Source of the DNA: Mycobacterium simiae
Lineage (GTDB): Bacteria > Actinomycetota > Actinomycetes > Mycobacteriales > Mycobacteriaceae
Length of the DNA stretch: 64,000 nt
Assembly: GCF_010727605.1 (NCBI RefSeq)
Contig: NZ_AP022568.1
Location: 62,001-126,000 of the forward strand
Direction of reading: 5' to 3'
Both the position numbers and the translations under genes were made by a program. The notes beneath the pieces were generated by a model that saw nothing but the letters and a program-made list of their open reading frames with translations, searched no databases and was not told where the DNA came from. Shown here piece by piece: positions 1 to 64,000 of this stretch (position 1 is the first letter of the stretch; each line of letters opens with the position of its first letter).

Positions 1-1603
1 GCAGCCCGATGGACGGCTCGTCGAGAACGTAGAGCACCCCGACCAAACCCGAGCCGATCTGGGTGGCCAACCGAATGCGTTGCGCCTCACCGCCGGACAG
101 CGTGGCCGCCGCCCGGGACAGCGACAAATATTCCAGCCCCACGTCGAGCAGGAAGCCCAGCCGCGACTGGATCTCTTTGAGCACCTGCCCCGCGATCGCC
201 TGCTCGCGAGGGCCGAGGGTGAGCGCGTTGAGGAAGTCGGCGCAGTCTGAGATACACAGGTCGCTGACCTCGGCGATGGACTTGGCAGCCCGCTCCCCCC
301 CGAACTCCCCCGTCAGCGTCACCGCCAGGATCTCCGGCTTGAGCCGGGTCCCGTCGCATACCGGGCACGGGATGTCCCGCATGAAGCCCTCGTACCGTTC
401 CTTCATCTGCTCGGATTCGGTCTGCTCCATCTTGCGTTGCAGGAACGCGAGCACCCCCTCGAAATCCGCGTAGTACGAACGGGTTCGGCCGTAGCGGTTG
501 CGGTACCGCACGTGGACCTGGTGATCGGAGCCTTCGAGAATCGCCTTGCGCGCCTTGGCCGGCAGCTTGCGCCACGGCGTGTCGACATCGAATCCGAGTT
601 CCTCGCCGAGGCCGGCCATCATCCGGGTGAAGTATTCCGCGGTGTGCCCCGCCGACCACGGTGCCACGGCGCCCTCGGCCAGGGTGCGGTCCGGGTCCGG
701 CACCACCAGATCGGGATCGACCTCCTTACGGATGCCCAGGCCCACACATTCGGGGCAGGCGCCGTAGGGCGAGTTGAACGAAAACGATCGCGGCTCCAGG
801 TCGTCGACGGCCAGCGGATGTCCGTTGGGACAGGCCAGCTTCTCGGAGAACCGCTGCTCACGTGGGTGGTCGTGCTCGTCACGATCGTCGGGAAACTCCA
901 ACACCACGATGCCGTCGGCGAGGTTCAGCGCGGTCTCGACCGAGTCGGTCAGCCGTTGCTTGGCGGCGACCTTGACGGTCAACCGGTCCACCACGACCTC
1001 GATGTCGTGCTTCTCCTGCTTCTTCAGCTTCGGCGGGTCCGTCAGCGGATGCACCACTCCGTCGACCCGCACCCGGCTGTAACCCTGCGCGTTCAGCTTG
1101 TCGAACAGGTCGGCGAACTCACCCTTACGGGTGCGCACCACCGGGGCGAGCACCAGGAATCGGGTGCCCTCCGGCATCGCCAACACCTGATCGACGATCT
1201 GCTGCGGCGTCTGGCGGGCAATCCGCTCGCCACACACCGGGCAGTGCGGGCTGCCGGCCCGGGCGTAGAGCAGCCGTAGATAGTCGTAGACCTCGGTGAT
1301 CGTGCCGACGGTCGACCTCGGATTTCGGTTCGTCGATTTCTGGTCGATGGACACCGCCGGTGACAGGCCCTCGATGAAGTCGACGTCGGGTTTGTCCATC
1401 TGCCCGAGGAATTGACGGGCATAGGCCGACAGCGACTCCACGTAGCGGCGCTGCCCCTCGGCAAAGATGGTGTCGAAGGCCAACGACGACTTGCCCGATC
1501 CCGACAGCCCGGTGAAGACGATCAGCGAATCGCGCGGCAGGTCGAGGTCGACGCCGCGCAGGTTGTGCTCGCGGGCGCCCTTGATGATCAGGCGGTCAGC
1601 CAC
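1..1603 (-). CDS. uvrA: UvrABC excinuclease subunit A, 5' part (runs off the left edge)
   Basis: UvrA is the damage-sensing ABC ATPase of nucleotide excision repair; it loads UvrB on lesions. About 534 codons are present, covering the first ATPase half. The protein starts at GTG 1603 ([17 protein letters not shown]), preceded by a good AGGAGAGG ribosome site. Visible features are Walker [10 protein letters not shown] at about residue 32, a CPVC zinc-finger half near residue 115, CPEC and [11 protein letters not shown] further on, the ABC signature [12 protein letters not shown] and Walker [13 protein letters not shown] close to the edge. The second ATPase half lies outside the window. It is divergent from the metallo-hydrolase gene, with 120 bp between the starts. 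No clear mycobacterial LexA box is seen in that gap. Confidence 0.97.
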
Positions 1604-1723
1604 GCTGCCCCTCTCCTGGTGTGTTGCTGGCTACCGGCGGCTACTGCGCACGGCGCATTCCATGCTAGGTGCCCCCACCGACAAGACACCCATCCCAATC
1701 CGCGGACCAGTAACCTGTCGCAC

Positions 1724-2401
1724 ATGCCCATCGTGGACGACAACTACACCGGTCACGTCAATCCTGGTACCGCCGCCCGTCGCACCCTGCCCGGGGTCAC
1801 GATCGTCAAAGCATCGGTCGGCCCCATGGACAACAACGCGTACCTCGTGACATGTTCCGAAACCGGCGAAACCCTGCTCATCGACGCGGCCAACGACGCC
1901 GATGTACTGCTCGACCTGATCGGCGAGCACGCACCGAAGCTCTCGCTGATCGTGACCAGCCATCAGCATTTCGATCATTGGCAGGCCCTGGAAGCTGTCG
2001 CCGCGGCCACCGGTGCGCCGACGGCGGCCCACCAGATCGACGCCGAGCCGCTGCCGGTCAAACCCGATCGCTTGTTGGCCCATGGCGACACCGTGCAGGT
2101 CGGCAAGCTGACCTTCGACGTGATCCACCTGCGCGGCCACACGCCCGGATCGGTGGCGCTCGCCCTGGACGGCCCGGCCACCGGCGGGGTGACGCAGCTG
2201 TTCACCGGGGACTGCCTGTTCCCCGGCGGGGTGGGCAAGACCTGGCAGGAGGGCGACTTCACGCAGTTGCTCAACGATGTCACCAGCCGGGTCTTCGAGG
2301 TGTACGCGGATTCCACCGTCGTCTACCCCGGTCACGGCGACGACACGCTGGTGGGTACGGAACGCCCGCATGTCGACGAGTGGCGCGAACGGGGCTGGTA
2401 G
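1724..2401 (+). CDS. Metallo-beta-lactamase-fold hydrolase (Rv1637c-like, glyoxalase II family)
   Basis: A 225-residue cytosolic MBL-fold protein. The metal-binding HxHxDH motif is present as SHQHFDHW near residue 86. The further ligands are in RGHTPGS, GDCLF and the late YPGHGDD. The ATG at 1724 is chosen because the family starts close to MPIVDDNYTG; the longer open frame upstream overlaps the uvrA promoter. Glyoxalase II-like thioester or lactone hydrolysis is the family expectation, but the substrate cannot be read from sequence. Its 3' end faces the stress-protein gene with 52 bp between the stops. Confidence 0.88.
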   Translation: MPIVDDNYTGHVNPGTAARRTLPGVTIVKASVGPMDNNAYLVTCSETGETLLIDAANDADVLLDLIGEHAPKLSLIVTSHQHFDHWQALEAVAAATGAPTAAHQIDAEPLPVKPDRLLAHGDTVQVGKLTFDVIHLRGHTPGSVALALDGPATGGVTQLFTGDCLFPGGVGKTWQEGDFTQLLNDVTSRVFEVYADSTVVYPGHGDDTLVGTERPHVDEWRERGW

Positions 2402-2453
2402 GCCCCGGGTTCGATCGATGCGACGCGGCCGACGGCCGATCAGCGCGACCCGG

Positions 2454-2897
2454 TCAGGAGGTGGTGTGCACGATCAGCACGTCGACGGTAGCGCGACGGG
2501 AGACGTTGGCCGGCACCGAACCCAGCAGCCGGCCCGCGATGGTGCTGAGCCCGACGTTACCCACCACCAGCAGGTCGGCCTTCTCTTCGTCGGCGAGGCT
2601 GACCAGCGCGTCCACCGGGGCACCGACGATCGGGCGCTCCTCGATGTTCTTCGCGCCGGCCTTGTGCGCCCGCTCCTTGGCATCCTGCAAAATCGCGTAG
2701 ATCGGGGCGGTGCCCGACACCTTGTAGCTCTCTTCTTTCAAGACATCGGCGGCCCGGCCGTCCTGAGGCTGGGGCAGGTAGGCGGACGCGATGATCAGCT
2801 TGGCATCGGCCCCGGCGATGGTGGCCGCCCGTTCCACGGCACGCAACGATGAGTCCGAGCCGTCCGTCCCGACCACCACAGTCCGATAAGCGGACAT
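2454..2897 (-). CDS. Universal stress protein, cAMP-binding type (TB15.3 / Rv1636-like)
   Basis: A single-domain UspA protein of 147 residues, the usual length. It begins with the Usp strand-1 nucleotide-contact segment VVVGTDGSDSS and has the late motif GNVGLSTIAGRLLGSVPANV, which matches the ATP/cAMP loop G-x2-G-x9-G-S/T. The ATG at 2897 follows a GGGAGGG ribosome site. The M. tuberculosis counterpart Rv1636 is reported to bind cAMP, and an adenylate cyclase gene lies in this window (29122-30462), though about 26 kb away. It is divergent from the mannosyltransferase gene. Confidence 0.93.
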   Translation of the reverse strand: MSAYRTVVVGTDGSDSSLRAVERAATIAGADAKLIIASAYLPQPQDGRAADVLKEESYKVSGTAPIYAILQDAKERAHKAGAKNIEERPIVGAPVDALVSLADEEKADLLVVGNVGLSTIAGRLLGSVPANVSRRATVDVLIVHTTS

Positions 2898-3221
2898 TTG
2901 CCCTCCCAGTGTCGTTTGCCCAGGCCAACCCCAAGACAGTAGCGCGTTGTCCGATCTAGATGGGTCAGATTAACAACACATCCGCGGCGTGGCGCAAGGC
3001 TTCATCAGCCCTCGTTGAGGGTCGCCACGCTGCGGCGATGGGGTCCGGTGCCGATACTGACGCGATGGCATGCCGCTGTTTCGGCCCGAACGCGTTGCGT
3101 GACGGCCGTTTCCACACACGACGCATCCGGCGGGCACCACAGGTCCGCGAGCCGATCCTCCAGCGCGACGAGATTCGCCGGTGACCAGGTTCATTCGGTG
3201 CGCCCTAAAGTGACAAGCAAC
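2898..3221. other. Intergenic region between the stress protein and mannosyltransferase genes
   Basis: A 324-bp divergent spacer. It must hold promoters for both flanking genes, but I see no convincing -10/-35 pair. A small hairpin (CCCTC, 3-nt loop, GAGGG) lies at 3009-3021. Short open frames here have no Shine-Dalgarno site or recognisable protein family, so none is called. Confidence 0.5.
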
Positions 3222-4802
3222 ATGGCTACGCCCGCGCTTGAGCAGAGTATCCCGGATATCCCGGATGTCGATCCCGGGACCGGGCCCGTAGCAACGCGCG
3301 GCAGGTTGCTCGACCCGTGGCTGATCGCGGTGCTCGCCACCGTCGTCAGCGGCGCCTGGGCCAGTCGGCCGTCGCTGTGGTTCGACGAAGGCGCGACGAT
3401 CTCCGCCGCGGCCAGCAGGACGCTGCCCGAACTGTGGCGACTGCTGGGCCACATCGACGCCGTGCACGGCCTCTACTACCTGCTGATGCACGGTTGGTTC
3501 GCGCTCTTTCCACCGACCGAGTTCTGGTCGCGATTGCCCAGCGCACTGGCCGTCGGCGCCGCCGCCGCCGGGGTCGTGGTGTTCACCCGCCGATTCACCC
3601 CGGGACGCGGGACCGCAGTGTGCGCGGGCGTCATCTTCGCGATTCTTCCGCGCACCACCTGGGCCGGGATGGAAGCTCGTTCGTATGCCCTGTCGGTCGC
3701 CGCGGCGATATGGCTGACGGTGTTGCTCGTCGCCGCAGTGCGGCGAAGCCGGCCCCGGTGGTGGGTCGGCTACACGGTTGGGTTGATGATGTCGATTTTG
3801 TTGAGCCTCAACCTGATCCTGCTCGTGCTGGTGTACGCGGCGATGCTGCCGATGTTGACGCGCGGCGGGGCGCGCAAGTCGCCGGCGCTGTGGTGGGCGG
3901 CTGCCACGGCCGTCGCGTTGGGCGTCATGACCCCGTTCGTGGTGTTCGCCCACGGGCAGGCGTTCCAGGTGAATTGGCTGTTCCCGGTGAGCTGGCACTA
4001 CGCGTTCGACATCACCCAGCGGCAGTATTTCGATCACAGCGTGCCGGTCGCGGTGCTCAGCGCCGTCGTCATGGTGGCCGCGATCGCCGCCCGACTGGCC
4101 GGGGCACCCGCCCCGGCCGGTGACATGCGACGCCTGGTCATCATCTGTGTCGCGTGGATCGTGCTGCCCACCGCCGCGGTGGTGATCTACTCGGCCGTCG
4201 CCGAGCCGATGTACTTTCCGCGCTACCTGATTCTGACCACCCCGGCAATGGCGGTGCTGCTGGCCATCTGCGTTGTCACCGTGGCGCGCCGACCGGTGCT
4301 GATCGCCGGCGTGGTGGCAGTGTTTGCGGCGGCCGCCGTTCCGAACTACCTATTCATCCAGCGTTGGCCGTACGCGAAGGAAGGCTGGGATTACAGCCAA
4401 GTGGCCGACGTGATCAGCGCGCACGCCGCACCCGGCGACTGCTTGCTGGTGGACAACACGGTGCCGTGGCGGCCAGGCCCGATTCGCGCCCTGCTGGCCA
4501 CCCGACCGGCGGCGTTCCGCCCCCTGATCGACATCGAGCGCGGCGTGTACGGGCCGAAGGTCGGTTCGCTGTGGGACGGGCACGTCGCGGTGTGGCTGAC
4601 GACCGCCAAGATCAACAAGTGCACGACGCTGTGGACCATCACCAACTACGACAAGTCGTTTCCCGATCATCAAGTCGGACGGGGCTTGCCGCCAGGGGTT
4701 TTCGGCCGCGCCCCGGCGTTTCGCTTCCCCGCCTACCTCGGCTTCCAAATCGTGGAGCGATGGCAATTCCACTACTCTCAGGTCATCAAATCGACACGAT
4801 GA
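3222..4802 (+). CDS. GT-C polyprenyl-phosphomannose-dependent mannosyltransferase (Rv1635c / CapA-like)
   Basis: A 526-residue polytopic membrane protein of the GT-C (PMT/ArnT-like) class. After a short cytosolic N-terminus, a first membrane segment (LIAVLATVVSGAWA) leads into the catalytic acidic pair in WFDEG (Asp55-Glu56) in the first periplasmic loop. About ten more hydrophobic segments and a soluble C-terminal domain follow. The M. tuberculosis orthologue adds the first mannose of the mannose caps on lipoarabinomannan, using decaprenyl-phosphomannose; the same job is inferred here. The ATG at 3222 is preferred; an in-frame GTG a few codons upstream is possible. Confidence 0.87.
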   Translation: MATPALEQSIPDIPDVDPGTGPVATRGRLLDPWLIAVLATVVSGAWASRPSLWFDEGATISAAASRTLPELWRLLGHIDAVHGLYYLLMHGWFALFPPTEFWSRLPSALAVGAAAAGVVVFTRRFTPGRGTAVCAGVIFAILPRTTWAGMEARSYALSVAAAIWLTVLLVAAVRRSRPRWWVGYTVGLMMSILLSLNLILLVLVYAAMLPMLTRGGARKSPALWWAAATAVALGVMTPFVVFAHGQAFQVNWLFPVSWHYAFDITQRQYFDHSVPVAVLSAVVMVAAIAARLAGAPAPAGDMRRLVIICVAWIVLPTAAVVIYSAVAEPMYFPRYLILTTPAMAVLLAICVVTVARRPVLIAGVVAVFAAAAVPNYLFIQRWPYAKEGWDYSQVADVISAHAAPGDCLLVDNTVPWRPGPIRALLATRPAAFRPLIDIERGVYGPKVGSLWDGHVAVWLTTAKINKCTTLWTITNYDKSFPDHQVGRGLPPGVFGRAPAFRFPAYLGFQIVERWQFHYSQVIKSTR

Positions 4803-4840
4803 CCGGAAAGCGAGAGTGCCGGCGCTAGCTGGTTGACGAC

Positions 4841-5560
4841 ATGGGAGATTGGCTGTCGGGCCCGCTGCTGGGCGGCAATGTGCAAAACCTGCGGCACTTC
4901 GTCGAGCTCTTCGCGGCGTTCGGGTTGACCGCGCTGATCGGCCTAGAGCGCACCGTGCAGGGCAAGAGCGCCGGACTGCGCACCCAGACCATCGTCGGCA
5001 CGTCGGCGGCGCTGATCATGCTGGTCAGCAAGTACGGCTTCGCCAATGTGTTGGCTCCGGGCACGGTCATCCTCGACCCGTCCCGGGTGGCGGCCCAAAT
5101 CGTCACGGGCGTCGGGTTTTTGGGTGCGGGGCTGATTATCACGCGCCGCGGCGCCGTGCACGGCCTCACCACCGCGGCGGCCGTCTGGGAGTCCGCGGCC
5201 GTCGGCATGGCGTCCGGTGCCGGCTTGCTGCTGCTCGCCATGGTGGTGGTGCTGCTGCACTTTGTCAGCGCCCTGGCCTTCAGCGCGGTGGAGCGTCAAC
5301 TGGGAGCCAGGTTGCGTGGGACCACGCGGCTGCAGGTCATTTACGAAAACGGCCGAGGCGTGCTGCGCGAAGTGCTGCGAGTGTGCGGGCAACGCGACTG
5401 GCAACTGACCGAGCTCGACGCCGACGCTCACGACATCGACAACGGCGAGGTCCGGGTGACGATGACGCTGTCGGGTTCGCGAATGGGAATGGCGCCAGAG
5501 GCTTTGACCGCGATCAACGGCGTCATCGCCGTGCTGCGGGCCGAGGAAACGACGGACTAG
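4841..5560 (+). CDS. MgtC/SapB family membrane protein
   Basis: A 239-residue protein with the MgtC fold. An N-terminal domain of four to five helices carries the family signatures GLERTVQGKSAGLRTQT and IVTGVGFLGAGLI. A soluble ACT-like C-terminal domain starts near residue 160 (LRGTTRLQVIYENGRG). MgtC proteins are tied to magnesium limitation, acid survival and virulence in intracellular bacteria and act on ATP synthase or membrane potential, but this copy's role is unknown. I do not recall an MgtC gene at this place in M. tuberculosis, whose known mgtC is elsewhere. It lies 38 bp after the mannosyltransferase on the same strand and may share its transcript. Confidence 0.88.
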   Translation: MGDWLSGPLLGGNVQNLRHFVELFAAFGLTALIGLERTVQGKSAGLRTQTIVGTSAALIMLVSKYGFANVLAPGTVILDPSRVAAQIVTGVGFLGAGLIITRRGAVHGLTTAAAVWESAAVGMASGAGLLLLAMVVVLLHFVSALAFSAVERQLGARLRGTTRLQVIYENGRGVLREVLRVCGQRDWQLTELDADAHDIDNGEVRVTMTLSGSRMGMAPEALTAINGVIAVLRAEETTD

Positions 5561-5572
5561 GTCAGTGCTCGG

Positions 5573-5584
5573 CACGGGCCCGTG
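5573..5584. repeat. 12-bp perfect palindrome between convergent genes
   Basis: CACGGGCCCGTG lies in the 71-bp gap where the MgtC-like and MFS genes converge. It could be part of a transcript-end hairpin, but it has no loop and no T tract, so a terminator is not proven. Confidence 0.3.
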
Positions 5585-5631
5585 ACGGTCACCGACGCAT
5601 CGCAGACGGCGATCCCGCGTTTCGTGCGGCT

Positions 5632-7026
5632 TCAGCGATCCCGCAGGCCGGCCTGGGTGGAGGCGATTACGGCCGTCGCCGCGAGCCCCGCGATCACGGC
5701 ATACAACCAGCGCGCGGCGCCCAAGTCCGCGCCGCCGGCGTTGTTGACCACTACGCCCGCGAGCCCGGCTCCGAAGGCCGCCGAGATCAACTGGACCGTG
5801 TTGATCGCCGCCGCGGCCGCGCTGCCCTCGGCAGGGTCGTCGACCAGGTCCATGGCCCGCATGGACAGATGCGGCCAGGTCATCCCGATGCCGATGCCGG
5901 CAATCAACAATCCCCCGGCCCAAATCAGAACGACGCCGAGCGACGCGTCGTCGCGCTGGGTCGCCGCGGTCAGCGCCAGGCCCGACGCCATCACCAACGG
6001 CGCCACCGCAACCACCCGACTTACGACGCGGGGGGTGCTCAGCGAGGCGCTGCCCACCTCGGCGATCGTCCAGCCCAACGCCAACGCCGCGCCCAAAAAG
6101 CCGGCCTCGACCGGCGTCAGATGCGCCAACCGCTGACCGAACAGCGGCACGTACGTGTCGACCATTACCGCACCCATCTGGATCGCCATGGTCAGGTAGA
6201 CCCATTTCAACGGTCCGCGACCAAAGACGCTGGGCGGCAACACTCCTGCCCGCACCGTTCGCTCGACGCGAACAAATATCCCGATCAGCACCAGACCAGC
6301 GGCCAGCAGTCCCGCGGTGGCGCAAACATTGCGCGGCAACTCCGCGGCGCTGACCGCCAGCGCGGCGCCACCCAGCAATATCAGTGACCACACCGGCACC
6401 GGGCTCACCGCCGCCGTCGCCTCACCCGGCACGGCGTTGGTGAGCACGATGAGCACCAGCACCGCCAGCAGTGCGGTCAGGATCGCCATGGCGCCAAAGG
6501 CCCACCGCCACAACCCAAATTGCGCAAACAGGCCGCCGATCGCGGGGCCGACCAACGTCGCTACTCCCCACATCGCCGACACCAGCGCCGAGCCGCGGGT
6601 CCACAGCGAACGCGGCAGGGTGGTGTTGATCAGCGCGTAACCCAATCCCGCCAGCAGACCACCGGCCACCCCCTGTAAGGCGCGTCCGGCGATCAGAATC
6701 TCCATGTTCGGCGCGACCGCACACACGATGCTCGCGACGCCGAAAACCACGAGGCCGGCGAGGAAGGAGGCGCGGGCACCCAGACGCAGGTGCAACGTGT
6801 TCACCGTGGCCGCCGCGACCACCGAGCCGACCAGGTACAGGGTGATCACCCAGGCGTAGAGTCGGCCGCCGCCGATTTCCGCGATCGTGCTGGGCAGCAA
6901 GCTCGTGGTGAGGAATTCGTTGGTGGCGTACAGCAGGACACCGCCGGCCAGCAGTGTGGAGGTGCCCAGGTACCTGCCGAGCAGCTCGCGCCAACTGCCG
7001 ACGTCGCTCGCCGTATTCGCCACCAC
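5632..7026 (-). CDS. MFS drug/proton antiporter, 14-TM type (Rv1634-like)
   Basis: A 464-residue major facilitator of the EmrB/QacA type with about 14 hydrophobic segments. Family motifs are LYLVGSVVAAATVNTLHLRLGAR (motif A region, loop 2-3), the GRALQGVAGG stretch of motif B and GPAIGGLFAQ of motif C. The start is GTG 7026, followed directly by a second GTG, 22 bp after the uvrB stop on the same strand, so co-transcription with uvrB is likely. The M. tuberculosis homologue has been linked to fluoroquinolone efflux; substrate assignment here is only by analogy. Confidence 0.88.
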   Translation of the reverse strand: MVANTASDVGSWRELLGRYLGTSTLLAGGVLLYATNEFLTTSLLPSTIAEIGGGRLYAWVITLYLVGSVVAAATVNTLHLRLGARASFLAGLVVFGVASIVCAVAPNMEILIAGRALQGVAGGLLAGLGYALINTTLPRSLWTRGSALVSAMWGVATLVGPAIGGLFAQFGLWRWAFGAMAILTALLAVLVLIVLTNAVPGEATAAVSPVPVWSLILLGGAALAVSAAELPRNVCATAGLLAAGLVLIGIFVRVERTVRAGVLPPSVFGRGPLKWVYLTMAIQMGAVMVDTYVPLFGQRLAHLTPVEAGFLGAALALGWTIAEVGSASLSTPRVVSRVVAVAPLVMASGLALTAATQRDDASLGVVLIWAGGLLIAGIGIGMTWPHLSMRAMDLVDDPAEGSAAAAAINTVQLISAAFGAGLAGVVVNNAGGADLGAARWLYAVIAGLAATAVIASTQAGLRDR

Positions 7027-7048
7027 TACACCGTATGAGGTGCCCGGA

Positions 7049-9205
<2,157 letters not shown>

Positions 9206-9265
9206 GACCCCAGGGTAGATGGGCGCACCGACAAGTGCGGCGATGCAGGTCTTAGGATCGACTCG

Positions 9266-9754
9266 ATGACGAGTTCTTCTGACTTGGTGGCGGTCGATCT
9301 GACCGAAAGAGAACGCGAGTTCATACAGCAAGCGCTGGAGCAATGGGCGCTGTCGGCCGCCGACGCGCCGTTTCCATTCCAGATACTCGGATTGTCGACG
9401 TGGGATGAGTTCGGCGACCTCACCGTCCGTCTTAAGCGCGCAGTCACCAACGGCGCGTCACTCACAGACCTGGACTGGGCGCGAGCGCTGTTTTTGACCG
9501 AAATCACTTGGGCGAGCGACCTGATTGGGGCGGGCTTGGACTTCGCAACCGTCACCGGATTCTCGGACACCGAAGCGGTGAGTTTGCTGCGCGGACTACA
9601 GCGCCGCCGCAAAATCGGTGGCCGTACACGGGCGAAATTGCTATTTCCAAATGGTGGGAGAACCCGCACCGCATCGGAAATAGAGGAAGAGAAGCAATGG
9701 GCGGAAAACGTACGCCGCGAACAGGAGGGGCGGCATTATCCCCCCGGTCTGTAA
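9266..9754 (+). CDS. Conserved mycobacterial protein of unknown function (Rv1632c-like)
   Basis: A 162-residue soluble protein, rich in acidic and tryptophan residues, without signal peptide or membrane segment. Its middle part ([14 protein letters not shown] ... [17 protein letters not shown]) looks helical, and the C-terminus is charged ([17 protein letters not shown]). I place it as the Rv1632c counterpart from its position divergent from uvrB and its size; no function is known to me. It starts at ATG 9266, 60 bp from the uvrB start, and its stop lies 10 bp from the convergent kinase gene. Confidence 0.75.
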
Positions 9755-9764
9755 ACACGCCCAC

Positions 9765-11789
9765 TCAGTGCCGCGTCCACATCCGGGTGACCGGATCGCA
9801 TTGCAGCAGATAGCCGTCGTTCGAGGTGGACATCGCGAACACCGGGACGTCGGGCAGATCGCACGAGCTGCCCGCGGCGTGCACCCCGGTCGCGATCGGT
9901 GCCTTGTCCCAGGTGTTGCCCTCGCACACCACCTGCTCGTTGCTGGTCGGATCGTAGGCCAGCTTGTCGATGTCGGTGCACAACCCGCCGAGCACCGCCG
10001 GCGCCGGGTGCGCCGGAGTGGTCGAACCGCTGATCACCTGGGTGGGATCCCCCAGCGCCACGCCCGCCGGCGCGTCACCGACCCGGGTGGCCACGACGGG
10101 GACGCGCACCACGGCGCCCTGCGCGCCGCAGTCGTTACTCAGCACGGTCTCGGTTTCGGTGCCGCGCAAGGAGCCGTCCGGTTGCTGCGCCAGCGACCAG
10201 GACACCGTCTCCTGTTGCGTGGCCCGGACCTGTGCGTTGGGCAGACGGCAGCCGACTCGCTGTTGTTCGGGTGTGCCCTGCCAATACCCACCGGCGAACC
10301 GCAGGGTGTCGGTTGCGCCGCCATCGGCGGTGCTGGCCACCTGGTGGTTGCTGTCGTCGAGCTGGACGCCGGTGGCCACGCATCCGTTGGTGGTGCACGC
10401 CGAACGGAACGCCCACCAGTTGGTCGCTACCCCGTCGTGCCGGATCGGCACCCCGTTGGTGGTCCGCTTGGTCCGGTCGTAGGTCAGTTGGTACGTGCCG
10501 GTCAGCACCGGTCCACCGGGACGCGGCGCGGCGCTGACGGTAGGCGCTGACGGTCTCGAGGCCAGCGCGGGGTTGGGCGGCGCAGCGGCCGGCTCGAACG
10601 AGTACAGCGTCGACCAGGTCGCCGCCACGGCAATCAGCACCGCACTCACCAGCGCAGCCGACCACCGGGTCCGTGACGAGAACCTGTGGTACGCCGCCAA
10701 CGCGACACCACGGGCCCCCGGTCGAAATCGCCGTGCGTTCGAGGTGGCACCGAGCCGGGCCGGATCCCGGTCGGCGCCCAGGTGCTCGGCCACGGCGGCG
10801 GCGAAGTCGCGGCACCGGTCGAAGCGGTCGGTGGGTTGCTTGCACAGCGCCTTGGCGAACACGTCGTCCAGCGGTGCAAGATCCGGACGGAACTCGCTGA
10901 GCCGGGGCGGATCCTCGTGCAGATGCTGGCTGATCACCGCGATCGGATTGGAATGCTGAAACGGCGGCGCACCTGTCAGCAGGTGAAAAGCAGTGGCGGC
11001 CAACGCATATTGATCAGCGCGCCGATCGATGGCGGACCCGGTCATCTGCTCCGGCGCGGCATACGCGACCGTCCCCACGGCGACGTTGGTCTCGGTGATC
11101 CCGCTGATGTTCCCCAGATGCCGGGCCACTCCAAAGTCCGCCAACAAGATTCGTTGGTCGTCGTCGCCGGGATGGGTAAGCAGGATGTTGGCCGGTTTGA
11201 CATCGCGATGCAACAGTCCCCGATCGTGCGCGTAATCCAGAGCGCCCGCGACGGCGTGCAGAATTGCACACACCTGGCTTAGTGGCATGCCGTCCTGATA
11301 CCGCTCCTTGAGCAATCGCGACGCGTCGGTACCTTCGACGTAGTCCATCGAAATCCACAGCTGCCCGTCGACTTCACCGCGATCGTGGACGCCGACGATG
11401 TGTGGGTGCCACAGCGTGGCGGCGAGATCGGCTTCCCGGTTGAATCTTTCGCGGAATTCACTGTCCGCGGTGACGGCCTCGGCGAGAACCTTGATGACAT
11501 CGCGGCGCGGCAGCCGAGGATGCAGAGCCAGATAAACCTCGGCCATGCCGCCGGCCCCCAGCCGCCGCAGGATCGTGTAGCCGGCGAAGGAAGAGCCGTT
11601 GGCCATCGCCGCGCGCGGCCCGCTGGTCTGGCCGCGCGGCGCCTCGGGCGATCGGCCAAATCCGGCGTTGGGACCCGAATTACCCAGTGGTGCACGGCGA
11701 ACCAGGTGGACGACGGTGGTCAGTCGTGAGTTGCTCAGCAGCCGGCGGCCGCTGCCGGAGCGCCCGGCCGGACGCTTCAGCTCGTCCAT
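9765..11789 (-). CDS. PknF-like transmembrane Ser/Thr protein kinase with extracellular domain
   Basis: A 674-residue Hanks-type kinase. The glycine loop [10 protein letters not shown] is at residues 77-86, the ATP-binding Lys at 100, the catalytic loop HRDVKPAN at 194-201 and DFG at 218-220. A single membrane helix spans about 376-396. A Pro-rich linker and an extracellular domain of about 260 residues with at least eight Cys follow, with no PASTA repeat. The catalytic half closely resembles M. tuberculosis PknF, including the region around the ATP site and the post-DFG segment. The start is uncertain: ATG 11789 has a GGGGGG ribosome site but adds 61 low-complexity residues; ATG 11606 fits the family length but lacks a ribosome site. 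It is divergent from its likely substrate, the FHA-ABC exporter. Confidence 0.9.
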
Positions 11790-11941
11790 CTATGTTTGCC
11801 CCCCATGTGCGAAATCCGGTGGGTACGTGTTCGCGGCGCGCGGCCACGACGAATCTCCCCCGGTACCTTTCGCATTCGGATCATGCCCGACGCGGCTAGG
11901 TGGAACGCTGCCGGACGCTATGAGCCAGCTGTGAGCCTTCC

Positions 11942-11986
11942 GCATCGATGCACAGCATCGATACAAGCATCGATACAAGCATCGAT
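11942..11986. repeat. Four GCATCGAT iterons in a divergent promoter
   Basis: GCATCGAT occurs at 11942, 11955, 11967 and 11979, that is, at 13, 12 and 12 bp spacing. The last three are followed by ACA, and each core is the palindrome ATCGAT. The array lies in the 260-bp gap between the kinase and FHA-ABC exporter starts. Regular spacing of a palindromic core in a shared promoter suggests a protein-binding array, though simple slippage of a 12-bp unit would look the same. Confidence 0.6.
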
Positions 11987-12049
11987 ACATAGCCAAGTCA
12001 CAGGCTCATCCCATGCAGAGCTTCGACTCCGCACACCAATACTTGAATA

Positions 12050-14689
12050 GTGACTCGACCCGCCCCGCCTGTCCTCACAATTCGGCTCGACGGATCCCAA
12101 CGCTCGTTTGCCGCCGGTCACGAGGTGATCGTCGGTCGAGATCAGCACGCGGACCTACGCATCGCCGACCCCCGGATATCCCGCGCGCACTTGATCGTGC
12201 GTTTCGATCAGGGCCGCTGGCTGGCCATCGACAACGGCTCCCTGAACGGCACTTACGTCAACGGCTACCGGATGCCGGTCGTCGACATCCACGACGGGCA
12301 GAGCATCAACGTCGGCAATCCGCAGGGACCGCGGCTGACGTTCGACGTGGGACCGCAGCAAGGCCAGGCCAGCCGGGCAAGGGGGCCCAGGGCGGCGCAC
12401 GATTCAGGACCACCCACCATCGCGTGGTCGACGCTTCCGGACTCGCCGACCACCATCACCCGTAGCGGTCCAAACCCGCCGCCGCGCGTGTCACCCCGAC
12501 AGTCGCCGCGGAAACCGCAAATGACCGGTCCGCCCAGACATCCCCGCACACAACCGGGCAGCCCACCGCCGGAAGTACCGCGTGGGACACCACCGGAAGA
12601 GCTCACCGTCGTCCACGCCAGGCCCCCGGCCCAGGCCGACGCGACACCACCCGCCGAGTCGACCGTGATCGACGCCAAGACCGCCGACGTGTCCAACCTC
12701 GCAACGCGCTTTGTGAAATTGCTGTCACCGCGGTCGTCCTCGGCGGCGGGCACCGCCGGCGCCCTGACGGTCGGCCGCGCCCCGGACAGCGAGATCGTCG
12801 TCTCCGACGTCCTGGCCTCCCGTCAACACGCGACGCTGATTCCCACCCCGCTGGGTCTGGAGATCCGGGACAACAGCATCAACGGAACGTTCGTCAACGG
12901 CACCCGGATCGGATCGGCGATCCTGAGCGACGACGACGTGGTGACCATCGGCAACGTCGACCTGGTCGTCCGCGACGGCACCCTGATCAAACTCAGCGAC
13001 ACCGCGACCCGCAGCAGTGGGCTACAGGTGCGCGAAGTCGAGTACGTCGTCGACCACGGCAAACAACTGCTGGACAACATCTCGCTGACCGCCCGGCCGG
13101 GCACGCTGACCGCCGTCATCGGCGGGTCGGGCGCGGGCAAGAGCACCCTGGCCCGTCTGATCGCCGGTTACACCAGCCCCAGCTCCGGCTCGGTGACCTT
13201 CGAGGGCCACAACATCCACGCCGAGTACGCCTCGCTGCGTAGCCGCATCGGGATGGTCCCGCAGGACGACGTGGTGCACCGCCAGCTGACCGTCAACCAG
13301 GCGCTCGGCTACGCCGCCGAGCTGCGCCTGCCGCCCGACACCAGCAAGGCCGACCGGGCCAAGGTCGTCGCCCAGGTGCTGGAGGAACTCGAGCTGACCA
13401 AGCACGCCGACACCCGCGTCGACAAACTCTCCGGCGGACAGCGCAAACGCGCGTCGGTGGCCCTGGAGCTGCTCACCGGGCCGTCGCTGCTGATCCTCGA
13501 CGAGCCGACGTCGGGCCTTGACCCGGCGCTGGATCACCAGGTGATGACGATGCTGCGGCAGCTGGCCGACGCCGGCCGCGTGGTGGTCGTCGTGACACAC
13601 ATGCTGTCCTATCTCGACCTGTGCGACCAGTTGCTGCTGGTGGCCCCCGGCGGCAAGACGGCCTACTGCGGTCCGCCGGACCAGATCGGCTCGGCGATGG
13701 GCACCACCAACTGGGCCAAGATCTTCACCAGGGTGGGCGCCGACCCCGACGAAGCCAACCGGCGCTTCTTGGAACGCAAGCAGGCCGAGCGGCATCGGCA
13801 AAAGGCATTGGGGGGCAACGACGATGAGCCCGGCGAGCTGGGCGAGCCGGTCCACACCAGCGTGCGACGGCAGGTCTCGACGATCGCCCGCCGACAGATC
13901 CGGCTGGTCGTGGCCGACCGCGCCTATTTCATCTTTTTGGCGGTGCTGCCGTTCATCCTGGGGTCGCTGTCGCTGACGGTCCCGGGCTCGAACGGGTTTC
14001 ATCTGCCCGGTGCGAACGCGGGCACCCCAGACGAATCCGCTCAGATACTGGCGCTGCTGATGCCGGCCGCAGCGTTCATGGGCACCGCGCTGACCATCCG
14101 CGATCTGGTCGGTGAACGCGCCATCTTCCAGCGCGAGCAAGCGGTCGGGCTGTCCACCACGGCTTACCTGCTCGCCAAGACCGCGGTGTTGTGTGGGTTC
14201 GCGGTCGTGCAGTCGGCGATCATCACCGCAATCGTGGCGCTCGGCAAGAGCGCACCGGCCCGTGGTGGAGTGCTACTCGGGCACAGCACGGTGGCGGCCA
14301 CCGCCGAGCTGTTCGCAACCGTCGCGGCCACCTGCGTCGCATCGGCCGTCCTCGGGCTGGCCATCTCGTCGCTGGTCCGCTCCAGCGAGCAGATAATGCC
14401 ACTGTTCGTGGTCGCGGTAATGGCACAGCTGGTGCTGTGCGGCGGCATGGTCCCGGTGACGGGCCGGCTCGGACTCGATCAGCTGTCGTTCGTCACGCCC
14501 GCCCGGTGGGGTTACGCTGCGGCGGCGTCGACGGTCGACCTGCGCCACCTGGTGCCCGACACGCTGTTGCCGCAGGACCGCTTCTGGCAGCACACGACGA
14601 CGAGCTGGCTGCTCGACATGGGCATGCTGGCCGGCCTGTCCGTGCTCTACCTCGGCTTCGTGCGGTGGAAGATCCAGCTGCGCCGCTGA
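12050..14689 (+). CDS. FHA-FHA-ABC exporter (Rv1747-like)
   Basis: An 879-residue fusion, close to the 865 of M. tuberculosis Rv1747. FHA domain 1 (about 10-90) has VGRDQHADLRI and GSLNGTYVNG. A long Pro-rich linker has Thr residues that could be phosphorylated. FHA domain 2 (about 225-310) has VGRAPDSEIVV and NSINGTFVNG. The ABC ATPase follows, with Walker A GGSGAGKST at 358, signature LSGGQ at 460 and Walker B LLILDEPTSGLD near 480. Then come six hydrophobic helices of the ABC-2/ABCG type. In M. tuberculosis, PknF phosphorylates this exporter and its FHA domains read the phosphothreonines; the transporter has been tied to export of phosphatidylinositol mannosides. The start is GTG 12050. 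The protein lies divergent from its probable kinase instead of downstream. Confidence 0.93.
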   Translation: MTRPAPPVLTIRLDGSQRSFAAGHEVIVGRDQHADLRIADPRISRAHLIVRFDQGRWLAIDNGSLNGTYVNGYRMPVVDIHDGQSINVGNPQGPRLTFDVGPQQGQASRARGPRAAHDSGPPTIAWSTLPDSPTTITRSGPNPPPRVSPRQSPRKPQMTGPPRHPRTQPGSPPPEVPRGTPPEELTVVHARPPAQADATPPAESTVIDAKTADVSNLATRFVKLLSPRSSSAAGTAGALTVGRAPDSEIVVSDVLASRQHATLIPTPLGLEIRDNSINGTFVNGTRIGSAILSDDDVVTIGNVDLVVRDGTLIKLSDTATRSSGLQVREVEYVVDHGKQLLDNISLTARPGTLTAVIGGSGAGKSTLARLIAGYTSPSSGSVTFEGHNIHAEYASLRSRIGMVPQDDVVHRQLTVNQALGYAAELRLPPDTSKADRAKVVAQVLEELELTKHADTRVDKLSGGQRKRASVALELLTGPSLLILDEPTSGLDPALDHQVMTMLRQLADAGRVVVVVTHMLSYLDLCDQLLLVAPGGKTAYCGPPDQIGSAMGTTNWAKIFTRVGADPDEANRRFLERKQAERHRQKALGGNDDEPGELGEPVHTSVRRQVSTIARRQIRLVVADRAYFIFLAVLPFILGSLSLTVPGSNGFHLPGANAGTPDESAQILALLMPAAAFMGTALTIRDLVGERAIFQREQAVGLSTTAYLLAKTAVLCGFAVVQSAIITAIVALGKSAPARGGVLLGHSTVAATAELFATVAATCVASAVLGLAISSLVRSSEQIMPLFVVAVMAQLVLCGGMVPVTGRLGLDQLSFVTPARWGYAAAASTVDLRHLVPDTLLPQDRFWQHTTTSWLLDMGMLAGLSVLYLGFVRWKIQLRR

Positions 14690-14716
14690 CCGCCACCGTC
14701 CCGGTAAGGTGACGCC

Positions 14717-15223
14717 ATCCACCCACCCAAGCACGAGACGTTCGACCTGCTCGCCCGCACCAACACCGACCCCAAGGGCATCGTGCGGGCGGTCGACGAG
14801 TATGCCGTGCGCCCGTGGGGGCTCTACGTCGCGCGCCCCACACCCGGCCGAGCCCAATTCCACTACCTCGAATCGTGGCTGCTGCCGTCATTGGGCCTGC
14901 GCGCCACGGTGTTCCAATTCAATCCTGGCCACGAGCGCGACCACGACTACTACCTCGACGTCGGTGAATACCGTCCCGGCCCGGAGGCGTGGACGTCGGA
15001 GGACCACTACCTCGACATCGAAGTGCGCACCGGCACCGGGGCGAACCTGGCCGACGTCGACGAGCTGCTGGATGCAGTGCGGCTCGGCCTGCTCACCCCC
15101 AAGGCGGCCGAGCAGGCGATCCGGCGCGCCGTCCACGCGCTCGAAGGACTCGCCAGCAACGACTATGACTTACATCGCTGGTTGGCCGGTGACGGCATCG
15201 AGCTCAGCTGGCGCGGCCGGTGA
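14717..15223 (+). CDS. DUF402 family protein, probable non-standard ATC start
   Basis: The 146-residue segment from GTG 14783 is clear DUF402 (AVDEYAVRPWGLYVARP, YLESWLLPSLGLRATVFQF, DYYLDVGEY, DHYLDIEV). Members of this fold include nucleoside phosphatase-like and tRNA-associated proteins; function here is unknown. Similarity to the family seems to begin earlier, at IHPPKHETFDLLARTNTDPKG, which is open from a TAA at 14705 but offers no ATG, GTG or TTG. The codon where relatives start is ATC at 14717, with an AAGGTGA ribosome-like site just upstream. Either ATC (or CTG 14747) is used, or the protein is shortened to GTG 14783. Its stop overlaps a GTG in frame with the next gene (GTGA), suggesting coupling. 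Confidence 0.65.
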   Translation: MHPPKHETFDLLARTNTDPKGIVRAVDEYAVRPWGLYVARPTPGRAQFHYLESWLLPSLGLRATVFQFNPGHERDHDYYLDVGEYRPGPEAWTSEDHYLDIEVRTGTGANLADVDELLDAVRLGLLTPKAAEQAIRRAVHALEGLASNDYDLHRWLAGDGIELSWRGR

Positions 15224-15254
15224 GTATGCCGCCACCCAGTTTTCGCAGGCTGTG

Positions 15255-15271
15255 CGGGGGTAATTCCCCCG
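15255..15271 (+). repeat. Hairpin at the start of the phosphoesterase gene
   Basis: CGGGGG and CCCCCG are separated by TAATT, ending 2 nt before ATG 15274. If translation starts at that ATG, the stem would cover the initiation site. If the upstream GTG 15220 is used, it is inside the coding region. Confidence 0.4.
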
Positions 15272-15273
15272 GT

Positions 15274-15849
15274 ATGCCGTTGAGCGAATACCGGCGCAAA
15301 CGCCGTTCCGGCAAAAGCCCCGAACCAGCAGGGCGGCTCGGGCGCAGCCGCCGCGGCACATCGACCGCGCCGTGTTTCGTTATCCAGCACCACGCCGCCC
15401 GCAGCGATCATTACGACTTCCGCCTCGAGATCAACGGCGTGCTCGCCTCGTGGGCGGTTCCCCGAGGACCGTCGACCAACCCGAAGGACCGGCGGATGGC
15501 GCGCCGTACCGAGGACCACCCGCTGGCCTACGCCGGATTCGAAGGAGTCATTCCCGATGGCGAGTACGGAGCGGGCCCGGTGATCGTTTGGGACCGCGGC
15601 ACCTACGTCAACACGACCCAGCACGATATGCACGAATGCCTGCGCCGCGGCCATCTCTCGTTCCAGTTACAGGGCGCCAAGTTGCAGGGCGGTTTTACCC
15701 TCACCCGGATTCGCGAGGGTAAGGACGAGACCTGGCTGCTGATCAAACGCAAGGACCAGGACGCCGACGCCCGGCGCAAACCCGTCAAGAGTCAACCCAA
15801 ATCAGTGCTGACCGGTCGCACGCTGGACGACCTGACCGCCCGGTCATGA
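15274..15849 (+). CDS. Free-standing LigD-type 3'-phosphoesterase (PE domain)
   Basis: A 191-residue protein that is only the PE module of LigD, which removes 3'-phosphates and 3'-ribonucleosides from DNA ends before ligation. The module begins with the typical LSEYRRKR...KSPEPAG and carries the metal/catalytic residues in HHAARSDHYDFRLE (His40, His46, Asp48), then EDHPLAYAGFEG and IPDGEYGAG. ATG 15274 is chosen because the family starts at this point. The alternative GTG 15220 overlaps the previous stop as GTGA and would add 18 unlike residues. Its stop overlaps the ligase start as ATGA. In most mycobacteria this domain is fused within LigD. Confidence 0.9.
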   Translation: MPLSEYRRKRRSGKSPEPAGRLGRSRRGTSTAPCFVIQHHAARSDHYDFRLEINGVLASWAVPRGPSTNPKDRRMARRTEDHPLAYAGFEGVIPDGEYGAGPVIVWDRGTYVNTTQHDMHECLRRGHLSFQLQGAKLQGGFTLTRIREGKDETWLLIKRKDQDADARRKPVKSQPKSVLTGRTLDDLTARS

Positions 15850-16856
15850 CCGATCTCGCCGGCCTGCCCGACCCGGTGCGCGCCGCATTGCGCGCCGAGC
15901 GGGTACCGAAGTGGCGGGCACCGACGCTGGCCACACTGACCGAGCAGCGGTTCAGCGACCCGAACTGGATTTTCGAGCGCAAGTTCGACGGCATGCGTTG
16001 CCTGGCGTTCCGCGACGGCGATCAGACACACCTGTTGTCGCGAAATCACCAGCCGCTCAACGGAACCTATCCGGAGCTGATGGAGGCACTCGCCGCCCAG
16101 CGCACCACCCGCTTCGTGGTCGACGGTGAGGTCGTGGCGTTTCAGGGACGCCGTACCAGCTTCGCCCGACTGCAGGGCCGGCTGGGCATCACGGATCCGG
16201 CGGTGGCCCGGGCGTCGCATATCCCGGTTTACTACTACCTTTTCGACCTGCTGCACCTCGACGGCGAAGACACGACCGCGCTGCCATTGCGGTGGCGCAA
16301 GCGACTGCTGCGCGCGGCAATCAGCTTCGACGATCCGTTGCGTAACACCGCCCATCGCGTCGGAGACGGCCTCGCGGCGTACCAGGCCGCGTGCAAGCGC
16401 GGAGACGAAGGAGTGATCGCCAAGTTGGCCGACTCCCGCTACGACGGCGGCCGGTCGAAAAATTGGCTGAAGTTCAAATGCGTGCGCGATCAGGAATTCG
16501 TCGTCGGGGGTTTCACCAGCCCGAAGGGCAGCCGAATCGAGTTGGGCGCGTTGCTGATCGGCTACTACGCCGGTCCCGCGAACAACCGCAACCTGGTCTA
16601 CGCCGGCAAGGTCGGCACCGGTTTCGACGAGGCCGCACTGCGCGACCTGCACGAGCGGCTTTCCCCCCTCGAGCAGGAGACACCACCATTTGGCCGGGGA
16701 CTGTTGCGGGAGAACGGCGCTAATTGGGTGCGGCCGGAACTGGTGGTGCAGATCGGGTTTACCGAGTGGACCCGCGACGGTAAGCTCCGCCATCCGCGCT
16801 ACCAGGGTCTGCGAACCGATAAGGATCCCACCGAGGTGATACGGGAGACACACTGA
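15846..16856 (+). CDS. ATP-dependent DNA ligase (LigD ligase module / LigC-like)
   Basis: A 336-residue ATP-dependent ligase with nucleotidyltransferase and OB-fold domains only. The adenylated lysine motif I is ERKFDGMR (Lys46); motif III-like YYYLFDLLHLDG, motif IV EGVIAKL and motif V NWLKFK are all in order. The OB part contains AGKVGTGFDE. It seals nicks with ATP, unlike the NAD-dependent LigA. Its length and domain set match LigD's ligase module or stand-alone LigC. Both junctions overlap: ATGA with the phosphoesterase and TGATG with the polymerase. Confidence 0.93.
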   Translation: MTDLAGLPDPVRAALRAERVPKWRAPTLATLTEQRFSDPNWIFERKFDGMRCLAFRDGDQTHLLSRNHQPLNGTYPELMEALAAQRTTRFVVDGEVVAFQGRRTSFARLQGRLGITDPAVARASHIPVYYYLFDLLHLDGEDTTALPLRWRKRLLRAAISFDDPLRNTAHRVGDGLAAYQAACKRGDEGVIAKLADSRYDGGRSKNWLKFKCVRDQEFVVGGFTSPKGSRIELGALLIGYYAGPANNRNLVYAGKVGTGFDEAALRDLHERLSPLEQETPPFGRGLLRENGANWVRPELVVQIGFTEWTRDGKLRHPRYQGLRTDKDPTEVIRETH

Positions 16857-17746
16857 TGGCACGCGTCGAGGTTGACATCACCCACCCGGATCGCGTCCTG
16901 TTCCCGAAGGACGGCATCACCAAGCAACACCTGGCCGACTATTACGGCGAGGTGGCCGAGACTATGCTGCCGCATCTGCGGGGCCGCGCGCTGACCGTAC
17001 AACGATTCCCACGCGGTATCGGCGAAAAAGGGTTTGTCCAACAGGATTTCGCCGACACACTGCCGGACTGGATGAACGGGATCAGGGTCGACAAGGAGGG
17101 CGGCACCCTGGTCCATCCGCTGGCCGAACGCCCCCAAGCCCTGCGTTGGCTGGCTAACCAGAGCTGCATCACCTTGCATGTGTGGCAGTCGCGGCAAAAC
17201 CGGCTGCACCATCCCGACCGCTTGGTGTTCGATTTCGACCCATCCGGTGACGATTTCGCGGTGGTGCGGGCAGCGGCCCGCGCCGCGGCCGACGTACTCG
17301 ACGAGCTGGGGCTGGCCCGCTACCTGCAGACCACGGGGTCACGTGGACTGCATGTGGTGGTGCCGGTGCGCCCCGAGATCGACTTCGACACCGTGCGCCA
17401 ATTCGCCCGCGACGTCGCCGAAGTCGTCGCCGCCGACGACCCCGCGCATCGAACGGTAGAGGCCCGCAAGGAAAACCGCGGCGACCGCGTCTACCTCGAC
17501 ATCATGCGCAACGCCTACGCGCAGACCGCGGTCGCGCCGTACTCGGTGCGGGCCCGCGACGGCGCGCCGGTAGCCACCCCGCTGGAATGGGACGAACTGG
17601 ACACCCGCGGTCTGCGCGCCGATCGGTTCACCATCCGCGACGTTCCCAGACGGTTGGCCGGCCAAGGCGATCCGTGGGCCGACATGTACCGGCACGCCCG
17701 CTCGCTGACCGGTCCGCTCGAGCGGCTGGCGAAGCTTCATGCCTGA
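16856..17746 (+). CDS. Primase-polymerase (LigD POL module / Prim-PolC-like)
   Basis: A 296-residue archaeo-eukaryotic primase superfamily protein equal to the LigD polymerase domain, which fills gaps and prefers ribonucleotides. The metal-binding carboxylates are in FDFDPSGDD (Asp126, Asp128). The conserved TTGSRGLHVVVP segment and the third-carboxylate region DRVYLDIMRNAYAQTAVAPYSVR follow. The start overlaps the ligase stop by one base (TGATG). Mycobacterial free-standing Prim-PolC acts with LigC in excision-repair gap filling, so the pairing here with a ligase and a glycosylase fits such a role; that is inference. Confidence 0.93.
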   Translation: MARVEVDITHPDRVLFPKDGITKQHLADYYGEVAETMLPHLRGRALTVQRFPRGIGEKGFVQQDFADTLPDWMNGIRVDKEGGTLVHPLAERPQALRWLANQSCITLHVWQSRQNRLHHPDRLVFDFDPSGDDFAVVRAAARAAADVLDELGLARYLQTTGSRGLHVVVPVRPEIDFDTVRQFARDVAEVVAADDPAHRTVEARKENRGDRVYLDIMRNAYAQTAVAPYSVRARDGAPVATPLEWDELDTRGLRADRFTIRDVPRRLAGQGDPWADMYRHARSLTGPLERLAKLHA

Positions 17747-18524
17747 GCTGCCCGACGTCGAGGGGTTCCGGCGCGAGCTGGCCAAAACCTTGCCCCGCCG
17801 CAAGATCGCGCACGTGCGGGTCGAAGACCCCGGGATTCTGCGCAACATCTCCGCCACCGCGCTCGGTCGCCGCCTCGCCGGGCACCATTTCACGACACCA
17901 CGCCGACACGGCAAATGGTTGATTCTGCCCACTGACGGCCCGACGCTGCTGGTCCACAGCGGCATGACCGGACATCCGTTCTACGCCCATGCCGGTGCCG
18001 AACCGGAAAAGTATGAGCGGCTGGTGGTTTCCCTCGACAGGGGCGAACTGCGCTACGCCGATCTTCGGAAACTGCGCGGGGTGTGGCTGGCCGACGACGA
18101 GGACGACCTTGCGAACGTGCTGGGTCCGCAGGGGCCCGACGCGTTGGGTATGGGACTGCGGGAATTTCGCAAGGTCCTCACCGGGCGGCGCCGTCAGACC
18201 GGCCGGCTGAAGCCGACGCTGATGGACCAGTCGGTGATCGCCGGCCTCGGCAATCTGCTCACCGACGAAATCTGCTGGCGGGCCAGGCTCCGGCCGACTC
18301 ATCTGGTGGCCGACCTAAACGCCGACAACGTGAAGCGGCTGCATACCGCGATGACTCAGGTGCTGCGCACTTCGGTGCGGCACGGCCGCGTGCCCGGCCT
18401 GCCCCGATGGCTGACCCGGGTACGCGACGACCCCGACCCGAGTTGCCCACGCTGCGGAACGCGGCTGCGCCATGACCGGGTGGGCGGTCGGACGTCGTTG
18501 TGGTGCCCGCACTGCCAGCATTGA
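17739..18524 (+). CDS. Fpg/Nei family DNA glycosylase-AP lyase
   Basis: A 261-residue bifunctional glycosylase that removes oxidised bases and cuts the abasic site. The N-terminal catalytic Pro2-Glu3 is in MPELPDVEGF (Asp where Fpg often has Glu). The beta-clamp lysine is in RRHGKWL (Lys59), and the H2TH motif is in MDQSVIAGLGNLLTDEI. A C-terminal zinc finger has CPRCG and CPHCQ. It cannot be assigned as Fpg or Nei by sequence alone. It overlaps the polymerase gene by 8 bp, so it is the last member of the overlapping repair cassette. It faces coaE with only 8 bp between stops. Confidence 0.92.
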   Translation: MPELPDVEGFRRELAKTLPRRKIAHVRVEDPGILRNISATALGRRLAGHHFTTPRRHGKWLILPTDGPTLLVHSGMTGHPFYAHAGAEPEKYERLVVSLDRGELRYADLRKLRGVWLADDEDDLANVLGPQGPDALGMGLREFRKVLTGRRRQTGRLKPTLMDQSVIAGLGNLLTDEICWRARLRPTHLVADLNADNVKRLHTAMTQVLRTSVRHGRVPGLPRWLTRVRDDPDPSCPRCGTRLRHDRVGGRTSLWCPHCQH

Positions 18525-18532
18525 CCGCGTCG

Positions 18533-19747
18533 TTAGGGCCGCCAGCCGGTAAAGTCCGCCCATTCCCATGCGCGGTGGTAAGCCCCGGCCAGCCAGGGGT
18601 CCTTCGCCTCGACATAGCTGGCCGCGTCGCCGCCGGCTTGCTGTTCGGCCGCCTTCTTGGCGGCCAGGTAGTCGACCCGTTCCTGCGGGTTGGCGGCCAG
18701 CCAGTCCACGAACAGCAACCCGAACTGCTGGTTGGGCCAGCCGTCCACCCGGATGTGTACATTCGTCGGACGGCCGGGATCGGCGGAGCCGTGAATTCGC
18801 TTGCGCCACAAGGCAGTATCGTCGTTATGGTCATACTCGCTCAGGGTGCTGCGGGCCTCGGCGTGCACGTCATCCTGCTCGATGTGTTCCAGGCGCGGGT
18901 AGCCAGCCGTCAGCAACGCGTCGCCGAGTTCGTCGGCGGCGGTGAGTGATTCGACGGTGATCTGGACGTCGATGACGTCCTTGGCGTCGAATTCCGGCAC
19001 CGCGGTCGATCCAATGTGGTCGACGCGCAACGCTTTATGGCCACACGCCGTGGACAGCCGGGCGACGATACGCCGGGCCTGGTCCGGCCAGGTCGGATCG
19101 GCCGCCACCACGCGGATCGGAGCGCGGGCGGTTCGACGCTCGGACAGATTGTGCGCAAACGGCACGATCCGGTCGTTCCACACTTCGCGGGCGCGCTTGA
19201 CCAGATCCTCCTGACCGCCCGAGTTGTCCATCCAGATATCGGCGACGGCACGCCGCTGATCGTCGTCGGCCTGGGCGGCGATCCTGGCCCGGGCGTCTTC
19301 CTCGGGCATGCCGCGCAGCTCGACCAGCCGCCGCACCCGCTCTTCGACGTCGGCGTACACGATGATCACCAGTGGGAACAGCGGCGCCATACCGGACTCC
19401 ACCAACAGCGGAATGTCCTCGACCACCACCGCATCGTCGGGCACCGACGCGATGATTTCCGCGCGCCGCCGAGCCACCAGCGGATGGATGATCCCGTTCA
19501 GCTTCTGGCGTGCCTCGTCATTGGGAAAGGCTCTGGCGGCCAACGCAGGACGATCCAGCGATCCGTCGGGCAGCAGGATGTCCGCGCCGAAGGCCTCGAC
19601 GAGCGACGCCAACCCCTCGGTGCCCGGTTGGACAACCTCGCGGGCAATAACGTCGCCGTCGACGATGACCCCACCGCATTCCGCGAACGTGGCCGACAAC
19701 GCCGACTTGCCGGCGCCGATGCCGCCGGTCAACCCGATGCGCAGCAT
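18533..19747 (-). CDS. coaE: Dephospho-CoA kinase fused to a GrpB/UPF0157 domain
   Basis: CoaE phosphorylates dephospho-CoA in the last step of coenzyme A synthesis. The N-terminal 200 residues are a P-loop kinase: Walker A GGIGAGKS at 8-15, substrate-site DGDVIAREVV and HPLVARRR. The C-terminal 200 residues form a GrpB/UPF0157 domain of the nucleotidyltransferase fold (DHIGSTAVPEFDAKDVIDVQI). This two-domain layout and length (404) match the mycobacterial form; bacterial CoaE alone is about 200. The C-terminal domain has been thought to help folding or regulation. It starts 12 bp after rpsA on the same strand, so the two are probably co-transcribed. Confidence 0.95.
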   Translation of the reverse strand: MLRIGLTGGIGAGKSALSATFAECGGVIVDGDVIAREVVQPGTEGLASLVEAFGADILLPDGSLDRPALAARAFPNDEARQKLNGIIHPLVARRRAEIIASVPDDAVVVEDIPLLVESGMAPLFPLVIIVYADVEERVRRLVELRGMPEEDARARIAAQADDDQRRAVADIWMDNSGGQEDLVKRAREVWNDRIVPFAHNLSERRTARAPIRVVAADPTWPDQARRIVARLSTACGHKALRVDHIGSTAVPEFDAKDVIDVQITVESLTAADELGDALLTAGYPRLEHIEQDDVHAEARSTLSEYDHNDDTALWRKRIHGSADPGRPTNVHIRVDGWPNQQFGLLFVDWLAANPQERVDYLAAKKAAEQQAGGDAASYVEAKDPWLAGAYHRAWEWADFTGWRP

Positions 19748-19759
19748 CCCTGACCGACG

Positions 19760-21205
19760 TTAGGCGTTGCCGGCGAGCTTTTCCCGCAGCGCGGCCAGCT
19801 GTGCGTCGCTGGCCAGCGAACCGCCTGCCGCCTTCTCCGCGGGCGCGCCGTTGCCCGGCGCGTGCTCGCTGTCGACGTGTCCGGCCGCTTCGGCCGCGGC
19901 GAACTTCTCCATCTGCGCGGTGTGCATCTTGTGCCGGCGCTCGGCCTCGGCGTAGCGGGCTTCCCACTCCTGGCGCTGAGCGTCGAAGCCTTCCATCCAC
20001 TCGTTGGTTTCGGCGTCGAAGCCCTCGGGGAAGATGTAGTTGCCCTGGTCGTCGTAGCTGTCGGCCATGCCGTACTTCGCCGGGTCGAACTCTTCGGTGT
20101 AGTCCTCGTTGGCCTGCTTGAGCGACAACGAGATTCGGCGGCGTTCCAGGTCGATGTCGATGACCTTGACCATCGCGTCGTCGCCGACGGCAACCACCTG
20201 GTCGGGCACCTCGACGTGACGCTCGGCGAGCTCGGAGATGTGCACCAGGCCCTCGATGCCCTCCTCGACGCGGACGAACGCGCCGAACGGCACCAGCTTG
20301 GTGACCTTGCCCGGCACGATCTGACCGATCGCGTGGGTGCGGGCGAAGTGACGCCACGGGTCTTCCTGAGTTGCCTTGAGCGACAACGAAACCCGCTCGC
20401 GGTCCATGTCCACGTCGAGCACCTCGACAGTGACCTCGTCGCCCACCTGAACCACCTCGGACGGGTGGTCAATGTGCTTCCAGGACAGCTCGGAGACGTG
20501 CACCAGACCGTCCACCCCGCCCAGGTCGACGAACGCGCCGAAGTTGACGATGGAGGAAACCACACCCTTGCGGATGGTGCCCTTCTGCAGCTGGTTGAGG
20601 AACTCGCTGCGCACCTCGGACTGGGTCTGCTCGAGCCAGGCACGGCGGGACAGCACCACGTTGTTGCGGTTCTTGTCCAGCTCGATGATCTTGGCCTCGA
20701 TCTCCTTGCCGATGTAGGGCTGCAGATCGCGGACCCGGCGCATCTCGACCAGTGAGGCGGGCAGGAAGCCGCGCAGTCCGATGTCGAGGATCAGGCCGCC
20801 CTTGACGACCTCAATGACGGTGCCCTTGACGGCCTCGTCCTTCTCCTTGAGGGCCTCGATGGTGCCCCAGGCGCGCTCGTACTGCGCACGCTTCTTGGAC
20901 AGGATCAGGCGGCCTTCTTTGTCCTCCTTGGTGAGAACGAGGGCCTCGACCTCATCGCCGACGGAAACGACCTCGTTGGGGTCGACATCGTGCTTGATGG
21001 AGAGTTCGCGGGCGGGGATGACCCCTTCGGTCTTGTAGCCGATATCGAGGAGCACCTCGTCCCGGTCCACTTTGACGATCGTGCCCTCGACGATGTCGCC
21101 ATCGTTGAAGTACTTGATCGTTTTGTCGATTGCTGCGAGAAAGTCCTCGCTGGAGCCAATGTCGTTGACGGCTACTTGGGGCGAGGTGACGGTGGGACTC
21201 GGCAT
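19760..21205 (-). CDS. rpsA: 30S ribosomal protein S1
   Basis: A 481-residue S1 protein, the same length as in M. tuberculosis. Four S1 (OB-fold) RNA-binding domains follow each other: GDIVEGTIVKVDRDEVLLDIGYK, then KGTVIEVVKGGLILDIG, KGVVSSIVNFGAFVDLGG and PGKVTKLVPFGAFVRVEEG. The C-terminal tail (from about 430) is less conserved and rich in Glu and Ala; in M. tuberculosis this tail was proposed to bear on pyrazinoic acid binding and trans-translation. The start ATG 21205 (MPSPTVTSPQVAVNDIG) is fixed by near-identity to the mycobacterial N-terminus. The cotranscribed coaE follows. Confidence 0.97.
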   Translation of the reverse strand: MPSPTVTSPQVAVNDIGSSEDFLAAIDKTIKYFNDGDIVEGTIVKVDRDEVLLDIGYKTEGVIPARELSIKHDVDPNEVVSVGDEVEALVLTKEDKEGRLILSKKRAQYERAWGTIEALKEKDEAVKGTVIEVVKGGLILDIGLRGFLPASLVEMRRVRDLQPYIGKEIEAKIIELDKNRNNVVLSRRAWLEQTQSEVRSEFLNQLQKGTIRKGVVSSIVNFGAFVDLGGVDGLVHVSELSWKHIDHPSEVVQVGDEVTVEVLDVDMDRERVSLSLKATQEDPWRHFARTHAIGQIVPGKVTKLVPFGAFVRVEEGIEGLVHISELAERHVEVPDQVVAVGDDAMVKVIDIDLERRRISLSLKQANEDYTEEFDPAKYGMADSYDDQGNYIFPEGFDAETNEWMEGFDAQRQEWEARYAEAERRHKMHTAQMEKFAAAEAAGHVDSEHAPGNGAPAEKAAGGSLASDAQLAALREKLAGNA

Positions 21206-21371
21206 ATTGTTGGGGTGCTCCGGACAGGTTGGGTCGTAGGGACAAATCAGGGATTTACGTGTTGAGGCTACTCGACTCGGCACACGCTGGCCAAACTTGG
21301 GCTCTCATAACCGCTGCATATCTGACGCGCACGTTACGTCTGGGCGAATTGCGGGCGTGTCGTGCCGCCGG

Positions 21372-21818
21372 TCAGAACTTCGCGATCAGCACCACTCCAC
21401 AGATCATGAGCACCCCGCCGAGGACCCTGGGCAGCGTGAGCGGATGAGGGTCCACTCGTAACCAGCCAAAATGGTCGATCAGCAGCGACATGATGAGCGC
21501 GGAGGTGACGGTGAAAGCCATAAAGGTGCCGGCTCCTACCCGATTGACCAGGGTGAGGCCGGCATACACCTGGACCGCTCCCACCAGGCCACCGATCACG
21601 GCCCACCACGGCATGGATGCGATGTCGCGAGCGGTGGGCAGCGGTTTCGGTATCAGCAGGAACGCGGCAACGAAGAAAACGGTGATGACCGCGAACGAAA
21701 CGGCCGACGCCAGCCACGGGTTGATCATGTGCTTGTACAGCTGGCCGTTCATCGCGGCTCCGCACGTCTGAAGCGCACCACCCAGGACGATGAACGGGAT
21801 GATCCAGGCGGCGTTCAT
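21372..21818 (-). CDS. DMT-superfamily small membrane transporter (DUF606/YdcZ-like)
   Basis: A 148-residue integral membrane protein with about five hydrophobic helices and the YdcZ/DUF606 pattern (GGALQTCGAAMNGQL; WWAVIGGLVGAVQVY; VNRVGAGTFMAFTVTSALIMSLLIDHFG). Half-size members of this family are thought to pair as exporters; the substrate is unknown. ATG 21818 has a GAGGGAG ribosome site. It lies 14 bp after polA on the same strand and before rpsA. I do not expect it between polA and rpsA in M. tuberculosis, so it is probably an insertion or lineage-specific retention. Confidence 0.85.
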   Translation of the reverse strand: MNAAWIIPFIVLGGALQTCGAAMNGQLYKHMINPWLASAVSFAVITVFFVAAFLLIPKPLPTARDIASMPWWAVIGGLVGAVQVYAGLTLVNRVGAGTFMAFTVTSALIMSLLIDHFGWLRVDPHPLTLPRVLGGVLMICGVVLIAKF

Positions 21819-21832
21819 GGCGCTCCCTCGTT

Positions 21833-24562
21833 CTAGTGCGCGGCGGCGTCCCAGGAGCGCCCGTAGCCGACGGACACCTCCAGCGGTACGTCCAGCGGGT
21901 AGGCGCCCCCCATCTTCTCGCGGGCCAGCGCCTCGACCTGCTCGCGTTCGCCGGGCGCGATTTCGAACAGCAATTCGTCGTGGACCTGCAACAACATGCG
22001 CGATTTGAGTCCGGCCTCGTTGATCGCCTTGTCCACCTCGATCATGGCCACCTTGATGATGTCGGCGGCGCTGCCCTGGATGGGCGCGTTCAGCGCGGCG
22101 CGCTCGGCGGCTTCGCGGACGTTGCGGTTACTGCTGTCGAGCTCGGGCAGGTAGCGCCGGCGCCCGAAGACCGTGGACGTATAGCCGTCCTTGCGGGCCT
22201 GCTCAACGACATCGCGCAGGTAGTCGCGGATCCCGCCGAATCGGGCGAAGTACAGGTCCATCTGCTCTTTGGCTTCTTCGGTGGAGATCTTGAGCTGCGC
22301 GGACAGCCCGTAGGCGCTCAACCCGTAGGCCAGTCCATACGACATCGCCTTGACCCGGCGGCGCAGTTCGGCGGTGACCTCTTGGATCGGCACCCCGAAC
22401 GCCCGGGAGGCCACGAACGAATGCAGGTCTTCGCCGGTGTTGAAGGCCTCGATCAGGCCCTCGTCCTTGGACAGGTGCGCCATGATCCGCATCTCGATCT
22501 GGCTGTAGTCGGCGGTCATCAGCTCCGCATACCCGTCGCCGACCACGAATGCGTCGCGGATGCGGCGGCCGGCCTCGGTGCGAATCGGAATGTTCTGCAG
22601 ATTCGGCTCGGTCGACGACAATCTGCCTGTCGCCGCGATGGTCTGGTTGAACGTGGTGTGGATGCGCCCATCGGAGGCCACCGCGTTCAGCAACCCGTCC
22701 ACGGTGACCTTGAGCCGAGTGGCATCGCGGTGCGCGAGCAGATGCTGCAGGAACGGGTGACCGGTCTTGTCGAACAGCGACTGCAGGGCATCCGCGTCGG
22801 TGGTGTAGCCGGTCTTGGTGCGCTTGGTTTTCGGCATGCCCAGCTCGTCGAACAGCACCGTCTGCAACTGTTTCGGCGAGCCTAGGTTGATCTGCTTGCC
22901 GATCACCTCATACGCGGCCTCCGCCGCGTCGCGAATCTGGTGGGCGAAATCGCTTTGCAGCTCGCTCAGTCGCTCCATGTCCACCGCGATACCGGTGTGC
23001 TCCATGCCGGCCAGCACCCGCTGCACCGGCAATTCCATACCGGCCAACAGCGAGGTGGAGTCGATCCGCGCCAGTTCCTCGTCGAGTGCGTCGGCGAGAT
23101 CCAGCACCGCGACCGCCCGCAGAATCAACGTCTGCACCGCCTGATCGTCGACGCCCTCGGAATCGTCGAGTAGCGAAAGCTGTTGCTGCTCAGGTGTTTC
23201 AGCGCGCAATTCGCGGCGCAAGTAGCGCAGCGACAAATCGTCGAGGGCGAAGCTGCGCTGGCCTGGACGCACCAAGTAGGCGGCCAGCGCGGTGTCGGAG
23301 GTGACGCCGTTCAGCGTCCAGCCCCGCCCGGCCAGATCGTGCATCGCCAGCTTGGCTTCGTGCAGCGCCTTGGGCGGACCCGGGTCGGCCAACCAGGACG
23401 CCAGCGCCGCCTCGTCGTCGGGGCCCAGCGTCGCGGTGTCGAGGTAGCGGCCGTCGCCGTCGGCGGAGACAATGGCCAGCGCGGTGGCGTCGGCATCGTA
23501 GGCCAGGTGGGTGCCGACGACGGCCAGGCCGAACCGCTTGCCCGAGCTGTGCTCGGCCAGCCAGACGGCCAGCTCGCCGGGTTCCAGCGCGCCACCCCGC
23601 ACGTCGAATCCCTCGTCGACCTCGGGCTCGACAGCGGCCAGGGTCTCGAACAGCCGGTCGCGCAGCACCCGGAACTCCAGGTCGTCGAAGAGGCGGTGAA
23701 TCTGGTCGCGATCCCACGGCAGCAGCCGCAGCGTGTCCGGGGTTTGGGCCATCGGTACGTCCTTGACGAGTTCGGTGAGCTCCCGGTTGCGGATGACGTT
23801 GGCCAGGTGCGCCCGCAGCGCGTCGCCCACCTTGCCGCGCACGGTGTCGGCGTTGTCGACCAGCCCCTGCAGCGATCCGTATTCGATGATCCACTTCGAC
23901 GCGGTCTTCTCCCCGACGCCGGGGATGCCGGGCAGGTTGTCGCTGGGGTCGCCCCGCAGCGCGGCGAAGTCGGGGTATTGCGCGGGGGTCAACCCGTACT
24001 TCTCGACCACCGCCTCCGGGGTGAACCGGGTGAGTTCGCTGACTCCCTTACGCGGATACAGCACCGTGACGTCGTCGCTGACCAACTGCAGCGCGTCGCG
24101 GTCACCGGTGACCACCAGCACCCGGTAGCCCTCGTACTCGGCCTGGGTCGCCAGCGTCGCAATCAGGTCGTCAGCTTCGAACCCGGGCTCGGCCAACACC
24201 GTGATGCCCAGCGCGGCAAGCACTTCCTTGGTGATGTCGATCTGGCCGCGGAACTCGTCGGGGGTTTCCGACCGGCCGGCCTTGTACTCCGGGTACCGCT
24301 CGAGCCGGAACGTCTGGCGGGACACGTCGAATGCCGCGGCAACGTGTGTCGGCGTCTCGTCGCGCAACAGGTTGATCAGCATGGCGGTGAAGCCGTACAC
24401 CGCGTTGGTGGTCAGCCCGCCGCGGGTCTTGAAGTTCTCCGCGGGCAGCGCATAGAACGCGCGGAAGGCCAGCGAATTGCCGTCCAGCAACATCAGTGTC
24501 GGCTTGGTCTGTTGCTCGCTGGGAATGAGGGTCGCGGCAGGCACGGCTCTCACTCTAGGCAT
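21833..24562 (-). CDS. polA: DNA polymerase I
   Basis: A 909-residue family A polymerase (904 in M. tuberculosis). The N-terminal 5'-nuclease domain has LMLLDGNSLAFRAFYAL, EADDLIATL, GDRDALQLV and the helix-hairpin-helix GIPGVGEKTASKWI. The middle 3'-5' exonuclease-like domain lacks the catalytic acidic residues, as in other mycobacteria. The polymerase domain shows motif A TADYSQIEMRIMAHLS, motif B RRRVKAMSYGLAYGLSAYGL and motif C LLQVHDELLFE. It fills gaps in excision repair and removes Okazaki primers. ATG 24562 is used, without a clear ribosome site. It is divergent from the DUF35 gene. Confidence 0.97.
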   Translation of the reverse strand: MPRVRAVPAATLIPSEQQTKPTLMLLDGNSLAFRAFYALPAENFKTRGGLTTNAVYGFTAMLINLLRDETPTHVAAAFDVSRQTFRLERYPEYKAGRSETPDEFRGQIDITKEVLAALGITVLAEPGFEADDLIATLATQAEYEGYRVLVVTGDRDALQLVSDDVTVLYPRKGVSELTRFTPEAVVEKYGLTPAQYPDFAALRGDPSDNLPGIPGVGEKTASKWIIEYGSLQGLVDNADTVRGKVGDALRAHLANVIRNRELTELVKDVPMAQTPDTLRLLPWDRDQIHRLFDDLEFRVLRDRLFETLAAVEPEVDEGFDVRGGALEPGELAVWLAEHSSGKRFGLAVVGTHLAYDADATALAIVSADGDGRYLDTATLGPDDEAALASWLADPGPPKALHEAKLAMHDLAGRGWTLNGVTSDTALAAYLVRPGQRSFALDDLSLRYLRRELRAETPEQQQLSLLDDSEGVDDQAVQTLILRAVAVLDLADALDEELARIDSTSLLAGMELPVQRVLAGMEHTGIAVDMERLSELQSDFAHQIRDAAEAAYEVIGKQINLGSPKQLQTVLFDELGMPKTKRTKTGYTTDADALQSLFDKTGHPFLQHLLAHRDATRLKVTVDGLLNAVASDGRIHTTFNQTIAATGRLSSTEPNLQNIPIRTEAGRRIRDAFVVGDGYAELMTADYSQIEMRIMAHLSKDEGLIEAFNTGEDLHSFVASRAFGVPIQEVTAELRRRVKAMSYGLAYGLSAYGLSAQLKISTEEAKEQMDLYFARFGGIRDYLRDVVEQARKDGYTSTVFGRRRYLPELDSSNRNVREAAERAALNAPIQGSAADIIKVAMIEVDKAINEAGLKSRMLLQVHDELLFEIAPGEREQVEALAREKMGGAYPLDVPLEVSVGYGRSWDAAAH

Positions 24563-24651
24563 CGGGTGTGACGGTCGGCCGCCCCCGACCGGCCCCGGGG
24601 CACAACTGCAACACGTTTCAGTTTTCCGTCCGCGCTGGGTAGTCTGGCCGG

Positions 24652-25107
24652 GTGCCAGAGGTCACCAGTACAGCAGCCGCGATCGACGGCTGGTTCGCCA
24701 TCGACTCGACTACTGACGGGGCCGGGAATCCCCATCTGATCGGCAGCAAATGCCCGGCATGCGGCACGTACGTTTTTCCGCCGCGGGAGAACAACTGCCC
24801 CAATCCGGCCTGCGCCAGCGACACGCTCGAGGCCGTCCCGCTGTCGACCCGGGGAAAGCTGTGGAGCTACACCGAAAACCGGTATCCACCCCCGGCGCCA
24901 TATCCGGCAGCAGACCCGTTCGAGCCGTTCGCCATCGCCGCCGTCGAACTGGCCGCCGAGGGCATCATCGTGCTCGGCAAGGTGGTCGAGGGCACGCTCG
25001 CGGCGGACTTGACGGTCGGCATGGAGATGGAGCTGACCACGATGCCGCTGTTCACCGACGACGACGGCGTGCAGCGCATCGTGCACGCCTGGAGGATTTC
25101 GCAATGA
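24652..25107 (+). CDS. DUF35 zinc-ribbon/OB-fold acyl-CoA-binding partner protein (Rv1628c-like)
   Basis: A 151-residue protein with an N-terminal rubredoxin-like zinc ribbon (CPACGTYVFPP, then CPNPAC) and a C-terminal OB fold (GKLWSYTENRYPPPAPYP). DUF35 proteins work as obligate partners of thiolase-like or SCP-x-type enzymes, helping bind acyl-CoA in steroid and lipid degradation. The start is GTG 24652; the stop overlaps the next start as ATGA, strong evidence that the two products form a complex. Confidence 0.9.
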   Translation: MPEVTSTAAAIDGWFAIDSTTDGAGNPHLIGSKCPACGTYVFPPRENNCPNPACASDTLEAVPLSTRGKLWSYTENRYPPPAPYPAADPFEPFAIAAVELAAEGIIVLGKVVEGTLAADLTVGMEMELTTMPLFTDDDGVQRIVHAWRISQ

Positions 25108-26306
25108 GTAATCCCGAACCGCTCTACATTCTCGGCGCCGGCATGCACCCCTGGGGCAAATGGGGCCGGGACTTCACCGAATACGGCGTGGTCGCGGCCC
25201 GGGCGGCGTTGGCCGAGGCCGGTCTGGACTGGCGGCAAATTCAGCTGGTCGCCGGGGCGGACACGATCCGCAACGGCTACCCGGGTTTCATCGCCGGGTC
25301 GACCTTCGCCCAGAAGCTGGGCTGGAACGGTGTGCCGGTCAGCTCCAGCTACGCCGCATGCGCCAGCGGTTCGCAGGCGCTGCAGAGTGCCCGCGCCCAC
25401 ATCCTGGCCGGCTTCTGCGACGTCGCGCTGGTGATCGGCGCGGACACCACACCCAAAGGCGCGTTCGCGCCGGTCGGCGGGGAACGCAAGAACGACCCGG
25501 ACTGGCAGCGCTTCCACCTGATCGGCGCGATGAACCCGGTGTACTTCGCACTGTTGGCCCGGCGCCGGATGGACTTGTACGGCGCGACGTCGGAGGACTT
25601 CGCCGCGGTGAAGGTCAAAAACTCCCAGCACGGACTGCAGAACCCGAATGCCCGCTATCGCAAGGAGGCCTCGATCGAGGACGTGCTGGCCAGCCCGGTG
25701 GTCAGCGACCCGTTGCGTCAGCTGGACATCTGCGCGACGTCGGACGGCGCCGCCGCGCTGATCGTGGCCAGCGCCGAGTTCACCCGCAAGCATCTGGGCT
25801 CCCTCGAAGGTGTGCCGTCGGTGCGCGCGGTCAGCACCGTCACCCCGCAGTACCCGCAGCATCTGCCCGAATTGCCAGATATCGCAACGGATTCCACCGC
25901 CGCGGTGGCGGCGCCCGAGCGGGTGTTCAAGGACCAGATCCTCGACGCCGCCTACGCCGAGGCGGGCATCGGACCCGAGGACGTGAGCCTGGCCGAGGTC
26001 TACGACCTGTCCACTGCACTGGAACTCGACTGGTATGAGCATCTGGGGTTGTGCCCGAAGGGTGAGGCCGAGCAGCTGCTGCGCAGCGGCGCCACCACGA
26101 TCGGCGGCGAGGTGCCGGTCAACCCGTCGGGCGGGCTGGCCTGCTTCGGCGAGGCCATTCCCGCGCAGGCGATCGCGCAGGTCTGCGAGCTGACCTGGCA
26201 GCTGCGCGGCCAGGCCACCGGCCGGCAGGTGGAGAACGCGAAGGTCGGCGTCACGGCCAATCAGGGCCTATTCGGCCATGGTTCGTCGGTGATCGTCGCC
26301 CGCTAG
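25104..26306 (+). CDS. Thiolase-like lipid-transfer protein (SCP-x type, Rv1627c-like)
   Basis: A 400-residue thiolase-superfamily protein. The nucleophilic Cys is in YAACASGSQAL near residue 87. His and Asn-loop regions NPSGGLACFGEAIPA and NQGLFGHGSS replace the classic thiolase CxGGGQG end, as in SCP-x and non-decarboxylating homologues that act with a DUF35 partner. Such pairs in actinobacteria run retro-aldol or thiolase steps on steroid side chains; the exact substrate is unknown. The last codons and stop fall inside the first copy of a 22-bp tandem array. Confidence 0.9.
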   Translation: MSNPEPLYILGAGMHPWGKWGRDFTEYGVVAARAALAEAGLDWRQIQLVAGADTIRNGYPGFIAGSTFAQKLGWNGVPVSSSYAACASGSQALQSARAHILAGFCDVALVIGADTTPKGAFAPVGGERKNDPDWQRFHLIGAMNPVYFALLARRRMDLYGATSEDFAAVKVKNSQHGLQNPNARYRKEASIEDVLASPVVSDPLRQLDICATSDGAAALIVASAEFTRKHLGSLEGVPSVRAVSTVTPQYPQHLPELPDIATDSTAAVAAPERVFKDQILDAAYAEAGIGPEDVSLAEVYDLSTALELDWYEHLGLCPKGEAEQLLRSGATTIGGEVPVNPSGGLACFGEAIPAQAIAQVCELTWQLRGQATGRQVENAKVGVTANQGLFGHGSSVIVAR

Positions 26307-26400
26307 CCGCTTGCGTGTCGCCCGGTGCCGGCTTGATCGTCGCCCGCTAGCGGGTTGATGGCCGCTCGCTAGCGGCTTGATCGTCGCCCGCTAGCGGGTT
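26291..26400. repeat. Five tandem 22-bp repeats overlapping the thiolase-like gene's stop
   Basis: Contiguous 22-bp units start at 26291, 26313, 26335, 26357 and 26379. Copies 3 and 5 are identical, and copies 1, 2 and 4 are diverged. The best copies contain the palindrome CCCGCTAGCGGG. Copy 1 includes the last codons and TAG stop of the thiolase-like gene, so the array looks like repeated duplication of that gene's 3' end. Confidence 0.9.
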
Positions 26401-26469
26401 TGAGTGTGCAATGGCGGCGTAGCCTGTCACACCAGGGCGGGCTGTCGCGGCGTGTCAACACCGCGAGCG

Positions 26470-26569
26470 CACACTCGACGCCGCCGATTCACACTCGAGG
26501 CCCCACGCACACACTCGAGACCGCCACCACACATTCGAGGCCCTAAGCACACACTCGAATGGCTAATCC
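26470..26569. repeat. Five tandem 20-bp repeats with a CACACTCGA core
   Basis: The core CACACTCGA (one copy CACATTCGA) occurs at 26470, 26490, 26510, 26530 and 26550, exactly 20 bp apart, with the spacers also loosely alike (GGCCCCACGCA type). The opposite-strand form GAGTGTGC is at 26402. The array ends inside the pdtaR stop region. It is too regular and too short-period for CRISPR. Confidence 0.85.
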
Positions 26570-27189
26570 GACGCCCCGTCGGGTTGATCGCTCAAGGTCT
26601 CGAGCACGACTTCGGCCACGCGTTTCATCGTGGTCCGGCGGTCCATGGCCGCGCGCTGGATCCACTTGAACGCCTCGGGCTCGGTCATGCCCTGCTTGGC
26701 CTGCAGCAGCCCCTTGGCGCGCTCGACAATCTTGCGCGTCTCCAGGCGGTCGGCCAGCGTCGCCACTTCATGCTCGAGCGCTCGGATCTCGCCGAACCGG
26801 CTGACGGCCAACTCGATGGCCGGAATGAGGTCGCTGATCGTGAAGGGTTTCACCAGGTATGCCATCGCCCCGGCGTCGCGAGCCCGTTCAACGAGATCGC
26901 GCTGGCTGAACGCCGTCAGCACGACAATCGGCGCGATCCGCTTGCTGGCGATCTCCGACGCCGCGTCGATACCGTCTCGACGGGGCATCTTCACGTCCAT
27001 GATCACCAAATCGGGCTTGTGCTGCTCGGCCAGCTCGACGGCCTCTTGCCCGTCGCCGGCTTCACCGACGATGTCGTACCCCTCCTCCCGGAGCATTTCG
27101 GCCAGGTCGAGTCGGATGAGCGCTTCGTCTTCGGCGATCAGGACCCGGCGCGGCACATCGACGTTGGTGTCGGTCGTGGAGCCTGTCAT
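26563..27189 (-). CDS. pdtaR: ANTAR-domain response regulator PdtaR (Rv1626-like)
   Basis: A 208-residue two-domain protein. The receiver domain has the acidic pair AEDEALIRLD, the phospho-acceptor Asp in DLVIMDVKMPRRDGIDA, and the conserved Lys in YLVKPF. The C-terminal ANTAR RNA-binding domain (about 145-200: LETRKIVERAKGLLQAKQGM, then AFKWIQRAAMD) antiterminates or controls target RNAs. In mycobacteria it is phosphorylated by the orphan histidine kinase PdtaS, encoded elsewhere. The start ATG 27189 matches MTGSTTD, the conserved mycobacterial N-terminus. Confidence 0.95.
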   Translation of the reverse strand: MTGSTTDTNVDVPRRVLIAEDEALIRLDLAEMLREEGYDIVGEAGDGQEAVELAEQHKPDLVIMDVKMPRRDGIDAASEIASKRIAPIVVLTAFSQRDLVERARDAGAMAYLVKPFTISDLIPAIELAVSRFGEIRALEHEVATLADRLETRKIVERAKGLLQAKQGMTEPEAFKWIQRAAMDRRTTMKRVAEVVLETLSDQPDGASD

Positions 27190-27302
27190 GACCGATATTC
27201 TGTCGTGGATCGTCGCGACCAGCCACGTCGGGGTCTCTGAGAACCGGCCCCCACACCGATCCTCTATGGTGGAAGGCTCGTTTAAGGTAGTAGGCCGGAC
27301 GC

Positions 27303-27379
27303 GCCCTCGTATCCCAACTGGCAGAGGAAACGGATTCAAAACCCGTCCAGTGTGAGTTCGAATCTCACCGAGGGCACCA
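27303..27379 (+). tRNA. tRNA with CAA anticodon (tRNA-Leu), encoded CCA end
   Basis: The acceptor stem GCCCTCG (27303-27309) pairs with CGAGGGC (27369-27375), followed by ACCA. The T arm is GTGAG-TTCGAAT-CTCAC. The anticodon arm is ACGGA-TTCAAAA-CCCGT, giving anticodon CAA, with an A-C mismatch at the loop-closing pair. The variable loop is only about 5 nt (CCAGT), so this is a class I shape, whereas leucine tRNAs normally have a long variable arm. I recall a similar short CAA tRNA (leuX) in M. tuberculosis. Confidence 0.88.
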
Positions 27380-27564
27380 CCCGCGCGGGTCAGAGTGCAT
27401 GCTGACCGGCCGCTAGTGAGCGCAACACGCCGAACGCGACCTGCCGGCGTGCAACAGTGCCTCGTCCCGGTCCAAGATCAGCGTGGCGGTCTCATGGCGC
27501 AAGGCCATCTGCAGCACTGTGACGTTGTCCCCGGCGGTGGTTGCCCACGACACGCGCACCCTCG

Positions 27565-28674
27565 TTACCTGGAAGCAAGCACCCGATTCGGCTCATCCGC
27601 GGGGGTACTTTCTCGCGCAGCGCGGCGGGCACGATTTTCCCGGAGCGCTTGCTGGGCGGACTCCAGAGTGATGTTGCGCGGATCGATGCCTTCCCGCTCA
27701 AAGCCTGCCACCGCAATGGGCAAGTAGAGAAATTTCAGCGGGAGAAGACGCTCGGCAATTGCGTAAACCCGTCGATACATATGCATGAAGCGGCGGGACA
27801 TCTCCTCGTCCTCGGGAGTCCACTCGAGATTGAACAGCTCCCGCACGTGCTGCGGAAAACTATTGACAACGACTTGCCGCCGCGCCGCCACCCAGGGCCA
27901 CACGAACTTTTTCATGACTGCCGGCCACCACCGCGGCGCCGGGCGGCGCTCCATAAATTGTTCCAGCATGACCTGCGTTACTTGTGAGTTCACCAAGTGA
28001 TTACGCTCGATGTTTTCCAGATACCGCTCGAAATCGTCGTAGGTGTCCGGCTGCGGGCTGTCGTCCACCCCCCACATGCTGTACCACTCCTTCGATTCCT
28101 GAAAGATTTGTTCTTTCATTGCCCGCGGCATCGACCCGCCGAAATAAAGCTGCTCGGTTATTATTATCAATAGGTGATAGAAGAAAGTAACATGCGCAAA
28201 GTAGAAGGTCTCGGCATTCAACGCATGATACGTGCCGTCTTGCAGCTCACCTTTGACCGACTTGTGCATATTCCGCGTCTTCAGTCCATATTTCTTTGCC
28301 TCTTCCGGGGCGTCGTACACGGTGCCATAAATGTACTCGCGAGATCGCTGCCGCCGTACTTTATATATCTTAGCGCGCGCACCGAAAGAACTATCCCCGG
28401 TGAAAAGAACGGAATTCGTAGTCGCTTTCGCCATCTGGGGCCACGCTCCCGCGATGGTGCCCACCACTCCGCTGCCGAAAAATATCACGTCAAGACGACC
28501 CCAATACTTCCATATCAGGGAGTCCGCGGGAATCGGGTGCTGAAACAGTTCTTTTCGCGACAAACTGTTATCACCAGTAAATTCTGTCACCCGAACATCT
28601 TCCGGAATCACGAGCTCTGGGTCGAACGTTGTCTGCATGATTTTCTTGAGCGCCCTGATACCCCGGACCGCCAT
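27565..28674 (-). CDS. Oxygenase MpaB/DUF2236 family protein, AT-richer than its neighbours
   Basis: A 369-residue protein of the DUF2236 (MpaB, latex-clearing-protein-related) family, expected to bind heme and act as an oxygenase or oxidase. Family-like segments are MHKSVKGELQDGTYHALNAE and TFYFAHVTFFYHLL around residues 135-170, and WPWVAARRQVVV. No signal peptide is seen, though a hydrophobic stretch (LDVIFFGSGVVGTIAGAW) lies near residue 60. Base use is unlike the rest of the window: AT-rich runs such as TATATATCTTA near 28360 and TTATTATTATCAATA near 28158. With a tRNA gene 185 bp away, this suggests acquisition by transfer. Confidence 0.8.
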   Translation of the reverse strand: MAVRGIRALKKIMQTTFDPELVIPEDVRVTEFTGDNSLSRKELFQHPIPADSLIWKYWGRLDVIFFGSGVVGTIAGAWPQMAKATTNSVLFTGDSSFGARAKIYKVRRQRSREYIYGTVYDAPEEAKKYGLKTRNMHKSVKGELQDGTYHALNAETFYFAHVTFFYHLLIIITEQLYFGGSMPRAMKEQIFQESKEWYSMWGVDDSPQPDTYDDFERYLENIERNHLVNSQVTQVMLEQFMERRPAPRWWPAVMKKFVWPWVAARRQVVVNSFPQHVRELFNLEWTPEDEEMSRRFMHMYRRVYAIAERLLPLKFLYLPIAVAGFEREGIDPRNITLESAQQALRENRARRAARESTPADEPNRVLASR

Positions 28675-29121
28675 GTGAACTCCTTGTATTGCAAATACGC
28701 GTTGCGTGGTTGACCTCAGCGCCGGCCGTTCACTCGCCCCGCCTCGGGTCGCTGAGGGACTATCTGCCTCACCTAACCACCGCTATGTCGACTGTGTCTT
28801 GGGTTTGCAGACAGTGCCGTCCTCGACGGCGGTCCCGGTTGCTGTGTGGGTAACCGATGCTTCCCCGACGGGCCTGCATCGCCCTCCAGGTCACCCCGCT
28901 GACGGAATCATCTGTCGGACAATGCATTCGCCTGGATGCGCCGGTTGCGTTTGCAGGTGCGTCAATAAAACGCTAGAGCCTCCGCGGTGATCCGCGAGAA
29001 TCCTTGGCGGACAACGTCGTTGGTTCGGACGCAACCGATACTGCGCCGATCGGGGCTCCCCGCAGCGCGGCAGCGAACCGCCACGCTGGGTATACGCCCA
29101 TTTTGCGGTTACGCTTTGACC
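28675..29121. other. Intergenic region between the MpaB-family gene and adenylate cyclase
   Basis: A 447-bp divergent spacer. The frames that remain open across it have no ribosome site or family likeness. A short hairpin (CGCGG, TGAT, CCGCG) lies at 28983-28996. No promoter could be assigned with confidence; presumably those of both neighbours lie here. Confidence 0.5.
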
Positions 29122-30462
29122 GTGGCGGCTAAGAAATGCGGTGCCCCACCGAGTCGGCCGGACGGGTCGACGCGCCCGGACTGTAAAGCGGCGGTGCGGG
29201 CCGAGACCCGCGCCCGCAGCCAGCACTACGCCGACAGCAATGCCCGACGGGTGCGGGTGCTCAACATCAACGCCCTAATGGGCGTACTGGTGTGTTTCGT
29301 CTTCGCCATCCTCGGTTTCTGGTCGGGACCGGCGGCCTACACCATCCAGATCGTCAACGTCTGCACCGGCGTGATTTTCGCCTGCGTCCCATGGCTCAAG
29401 CGTTTCGGGGAATTGGTTGCGCCACTTACGTTTATCTTCACCGCCTACGCCGCGGTCGTCGTGACCTGCTGGCATGTGGGTACCGGCGGCGGGGTGCAGT
29501 ACTACCTGGTGACCACCGCCAGCCTGGTGGTGTTGCAGCTCGGCATTGAACGGATCGGCCTTGCGGCATTACTGGCCACCCTCGGTGCCGCGCTCGTCAT
29601 CACACTGCAGTTCCTTGTCCCCCGCTCCACCGGATTGGAACCGCCGTGGGCGATGACGATGAGCTTCGTGATCACCACCCTGTCGGCGTGCGCGATGGTG
29701 GTCGTGACCGTGTGGTACGCCATGCGCGACACCCAACGCGCCGAGGCCGGGATGGAAGCCGAGTACGAGCGCTCGGAGGCATTGTTGGCCAACATGTTGC
29801 CGGCCAGCGTCGCCGAACGACTCAAAGAACCAGAGCGCAATGTCATCGCTGACCGATACGACGAAGCCTCGGTTCTGTTCGCCGACATGGTCGGCTTCAC
29901 CGAGCGCGCCAGCACCACCGCGCCGTGCGACCTGGTCAAGTTCCTGGACCGGCTCTACAGCGCGTTCGACGAGCTGGTCGACCGGCACGGCCTGGAGAAA
30001 ATCAAGGTCAGCGGCGACTCGTACATGGTGGTCAGCGGAGTCCCGCGACCAAGGCCCGACCACGTACAGGCCCTGGCGGACTTCGCCCTCGACATGGTCG
30101 CGACGGCGGCCGAACTCAAGGACCCGCATGGCCTGTCGGTGCCATTGCGGATCGGCTTTGCGACCGGCCCGGTGGTGGCGGGCGTCGTGGGCTCGCGGCG
30201 CTTTTTCTACGACGTGTGGGGCGACGCCGTCAATGTCGCGGCTCGGATGGAGTCGACGGACTCCGTGGGACAGATCCAAGTCCCCGAGGATGTCTACGAG
30301 CGCCTGAAGGGCGAATTCGTGCTGCAGGAGCGCGGCCGCATTGAGGTCAAAGGCAAAGGCCTGATGCGGACCTGGTACCTCATCGGCCGGCGGCCGGCGC
30401 CTCGCGACGAGAGCGACCTGGCGATCGAGACACCGCGCACAACGCACGGCGCCACGGTCTAA
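29122..30462 (+). CDS. cya: Class III membrane adenylate cyclase (Rv1625c/Cya-like)
   Basis: A 446-residue cyclase (443 in M. tuberculosis), forming cAMP from ATP. Six membrane helices span residues 45-215, then a signalling helix (AEAGMEAEYERSEALLANMLP) leads to the catalytic domain. Residues are intact: metal-binding Asp255 (FADMVGFTE) and Asp299 (SGDSYM), ATP-selecting Lys295 and Asp364 (YDVWGD), and transition-state Asn371 and Arg375. One chain carries all of these, so it functions as a homodimer. GTG 29122 gives the same N-terminus as M. tuberculosis (VAAKKCGAPP). The 42-bp gap to the DUF308 gene suggests co-transcription. Confidence 0.95.
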   Translation: MAAKKCGAPPSRPDGSTRPDCKAAVRAETRARSQHYADSNARRVRVLNINALMGVLVCFVFAILGFWSGPAAYTIQIVNVCTGVIFACVPWLKRFGELVAPLTFIFTAYAAVVVTCWHVGTGGGVQYYLVTTASLVVLQLGIERIGLAALLATLGAALVITLQFLVPRSTGLEPPWAMTMSFVITTLSACAMVVVTVWYAMRDTQRAEAGMEAEYERSEALLANMLPASVAERLKEPERNVIADRYDEASVLFADMVGFTERASTTAPCDLVKFLDRLYSAFDELVDRHGLEKIKVSGDSYMVVSGVPRPRPDHVQALADFALDMVATAAELKDPHGLSVPLRIGFATGPVVAGVVGSRRFFYDVWGDAVNVAARMESTDSVGQIQVPEDVYERLKGEFVLQERGRIEVKGKGLMRTWYLIGRRPAPRDESDLAIETPRTTHGATV

Positions 30463-30503
30463 AGTCCCTATCCGCCATACCTGGGGTATGCCACAGTGTG
30501 GCT

Positions 30504-31079
30504 ATGCAGCCCGCTGAAGTTCCGAGCATGTTGCCGCACTTATGGAAGGCCACGCTGGCATCGGGAGCGATGACCCTAATCGTCGGCATCGTGGTGCTCG
30601 CGTGGCCGGGCATCTCGGTGCTCGCCGCGGCGATCGCGTTCGGGGTGTATCTGCTGATCACCGGGGTGGCGCAGGTCATGTTCGCATTCAGCCTGCAGGT
30701 GTCGGCGGGCGGACGCGTTCTGTTGTTCGTCAGCGGCGCGGCGTCATTGGTTCTGGCGGTGTTGGCGTTTCGCCACTTCGGCAACGCGGTCCTGCTACTG
30801 GCCATCTGGATCGGCATTGGGTTCATCTTCCGCGGGGTCGCGACGACTATTTCCGCGATCAGCGACGCGACGCTACCGGGGCGGGGGTGGTCGATCGTTC
30901 TCGGCGTGCTCACCCTGCTGGCCGGCCTCGTGGTGTTGGCGTCACCGTTCGCGTCGATCATCACGCTGGCGCTGGTGGTCGGTGTCTGGCTGGTCGTCAT
31001 CGGCGTCTTGGAAGCCGTCGCCTCGTTCGGGATCCGGAAAGCCGCCAGACAACTCGAGCGTGGCGCCGACCCAGCCTAG
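30504..31079 (+). CDS. DUF308/HdeD-like membrane protein (Rv1624c-like)
   Basis: A 191-residue protein with six hydrophobic segments arranged as a repeat of three, typical of the DUF308 (HdeD) family. HdeD is an acid-resistance membrane protein in enterobacteria; the role in mycobacteria is unknown. Conserved bits are WPGISVLAAAIAFGVYLLITG and WIGIGFIFRGVA. ATG 30504 is taken; a GTG two codons earlier is also possible. It lies just upstream of cydA, as Rv1624c does in M. tuberculosis. Confidence 0.85.
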   Translation: MQPAEVPSMLPHLWKATLASGAMTLIVGIVVLAWPGISVLAAAIAFGVYLLITGVAQVMFAFSLQVSAGGRVLLFVSGAASLVLAVLAFRHFGNAVLLLAIWIGIGFIFRGVATTISAISDATLPGRGWSIVLGVLTLLAGLVVLASPFASIITLALVVGVWLVVIGVLEAVASFGIRKAARQLERGADPA

Positions 31080-31123
31080 CTACTACACTCCGTCGTAGAC
31101 CCTGCAGCCATGGGAGATGACCG

Positions 31124-32578
31124 ATGAATGTCGTCGACGTTTCGCGGTGGCAATTCGGTATCACTACCGTCTACCACTTCATCTTTGTGCCGCTGACGAT
31201 CGGGCTGGCTCCCCTGATCGCGGTCATGCAAACGATTTGGGTGGCGACGGGAAACGCGGCCTGGTACCGGCTGACCAAGTTCTTCGGCAAGCTGTTCCTG
31301 ATCAACTTCGCGATCGGGGTGGCGACGGGGATCGTGCAGGAATTTCAGTTCGGCATGAACTGGTCCCAATACTCGAAGTTCGTCGGCGATATCTTCGGCG
31401 CCCCGCTGGCCATGGAGGGCTTGGCCGCGTTCTTCTTCGAATCGACCTTCCTCGGCCTGTGGATCTTCGGCTGGAGCCGGCTGCCGCGGCTGGTGCATCT
31501 GGCCTGCATGTGGATCGTGGCGATCTCGGTCAACGTGTCCGCGTTCTTCATCATTTCGGCGAATTCGTTCATGCAGCACCCGGTGGGGGCGCATTACAAC
31601 CCGTCGACGCGGCGCGCGGAGCTGGATAGCATCGGCGCGCTGCTCAGCAATAACACCGGGCGAGCAGCGTTTTCGCATGCCGTGACCGGCGCGCTGTTGA
31701 CGGCGGGCACCTTCGTCGCCGCGGTCAGCGCCTGGTGGCTGGTCCGCGCGCACCGCAACGGCGACGTCGACCTCGGCCGCGTGTTCCGCCCGGCCGCCAT
31801 CCTGGGATGTTGGGTGGCATTGCTGGCCACCGTCGGGCTGTTCTTCACCGGCGATCAACAGGGCAAGCTGATGTTCCAGCAGCAGCCGATGAAGATGGCG
31901 TCGGCAGAATCGTTGTGCGACACCGAAACCGATCCGGACTTCTCCATCCTGACGGTCGGCACCCACAACAACTGCGACAGCGTCACCCGTGTCATCGAGG
32001 TCCCCTACGTCTTGCCGTTCCTCGCGGAAAGCAAATTCAGCGGCGTGACACTGCAAGGCGTGCGCAATATCCAGCAGGACTACGAGCAGCGCTTCGGGCC
32101 AAACGACTACCGGCCCAACTTGTTCGTCACGTACTGGTCGTTTCGCATGATGATCGGGTTGATGGCCATCCCGGTCTTGTTCGCGCTCACCACGTTATGG
32201 CTGACACGGCGTGGACGCACCCCGGACAAACCGTGGTACTCCTGGTTCGCGCTGCTGACCATTCCCACGCCGTTCCTGGCCAACAGCGCCGGGTGGGTGT
32301 TCACCGAAATGGGCCGCCAGCCATGGATCGTCGCCCCCAACCCGACCGGCGACCAGCATGTCCGGTTGACCGTCAGCGCGGGAGTCTCCGATCACGCCGC
32401 CGGCATGGTCGTCACCTCGCTGGTGACGTTCACGTTGGTTTACGCGCTGCTGGCGGTCATCTGGTTCTTCCTGCTCAAGCGCTACGTCGTCGAGGGCCCG
32501 CTGGAGCACGACGCCGAACCCGCGCCGCCGAAAGCACCCGGTGACGACGAAGTTGCGCCGCTGTCGTTCGCTTACTGA
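31124..32578 (+). CDS. cydA: Cytochrome bd quinol oxidase subunit I
   Basis: A 484-residue membrane subunit holding the hemes of the bd-type terminal oxidase, which oxidises menaquinol and reduces oxygen at high affinity without pumping protons. The N-terminal half carries the heme b595 ligand (His18, in VYHFIFVPLTIGL), the conserved glutamates in AMEGLAAFFFEST and the Q-loop side. A second conserved block is NSAGWVFTEMGRQPW. The ribosome site GGGAGATG lies just before ATG 31124. The 30-bp gap to cydB and the order cydA-cydB-cydD-cydC show one operon. Confidence 0.97.
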   Translation: MNVVDVSRWQFGITTVYHFIFVPLTIGLAPLIAVMQTIWVATGNAAWYRLTKFFGKLFLINFAIGVATGIVQEFQFGMNWSQYSKFVGDIFGAPLAMEGLAAFFFESTFLGLWIFGWSRLPRLVHLACMWIVAISVNVSAFFIISANSFMQHPVGAHYNPSTRRAELDSIGALLSNNTGRAAFSHAVTGALLTAGTFVAAVSAWWLVRAHRNGDVDLGRVFRPAAILGCWVALLATVGLFFTGDQQGKLMFQQQPMKMASAESLCDTETDPDFSILTVGTHNNCDSVTRVIEVPYVLPFLAESKFSGVTLQGVRNIQQDYEQRFGPNDYRPNLFVTYWSFRMMIGLMAIPVLFALTTLWLTRRGRTPDKPWYSWFALLTIPTPFLANSAGWVFTEMGRQPWIVAPNPTGDQHVRLTVSAGVSDHAAGMVVTSLVTFTLVYALLAVIWFFLLKRYVVEGPLEHDAEPAPPKAPGDDEVAPLSFAY

Positions 32579-32608
32579 TCCGCAGATCAACCCGAAAGGA
32601 GCTCACCA

Positions 32609-33661
32609 ATGCCATTGCAGGAGCTGTGGTTCGGTGTCATCGCGGTGTTGTTCCTCGGCTTTTTCATCCTCGAGGGCTTCGACTTCGGCGTCGGCATGCT
32701 GATGGAGCCGTTCGCGCGCTCGACCCGTTCGATCGCCGGCGGGGATCCGGAAATTCACCGGCGGACCGCGCTCAACACCATCGGCCCGGTGTGGGACGGC
32801 AACGAAGTCTGGCTGATCACCGCCGGCGCGGGGATGTTCGCGGCGTTTCCCGGCTGGTATGCCACCGTGTTCTCCACCCTGTACCTGCCGCTGTTAGCGA
32901 TCCTGTTCGGCATGATCCTGCGTGCCGTCGCAATCGAATGGCGCGGCAAGATCGATGATCCCGGCTGGCGCACCCGGGCCGACATCGGCATCGCGGCCGG
33001 ATCGTGGCTGCCCGCGGTGCTGTGGGGTGTCGCGTTCGCCGCGCTGGTCCGCGGCCTGCCGGTAGACGCCGCGGGGCACGTCCACCTCTCGATCGGCGAT
33101 GTGCTCAACGCCTACACCCTGCTGGGCGGCTTGGCCACAGCCGGGTTGTTCCTGTTGTACGGCGCGGTATTCGTGATGTTGAAGACGTCCGGTGCGATTC
33201 GCGACGACGCGCACCGGTTCGCGGTGCGCCTGTCGCTGCCGGTGACGGGACTCGTTGCCGCTTTTGGCATTTGGACCCAGTTGGCGCACGGCAAGAACTG
33301 GACCTGGTTGGTGCTGGCGGTGGCCGTCGTCGCACAACTGGGCGCCGTCGCGCTGGTGTGGCGACGCGGCTCCGACGGCTGGGCATTCACCTGCACGGCG
33401 CTGGTCGTGGCGGCGGTGGTCATCCTGCTGTTCGGCGTGCTCTACCCCAATCTGGTGCCTTCGACGCTGAACCCGCAATGGAGCGTCACGATTTACAACG
33501 CGTCGTCGACGCCGTACACGCTCAAGATCATGACCTGGGTGACCGCGTTCTTGGCGCCGCTGACGGTTGTGTACCAGGCATGGACCTACTGGGTTTTCCG
33601 GCAACGCATTTCGACTGACCGGATCCCGCCACCGATCGGCCTGTCGAGGCGTCCGTCCTGA
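32609..33661 (+). CDS. cydB: Cytochrome bd quinol oxidase subunit II
   Basis: A 350-residue integral protein with about eight to nine helices. Conserved motifs include FFILEGFDFGVGML near the start, GPVWDGNEVWLITAGAGMFAAFP around residue 55 and FLLYGAVFVMLKT. It pairs with CydA in the oxidase. A strong AAAGGAG ribosome site precedes ATG 32609. Its stop overlaps a CTG that is likely the cydD start (CTGA). Confidence 0.96.
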   Translation: MPLQELWFGVIAVLFLGFFILEGFDFGVGMLMEPFARSTRSIAGGDPEIHRRTALNTIGPVWDGNEVWLITAGAGMFAAFPGWYATVFSTLYLPLLAILFGMILRAVAIEWRGKIDDPGWRTRADIGIAAGSWLPAVLWGVAFAALVRGLPVDAAGHVHLSIGDVLNAYTLLGGLATAGLFLLYGAVFVMLKTSGAIRDDAHRFAVRLSLPVTGLVAAFGIWTQLAHGKNWTWLVLAVAVVAQLGAVALVWRRGSDGWAFTCTALVVAAVVILLFGVLYPNLVPSTLNPQWSVTIYNASSTPYTLKIMTWVTAFLAPLTVVYQAWTYWVFRQRISTDRIPPPIGLSRRPS

Positions 33662-35331
33662 GTACGCGTAGCTCCCGGGCGCCCCTGGACCCGCGACTGT
33701 GGCGGGCGTCGGCCGCGTTGCGGCGCTACCTGGCCGCCACGGTGAGCTGCGGAGTGCTGATCTCCGCCTGCGCGATCGGCTCGGCAATCGTGTTGGCGCG
33801 CATCGTGGCGGGGGTCATCACCGAACCCTCGACCCGTCACCCGCACGCGTGGCTCGGCCCGCTGTCGATCCTGCTGGCGCTGTGGGTCATTCGCACGGTC
33901 GCGCACTGGCTGCAGGCCCGGCTGGGCCACCGCGGCGCCAGCGCGGTGATCGCCGATCTCAACAGCCAGGTCCTCGCCGCCGTCACCGGCCGCCAACCCG
34001 GCGAGCTCGCCGCGCAACGCGACGCGGCGACCGCGGTGGTCACCCGGGGCCTCGACGGCCTGCGACCGTATTTCACCAGCTATGTACCGACCTTGCTGCT
34101 GGCGGCGGTGCTGACTCCAGCAAGTGTGGCGGTGATCGCCTGCTTCGACCTGAAATCGACTGTGATCGTGGTGATCACGCTGCCCCTAATCCCGATCTTC
34201 ATGGTCCTCATCGGGTTGGCGACCGCCGATCGATCGGCGGCGGCGCTGGCCGCGATGACAACCCTGCAGGGCCGGCTGCTGGACTTGATTGCCGGTGTAC
34301 CCACCCTGCGTGCCCTGGGACGCGCCTCCGGCCCGGAGTGCCGCATCGGCGAACTGGCTGCGGCGCACCGACGCTCGGCGCTGGCGACGTTGCGTATCGC
34401 GTTCCTCTCGGCGCTGGTGCTCGAGCTGCTCGCCACGTTGGGGGTCGCGTTGATCGCGGTCGGTATTGGGCTGCGTCTGGTGTTCGGCGAGATGAGCCTC
34501 GCCACCGGATTGACGGTGCTGCTGCTGGCACCCGACGTGTATTGGCCGCTGCGCCGCATCGGAGTGGAATTTCATGCCGCGCAGGACGGCCGAACCGCGG
34601 CCGACGAGGCGTTCGCACTGATCGGCGCGCCCACGGCTACGTCGGGGCGCAGCCGCACGATCAGCGCTGCGGGCGCGCACATCCGGCTGCACAAACTCAG
34701 CGTGGCCGGGCGAGACGGCCGCGCACCGTGCGAGCTGACCGCGGTGCTCCCGCCAGCCCGGGTGACCGTGTTGACCGGAGGAAACGGCGCGGGCAAGACC
34801 ACCACGCTGCAGGTCATCGCCGGGCTCACGGTCCCATCCAGCGGCCGCGTCACCGTGGACGGGATCGACGTCACCGAACTGGATCCCGCGCACTGGTGGC
34901 AACAGCTTTCCTGGCTGCCGCAACGCCCTGTGCTGGTCCCCGGCACCGTCGAGGACAACCTGCACCTGTTCGGTGAGCTGGACGATATCGAAAATGCCTG
35001 TGCCGCATCTGGGTTCGATGCGGTACTGCGGGAGCTTCCTGACGGCCTGAACACCGCGCTCGGCCGTGGCGGGGTGGGGCTGTCGCTGGGCGAGCGGCAG
35101 CGGCTGGGATTGGCCCGGGCGTTCGGGGCCGCCGCGCCGGTGCTGCTGCTCGACGAACCCACCGCGCACTTGGACGCCCGCACCGAAGGCCACGTGCTGC
35201 GGTCTATCGTCGAGCGAGCACGCGCCGGTGTTACGGTCGTGCTGGTCGGTCATCGGCAGTCGGTGGTCGCGATCGCCGACCAGGTCGTCGAGGTCATGTC
35301 AGAGGGGCGGGCGCGTTATGCGCCGGTCTGA
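33658..35331 (+). CDS. cydD: Cysteine/glutathione ABC exporter subunit CydD (half-transporter)
   Basis: A 557-residue half-transporter: six helices, then an ATPase with Walker A GGNGAGKTT, signature LSLGERQRLGLARA (LSLGE in place of LSGGQ) and Walker B VLLLDEPTAHLD. With CydC it exports thiols to the periplasm, needed for cytochrome bd assembly. The start is unsettled. TTG 33718 is the first common start, but the family-like residues APLDPRLWRASAALRRYLA extend upstream to CTG 33658, which overlaps the cydB stop as CTGA. I take CTG; the protein is otherwise 20 residues shorter. Confidence 0.9.
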   Translation: MSTRSSRAPLDPRLWRASAALRRYLAATVSCGVLISACAIGSAIVLARIVAGVITEPSTRHPHAWLGPLSILLALWVIRTVAHWLQARLGHRGASAVIADLNSQVLAAVTGRQPGELAAQRDAATAVVTRGLDGLRPYFTSYVPTLLLAAVLTPASVAVIACFDLKSTVIVVITLPLIPIFMVLIGLATADRSAAALAAMTTLQGRLLDLIAGVPTLRALGRASGPECRIGELAAAHRRSALATLRIAFLSALVLELLATLGVALIAVGIGLRLVFGEMSLATGLTVLLLAPDVYWPLRRIGVEFHAAQDGRTAADEAFALIGAPTATSGRSRTISAAGAHIRLHKLSVAGRDGRAPCELTAVLPPARVTVLTGGNGAGKTTTLQVIAGLTVPSSGRVTVDGIDVTELDPAHWWQQLSWLPQRPVLVPGTVEDNLHLFGELDDIENACAASGFDAVLRELPDGLNTALGRGGVGLSLGERQRLGLARAFGAAAPVLLLDEPTAHLDARTEGHVLRSIVERARAGVTVVLVGHRQSVVAIADQVVEVMSEGRARYAPV

Positions 35332-36994
35332 TCCGCTGCTGCTCGCGGTCGGCTTGCTGCGGCCCCGCCTCCCCCGCCTCCTGGCGGCGATCGCGCTGGG
35401 GGTGCTGTCGCTGGGCAGTGCGCTCGCGCTGGCCGGGGTGTCGGCGTGGCTGATCACGCGGGCCTGGCAGATGCCGCCCATCCTCGACCTGTCCGTCGCG
35501 GTCGTCGCGGTGCGGATGTTCGCGATCTCGCGCGGCGTGCTGCACTACTGCGAGCGACTGGCCACCCACGACACCGCGTTGCGCGCGGCCGGTGTTGCCC
35601 GCACGGAGATCTACCACCGACTGGCACACGGCTCGACCGCGGCGGCCGTCCGGCTGCACAGCGGCGAACTGGTGGCACGGGTCGGCGCCGACGTCGACGA
35701 ACTGGCCAATGTCGTGGTACGCGCGCTCGTGCCGATCGGCGTCGCCGCGGTGCTGGGGGTCGCGGCGACCGCTACCGTCGCGATCATTTCGCCGGTGGCC
35801 GGCGCGGTGCTGGTGCTGTGTCTGCTCGGCACGGGCGTGGTGGCGCCCCGGCTGGCCGGCCAAGCCGCGGCGACGCAGGAAGAGGTTGCCCGTCAACATC
35901 GTTCCGAGCGCGACACGTCGGCAATGATCGCCCTCGAGCATGCCCCCGAGCTTCGGGTCGCCGGCGCCTTGCCCGCGGTCATCGCCGACGCCCACCGCCG
36001 TCAACTGCAATGGAGCGATGCCCTGGACTCGGCCGGGAAGCCGGCCGCACTGGCCGAGGCCATGCCGACCGCTGCCGTGGGGATCAGTGTGCTCGGTGCG
36101 GTCATCGCGGGCATCGGGTTGGCCCCGGCGGTCGCCCCCACCACGCTTGCGGTGCTGATGTTGTTGCCGCTGTCGGCGTTCGAAGCGATGACGCCGTTGC
36201 CGGCCGCCGCCATCCAGCTGACCCGCTCGCGCATTGCCGCGCGCCGTCTGCTCGACCTGACTCCCCGCGCCAGCACACCCGAGCCTGCAACGCCGGCACC
36301 AATACCGGCCGGCACAGCGCGGCTGTCCGCCGACGCGCACTGCGGTCATGCTCGTGGCGACGCTCAGCAGGTGACGCTCGACCTCGCACCCGGCGCGCGC
36401 CTGGTCGTCACGGGGCCCAGCGGCTCCGGCAAGACGACGCTGCTGATGACACTTGCCGGACTGCTGCCGCCGTTAGACGGTGCGGTGCGGTTGAACGGAA
36501 TCGACATCGGCCGCTTCGACGCAGCGGTATTACCGTGCGCCATCGGCTTTTTCGCCGAGGACGCGCACATTTTTGCGACAACGGTGCGAGACAACCTGCT
36601 GGTCGCCCGGGGCGACTGCGACGACGACGAATTGGCGGCGGTCTTGCAGGCGGTCGGGCTCGGGGACTGGCTTGCCGATTTGCCCCAGGGGCTTTCGACG
36701 GTGCTGACGGGTGGTGCGCAGGCGGTCTCCGCCGGTCAGCGCCGACGGTTGCTGCTGGCCCGCGCAGTGCTCTCGCCGGCCCGTATCGTGCTGCTCGACG
36801 AGCCCACCGAGCATCTCGAAACCGCCGACGCTGAGCGGTTTTTGGCGACGCTACTCACCCCGGATGCGGGCCTGATGGCCGGGGACCGGACGGTGGTGAT
36901 CGCTACTCATCACTTGCCCGCGGGCATGCGCTGCGCCGAACTGCGCGTCGGCTCGGCGATCGACGGCGCTACAAGTGACGCCGACGTGGCATGA
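35318..36994 (+). CDS. cydC: Cysteine/glutathione ABC exporter subunit CydC (half-transporter)
   Basis: A 558-residue half-transporter partner of CydD. Six helices come first (LAAIALGVLSLGSALALAGVSAWLITRAWQMPP is typical of CydC), with the conserved YCERLATHDTALR loop. The ATPase has Walker A GPSGSGKTT, signature VSAGQRRRLLLARA (SAGQ instead of SGGQ), and Walker B RIVLLDEPTEHLE. Atypical signatures in both subunits are worth noting. It overlaps cydD by 14 bp and its stop overlaps the convergent DUF2156 gene by 26 bp. Confidence 0.93.
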   Translation: MRRSDPLLLAVGLLRPRLPRLLAAIALGVLSLGSALALAGVSAWLITRAWQMPPILDLSVAVVAVRMFAISRGVLHYCERLATHDTALRAAGVARTEIYHRLAHGSTAAAVRLHSGELVARVGADVDELANVVVRALVPIGVAAVLGVAATATVAIISPVAGAVLVLCLLGTGVVAPRLAGQAAATQEEVARQHRSERDTSAMIALEHAPELRVAGALPAVIADAHRRQLQWSDALDSAGKPAALAEAMPTAAVGISVLGAVIAGIGLAPAVAPTTLAVLMLLPLSAFEAMTPLPAAAIQLTRSRIAARRLLDLTPRASTPEPATPAPIPAGTARLSADAHCGHARGDAQQVTLDLAPGARLVVTGPSGSGKTTLLMTLAGLLPPLDGAVRLNGIDIGRFDAAVLPCAIGFFAEDAHIFATTVRDNLLVARGDCDDDELAAVLQAVGLGDWLADLPQGLSTVLTGGAQAVSAGQRRRLLLARAVLSPARIVLLDEPTEHLETADAERFLATLLTPDAGLMAGDRTVVIATHHLPAGMRCAELRVGSAIDGATSDADVA

Positions 36995-38366
36995 ATTCCA
37001 GCGAGAGCAAGACGACGATCAGCGGCAGCAACTGGGTCAGCGAGATCAGCGCGTAGCGGCGCCTATCCAGCGCGTGAAACTTTCGCACGTACCGGTACAG
37101 CGACTCGAGCGCGATCAATGGGTCGAGCAGGTGAATCAACCGGTAACAGATCCATTGCACGCGACCACGGTGTTCCTCGTCGAAAATCTCCGGAAACGCC
37201 GCGAATGACAACGATAGCCGTTGCGCGCCAGTCCTTTTACCGGTCACGATCATGTCGACGCTGAGCCGCTCGTCTATCCCGTTGGGCGCGCCGCGGCGAC
37301 GCCACGGCACGTCGAGGCTGATGTCGCTGCCACCTCCGGCCGTCGCGTACCGGTGGAAGCCCTGGACGCGGCCGGCGGCGTCCCTGGCGATGATCAGATG
37401 TATGCCCGGGAATCGGCCTTCGAGCACGCCGTCGAGGTTCATGTGGAATCCACGATCGGCATGGGCGCCGCGCGCCGATGCCCGCACCACATCGGTCAAT
37501 TCGGCCAGCAACGCGTCATCGAGTTCCTGCTCGGCCACGATTTCGGTAGTGATTCCCGCGTTGTGCGTGCGCTTGACCGCTTGGCGCAGATTGCGGAACT
37601 TGCGCCCCACCATGTCGAAGTTCGACACGTCCACCACGACGTCGCGACCGATCGGCACCGCCCACAGCCTCTGCTTGAGAATGATTGGGTCAGTCCATAA
37701 TTCGAGCCGGTGCTCGCTGCAGCCCACCACTGCTATCCGCCAGCCACGGGTGCGGCACATCGCCGCGAAGTCGGCCACCAGCTGAGCGAATTGCGCCTGT
37801 TCGCCGATCGGGTCGCCGCCCACCACCGCGAACCCCATCCGTGTCCGGTAGGCGAGCGCGGCGGTGCCGGCGGCGTTGAAGAAGTAGCTCTTACCCGTCT
37901 GCATGGTGAACGGGGCCAGCGGGTCATCGGTGGTCGCGTCGATCAACGCCCATGCCCGCGGCAGGTCTTCGGGCCGTGGATGCGACGCCGTCGGCCACAT
38001 CAACACCAGTCCCGATCCGGCGATCAGAACGTTTCCGAGCAGTCCGAAACCCAGCACATGTGAACCCAGCCCGCCGACGACGCACAGCGCGGCCAGCGCG
38101 GCGTGCAGGCTGGTCACCGGACGGCCTAGGAAGATACCCCGCGCGATCAAGGCCACCGCGGCGAGCACCGTCAACGACCAGTCCAGCCGGTCGGAGTAGT
38201 GCCACTGTGGCTGCACCCGGTGATGAGCAAGGATCGCGACCAACCAGCACGCCGCGCCCAACAGGGCGAATGCGCCGAGACAACGCGCGGCGAGCGAATC
38301 GACGTGCACCACAACACGTTCGCGCGCGCGTAGCTTTGGGAGGAGGTCGACTGACGAGCTTTTCAC
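36969..38366 (-). CDS. Membrane protein with C-terminal DUF2156 domain (Rv1619-like)
   Basis: A 465-residue protein: several N-terminal helices (residues about 25-125) followed by a soluble GNAT-like DUF2156 domain, related to the catalytic domain of aminoacyl-phosphatidylglycerol synthases (MprF). Segments WRIAVVGCSE, FDMVGRKFRNLRQAVKRTHNAG and DERLSVDMI fit this. The expected tRNA-dependent lipid modification is not demonstrated by sequence, and the substrate is unknown. It starts at ATG 38366 and ends convergent with cydC, overlapping it by 26 bp. Confidence 0.84.
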   Translation of the reverse strand: MKSSSVDLLPKLRARERVVVHVDSLAARCLGAFALLGAACWLVAILAHHRVQPQWHYSDRLDWSLTVLAAVALIARGIFLGRPVTSLHAALAALCVVGGLGSHVLGFGLLGNVLIAGSGLVLMWPTASHPRPEDLPRAWALIDATTDDPLAPFTMQTGKSYFFNAAGTAALAYRTRMGFAVVGGDPIGEQAQFAQLVADFAAMCRTRGWRIAVVGCSEHRLELWTDPIILKQRLWAVPIGRDVVVDVSNFDMVGRKFRNLRQAVKRTHNAGITTEIVAEQELDDALLAELTDVVRASARGAHADRGFHMNLDGVLEGRFPGIHLIIARDAAGRVQGFHRYATAGGGSDISLDVPWRRRGAPNGIDERLSVDMIVTGKRTGAQRLSLSFAAFPEIFDEEHRGRVQWICYRLIHLLDPLIALESLYRYVRKFHALDRRRYALISLTQLLPLIVVLLSLEFMPRRRHL

Positions 38367-38511
38367 ACTTCACCTCCCGATGGGCTGACAATCAGCGGCG
38401 CACTCTGCGCGCCACCTTTCCCACCGCATACCCGGCGGAGCCGAATCTACGCCCAAATATGAGCCAGCAGAATCGAAATCGGACCGGTGTCAAGTAACTA
38501 TTCGATAACCG

Positions 38512-39423
38512 TTATTGCCCGGAACGGGGAAAGTATTTGAGCACACCCTCTTGCACGACGGTCGCGACGAGTTGCCCGGCGCCGTCGAAGAAGTGGCCGG
38601 TGCCCAATCCCCGTGAATCGGCGGCGACCGGCGATGATGTCGAATACAACACCCAGTCGTTAAAATCGACGGGGCGGTGAAACCACACGGAATGATTGGC
38701 CGAAGCCGCAAAAATGCGGTCGAAGCCCCACGACAGTCCATGGGTGGTGATCACCGAGTCCAGCACGGTGGTGTCTGACGAATACACCATGGTGGCGGTG
38801 TGCAGCACGGGGTCGTCGGGCACCGTACCCAATGCCTTGAGCCACACCCGGTTGTGCGGTAACCGCTCGCCCTTATCGCGCATCACCCATGCCGGGTCGT
38901 TGGTGTAACGCCATTCGATTGGCTGCAGGGCGTTGACGAAGTGCGGAACGGTTTCCTCGTAACCACGTAACAGCTCGCCGATCGGCGGCTGGGTGTGCGG
39001 CGGCGGCACCGCCGGGGGGTCGACGGCATGCTCGAGGCCGCGGCCGCCGGACATGTAGGAGATCATCGCAGTGGACAAGAGCACGCCGTCCTGTACAGCG
39101 TCGACCCGGCGGTTGGCAAAGCGCCGTTCGTCGCGCAGCCGCACCACGTGAAATTCGATGTCCTTGGCGGTGTCGCCACCGTTGACGAAGTGCACCGAGA
39201 GGGCGCTGGGCGGCAGATCGTCGCGGAGCAGGCTGCGGCTGGCGGCGACGAACGATTGCGCCATCAGCTGCCCGCCGAAGGTGCGCATCGGGTTCTTGCT
39301 GGGATGAGAACCGACGAACAGGTCGTCGCCCAGACGATTGAGGTCCAGCACCGCCAGCAGTTCTTCGAAATCCGATGCGCTCTCGGTATTCGGCTCTCGA
39401 TCAGACTCCAAGCCGGCCGGCAC
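38512..39423 (-). CDS. tesB1: Acyl-CoA thioesterase II
   Basis: A 303-residue double-hotdog thioesterase (TesB family) that hydrolyses medium and long acyl-CoA. Conserved parts are FGGQLMAQSFVAASRS and SVHFVNGGDTAKDIEFHV in the first hotdog, and HSVWFHRPVDFNDWVLYSTSSP in the second, with the catalytic Asp, Thr/Ser and Gln scattered across the second half. GTG 39423 has an AAGGAGAG ribosome site. It lies 15 bp after pykA on the same strand, as in M. tuberculosis. Confidence 0.92.
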   Translation of the reverse strand: MPAGLESDREPNTESASDFEELLAVLDLNRLGDDLFVGSHPSKNPMRTFGGQLMAQSFVAASRSLLRDDLPPSALSVHFVNGGDTAKDIEFHVVRLRDERRFANRRVDAVQDGVLLSTAMISYMSGGRGLEHAVDPPAVPPPHTQPPIGELLRGYEETVPHFVNALQPIEWRYTNDPAWVMRDKGERLPHNRVWLKALGTVPDDPVLHTATMVYSSDTTVLDSVITTHGLSWGFDRIFAASANHSVWFHRPVDFNDWVLYSTSSPVAADSRGLGTGHFFDGAGQLVATVVQEGVLKYFPRSGQ

Positions 39424-39438
39424 GGGCTCTCCTTCGCG

Positions 39439-40857
39439 CTAGAGGTCGTCCTCCCCGATGCGGTGGACGTGGATCAGGTTGGTGGACCCTACTGTGCCAG
39501 GTGGCGCGCCGGCGACGATCACCACCAGGTCACCGCGCTTGTAACGACCCAGCTCAAGCAGCGATTTGTCGGCCTGGCGAATCATCTCGTCGGTGGAGTC
39601 CATGATCGGGACGATGAAGGTCTCGGTGCCCCAGGTCATGGCGAGCTGGCTGCGCACCTCGGGCCAGGCGGTGAATGCCAGGAGCGGCAGCGGGGTGTGC
39701 AGCCGGGCCAGCCGGCGCACGGTGTCACCGGACTGGGTGAAGGCGACCAGGGCCTTGGCGTCGAGCCGCTCGCCGATGTCGCGGGCGGCGTAGGAGATCA
39801 CCCCGCGCTTGGTGCGCGGCACGTGGGTGAGCGGCGGGGCGGCCGTGGAGTTCTCCTCCACCGCGGTCACGATGCGGGCCATGGTGCGGACCGCAGCCAG
39901 CGGGTACTTGCCGACCGAGGTCTCGCCGGACAACATCACCGCGTCGGCACCGTCGAGCACGGCGTTGGCGACGTCGGAGGCCTCGGCGCGGGTGGGCCGC
40001 GAGCTGTCGATCATCGACTCGAGCATCTGGGTGGCGACGATGACGGGTTTGGCGTTCTCGCGGGCCACCTGGATGGCACGCTTTTGCACCAGCGGAACCT
40101 CTTCCAGCGGCAGCTCGACGCCGAGGTCGCCGCGGGCCACCATGATGCCGTCGAAGGCCAGCACGATCGCTTCGAGATTGTCGATGGATTCCGGCTTTTC
40201 CAGCTTGGCAATCACCGGCACCCGCCGGCCCAGTCGATCCATCACCTCGTGCGCCAGCTCGACCTCCGACGGCGAGCGCACGAAGGACATGGCGACCAGG
40301 TCGACGCCTAGGTCCAGCGCGAAGGTGAGGTCGTCAATGTCCTTGTCGGACAAGGCCGGTGCGGACACGTTCATCCCGGGCAACGAAATGCCCTTGTTGT
40401 TGCTGACCGGGCCGCCCTCGATGACCCTACAGACCACGTCGTCACCCTCGATGGCCTCGACAACCAGTCCTACCTTGCCGTCGTCGACCAGAACACGGTC
40501 ACCCACCGCGGCGTCGTTGGCCAACGTCTTGTAGGTGGTCGACACCCGGTCGTGGGTGCCCTCGCAGTCCTCGACAGTGATCCGAACCGTTTCGCCGTCA
40601 GCCCAATACGTGGACCCGGTGGCGAAGCGCCCGAGCCTGATCTTGGGGCCCTGCAGGTCCGCGAGCACGCCAACCGCGCGCCCGGTGGCATCCGACGCGG
40701 CACGTACCCGCTCGTACGCCGCCTTGTGATCCGAATAATCGCCGTGGCTGAAGTTCAATCGGGCAACGTCCATCCCTGCCTCGACCAACGCCAACGTCAG
40801 ATCATCCGTTTGGGTTGCGGGGCCTAGGGTGCAGACGATCTTTCCGCGTCTACTCAC
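39439..40857 (-). CDS. pykA: Pyruvate kinase
   Basis: A 472-residue pyruvate kinase, transferring phosphate from phosphoenolpyruvate to ADP in the last step of glycolysis. The TIM barrel shows MDVARLNFSHGDYSDH, the catalytic-Lys segment PVIAKLEKPESIDN, and the metal-binding Glu and Asp in GIMVARGDLGVELPLEEVP. KPVIVATQMLESMIDSSRPTRAE follows, and the domain B lid and the C-terminal allosteric domain are complete. The start is GTG 40857. It is probably transcribed together with the thioesterase gene. Confidence 0.97.
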   Translation of the reverse strand: MSRRGKIVCTLGPATQTDDLTLALVEAGMDVARLNFSHGDYSDHKAAYERVRAASDATGRAVGVLADLQGPKIRLGRFATGSTYWADGETVRITVEDCEGTHDRVSTTYKTLANDAAVGDRVLVDDGKVGLVVEAIEGDDVVCRVIEGGPVSNNKGISLPGMNVSAPALSDKDIDDLTFALDLGVDLVAMSFVRSPSEVELAHEVMDRLGRRVPVIAKLEKPESIDNLEAIVLAFDGIMVARGDLGVELPLEEVPLVQKRAIQVARENAKPVIVATQMLESMIDSSRPTRAEASDVANAVLDGADAVMLSGETSVGKYPLAAVRTMARIVTAVEENSTAAPPLTHVPRTKRGVISYAARDIGERLDAKALVAFTQSGDTVRRLARLHTPLPLLAFTAWPEVRSQLAMTWGTETFIVPIMDSTDEMIRQADKSLLELGRYKRGDLVVIVAGAPPGTVGSTNLIHVHRIGEDDL

Positions 40858-40952
40858 GCCGATCAGCTTAGTCGCGCCGCGGGTGGTGGGAGTGACCCTC
40901 AGGTGACCACAGGTAAAGCCACAGAGAAATCATCCCGGCGCGTCGCGCGCCA

Positions 40953-41393
40953 CTAACCGCTCAGCATGGTCGGAACCAGCGGAAAGCCGCTCAAATTCCG
41001 CAGTACCGTCCATCCGATTGCCGCGACAACGATTGCACTCAATGCCGCCACCGGGACCGAGCGCCGGCCCTGGCGTCGTCGGATCAGCAGCCATGCAGCC
41101 AACAGTGGCAGCCCGATCAGCAGAAAGATGTTGTCGTTGACGCTGGCGGCCAGATCACCGTGCAGCAGGTCGTGGGTCATCCGTAGCCCACCGCAGAAGG
41201 GACAGTCCCAGCCGGTGAGCGCCTTGAACGGACACTGTGGGTACAGGGAACCGACATGGTGCGGGTTGACGAGGCCGATGTAGCCCAGTGCTCCGCCCAG
41301 CAGTAGGCCGGTCCCGGCCGCCAGGTAGCGACGGTGCTGATGTCCGCACTGATCCGGTTGTTCCGGCGTGCGCGAGGTGAGCTCAGGTGCCAT
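40953..41393 (-). CDS. DUF2752 membrane protein (Rv1616-like)
   Basis: A 146-residue protein with three hydrophobic segments and the DUF2752 core CPFKALTGWDCPFCGGLRMTHDLLHGD, where paired Cys residues precede a conserved Gly-Gly-Leu-Arg. Function is unknown. It overlaps the preceding TM2-domain gene by 11 bp, so both are made from one transcript. Confidence 0.82.
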   Translation of the reverse strand: MAPELTSRTPEQPDQCGHQHRRYLAAGTGLLLGGALGYIGLVNPHHVGSLYPQCPFKALTGWDCPFCGGLRMTHDLLHGDLAASVNDNIFLLIGLPLLAAWLLIRRRQGRRSVPVAALSAIVVAAIGWTVLRNLSGFPLVPTMLSG

Positions 41394-41763
41394 CGCGTAG
41401 CGGGCGGCCCTGCGGATCGTTGACTTTGTCGGTGAGGATCAGCACCGCATCGACGATGCTCCAGATCAACCCAACTCCACAGGTCAGCAGGCCCACGAGT
41501 AGTTGTGCGACGCCCATGCCGACGTCGCCGATGTAGAACCGGCCGATACCGCCGATGCCGACCAGACTGAGCAGTTGCAAGAGACCTGCGATGGTTTTCG
41601 ATTTGTCCGAATACGGCAGCCCCGTCACCGGATGGCGGCCGTAGGGCGCCCACGGGTCGGCTTGTGGCGCCGCCGAATAGGGCGGATACGGCGGTGGATA
41701 TCCGGGCGGCTGTTGCGGTTGTGCACCTGAGTCAGGGGCTTGGCTCCATGACGGATCGGTCAC
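41383..41763 (-). CDS. TM2-domain membrane protein (Rv1615-like)
   Basis: A 126-residue protein: a Pro-rich, Tyr-rich cytosolic N-terminus (residues 5-45), then the TM2 domain of two helices joined by a short DVGMG turn (GIGGIGRFYIGDVGMGVAQLL ... GLIWSIVDAVLIL). Function is unknown. GTG 41763 (VTDPSWSQAP) is chosen because homologues begin there; the upstream extension lacks similarity. It overlaps the DUF2752 gene. Confidence 0.82.
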   Translation of the reverse strand: MTDPSWSQAPDSGAQPQQPPGYPPPYPPYSAAPQADPWAPYGRHPVTGLPYSDKSKTIAGLLQLLSLVGIGGIGRFYIGDVGMGVAQLLVGLLTCGVGLIWSIVDAVLILTDKVNDPQGRPLRDGT

Positions 41764-41832
41764 GGTCTCAGCATGCCAGATCCGCTGGTGATACCCCAGC
41801 CTCACGGTCAGGGCATGTTCGCTCGGCCGACG

Positions 41833-43254
41833 CTACCGTCGGTTTCTGCGTCGCAGCGACCAGCGCCGTTGCGTTTCCTTGACGTCGACGCCGGGTGTGG
41901 AGGCTTCGGCTGTGGCTGTGTCGGCCTCCGGTTCTTCGGCTTCCGGTTCTTCGGGTGCCGCGTCCTCGGCTTCCGGTTCTTCGGCCTCCGGTTCTTCGGC
42001 CTCCGGTTCTTCGGCTGCCGCGTCCTCGTCCTCCGGTTCTTCGGCTGCCGCGTCCTCGTCCTCCGGTTCTTCGGCTGCCGCGTCCCCGACTTCCGGTTCT
42101 TGGGCTGCCGGCTCGTCAGCTTCCTCAACCGCGGGCTCCGCGGCTTCCGACTCCGCAGCTTCCTCAACCGCCGGCTCGGCGGCCTCCGCCCCCTCGGCTG
42201 TCGCGGTTTCGGCTTCGTCAACCTCAGCCGACTCGACGGCGTCTTCCGGATCCCCCGGTTCGTCCTGATCGCCAGCGCTCGCCACCGCAGACGAGGAAGC
42301 CATGGAAGAAGCCGAGGAGGCCGTCGCAACACCCGCAAGCTCGTCGGCCGGCTTCGCCTCCGGTTCGGATTCCGCGTCGGCAGCGTAATCCTTGCCGCGC
42401 AGACTCTCCGGATCCTCGCGCCCTTTAGGCGCCAACATGATGTACACGACCGCACCGATGAACACGAACGTGGAGGTGAACGTGTTGATCCGAATCCCGG
42501 CAATATGGGTGGCGGTGTCGTCCCGCAACAATTCGACCCAGAAGCGTCCGACGCAATAAAGCGCGACGTACGCCGCGAAGAGACGACCGTGACCCAGCCG
42601 GTAGCGTCTGTCGATGAAAATCAGGATGGCGAAAACGATGACGTTCCAAATCAATTCGTAGAGGAACGTCGGTTGCACGACGACCGCCAGTTGCCCCGTC
42701 GACACGCCGTCGAGTGAGTGCGGGTCGATGTATCCGGACGGGTCGCGCCGATAGAAGATCTCCAAGCCCCAGGGCAGCGTGGTCTCGCGGCCGTAGAGCT
42801 CCTGGTTGAAATAGTTGCCCAAGCGGCCGATTGCCTGCGCCAGGATGATGCCCGGGGCGACCGCGTCGATAAAGGCCGGCAACGGAATGCCACGGCGACG
42901 GCAACCGATCCAGGCCCCGAGCACACCGAGGGCCACCGCGCCCCAGATGCCCAATCCCCCGTCCCAGATCCGCACCGCCGCGCTCAACCCGGCACCGCCT
43001 GGTCCCCAATACGTACGCCAATCGGTGGCCAGGTGGTAGAGCCGGCCTCCGATCAGACCGAACGGCACCACCCACAGCGCGATGTCGTAGATGACCCCCC
43101 GTTGCCCGCCGCGCGCCGCCCACCGTCGATCACCGATCATCAACGCAACCACGATCCCAGCGATGATAAACAGGGCATATGCGCGTATCGGCAACGGCCC
43201 AAGATGCCAGACACCTTGCGGTGGGCTCGGGAAATAGGTGGGCAAACTTCTCAT
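41833..43254 (-). CDS. lgt: Prolipoprotein diacylglyceryl transferase with long acidic repeat tail
   Basis: A 473-residue protein. The first 285 residues are the polytopic Lgt enzyme, which moves diacylglycerol from phosphatidylglycerol to the lipobox Cys of prolipoproteins. The signature GRLGNYFNQELYGRET is at about 140-155, with RLYHLATDWRTYW and a GGLGIWGA block before it. The last 190 residues are a cytosolic tail of Glu, Ala and Pro, containing repeated EEPEDEDAAA and EEPEAE units, and ending in a basic patch. Such a tail is seen in mycobacterial Lgt but varies in length. ATG 43254 overlaps the trpA stop (ATGA). Confidence 0.94.
   Translation of the reverse strand: MRSLPTYFPSPPQGVWHLGPLPIRAYALFIIAGIVVALMIGDRRWAARGGQRGVIYDIALWVVPFGLIGGRLYHLATDWRTYWGPGGAGLSAAVRIWDGGLGIWGAVALGVLGAWIGCRRRGIPLPAFIDAVAPGIILAQAIGRLGNYFNQELYGRETTLPWGLEIFYRRDPSGYIDPHSLDGVSTGQLAVVVQPTFLYELIWNVIVFAILIFIDRRYRLGHGRLFAAYVALYCVGRFWVELLRDDTATHIAGIRINTFTSTFVFIGAVVYIMLAPKGREDPESLRGKDYAADAESEPEAKPADELAGVATASSASSMASSSAVASAGDQDEPGDPEDAVESAEVDEAETATAEGAEAAEPAVEEAAESEAAEPAVEEADEPAAQEPEVGDAAAEEPEDEDAAAEEPEDEDAAAEEPEAEEPEAEEPEAEDAAPEEPEAEEPEADTATAEASTPGVDVKETQRRWSLRRRNRR
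41922..42120. repeat. 30-bp coding repeats in the lgt tail
   Basis: A 30-bp unit at 42001-42030 is repeated exactly at 42031-42060, and nearly so at 42061-42090 and 41941-41970, with smaller 15-bp pieces (GGTTCTTCGGC type) between. All are in frame in lgt and encode EEPEDEDAAA-like blocks. In-frame slippage is the likely origin. Confidence 0.85.
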
Positions 43255-44057
43255 GATGTCGACACTCGCACACCTTGGGCCAATTCCTGGCACAAGGCAC
43301 GCAAGTGTGGCAGACCGTCGCCGAGCGCCGACACCAACGCGGAACCCGTGATGACCCCGTCGGCGTAGCTGCCGATCTCGGCGGCCTGTTCGCGCGATCG
43401 CACGCCAAGGCCCACCCCAACCGGGATGTCGGACACCGCCTTGACCCTGCTCACCAGTTCTTCCGCTGCGGTCGACACCGCGTCACGGGCTCCTGTCACG
43501 CCCATCGTCGAGGCGGCGTAGACGAATCCGCGGGATGCTTCGATCGTGCTGACCAGTCGCTCGGGCGTCGATGACGGCGCCACCAGGAAAATGCGATCTA
43601 GCCGATGGTCCTCGGATGCGGCGAACCACTCGTCGGCCTCGTCGGCGATGAGATCGGGAGTGATCATCCCATGTCCACCCGCCGCTGCCAGATCGCGCGC
43701 GAACGCGTCAATCCCGTAGCGCAGCACCGGGTTCCAATAGGTCATGACCACCGCGCGGCCGCCGGCCGAACTGATCGCCTCGACCGCGGTCAGCGCGTCA
43801 CGGACCCGCACTCCCCCCCGCAGCGCGGCTTCGGTGGCGCGGGCGATGGTCGGTCCGTCCATGCCCGGATCGGAATACGGGATGCCGACTTCGATGAGGT
43901 CGCAACCCGATTCGACCAGCGCAACCATCGCGTCCACCGAGGTGGGCACGTCGGGATAGCCGGTGGGCAGATAGCCGATCAGCGCTGCCCGGTTTTCCGA
44001 CCGGCACGCACCGAACAGCGGGGCCAGCCGGCTGGCCTGACCTTGCTCGACGGTCAT
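43251..44057 (-). CDS. trpA: Tryptophan synthase alpha subunit
   Basis: A 268-residue TIM-barrel enzyme that cleaves indole-3-glycerol phosphate, with indole channelled to TrpB. The catalytic Glu and Asp are in [16 protein letters not shown] (residues about 50-65), and the phosphate sites are in [33 protein letters not shown] 44057 overlaps the trpB stop by 4 nt (ATGA), ensuring near-equal synthesis. The stop overlaps the lgt start. Confidence 0.96.
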
Positions 44058-45328
44058 TGTCGGCCCTGCTCGTCGAGCAGCCCGAACCACTTCGCGGCCG
44101 TCTCGACGTCCTTATCGCCGCGCCCCGAGAGATTAACCACGATGATGGCGCCGGGCCCCAATTCGTTGCCGAGCTTCACCGCGCCGGCCACCGCGTGCGC
44201 GGATTCGATGGCCGGGATGATGCCTTCCGTACGACACAACAAGCGGAACGCGTCCATCGCTTCCGAATCCGTGATCGGCCGGTACTCGGCGCGCCCGGAA
44301 TCCCGCAACCATGCATGCTCTGGCCCCACCCCCGGATAATCCAAACCTGCTGAGATGGAATGGGATTCGACCGTCTGACCGTCTTCGTCCTGCAGCAGAT
44401 AGGAAAACGAGCCTTGGAACGCGCCGGGCGAACCGCCGGTGAATGTCGCGGCATGCCGGCCGGTCTCGACGCCGTCGCCGCCCGCCTCGTAGCCGATCAA
44501 CCGCACCGCGGGGTCGTCGATGAAGGCATGAAAGATGCCGATCGCATTCGATCCACCACCGACGCATGCCGTGACAGCGTCGGGCAGCCGACCCCCTTGC
44601 GCCTGAATCTGTGCGCGCGCCTCGAGCCCGATGATCCGCTGGAAATCGCGCACCATCGTGGGGAACGGATGCGGTCCCGCCGCGGTGCCGAAGCAGTAGT
44701 AGGTGCTGTAGGCGTTGGTGACCCAATCCCGGAACGCCTCGTTGATGGCGTCCTTGAGCGTCTGGGAACCGGCGTCGACCGAGACGACCTCGGCACCCAG
44801 TAGTCGCATCCGTGCCACGTTGAGCGCTTGGCGGGCCGTGTCGACCGCGCCCATGTAGATCACGCACTCCAGCCCCAGCAGCGCGCAGGCGGTGGCCGTG
44901 GCCACGCCGTGCTGTCCGGCGCCGGTCTCGGCGATCACTCGGGTCTTGCCCATCCTCTTGGCCAGCAGCGCCTGACCCAGCACGTTGTTGATCTTGTGAG
45001 AACCGGTGTGGTTCAGGTCTTCTCGTTTGAGGAAGATGCGCGCGGAGCCGGCGTGCGCACTCAGCCGGGTGGCCTCGTAGAGCGGCGAAGGTCGGCCTGC
45101 GTAGTTGGCCTGCAACCCGTCGAGCAGATCCAGGAACTCCGGATTGACGCGTTCCTTCTCGTAGGCAGCGGTGACTTCCTCGATCACCGCCATCAATGCC
45201 TCGGCGACGTACCGGCCGCCATAGCTGCGGGGGCCGCCGAAATGACCACGAGCATCGGGGTCGTGTCGGGTGGGTGTGGAGATGGCCTCGCTGGTAAGCG
45301 GCAGGGCCGGGCGCGTGAGATCCACCAT
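44054..45328 (-). CDS. trpB: Tryptophan synthase beta subunit
   Basis: A 424-residue PLP enzyme that joins indole and serine. The PLP Schiff-base lysine is Lys112 in [14 protein letters not shown]. The catalytic Glu region is AETGAGQHG, and the phosphate-binding glycine loop is [13 protein letters not shown] 45328 is chosen among adjacent TTG, GTG and ATG codons at 45334, 45331 and 45328. It precedes trpA with a 4-nt overlap, and trpC lies 77 bp upstream. Confidence 0.96.
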
Positions 45329-45405
45329 CACCAATGCTCAACGCGGGGACGGCTCATGGGGTTCAACGTTTCAAGACGGGGCTCGCCAGCAACGGTTCAA
45401 AAAGA

Positions 45406-46224
45406 CTAGCGAGCCGGTTTCGGACAGGACGGATGGGTGCCGGCGGTCACCAGATCGGCAACCGCCGCGCGCGGGTCGCCACTTTTGACCAGGCCTTCAC
45501 CGACGAGCACGGCATCCGCGCCGGCACCGGCGTACGCCAACAGGTCTCCGGTACCACGCACTCCGGATTCCGCAATGCGGATTACGTTGCTGGGCAGCCC
45601 GGGTGCGATGCGCGCGAAGCAATCCCGATCCACGTCCAGCGTCGCGAGGTCCCGGGCGTTGACCCCGATCACGTTGGCCCCTGCCTTCAGCGCGCGGTCG
45701 GCCTCTTGTTCGGTATGTACCTCCACGAGCGCCGTCATACCGAGAGATTCAGTGCGGTCGAGCATCGCCGCCAGCGCGGACTGTTCCAACGCGGCGACGA
45801 TGAGCAACAACATGTCGGCGCCGTGCGCACGCGCCTCGTGAATCTGGTATGGCTGGACGATAAAGTCCTTGCGCAGCACCGGAATCGACACGGCGGCTCG
45901 CACGGCATCGAGGTCGTCGAGCGAGCCATGAAACCGTCGCTCCTCGGTCAGCACGCTGATGATCCGCGCCCCGCCGTCTTCGTAGGCGCGGGCCAGCTTC
46001 GCCGGATCGGCAATGGGCGCCAACGAACCCGCCGACGGGCTGGCGCGCTTGACCTCCGCGATGACACCGATGCCGGGCTCGCGCAGCGCGGCCATCACAT
46101 CGAGTGGTGGCGGCGCCGCCGCGGCCGCAGCCTTGATCTCGGAAAGTGGGACACGCGCTTCGCGCGCGGCAACATCGGCCCGGACTCCCTCAAGGATGGA
46201 GTCGAGGACAGTCGCCGGACTCAT
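45406..46224 (-). CDS. trpC: Indole-3-glycerol phosphate synthase
   Basis: A 272-residue TIM-barrel enzyme that closes the indole ring from carboxyphenylaminodeoxyribulose phosphate. Motifs are [14 protein letters not shown] (catalytic Lys), [27 protein letters not shown] (general acid Lys), and [10 protein letters not shown] and [13 protein letters not shown] at the phosphate site. ATG 46224 ([13 protein letters not shown]) gives exactly the M. tuberculosis length. A GGAAGGGAAA ribosome-like site precedes it. There is no TrpF domain fused to it, unlike E. coli, and no trpF gene in this cluster. Confidence 0.96.
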
Positions 46225-46328
46225 ACCTGTCGTTTCCCTTCCCGCAGCCACACCGACGGTCACCGCACCGGTTCTGAGCCGATTTCGACGACGTCACGCA
46301 AGGGTAGCGACCGTCGGCTCGCGGCACA

Positions 46329-47054
46329 TCACCGACCCTCGGTGTCCGGCCCCCGGGGCCGGTCCGTCGGGTCGTGTCCCCCGTCGAGTGCGTCCCAGAT
46401 CATCCGCTCCGACATACCCGGGACTCCCCGCTCCTCCAGCATTGCCCCATCGGCGCCTTCGCGTTTGGCATTCGAGCGGCGAGTCGCCGGCGCGGCGTAT
46501 TTGACGGCGCTCCGGCGGGCCGCCTCCGCATTCGAAGCCGACCGCATCAACAACACCGCCGCAGCCACAGTGCATACTGCGGCGCCCACGGCGACACCCG
46601 CCCCCCAGTAGCGCCGTTCGCTTCCCACCAGCGTCACCAGCGAGATGTGGGCGAGTTCGGTTCCGCGCATCGCGACATCGGGCAGTACCCACAGTCCGAC
46701 ACCCAGATAGCCGATCGCCAGGCTGGCAACGGCCAGCAGACCCGCCAGCACCCGCAGCGCCCAGCCGCGCACCGCGAGCGCCGCGACGGCGGTCGCGAGC
46801 AACAGCAGCGCCAGCGGAAGCAGCGCCGCCGACCACATGCCCCCGGACAGGGTCACGTTCTTGGGCGGCCCCAATCCGTCGAACGACCGGACGACCACCC
46901 AGGGCAACCGCGACGCCACCCACAGCGCGGCGGCGCCGATGACCAGCAGCAGCTGGGCTACACCGATCGTCACCCGGGCCTGTCGGTCCGCCGGGGCATC
47001 AGCCATCTCGGGAGCCATCTCGGGAGCCATCTCGGGAGCCATCTCGGGAGCCAT
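46329..47054 (-). CDS. Trp-operon-associated membrane protein with repeated N-terminus (Rv1610-like)
   Basis: A 241-residue membrane protein of the trp-operon-associated family (TIGR02234-like), with about four helices between residues 28 and 170 and a charged C-terminal tail. Function is unknown; its constant position between trpE and trpC suggests a link to tryptophan. The N-terminus is MAPE repeated four times, then MADAP. Each repeat offers an ATG (47054, 47042, 47030, 47018, 47006), so the true start is ambiguous. The repeat lies inside the 3' end of trpE. Confidence 0.85.
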
Positions 47055-48585
47055 TGCGGGGCGCGTCCGGAGCGCTCAGCGTCTCCGCCGCCGCGATCGC
47101 GTTCAACACCGCGCGCGCCTTGTTGGACGCCTCGTTGTGCTCGTAGGGACCGTTGGAGTCGGCCACCACCCCGCCGCCCGCCTGAACGTAGGCCACACCG
47201 TTACGCATCAGCGCCGTGCGGATGGCAATCGCGAAGTCGGCGTTCCCGGCGAAGTCGAGGTAGCCCAAGACGCCGCCATACACACCGCGACGCGTCTTCT
47301 CCACCTCCTCGATCAGCTCCATCGCACGCACCTTTGGCGCGCCCGAGAGTGTGCCGGCCGGGAAGCATGCGGTGACCGCGTCCAATGCGCTGCGGCCCTC
47401 GCCGAGCAGACCGGTCACCGTGGACACCAGGTGCATGACGTGGCTGTAACGCTCGATGTGGCTGTAGTCCTCGACACGGACGCTGCCCGGCGTGCAGACC
47501 CGGCCGAGGTCGTTGCGGCCCAGGTCGACCAGCATCAGATGCTCGGCCCGCTCCTTGTCGTCGGAGAGCAGCTCCTTTTCCAGCAGCTGATCTTCTTCCT
47601 CGGTCTGCCCCCGCCACCGGGTACCGGCGATCGGATGGGTCGTCGCACGCCCTTCAGAGACGGTGACGAGGGCTTCGGGGCTGGATCCGACGATCGAAAA
47701 GTCCGTCGCGCCAACGCTATTCGGTACATGCAGCAGGTACATGTAGGGGCTGGGGTTGGTCACCCGCAGAATCCGGTAGACCTCGAACGGGTCGACGTCG
47801 GTGTCCATTTCGAAGCGTTGCGAGGGCACCACCTGAAAAGCCTCGCCGGCGGCGATCTGCTCGACGAGGTAGTCGACGATCTTGCCGTACTCCTCGACCG
47901 TGCGCTGCGACCGGAACGACGGCTCGGGCCGGCGGAACGTCGCGACCGTGGACGGCAGCGGCTGACTCAGCGCCTCGGTCATGACGTTCAAACGGGCGAC
48001 GGCGTCGTCGTAGGCCTCGTCGACTCGCTCGTCGGTGCCGTTCCAGTTCACGGCGTTGGCGATCAGCGTGATGGTGCCCTCGTGGTGGTCGACAGCGGCC
48101 ACGTCGGTGGCGAGCAACATCAGCATGTCCGGCAGCCCGAGGTCGTCGACGGCCAACTCGGGCAAGCGTTCCAGGCGCCGCACCATGTCGTAGGCGAAGA
48201 ACCCGACCAGTCCGCCCGACAGCGGCGGCAGCCCCGGGACCGCCGCCGTGGCAAGCAGCTCCAGGGTTGCCCGCAGCGCATCGAGCGGGTCACCGCCGGT
48301 GGGCGCGTCCTGCGGCACTGCCCCCAGCCAGACCGCCTGGCCGTCGCGCACGGTCAGCGCCGAGGGCGCTCCAGCCCCGATGAACGACCAGCGCGACCAC
48401 GACCTGCCGTTTTCCGCGGACTCCAGCAGGAAGGTGCCGGGGCGATTGGCGGCGAGCTTGCGGTATGCGGATAGGGGTGTCTCACTGTCGGCCAAGACCT
48501 TCCGGGTCACCGGCACGACGCGGTGTTCCGCCGCGAGCTGGCGAAACTCCTCCCGCGAGGTCGTGTGGGCGAGGTCAGGGTGCAC
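46999..48585 (-). CDS. trpE: Anthranilate synthase component I
   Basis: A 528-residue enzyme that makes anthranilate from chorismate, using ammonia from the glutaminase partner encoded elsewhere. The chorismate-binding domain shows [74 protein letters not shown] and the final [18 protein letters not shown]. The N-terminal feedback-inhibition LLES motif is present ([10 protein letters not shown]). GTG 48585 ([13 protein letters not shown]) has a GAGGA ribosome site. The C-terminus carries four SRDG repeats not expected in the family, produced by the 12-bp repeat shared with the next gene. Confidence 0.96.
47005..47052. repeat. Four 12-bp tandem repeats shared by two reading frames
   Basis: ATCTCGGGAGCC is repeated four times without gaps. 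On the minus strand it reads as SRDG in trpE and as MAPE in the downstream overlapping gene. Being a multiple of 3, copy changes alter both proteins without a frameshift. Confidence 0.95.
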
Positions 48586-48622
48586 TGAACCATCCTCGCA
48601 GATCCCCTCGGGTCGACGACGC

Positions 48623-48714
48623 GGCAATCGGGCACAGCCCGACGACGACGCACACCGCGCAGCGGAGTGCAAGGAGCCGGGCAATCGGGCACAGCCCGAC
48701 GACGACGCACACCG
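48623..48714. repeat. 35-bp direct repeat with hairpin in the trpE-bcpB divergent promoter
   Basis: An exact 35-bp sequence occurs at 48623-48657 and 48680-48714, 57 bp apart. Each copy contains the perfect inverted repeat TCGGGC-ACA-GCCCGA followed by GACGACGAC. The second copy ends 16 bp before the peroxiredoxin start, and the first copy starts 37 bp upstream of the trpE start. Confidence 0.85.
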
Positions 48715-48730
48715 GCGTAGCCTGACGGCC

Positions 48731-49195
48731 ATGAAACCTGGTGACACGGTGCCCGACTTCGAACTTCCGGATCAAACCGGGACGCCACGCAAGCTCAGCA
48801 CGCTGTTGGCGGACGGCCCGGTCGTCCTGTTCTTCTACCCCGCGGCGATGACGCCCGGATGCACCAAGGAGGCCTGCCACTTCCGCGACTTGGCCGCCGA
48901 GTTCGCCGCCGTCGGCGCCAACCGGGTCGGCATCAGCACCGATGCCGTGCACAAGCAGGCCAAGTTCGCCGACAAGGAAAACTTCGACTACCCGCTGCTG
49001 TCCGACGCCGACGGCGCGATCGCCACCCAATTCGGCGTCAAGCGCGGCCTGCTCGGCAAGCTGCTGCCGGTCAAGCGCACCACCTTCGTCATCGACACCG
49101 ACCGCACGGTGCTCAACGTCATCTCCAGCGAATTCAGCATGGACGCGCACGCCGACCAGGCGTTGCAAACGCTGCGGGCGCGTTCGTCGGCCTAG
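48731..49195 (+). CDS. bcpB: Peroxiredoxin of the BCP/PrxQ type
   Basis: A 154-residue thiol peroxidase, same length as Rv1608c. The peroxidatic Cys44 is in [16 protein letters not shown] and the resolving Cys49 is five residues later, the PrxQ arrangement that forms an intrasubunit disulfide. It reduces hydroperoxides with electrons from thioredoxin. ATG 48731 lies 16 bp after the second direct repeat. The TAG stop is the palindrome CTAG shared with the convergent hydrolase gene. Confidence 0.94.
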
Positions 49196-50169
49196 ACCGC
49201 CGGCAGGTCCGCGAAATCGGCTGCCGTAGTGGCCGATTGGGGCGCTTCTCGACCGCCGAGATGCTCGACGAAGAAGTCCCGCGCGGCCGCTTTGGCCTTG
49301 TCGCTCGCGGGACCCCGGTAAGCGTCAAAGTGACCGCCCGGGACGATCACCAACCGCTTGGGATGCGCGGCGGTTTCGAACACCCGTAGCGCCGCCTCGC
49401 TCGGTGTCACCACGTCGTCGGCCAGCACCACCATCAGGAGCGGCGTCGGCGTGATGTAGGGGACGTATGCGCCAGGTTCGTAACCGAGGACGTATTCCAC
49501 ACTGCGCAGCGTCATCTGGTTGGCGAAGCCGGGATCACGTTCCACAGCCCCGCCGGGTCCATAGAAGTACTGGTAGGCGTCGGGGCTCGGCAGCACGACA
49601 TTGGCGTTGGGGTCAGCATCGACGATCGGGATGGTTGCCGCCACATCGCTGTCCGACCGAGCGCGCCGGTCGGCGGCAAACGCCTCCGCAACCGCGGGCA
49701 GCAGGTCCGCACGGATCAGGTTCTGCGACTGCAGTTTTCCACTGACGAACGGCGCCTGCCCGGCGACTGCCTTGAGACGGCGATCGATCGCGCCCAGCAC
49801 CAGCACATGGGCCGCCGAGAGACTGGTGCCCCAGGCCCCCAGGCGGTCCGGGTCGACGTCGGGGCGGCTCTGCACATAGGTGATGGCGTGCTGGTAGTCA
49901 CGAATCTGCTGCCATGGATCGGTCTCGTTACGCGGCATGCCGGGTGCGGCGTCCGAACGCCCCCAACTGCGGTGGTCATAGACCAGCGCCGCGACTCCCG
50001 CTGCCGCGAACACCGCCGCGAAATCTGCGATGAAGTGGGCTACCTCGCCCCCCAGACCATGCGCCATCACAACACATGGCGCGCGGCCGCCCGCCGGTTC
50101 CGCCCCGAAAAACAAGCCACGCAGGGTCACGCCATCGGCGTCGAACTCGACGTCTTGCGCCTCACTCAT
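49192..50169 (-). CDS. Alpha/beta hydrolase (DUF1100/dienelactone-hydrolase-like)
   Basis: A 325-residue cytosolic alpha/beta hydrolase. The oxyanion segment is VMAHGLGGEVAHF near residue 40. The nucleophile is Ser in GAWGTSLSAAH near 120, followed by the acid Asp in VVLADDVVTPSE near 260 and His in VPGGHFDAY near 290. It resembles polyketide and xenobiotic-type hydrolases; no substrate can be named. ATG 50169 has an AGAGGAAG ribosome site. Its stop shares CTAG with bcpB. I do not expect it here in M. tuberculosis; the AraC gene next to it on the same strand is a likely functional partner. Confidence 0.88.
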   Translation of the reverse strand: MSEAQDVEFDADGVTLRGLFFGAEPAGGRAPCVVMAHGLGGEVAHFIADFAAVFAAAGVAALVYDHRSWGRSDAAPGMPRNETDPWQQIRDYQHAITYVQSRPDVDPDRLGAWGTSLSAAHVLVLGAIDRRLKAVAGQAPFVSGKLQSQNLIRADLLPAVAEAFAADRRARSDSDVAATIPIVDADPNANVVLPSPDAYQYFYGPGGAVERDPGFANQMTLRSVEYVLGYEPGAYVPYITPTPLLMVVLADDVVTPSEAALRVFETAAHPKRLVIVPGGHFDAYRGPASDKAKAAARDFFVEHLGGREAPQSATTAADFADLPAV

Positions 50170-50313
50170 AGTGCTTCCTCTCTGCCTGCGGCAGTACGAC
50201 ATCTGCTGCCTTACGGCAACGCGCTTGCCGTGCAACATAAGTCAGGTTAGAAAGCGAAGAGCTGAGCTCGTTTGACTCTCGACGCGCAATAGTTGTCCGA
50301 CTGCGCGAGCGGG

Positions 50314-51258
50314 TTACGCGGGCCGACGCAGCCGGCTCGGCGCAATCCCATACTGCTTGGCGAACGCGCGACTGAAATGCGGCAAACTGACGAATCCCCA
50401 CCGCGCGGCGATGTCGCCCACCGGGTCATCGGTCGTCACCAGGTCGGCGTAGCAGCGCGCCAGCCGGCGTTTGCGGATGTGAGCAGCCAACGCGATGTTG
50501 TTCGATCGCAGCACGGTGTACAGCGTGCGGACCGACACGAAATTCGCGGCCGCAACTACCGCTGGCGTCAGCGCCGGGTCGCCCAGATTGCCCTCGACAT
50601 AGGCAAGAACGCGCTCGCACAAATCCTCGGCGCCCCGCCGCCGCAGCGTCGTTGTGCCCGGCAAACCGCCCCCGACATCGGCGAGCATCTGAATCACCAA
50701 CGCCGTCGCCCGCTCCGTCGCTTGAAGGCTCATCGTCGGGAGGTTGGCGCTCAAGACCTCGAGCAACCCAAACAGCGGGCGGATGGCGCCGAGCCGACAG
50801 CCGGGCACCACGTGCACCATCGCCGGGGTGTGCACGTCGAGTCCCAAGGCGTCGGCTAAGCTGCGCGGCACAACCAACGTCCGCTTGCGCACCGTCTCGA
50901 CGATTTCGTAGGCACCGCTGACATCGGTATCCCACACCATCAGATCGCCCGGCCCGAGCGCCAACACTTCGTCACGCTGACGAATGAACTCGCGGCCGGC
51001 CAGGACGTACTGCAGCCCAACCACGTCGCGGGGCGTTGTGCTGACTTGCCGGGCGCGCCGGATGCCACCGTGCGGGGACGTTATCCCGTCCACCAGACGC
51101 AGCGGCCCCAACGGCCGTTCTTGCACGGTTGCCGAGAAGATCCCCAGTTCAGCGTCCTCGCCCGTCATCGCGAACGGGAGATAACACCTGCGCAGCATGT
51201 CGCTGAAGACGTCGACGTCGTCAGTGACCTCCCACGCGATCGGCGCTTCAACTGTCAT
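50314..51258 (-). CDS. AraC family transcription regulator
   Basis: A 314-residue regulator: an N-terminal AraC-binding-like sensing domain (about 20-180) and a C-terminal pair of helix-turn-helix motifs (about 215-310; LTPAVVAAANFVSVRTLYTVLRSN, then VGDIAARWGFVSLPHFSRAFAKQYG). The effector is unknown. The gene precedes the alpha/beta hydrolase on the same strand with 144 bp between, and follows the antiporter with 62 bp, so it may control the hydrolase. Confidence 0.92.
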   Translation of the reverse strand: MTVEAPIAWEVTDDVDVFSDMLRRCYLPFAMTGEDAELGIFSATVQERPLGPLRLVDGITSPHGGIRRARQVSTTPRDVVGLQYVLAGREFIRQRDEVLALGPGDLMVWDTDVSGAYEIVETVRKRTLVVPRSLADALGLDVHTPAMVHVVPGCRLGAIRPLFGLLEVLSANLPTMSLQATERATALVIQMLADVGGGLPGTTTLRRRGAEDLCERVLAYVEGNLGDPALTPAVVAAANFVSVRTLYTVLRSNNIALAAHIRKRRLARCYADLVTTDDPVGDIAARWGFVSLPHFSRAFAKQYGIAPSRLRRPA

Positions 51259-51320
51259 AGGACGACCCAGTTTAAGGAATTGCCGGCGTCGATGCCCGTG
51301 CCGTCCAGGACCTTCGGCCG

Positions 51321-52412
51321 CTAGGGGACGACCGCCAGAAATACGAAGGCGGCCAGCAACACCAGATGTACCTCACCCTGCAACCGGGTCGCGCGACCGG
51401 GCACCACGGTCAGCATGCTGACCACCACTGTCAACGCAAAGAGCACCAACTGGGTGGGACCCAAGCCCAGGATCAGCGGTCCCTCGAGCCAGATCGACGC
51501 CAGCGCAATGCCCGGGATGGTGAGTCCGATGCTCGCCATCGCCGAACCGTAAGCGAGGTTGAGGCTGGTCTGGATCCGGCCGCCGCGCGCCGCGCGCACC
51601 GCCGCGAGCGTCTCCGGCAGCAACACCAACGACGCAATCACCAGACCGACGAAAGAATGCGGGAAGCCGACCGCCGCCACCATTTTCTCGATGGCCGGTG
51701 ATTCCTGCTCGGCCAACCCCACGACCGCGACGAGCGCCACCAGCAGCAGACCGACGCTGCGTAGCGCCGCGGCCTTACTGGGTGGTTCCGCATGGCTTTC
51801 CTCGTCGACCGGGTGCTGCTGACCCTCTTGCTCGATCGGCAGAAAGAAGTCGCGATGGCGCACCGTTTGGGTGAAGACGAACAGCAGATACAGGAGCAAT
51901 GACGCAACGGCAGCAAATCCCAGCTGCCCGGGCGAGAATTCCTGGCCCCCGCGGGTAGTGGTGAAAGTCGGTAACACCAAGCTGAGCGTTGCCAGCGTAG
52001 TGACCGTAGCTAGCGCCGCGCCGGTGCCGTGCGGATTGAACAACGTCACGCCATAGCGGCGTGAACCCAGCAGCAGCGACAACCCGGCAATGCCGTTCAG
52101 GGTGATCATCACCGCGGCCAGCGCGGTGTCTCGGGCCAGCGTCTCCGCATCGTGGCCGCCCGAAGCCATCAGCGCAATGATGAGCGCCAGCTCGATAACG
52201 GTTACCGCCGTGGCGAGCACCAGCGACCCGAATGGCTCCCCAACCCGATGGGCCACCACCTCCGCGTGGTGCACCGCGGCCAACACGGCACCGATCAGGA
52301 ATATCGCCTCGAGCCCGGCGAGCAGTGGCCCAGGCACCGTGTCCCAGGTCAGCGCAAGCATGACCAGGGCGGCCAACGGCACCGCCACATTCCAGGACAT
52401 TCGTTCGCGCAT
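51321..52412 (-). CDS. chaA: Calcium/sodium-proton antiporter (ChaA)
   Basis: A 363-residue membrane protein of the cation/calcium exchanger family with about 11 helices. Two repeated ion-binding signatures are visible: VLATAVTVIELALIIALMASGG in the N half and LIASLVLLPETLAAVRAARGG in the C half, the latter with the conserved acidic residue. ATG 52412 (MRERMSW) matches the M. tuberculosis length of about 360. A soluble His/Glu-rich loop (EQEGQQHPVDEESHAEPP) separates the halves. It follows hisI on the same strand, 92 bp away. Confidence 0.92.
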   Translation of the reverse strand: MRERMSWNVAVPLAALVMLALTWDTVPGPLLAGLEAIFLIGAVLAAVHHAEVVAHRVGEPFGSLVLATAVTVIELALIIALMASGGHDAETLARDTALAAVMITLNGIAGLSLLLGSRRYGVTLFNPHGTGAALATVTTLATLSLVLPTFTTTRGGQEFSPGQLGFAAVASLLLYLLFVFTQTVRHRDFFLPIEQEGQQHPVDEESHAEPPSKAAALRSVGLLLVALVAVVGLAEQESPAIEKMVAAVGFPHSFVGLVIASLVLLPETLAAVRAARGGRIQTSLNLAYGSAMASIGLTIPGIALASIWLEGPLILGLGPTQLVLFALTVVVSMLTVVPGRATRLQGEVHLVLLAAFVFLAVVP

Positions 52413-52504
52413 CGCCCGCCATTCTGGCTGAAAGTCATGGCCCCGATGTGCCGGCCGGCGCATTCGCCACCTCAGCACCTGCTCACACGCCGAGTAACGA
52501 TGGG

Positions 52505-52855
52505 TCAGGCTTCGGGTTGCAGCAGTAGATCGCTGTCGAAGCAGCTGTGGTCTCCGGTGTGGCAGGCCCCGCCCACCTGATCGACGGTCAGCAGCACGGC
52601 GTCACCGTCGCAGTCCAGCCGTACTGAATGTACGTGCTGGGTGTGACCGGACGTCGCGCCCTTGATCCACTGCTCACCGCGGGAACGCGAAAAGTAGGTA
52701 GCTTCACGGGTTTCCAGTGTGCGGGCCAGCGCGTCATCATCCATCCAGGCAACCATCAGCACGTCGCCGCTGCTTCGCTCCTGCACGACCGCGGTGAACA
52801 AGCCGTCGTCGTTGCGCTTGAGGCGGGCGGCGATGCCGGGATCGAGCCTCGTCAT
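52505..52855 (-). CDS. hisI: Phosphoribosyl-AMP cyclohydrolase
   Basis: A 116-residue enzyme that opens the purine ring of phosphoribosyl-AMP in histidine synthesis. The zinc/metal motif HTGDHSCF, the Asp-Cys-Asp-Asp-like DCDGDAVLL and the N-terminal VAWMDDDAL are intact. It lacks a fused HisE domain, as in other actinobacteria. ATG 52855 overlaps the hisF stop (ATGA). Confidence 0.95.
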
Positions 52856-53637
52856 CGCACCGTGATCCCTTCGTCAGCCATCGCGGCCTTCACCTGTTTG
52901 ATGGTCAGCTCACGAAAATGAAAGACGCTGGCCGCCAGCACAGCATCGGCGCCGGCAGCAACGGCGGGCGCGAAGTGGCCCACCGCACCGGCGCCGCCGC
53001 TGGCGATCACCGGGACCGTGACCGCGGCACGGACCGCCCGCAGCATGTCCAGATCGAAGCCGGCCTTGGTGCCGTCGGCGTCCATCGAGTTGAGCAATAT
53101 CTCGCCCACACCCAGCTCGGCACCGCGGGTGGCCCATTCGACGGCGTCGATTCCGGTGCCACGGCGCCCACCGTGCGTGGTGACCTCCCAGCCCGACGGC
53201 GTTGGCGCCGATCCGGGTGGCACGGTACGCGCATCGACGGACAGCACGATGCACTGCGATCCGAATTGCCTTGACAGCTCTGCCAATAATTCGGGTCGAG
53301 CGATCGCCGCGGTATTGACCGAGACCTTATCCGCCCCCGCACGCAGCAGCACGTCGACATCGGCGACGGTGCGGACTCCGCCGCCGACGGTCAGCGGGAT
53401 GAACACCTGTTCGGCGGTGTGGCGCACCACGTCCAGCATCGTCGCGCGGCCCGACGAGGACGCCGTCACGTCCAGGAAGGTCAGTTCGTCGGCGCCCTCG
53501 GCGTCGTAGGCCGCGGCGAGTTCGACGGGATCTCCCGCGTCACGTAGGTTTTCGAAGTTGACCCCTTTGACGACGCGCCCGTCGTCGACGTCCAGGCACG
53601 GGATCACTCGTACCGCAAGGTCGGTGCCCGTGTGCAT
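52852..53637 (-). CDS. hisF: Imidazole glycerol phosphate synthase cyclase subunit
   Basis: A 261-residue TIM barrel that forms imidazole glycerol phosphate and AICAR with ammonia from HisH. The catalytic Asp16 is in [14 protein letters not shown], the second Asp is in [10 protein letters not shown] near residue 135, and the phosphate motifs are VGGGVRT and ASGGAGA. ATG 53637 lies 1 bp after the impA stop. HisH is encoded upstream, separated by hisA and impA. Confidence 0.96.
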
Positions 53638-53638
53638 G

Positions 53639-54439
53639 TCAGTAGTCCTCCGGCCGGCCGACGCTGCGGATGATATCGAGGACCTGCTCGTAGGCGCCGG
53701 GGGCCGCTGCCAGCACCGAGCGCGACTCGGGCGTCCACGGCTGCCCGGCTAGGTCGGTAACGGTGCCACCCGCGGCCCGCACCTGCGCGACCCCGGCGGC
53801 GTGATCCCATACGTGTCCGCCGAAAGCGATTGCGGCGGAGAGTATTCCGTCGGCGACATAGACCAGATCGATGCCCGTGGAGCCGTGCATACGCAACCGC
53901 GAACACACCGTGCTCAGCTTCTCCAGCAACGCAATCCGATAACGCCCGGGAAACTGCCCTCGCGATTCGGAGTTGAAAGTGCCGACGCCGATCAGGGTGT
54001 CGGCCAGATCCGTGTGAGTCAACGCCGGTTGGTCGACACCGTTTCTGACCAGCCGACCATCGGCGACGGCGGTGTAGTAGTCCTGCGTGAACGGCATCCA
54101 GGTCAGGCCGGCCACCGGTTCTCCGTCGCGCAGCAGAGCCAACAAGATAGCCGCCATCGGCGATCCCGCGGCGTAGTTGAAGGTCCCGTCGATCGGGTCC
54201 AGCACCCACACCCACGGCGAATCGACCGGCGCGCCACCGAATTCCTCGCCGTGCACCCCAATTCCCGTCGCCGCCTGCAGCGCGGCCACCACCTGCCGCT
54301 CGATTTCGAGATCGACCTGGGTGGCGAAATCGTTGCCCTTCTTGCGAACCGCCGAATCAGCCCGACGCCCCGCGACGAAAGACTCCGCGGCCGCGTCGAG
54401 GATCGCCGACGCCTCGGCCAGCAGCCCGTTGACGTCCAT
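53639..54439 (-). CDS. impA: Inositol monophosphatase family protein ImpA, in the his operon
   Basis: A 266-residue lithium-sensitive-type phosphatase. Metal residues are in HGEEFGG (Glu), [17 protein letters not shown] (DPIDGT) and VWDHAAG (WDxxAG). The substrate is inositol phosphate, or histidinol phosphate given its position between hisA and hisF; homologues of this family do serve as HisN in actinobacteria. The choice cannot be made from sequence. ATG 54439 lies 4 bp after hisA. Confidence 0.92.
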
Positions 54440-54443
54440 CGGT

Positions 54444-55190
54444 CTAGTCCCGTACCGCGTCCAGCGCCTGCGGCAGCGTGAACCGTCCCGCATACAGCGC
54501 CTTACCCACGATCGCTCCCTCGACGCCGCGGTCAACGAGCGTCGCGATTGCGCGCAGGTCGTCAAGGCTGGACACGCCGCCCGAGGCGATCACCGGCGCC
54601 TCGGTCCGCTCGGCGACGCGGGACAGCAGATCGAGGTTGGGGCCACCCAGGGTGCCGTCCTTAGTGACATCGGTGACGACGAACCGCGAACAGCCTTCGG
54701 CGTCAAGGCGTTCCAACACGTCCCACAGGTCGCCGCCGTCGGTTTCCCAGCCGCGCCCGCGCAGCCGGTGTACTCCGTCTGGATAAGATTTGTCGATCTG
54801 CACGTCCAGGCCGACGGCGACCTTGTCGCCGTGCTCGGCGATGGCTCGGGCGCACCACTGCGGATTCTCCAGGGCCGCCGTGCCCAGATTGATCCGGGCA
54901 CACCCGGTAGCCAGTGCCGCGGCCAACGAATCGTCGTCACGGATACCCCCGGACAGCTCCACGTGCACATCCAGCTTGCCCACCACTTCGGCGAGCAATT
55001 CGCGGTTAGAACCTCGCCCGAACGCGGCATCCAGGTCCACCAGATGGATCCACTCGGCGCCGTCACGCTGCCAGGTCAGCGCCGCGTCCAGCGCGGAGCC
55101 GTACTCGGTTTCGCTGCCGGCCTTGCCCTGCACCAGGCGCACGGCGCGGCCTTCGACGACATCGACGGCGGGTAGCAAAATCAGCGGCAT
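54444..55190 (-). CDS. priA (hisA): Bifunctional phosphoribosyl isomerase PriA (HisA/TrpF)
   Basis: A 248-residue TIM barrel. In actinobacteria it isomerises both ProFAR (histidine) and phosphoribosyl anthranilate (tryptophan). Catalytic Asp10 is in LPAVDVVEG and the second Asp near 174 is in [13 protein letters not shown]. The PriA-specific Arg and Trp are in [10 protein letters not shown] near residue 143. No trpF is found in the trp cluster, so double use is expected. It overlaps or abuts hisH with no gap. Confidence 0.95.
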
Positions 55191-55807
55191 TTACAGTCCC
55201 TCAACCCAGTTGCTCAATACGGCCGCCCCGGCATCCCCGCTCTTCTCGGGATGAAATTGCGTGGCGGAAAGTGGCCCATCCTCGACCGCGGCCAAAAACG
55301 GCACGTGATGGGTGGCCCAGGTCAGCACGGCCTCCGGCGCCCCATCCCAATGTTGCGCCGCGTAGGAGTGCACGAAGTAGAACCGGGCCGACGAGTCCAG
55401 CCCCTTGAAAAGCTGGCTGCCGGAACCGGATTGCACGACGTTCCAGCCCATGTGTGGGATCACCGGGGCGTCCAGTCGGGTCACCGCACCCGGCCACTGC
55501 GCGCAGCCGGCCGTCTCCACGCCGAACTCGACGCCGCGCGCAAACAGGATCTGCATGCCGACACAGACCCCGAGTACCGGTCGGCCGGCGGCCACCCGCT
55601 CGGCGATGATCCGCTCCCCGGCAATCTTGCGCAGTCCGGTCATGCACGCTTCGAAAGCGCCGACGCCCGGCACCACCAACCCGTCGGCGGACGCCGCCGC
55701 CGCGGGGTCGGCGGTGACTTCCACGGTGGCCCCGACGCGCTCCAGCGCACGCTGCGCCGAGCGTAGGTTGCCCGAACCATAGTCTAGGACGACTACGAAT
55801 TTCTCTG

Positions 55808-55811
<4 letters not shown>
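55191..55811 (-). CDS. hisH: Imidazole glycerol phosphate synthase glutaminase subunit
   Basis: A 206-residue class I glutamine amidotransferase feeding ammonia to HisF. The triad is Cys83 (GVCVGMQ), His187 and Glu189 (TQFHPEKS). GTG 55811 overlaps the hisB stop as GTGA. The stop is directly followed by the hisA start. Confidence 0.96.
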
Positions 55812-58970
<3,159 letters not shown>

Positions 58971-59051
58971 TGTCCCAGAGGAGCTCAAATCAATAACCGG
59001 CCGGTAGTCTGCCGGTAATCACGCCTACCGACGTCCCGCAAAGGAGCAGGC

Positions 59052-59462
59052 ATGTCGACCAAGGATCACCCGAACAACGCGCCGGGCATCCCCATGGTGT
59101 ACCCGAGCTGGTTCGAGAACTTCCAGGTCAAGTACGTCAATCCGAGGCTCAAACCGATCGCACGCTTCCTGCCGGGGACGGCAACGATCGAGCATCGCGG
59201 GCGTACCTCCGGCAAACCATACAAAACCATCGTCACCGCCTACCGCAGCGGCAACCTGCTGTGCATCGCACTGGGCCACGGCAAGACCGACTGGGTGAAG
59301 AACGTGCTGGCCGCGGGCCAGGCGGACCTGCACTTCGCCCGTAAGACCGTGCACATCGTCAACCCCCGGATTCTGCCGGCCGGCGCCGACGGCACGGGCC
59401 TGCCCTGGCTGGTGCGGCTGCAGCTGCGCCGGATGGCGGTACTGGTCAGCGACGTGGACTGA
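59052..59462 (+). CDS. Deazaflavin-dependent (Ddn-like) nitroreductase family protein (Rv1598c-like)
   Basis: A 136-residue split-barrel protein of the F420-dependent DDN family. Typical segments are ATIEHRGRTSGKPYKTIVTAYRSGN and GHGKTDWVKNVLAAGQADL. Relatives reduce quinones or nitro drugs with F420H2. Function of this member is unknown. ATG 59052 has a strong AAGGAG site. It is divergent from hisD and convergent with nadC. Confidence 0.87.
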   Translation: MSTKDHPNNAPGIPMVYPSWFENFQVKYVNPRLKPIARFLPGTATIEHRGRTSGKPYKTIVTAYRSGNLLCIALGHGKTDWVKNVLAAGQADLHFARKTVHIVNPRILPAGADGTGLPWLVRLQLRRMAVLVSDVD

Positions 59463-59500
59463 CAGGGGCATGACACGGCCTTGCCGGCCCCGGAACAGAC

Positions 59501-60358
59501 CTACATATCCAGGCCGATATCGAGCACCCGGACCGAGTGCGTCAGCGCCCCGACGGCCAAATAATCCACCCCGGTCGCGGCGTAGTCCGCCGCCGTCTCC
59601 AGACTGAGCCCGCCCGAGGACTCCAGCAGGACAGTCGGCGCTCGGGAATCGCGCCGCTGCACCGCAATCTGCGTCTGCCACACCGGGAAGTTGTCCAGCA
59701 GGATCAACTCCGGCTTTTCGGGCAGCACCTCGTCAAGCTGCTCGAGTGAGTCCACTTCGACCTCGCACGGCAGCTCGGGTGCGGCCGCACGCACCGCCCG
59801 TAGCGCCGCCACCACCGAGCCCGCGGCCGCGACGTGGTTGTCCTTGATCAACGCTGCGTCCCCGAGCCCGAGGCGGTGGTTGGTCCCGCCGCCGACCCGC
59901 ACGGCGTACTTCTGCAGTGCGCGCAGCCCGGGCAGGGTTTTGCGGGTGTCGCGAACCTGCGCCTTGGTGCCGCTGACGGCGTCCACCCATGCCGCGGTCG
60001 CGGTCGCGATACCCGAAAGGTGACAGACCAGGTTCAGCATCGTGCGCTCCGCGGTCAGCAGGCCACGGGTCTGCGCTCGCACGGTCAACACCGCCTGCCC
60101 TGGTTGCACTCGGGCACCGTCGTCGACGCGGTCGAGCACCTGGTACGCCCCGGCGCCCAGCACCTCGTCGAGCACCAGCACGCCAACGTCCAGTCCGGCG
60201 ATCACGCCCGGTTCCCGGGGCACCATCGATGCCGTCGCGATGCCGTCGGAAACCGTTGCGAGCGTGGTGATGTCGGGCCCGTAACGCAGATCTTCCTGCA
60301 GCCCGCGCCGCACGGCGTCGGAAGCCGCGGCGAGTTCGGCGTCGGACAGCGCCGCCAT
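59501..60358 (-). CDS. nadC: Nicotinate-nucleotide pyrophosphorylase (quinolinate phosphoribosyltransferase)
   Basis: A 285-residue enzyme, same length as M. tuberculosis, that turns quinolinate and PRPP to nicotinate mononucleotide. Conserved parts are RTMLNLVCHLSGIAT, DTRKTLPGLRALQKYAV, GGGTNHRLGLGDAALIKDNH, EVEVDSL and LESSGGLSLETA. ATG 60358 overlaps the nadB stop by one base (TGATG). The last gene of nadABC. Confidence 0.96.
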   Translation of the reverse strand: MAALSDAELAAASDAVRRGLQEDLRYGPDITTLATVSDGIATASMVPREPGVIAGLDVGVLVLDEVLGAGAYQVLDRVDDGARVQPGQAVLTVRAQTRGLLTAERTMLNLVCHLSGIATATAAWVDAVSGTKAQVRDTRKTLPGLRALQKYAVRVGGGTNHRLGLGDAALIKDNHVAAAGSVVAALRAVRAAAPELPCEVEVDSLEQLDEVLPEKPELILLDNFPVWQTQIAVQRRDSRAPTVLLESSGGLSLETAADYAATGVDYLAVGALTHSVRVLDIGLDM

Positions 60359-61922
60359 CAAGACACCGCCGCCAGCGTTTCCGCGCACACGGTATCGGCC
60401 AGCCGGACCACGATGCCGCGGGCGTGTTCTGGCGCGGTTTCCGGGAATTCGGCACGGTGGTGGCAGCCGCGGCTTTCGGTGCGGGCCAAGGCCGCCGCGG
60501 TCACCGCACGGGCGGTCAACGTCAAAGCCACGTCTTCGAAATCGCGGCGACCCTCGACGACCCGAACCCGGGCCCGCGACAGCATGTCGGACAATCGTTG
60601 CAACCCCGCGGCGTCCCGCACCACCGAGGCGTCCCGGCTCATCGCCGTCTGCAGTTCGCGCCGCTTCACCGCGGTGTGGGTGAGCGGTGGCGGCGCGACG
60701 AGGGGCCTCGGCCCGGCGGCCTCGGCATGCGCGGCCGCCGCCTGGCCGGCTCGACCACCCACGACCAAACCCTCGAGCAAGCTGTTGGACGCCAAGCGGT
60801 TCGCGCCGTGCATGCCGGTGCGGGCCACCTCGCCGGCCGCGAACAGGCCGGGCAGCTCGGTTTGACCGTGCACGTCGGTGATTACGCCGCCGCAGCTGTA
60901 GTGCGCGCCGGGAAGTACCGGAATGGGCTGGGTGACAGGGTCGACGCCGGCGTCCCGGCACGCGGCGGTGACATTGGGGAATCGCGCCGCGAAGTCCTTG
61001 ATGCGGCGCGCGTCGAGATAGACACAGTCGTCGCCGGTGGCCCTCAGCCGGGCGTCGATGGCGCCCGCAACCACATCGCGCGGCGCCAGGTCACCCATCG
61101 GGTGAACACCTTCGGTGACCGAATTGCCTTGCCGGTCAATCAATATCGCCCCCTCGCCGCGGATTGCCTCGGTGATCAACGGCCGGCGACCGCCGGCCTG
61201 GCCGCCAAACAGCATGGTGGGGTGGAACTGAATGAACTCGAGGTCGCCGACTCCGACGCCGGCCAACAATGCCAGTGCGATGCCGTCACCGGTTGATCCT
61301 TCGGGGTTCGTGGTGGCGCTGTAGAGATGGCCGAGCCCACCGGAAGCCAGAATGACCGAGGGTGCGCTGATGATCCCGACGCCGTCCGGATTTCTGACGG
61401 CCACCCCGGTGACCGCGGCGCCGTCGTGCAGCACTTGCAGCGCCACGTGACTGGTACGGATGTCGAGCCGGCGGGCCGCGTGGTCGAGCGCACGCTGCAC
61501 CTCGGCGCCGGTAGCGTCCCCACCGGCATGCACGATGCGCCGTCGCGAGTGCCCGCCTTCGCGGCTCAGCGCCCACCGGCCCGGAGTCGATTCGTCGAAT
61601 CGCGCACCGTCGCCGACCAGTTCGCGAACCGCGCGATAGCCGTCCGCAACGATCGAATGCACCGCCTCGGCGTCACACATGCCGGCACCGGCGGCGAGGG
61701 TGTCGGCGACGTGTGCGTCGACGGAATCGTCGTTGTCGGGCAGCACGACCGCGATGCCGCCCTGCGCGTAGTGCGTCGCGGTGACGGCGTGGGTCTGCTC
61801 GGCCTTGCTCAGCACGACCACGCTGCGGCCGGCTCGATGGGCGGCCAACGCGGCCGCCAATCCCCCGACGCCCGTGCCGATCACGACTACGTCGACGGCG
61901 TGCGTCCAGGCGGGACGGGTCA

Positions 61923-61926
<4 letters not shown>
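60358..61926 (-). CDS. nadB: L-aspartate oxidase
   Basis: A 522-residue FAD enzyme that oxidises aspartate to iminoaspartate for NAD synthesis. The FAD dinucleotide motif is [21 protein letters not shown], with [14 protein letters not shown]. Substrate-site segments are [26 protein letters not shown] and [32 protein letters not shown] 61926 overlaps the nadA stop (ATGATG). A few residues shorter than the 527 of M. tuberculosis. Confidence 0.96.
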
Positions 61927-62972
<1,046 letters not shown>

Positions 62973-63006
62973 GGCGGCTCCTTTCGACCCAGTAAGTGCC
63001 CGAGGG

Positions 63007-63029
63007 GTTTTCGACTTATAATCGAAAAC
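63007..63029. promoter_or_regulatory. Probable NAD-regulator operator with overlapping divergent promoters
   Basis: A perfect inverted repeat: GTTTTCGA, 7-nt CTTATAA, TCGAAAAC, ending one base before ATG 63030. On the plus strand, TATAAT at 63017-63022 is 7 nt before the ATG, giving a probable leaderless transcript. On the minus strand, TATAAG in the same site would start the nadA transcript about 35 nt before its GTG. Repressor binding here would block both. Confidence 0.8.
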
Positions 63030-63752
63030 ATGGCCCATATTAGCACCGCGCACGAAGTGCTCGCGGTCGTGTTCCAGGTTCGGCAGGCCACCGAGCCGGT
63101 TACGGAAACCATCCCAGCGGGGAAACCGCAGCTTAACGTGCTGTTATGGCAGCGTGCCCGCGATCCGCAGCGCGGCGCGTGGTCGCTGCCCGGCGGGCAG
63201 CTGCGGTCCGACGAGGACATGACCACCTCGGTGCGCCGCCAACTGGCCGAAAAGGTGGATCTACGGGAGTTGGCGCACCTAGAGCAGCTGGCGGTGTTCT
63301 CCGACCCGCACCACGTCCCAGGCGCGCGGGTCATCGCGTCGACCTTCCTGGGGTTGGTGCCCTCCCCCGCCATCCCGGAACTCCCGCCGGATACCCGCTG
63401 GCATCCGGTGAATGCGCTGCCGCCGATGGCATTTGACCACGGCCCGATGGTGGCGCACGCTCGCACCCGGTTGGTCGCGAAGATGTCCTACACCAACATC
63501 GGATTCGCCTTGGCACCAAGGGAATTCGCGCTGTCGACATTGCGTGACATCTACGGTGCGGCGCTCGGCTACCAGGTGGACGCGACGAACCTACAGCGCG
63601 TGCTGGCGCGGCGCGGCGTGATCACGAAGTCTGGCACCGTGGCGGCGTCGGGCCGCAGCGGCGGCCGGCCGGCCGCGTTGTACCACTTCACCGATTCCCG
63701 GTTGCGGGTCACCGACGAGTTCGCCGCGCTCCGGCCGCCCGGCCAGCCCTGA
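63030..63752 (+). CDS. NrtR-like Nudix-winged-helix regulator of NAD genes (Rv1593c-like)
   Basis: A 240-residue protein: an N-terminal Nudix fold (about 8-145) and a C-terminal winged helix (about 155-235, with [29 protein letters not shown]). The Nudix box is degenerate: after [14 protein letters not shown], the usual REUxEE is RRQLAEKV, so catalysis is doubtful, as in NrtR sensors. It likely senses ADP-ribose-type NAD metabolites and represses nadABC, to which it is divergent. ATG 63030 directly follows a TATAAT box and would be leaderless. Confidence 0.88.
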
Positions 63753-63863
63753 TCGGCGGCACGCCGAGCGGCGTAGGAGACCACAATCACAGAGTCGGCC
63801 ATTACGTTTTGGTTACCGGTCGTTCATACGCGAAAATGCCGGATGGCCTAGAAGGGACCCTGA

Positions 63864-64000
63864 ATGGTTGAATTCGGCAATTTGGCGGGCACCGATGGTG
63901 CGGACTGGATCGGTCGGCCGCCACACGAGGAATTACAGCACAAGGTGCGTCCACTGCTGCCCTCTGACGACCCGTTCTACCAGCCACCATCGGGTTTCCA
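63864..64000 (+). CDS. Secretory-type lipase/esterase N-terminus (Rv1592c-like), cut by the right edge
   Basis: Only the first 45 codons are present ([20 protein letters not shown] ... [14 protein letters not shown]). The sequence matches the start of the Rv1592c lipase family (secretory lipase, LIP fold), but the catalytic triad lies beyond the window. ATG 63864 has a GAAGGGA ribosome site. The assignment rests on N-terminal likeness and on gene order after the nad genes. Confidence 0.72.

What the first reader, a model, noticed from the sequence alone, without database searches (positions are those of the whole stretch)
15274..18524. Split-LigD plus Fpg/Nei cassette: PE, ligase, polymerase and glycosylase as four overlapping genes
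The three modules that make up LigD in NHEJ are separate proteins here, in the order PE-LIG-POL. They are tied by stop/start overlaps (ATGA, TGATG) to a fourth gene for an oxidised-base glycosylase-AP lyase (8-bp overlap). No Ku gene is nearby. Together they supply base removal, strand cutting, 3'-end cleaning, gap filling and sealing, so the cassette could be a self-contained base-excision repair unit in place of end joining. Each active site is visibly intact. The seen facts are the domains and overlaps; the pathway is inference, supported by known LigC/Prim-PolC involvement in mycobacterial excision repair.
Basis: partly seen in the sequence, partly recalled or inferred. Interest (0 to 1): 0.72.

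Follow-up and report, generated by a model that had tools for sequence, protein, structure and literature searches.

The report
Split-LigD operon with Fpg-type glycosylase
Some mycobacteria carry an operon that encodes the three parts of an end-joining repair enzyme as separate proteins together with a damaged-base-removing enzyme; a core form of the operon has been reported before, and it looks like an optional extra repair kit rather than a replacement for end joining.

Summary
In detail: PE, LIG, POL and an Fpg-type glycosylase lie in order at 15274-18524, overlapping by 4, 1 and 8 bases; the overlaps recur in 27 of 30, 45 of 53 and 44 of 47 junctions. The core is not new: a 2017 paper reports LigC, Prim-PolC and FPG co-transcribed near polA in M. 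avium, M. intracellulare and JS623 (PMC5663958). Added here: (1) LIG and POL are not LigC and Prim-PolC, which M. sherrisii carries elsewhere; they belong to an actinobacterial split-LigD clade, and POL lacks Prim-PolC's Loop 3. (2) The Fpg is not MutM and lacks its capping loop, so Fapy or hydantoin lesions are likelier targets than 8-oxoG. (3) "In place of end joining" fails for relatives: Ku in 38 of 38 genomes, a long LigD frame in 35 of 38; the window's own genome is not held. (4) The set is loose: 8 of 79 related loci keep all four genes with an intact PE site, and genes stay constrained without their partners. Best reading: an auxiliary, optional excision-repair module.

The parts
14783..15223 (+). 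DUF402 gene, immediately upstream of the cassette; where PE is missing it precedes LIG, with a 4-base overlap in four loci
   Evidence: Pfam PF04167; spacing (L007, L014, L018, L106)
15274..15849 (+). PE: stand-alone LigD-type 3'-phosphoesterase, six catalytic positions filled
   Evidence: TIGR02777 over cut-off; nearest solved structures 2lj6, 3n9b, 5dmp; residues
15846..15849 (+). ATGA overlap of PE stop and LIG start
   Evidence: sequence; gap -4 in 27 of 30 junctions
15846..16856 (+). LIG: split LigD-type ATP-dependent DNA ligase
   Evidence: TIGR02779 282.9 bits over 227.75; LigC model PRK08224 144.2 under 296; nearest solved 1vs0; tree
16856..16856 (+). one-base stop/start overlap (TGATG) of LIG and POL
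   Evidence: sequence; gap -1 in 45 of 53 junctions
16856..17746 (+). POL: stand-alone NHEJ-type primase-polymerase without Prim-PolC Loop 3
   Evidence: TIGR02778 over cut-off; nearest solved 5dmu 278 bits against 168 for 5op0 and 154 for 2iru; tree; C-terminus
17739..17746 (+). 8-base overlap of POL end and FPG start
   Evidence: sequence; gap -8 in 44 of 47 junctions
17739..18524 (+). FPG: Fpg/Nei-superfamily glycosylase/AP lyase, a paralogue distinct from MutM, Fpg2 and Nei
   Evidence: Pfam; MutM equivalogs under cut-off, 154.7 against 203.3 and 160.6 against 212; tree; fold model pLDDT 93.2, nearest 3c58
18378..18410 (+). place (residues 214-224) where MutM's capping loop is missing from FPG
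   Evidence: alignment to four MutM paralogues
18533..19747 (-). coaE, convergent conserved neighbour; rpsA (19760-21283) and polA (21833-24562) follow on the same strand
   Evidence: synteny; DUF402 and coaE both seen in 73 of 79 loci

Best explanation
An auxiliary, optional short-patch excision-repair module built from a split LigD. Inferred steps: Fpg removes an oxidised purine (Fapy or hydantoin type more likely than 8-oxoG) and cuts by beta,delta-elimination, leaving a one-base gap with 3'- and 5'-phosphates. PE, where catalytically intact, clears the 3'-phosphate; endonuclease IV can do this elsewhere. POL docks on the 5'-phosphate and fills the gap, probably with a ribonucleotide. LIG seals. 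Shown here: the domains, intact sites, conserved overlaps, family placement, patchy distribution and purifying selection. The pathway, the substrate and any complex are inferred. In relatives it exists beside Ku and LigD, not instead of them, and its parts can function apart.
For: Overlaps that imply co-translation, kept in 27/30, 45/53 and 44/47 junctions. In 396 genus genomes POL and this Fpg co-occur in 43, POL only 13 (10 stand-alone POLs counted as no POL), Fpg only 20, neither 320, Fisher 1.5e-30; with the stand-alone POLs counted 43/23/20/310, 1.6e-25 (not corrected for shared ancestry). In a phylum sample of 296, Fpg at E<=1e-56 in 12, POL in 34, both in 6, p 0.0008 (threshold chosen afterwards; at the search's own 1e-38, 8 of 19 have both). 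dN/dS mostly 0.06-0.30 for LIG, POL and FPG. PMC5663958: LigC1 binds FPG, FPG with EndoIV, Prim-PolC and LigC repairs lesions in vitro, and FPG shares an operon with a ligase and Prim-Pol (passages; Discussion). LigD ligase domain has 5'-dRP lyase activity (PMC4770248 passages). Plant Fpg with a short capping loop removes Fapy, Gh and Sp but little 8-oxoG (PMC10573277 passage).
Against: The genes come apart often: 20 of 63 Fpg-positive genus genomes lack POL by the threshold used and 13 of 56 POL-positive ones lack Fpg. PE is altered in 18, broken in 1 and absent in 47 of 79 loci. POL lacks Loop 3, the feature tied to gap repair in Prim-PolC. Sister POLs lie within about 5 kb of Ku in three other genomes (L233, L234, L236). 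In G060 a LIG-POL pair and the Fpg lie on different contigs; in G746 and G788 the two genes are 3 and 1 Mb apart. No expression or biochemical data for these proteins were found.
Confidence: 0.5

Rival explanations
1. Accessory end-joining kit: PE, LIG and POL are spare or specialised NHEJ enzymes recruited by the genome's Ku, and Fpg is co-expressed to clean oxidised bases near broken ends or in clustered damage.
For: Ku in 38 of 38 genomes. PE-LIG-POL is the split form of a Ku partner, and the archaeal equivalent is operonic and acts in NHEJ (PMC4797286 passages). POL's nearest solved relative is the M. paludicola NHEJ polymerase. POL lacks the gap-specific Loop 3. POLs of the same clade sit within about 5 kb of Ku in L233, L234 and L236.
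Against: No Ku match in any of the 81 census loci (window included) nor in PE-LIG-POL loci L226, L232, L235, L237, L238 and L257 (stretches of 4.6-21 kb in the census). Each genome checked already has a Ku and nearly all a long LigD frame.
Confidence: 0.3
2. Co-located but functionally separate genes: Fpg is the old resident between DUF402 and coaE, PE-LIG-POL was inserted beside it, and tight overlaps reflect operon compaction, not one pathway.
For: Fpg alone in 12 of 79 loci, some of them near the base of the Fpg tree. PE-LIG-POL without Fpg in other actinobacteria. Genes stay constrained without their partners. Fpg intact/not changes 13 times on the LIG+POL tree.
Against: Fpg overlaps POL by exactly 8 bases in 44 of 47 junctions. 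The co-occurrence excess persists in the phylum sample, and in G902 PE-LIG-POL lies 3.8 kb from the same Fpg type.
Confidence: 0.2

Closest known systems
LigC/Prim-PolC/FPG operon and BER complex of mycobacteria (Plocinski et al. 2017, PMC5663958; Introduction, Discussion and passages seen)
   Same: A ligase, a primase-polymerase and an Fpg in one operon near polA; proposed role in excision repair. The M. avium and M. intracellulare operons named there are very probably this locus (inference; their supplementary figure was not seen).
   Different: The genes here are not orthologues of M. smegmatis LigC1 and Prim-PolC, the Fpg is not MutM, and a PE gene is added. The passages seen name no PE in the operon.
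Operonic split PE/POL/LIG of archaeal NHEJ (Methanocella paludicola, PMC4797286; passages seen)
   Same: Three separate enzymes in one operon; among solved structures POL is closest to this polymerase
   Different: Fpg added; no Ku beside it; actinobacterial clade
Mycobacterial fused LigD (Rv0938 type)
   Same: Same three activities; the LigD-domain cut-offs of all three are met
   Different: Separate proteins, order PE-LIG-POL, own clades in the trees; coexists with the fused LigD
Streptomyces kuA-polK and ligC-polR loci (PMC5124664; passages seen)
   Same: Split NHEJ-like genes in actinobacteria
   Different: No PE-LIG-POL-Fpg operon in the passages seen
Plant Fpg (AtMMH-1) with short capping loop (PMC10573277; passage seen)
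   Same: Capping loop short or missing
   Different: Different lineage; activity of this Fpg unknown

Membership tests
LigC | NCBIfam equivalog PRK08224 over cut-off (296 bits); that this model is LigC is recalled | tested here: not met
   window LIG 144.2 bits; the ligase beside Prim-PolC in M. sherrisii 584.3
LigC | inside the LigC clade | tested here: not met
   LIGC group separate at 100*, cassette LIG in the split clade at 99* (quick tree with long-branch warnings)
Prim-PolC | C-terminal Loop 3 extension (aa 294-336 in PMC5663958) | tested here: not met
   absent in 7 of 7 cassette POLs aligned, present in 4 of 4 Prim-PolC; L140 Prim-PolC matches 6sa0 at 643 bits, cassette POL at 168
split LigD (PE, LIG, POL domains) | each domain over its NCBIfam LigD-domain cut-off | tested here: met
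   TIGR02777, TIGR02779 and TIGR02778 all over cut-off
split LigD as NHEJ system | Ku linked to the genes | tested here: not met
   no Ku in the window or in any of 81 census loci
split LigD as NHEJ system | Ku present in the genome | tested here: met
   38 of 38 genomes behind related loci; the window's own genome not testable
split LigD as NHEJ system | Ku-dependent activity | not testable with these tools
   needs biochemistry
MutM (orthologous Fpg) | MutM equivalogs TIGR00577 (203.3) and PRK01103 (212) over cut-off | tested here: not met
   154.7 and 160.6; M. sherrisii MutM 332.4 and 328
MutM (orthologous Fpg) | 8-oxoG capping loop | tested here: not met
   absent in all 12 cassette rows aligned, present in 4 of 4 MutM
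Fpg/Nei H2TH superfamily | N-terminal Pro-Glu, H2TH, zinc finger, fold | tested here: met
   Pfam, invariant P2, E3, K59 and four Cys, fold match
LigD 3'-phosphoesterase | six catalytic residues (H42, H48, D50, R52, H84, Y88 in P. aeruginosa numbering) | tested here: met
   all six in the window; in 79 other loci kept in 13, altered in 18, broken in 1, PE absent in 47

The most novel reading that the evidence does not exclude
A dedicated, translationally coupled four-enzyme ribonucleotide-inserting excision-repair operon for Fapy and hydantoin lesions, assembled from a split LigD and a capping-loop-less Fpg, in which PE has repeatedly become a catalytically dead barrel that is kept as a structural partner or as the translation leader of LIG.
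Probability: 0.17. Interest if true: 0.65.

Novelty: new variant of a known kind. Interest (0 to 1): 0.42.

Why it matters
It points to a further set of ATP-dependent ligase plus primase-polymerase in a good part of the genus Mycobacterium, distinct from LigD and from LigC/Prim-PolC, and tied to a non-MutM glycosylase. It suggests that the operon cited in 2017 as support for LigC's role in excision repair holds paralogues, so that argument by gene neighbourhood needs revisiting. It also offers a natural experiment: related species with and without PE, LIG, POL or Fpg.

Tried and rejected
Own genome: not held, so Ku and LigD in the window's strain could not be tested; relatives were used. Plasmid search with Fpg found 63 records, all under 60% identity: no close plasmid copy in that collection. 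The promoter scan found none, and one terminator-like site on the other strand, fewer than in shuffles: uninformative. Considered and rejected: orthology to LigC/Prim-PolC; orthology to MutM or Fpg2; replacement of NHEJ in relatives. Passages of PMC10140301, PMC11022373 and PMC8068969 and PMC7719229 gave nothing on the cassette. The pseudo-PE model was built with intact PEs in its alignment, so its PE-like fold is weak evidence. dN/dS is pairwise Nei-Gojobori on few pairs; DUF402 is also high (0.56-0.69) in three of the low-dS pairs where PE looks relaxed. The Fpg pair L023/L026, one of them broken, gives 0.42. Trees are 'quick' trees with SH-aLRT only and carry long-branch warnings.

Rows dropped before counts: the census covers 81 loci (window, L001-L033, L036, L099-L123, L136, L204-L223); the 79-locus counts leave out the window and the Nocardia locus L032. 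Not in it: L034, L035, L037, L038, the stand-alone POL loci L124-L135, L137, L138, and the Fpg fragment of G121, which was not fetched. L122 and L223 are one genome, G060. 'Intact' means 85% of the model in one frame; at 95% the LIG+POL+FPG core falls from 38 to 36. In the genus counts two POL fragments (G251, G315) count as no POL and a few Fpg fragments (such as G285, G121) count as Fpg; the genome searches scored at most 6-9 candidates per genome. Most loci were found by POL, so POL's constancy is partly by construction; the Fpg search was made to counter this. The two phylum samples of 296 genomes are taken to be the same set.
Full report
OBSERVATION. Four genes lie head to tail at 15274-18524: PE, LIG, POL and FPG. 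Pfam and NCBIfam name them clearly. The overlaps are 4, 1 and 8 bases. No Ku match exists in the 64-kb window. Active-site residues are in place: the six PE positions (residues listed for M. paludicola PE in PMC4797286), and P2, E3, K59 and the zinc cysteines of FPG.

WHERE IT OCCURS. A scan of genome contigs with POL gave 38 loci, 33 of them titled Mycobacterium; the nearest is M. sherrisii with 90-92% identity for the four proteins. DUF402 on one side and coaE on the other are both seen in 73 of 79 further loci, with rpsA and polA beyond coaE in most of those whose stretch reaches that far. In 396 genomes of the genus, POL at 62% identity or more occurs in 66; the next full-length value is 49%, and two genomes have 72-75% fragments. 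Ten of the 66 are stand-alone POLs with no PE, LIG or FPG match in the fetched stretch (L124-L133). The cassette-type Fpg occurs in 63 of 396 at E of 1e-45 or better, a few as fragments. Both occur in 43, Fpg without POL in 20, POL without Fpg in 13 (stand-alone POLs counted as no POL), Fisher p 1.5e-30. Shared ancestry inflates this. In a phylum sample of 296 genomes, 12 have this Fpg at E of 1e-56 or better, 34 have POL at 1e-62, and 6 have both, p 0.0008; the Fpg threshold was chosen afterwards, and at the search's own 1e-38 it is 8 of 19. One of the six is the Mycobacterium-like G020, and in G746 and G788 the two genes are about 3 and 1 Mb apart.

CONSERVED COUPLING. PE-LIG overlap by 4 in 27 of 30 junctions, LIG-POL by 1 in 45 of 53, POL-FPG by 8 in 44 of 47 (window and L032 included, starts chosen by alignment). 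Where PE is missing, DUF402 overlaps LIG by 4 in four of 22 loci; the others have other spacings. This implies co-translation; transcripts were not examined.

NOT LIGC AND PRIM-POLC. M. sherrisii (G033) carries a fused LigD (frame of 754 aa with POL, PE and LIG), a ligase beside Prim-PolC, and a lone PolD2-like gene besides the cassette. That ligase scores 584 on the equivalog PRK08224 with a cut-off of 296; the window's LIG scores 144. That Prim-PolC matches solved Prim-PolC 6sa0 at 643 bits; the window's POL reaches 168, and 278 with the M. paludicola NHEJ polymerase 5dmu. In the POL tree the cassette joins stand-alone actinobacterial POLs (99*), apart from fused LigD (100*) and from Prim-PolC plus PolD2 (99*). 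In the LIG tree LigC (100*), fused LigD (98*) and the split LIGs (99*) are separate; the Nocardia LIG of L032 falls among the cassette LIGs. The cassette POL ends before the Loop 3 that PMC5663958 ties to gap repair. The names PolD2 and LigC for PRK08224 are recalled.

NOT MUTM. The Fpg misses the MutM equivalog cut-offs (154.7 against 203.3; 160.6 against 212), while M. sherrisii MutM passes at 332 and 328. In the tree cassette Fpg and solo Fpg of the same locus form one clade (98*), apart from MutM (100*), Fpg2 (99*) and Nei (97*). It has no capping loop and a Leu in place of the Phe of MutM's DQRTF motif (its role as a wedge is recalled). The model is confident (pLDDT 93.2) and matches Fpg structures. 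A review states that plant Fpg with a short loop removes Fapy, guanidinohydantoin and spiroiminodihydantoin well but 8-oxoG poorly (PMC10573277, passage). The substrate proposal is by analogy.

KU AND LIGD. Ku is present in 38 of 38 genomes behind the loci. A frame of 754 aa or more with both PE and POL is present in 35 of 38; the exceptions are G011 (393-aa frame near a contig end), G035 (544 aa) and G038 (no PE). LIG was seen in the same frame in all six checked. So the cassette does not stand in for end joining in these species. The window's own genome is not held.

A LOOSE SET. Of 79 other loci, 38 keep LIG, POL and FPG whole by an 85% rule (36 by a 95% rule): 8 with catalytic PE, 12 with altered PE, 18 (16) without PE. 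Twelve keep Fpg alone, four LIG and Fpg; the rest are other partial or broken states. L008 (M. genavense) and L136 (G251) have several broken genes; assembly error cannot be excluded in drafts. On a LIG+POL tree the state PE catalytic/not changes 7 times (6 forced by starred branches), and Fpg intact/not 13 times; such counts do not tell gain from loss. In pairs where one or both members lost Fpg, LIG and POL keep dN/dS 0.06-0.25; in five pairs without LIG and POL, Fpg keeps 0.17-0.26. The genes are therefore useful apart.

A DEAD PE THAT STAYS. In about 14 loci related to M. interjectum and to strain UM_CSW, PE stays an open frame that overlaps LIG by 4 bases in most, yet has several of the six residues replaced and in most a core stretch deleted. 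PMC4797286 calls the six strictly conserved across the species it compared (passage). Pairwise dN/dS is 0.11-0.41 in the first group and 0.38-0.84 in the second: constrained in part, relaxed in part. A model keeps the barrel (pLDDT 84.6, nearest 3n9b), but its alignment held intact PEs. Either it is a partner, or the frame is kept because LIG translation depends on it, or it is decaying.

WIDER FAMILY. PE-LIG-POL in this order, without Ku or Fpg in the fetched stretch, is present in L232, L235, L237, L238 and L257. G902 has PE-LIG-POL with the same Fpg type 3.8 kb away, separated by a transporter, a protease and an unnamed frame. L227 has LIG-POL only. POLs of the same clade lie within about 5 kb of Ku in L233, L234 and L236. 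No census locus holds Ku (0 of 81).

PRIOR WORK. PMC5663958 (Introduction, Discussion and passages seen) reports LigC and Prim-PolC co-transcribed with FPG in M. avium, M. intracellulare and JS623, near polA and uvrB, LigC1 binding to FPG, and in vitro repair with EndoIV as end cleaner. M. colombiense and M. arosiense, relatives of M. avium by recall, have LIG-POL-FPG without PE at this locus, so that operon is very probably this one, holding paralogues of LigC and Prim-PolC. Its supplement was not available. Literature searches listed no paper whose title or shown abstract describes a PE-containing form or a dead PE; two searches showed only 10 of 38 and 8 of 9 rows, and only the papers named in this report were opened.

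MECHANISM. Most likely (0.5): an auxiliary short-patch excision-repair module, with PE doing the 3'-phosphate step that EndoIV did in the 2017 reconstitution. Rivals: an accessory NHEJ kit (0.3) and mere co-location (0.2). Nothing here shows enzyme activity.

VERDICT. A real, conserved, optional operon; the core idea is in print; the family reassignment, the loop-less Fpg and the repeated loss of PE are additions. Interest 0.42.

Noticed in passing
L124-L133 (ten unnamed genus genomes): A stand-alone orthologue of the cassette POL (62-67% identity) with no PE, LIG or FPG match in the fetched stretch; dN/dS 0.16-0.19 in three pairs.
   Followed up: partly
L020-L024, L026, L027, L029 and L009-L013, L017: PE frames still open but with catalytic residues replaced and, in most, a core stretch deleted: a possible pseudo-phosphoesterase.
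   Followed up: partly
G033 contig C19, about 110-128 kb: An Fpg2-type gene lies about 10 kb from the fused LigD and about 17 kb from Ku, a second Fpg-LigD neighbourhood in the same genome.
   Followed up: no
L122 and L223 (genome G060): Two traces of the cassette in one genome: LIG-POL on one contig; PE, a broken POL and Fpg at the usual locus.
   Followed up: no
window 14783-15223: The DUF402 gene next to the cassette is present in 76 of 79 further loci and resembles FomD only far below its cut-off; its role is unknown.
   Followed up: no
window 28987-30459: A MASE7 domain fused to a guanylate/adenylate cyclase domain.
   Followed up: no
window 27303-27379: The only tRNA found in the window: tRNA-Leu (caa).
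   Followed up: no
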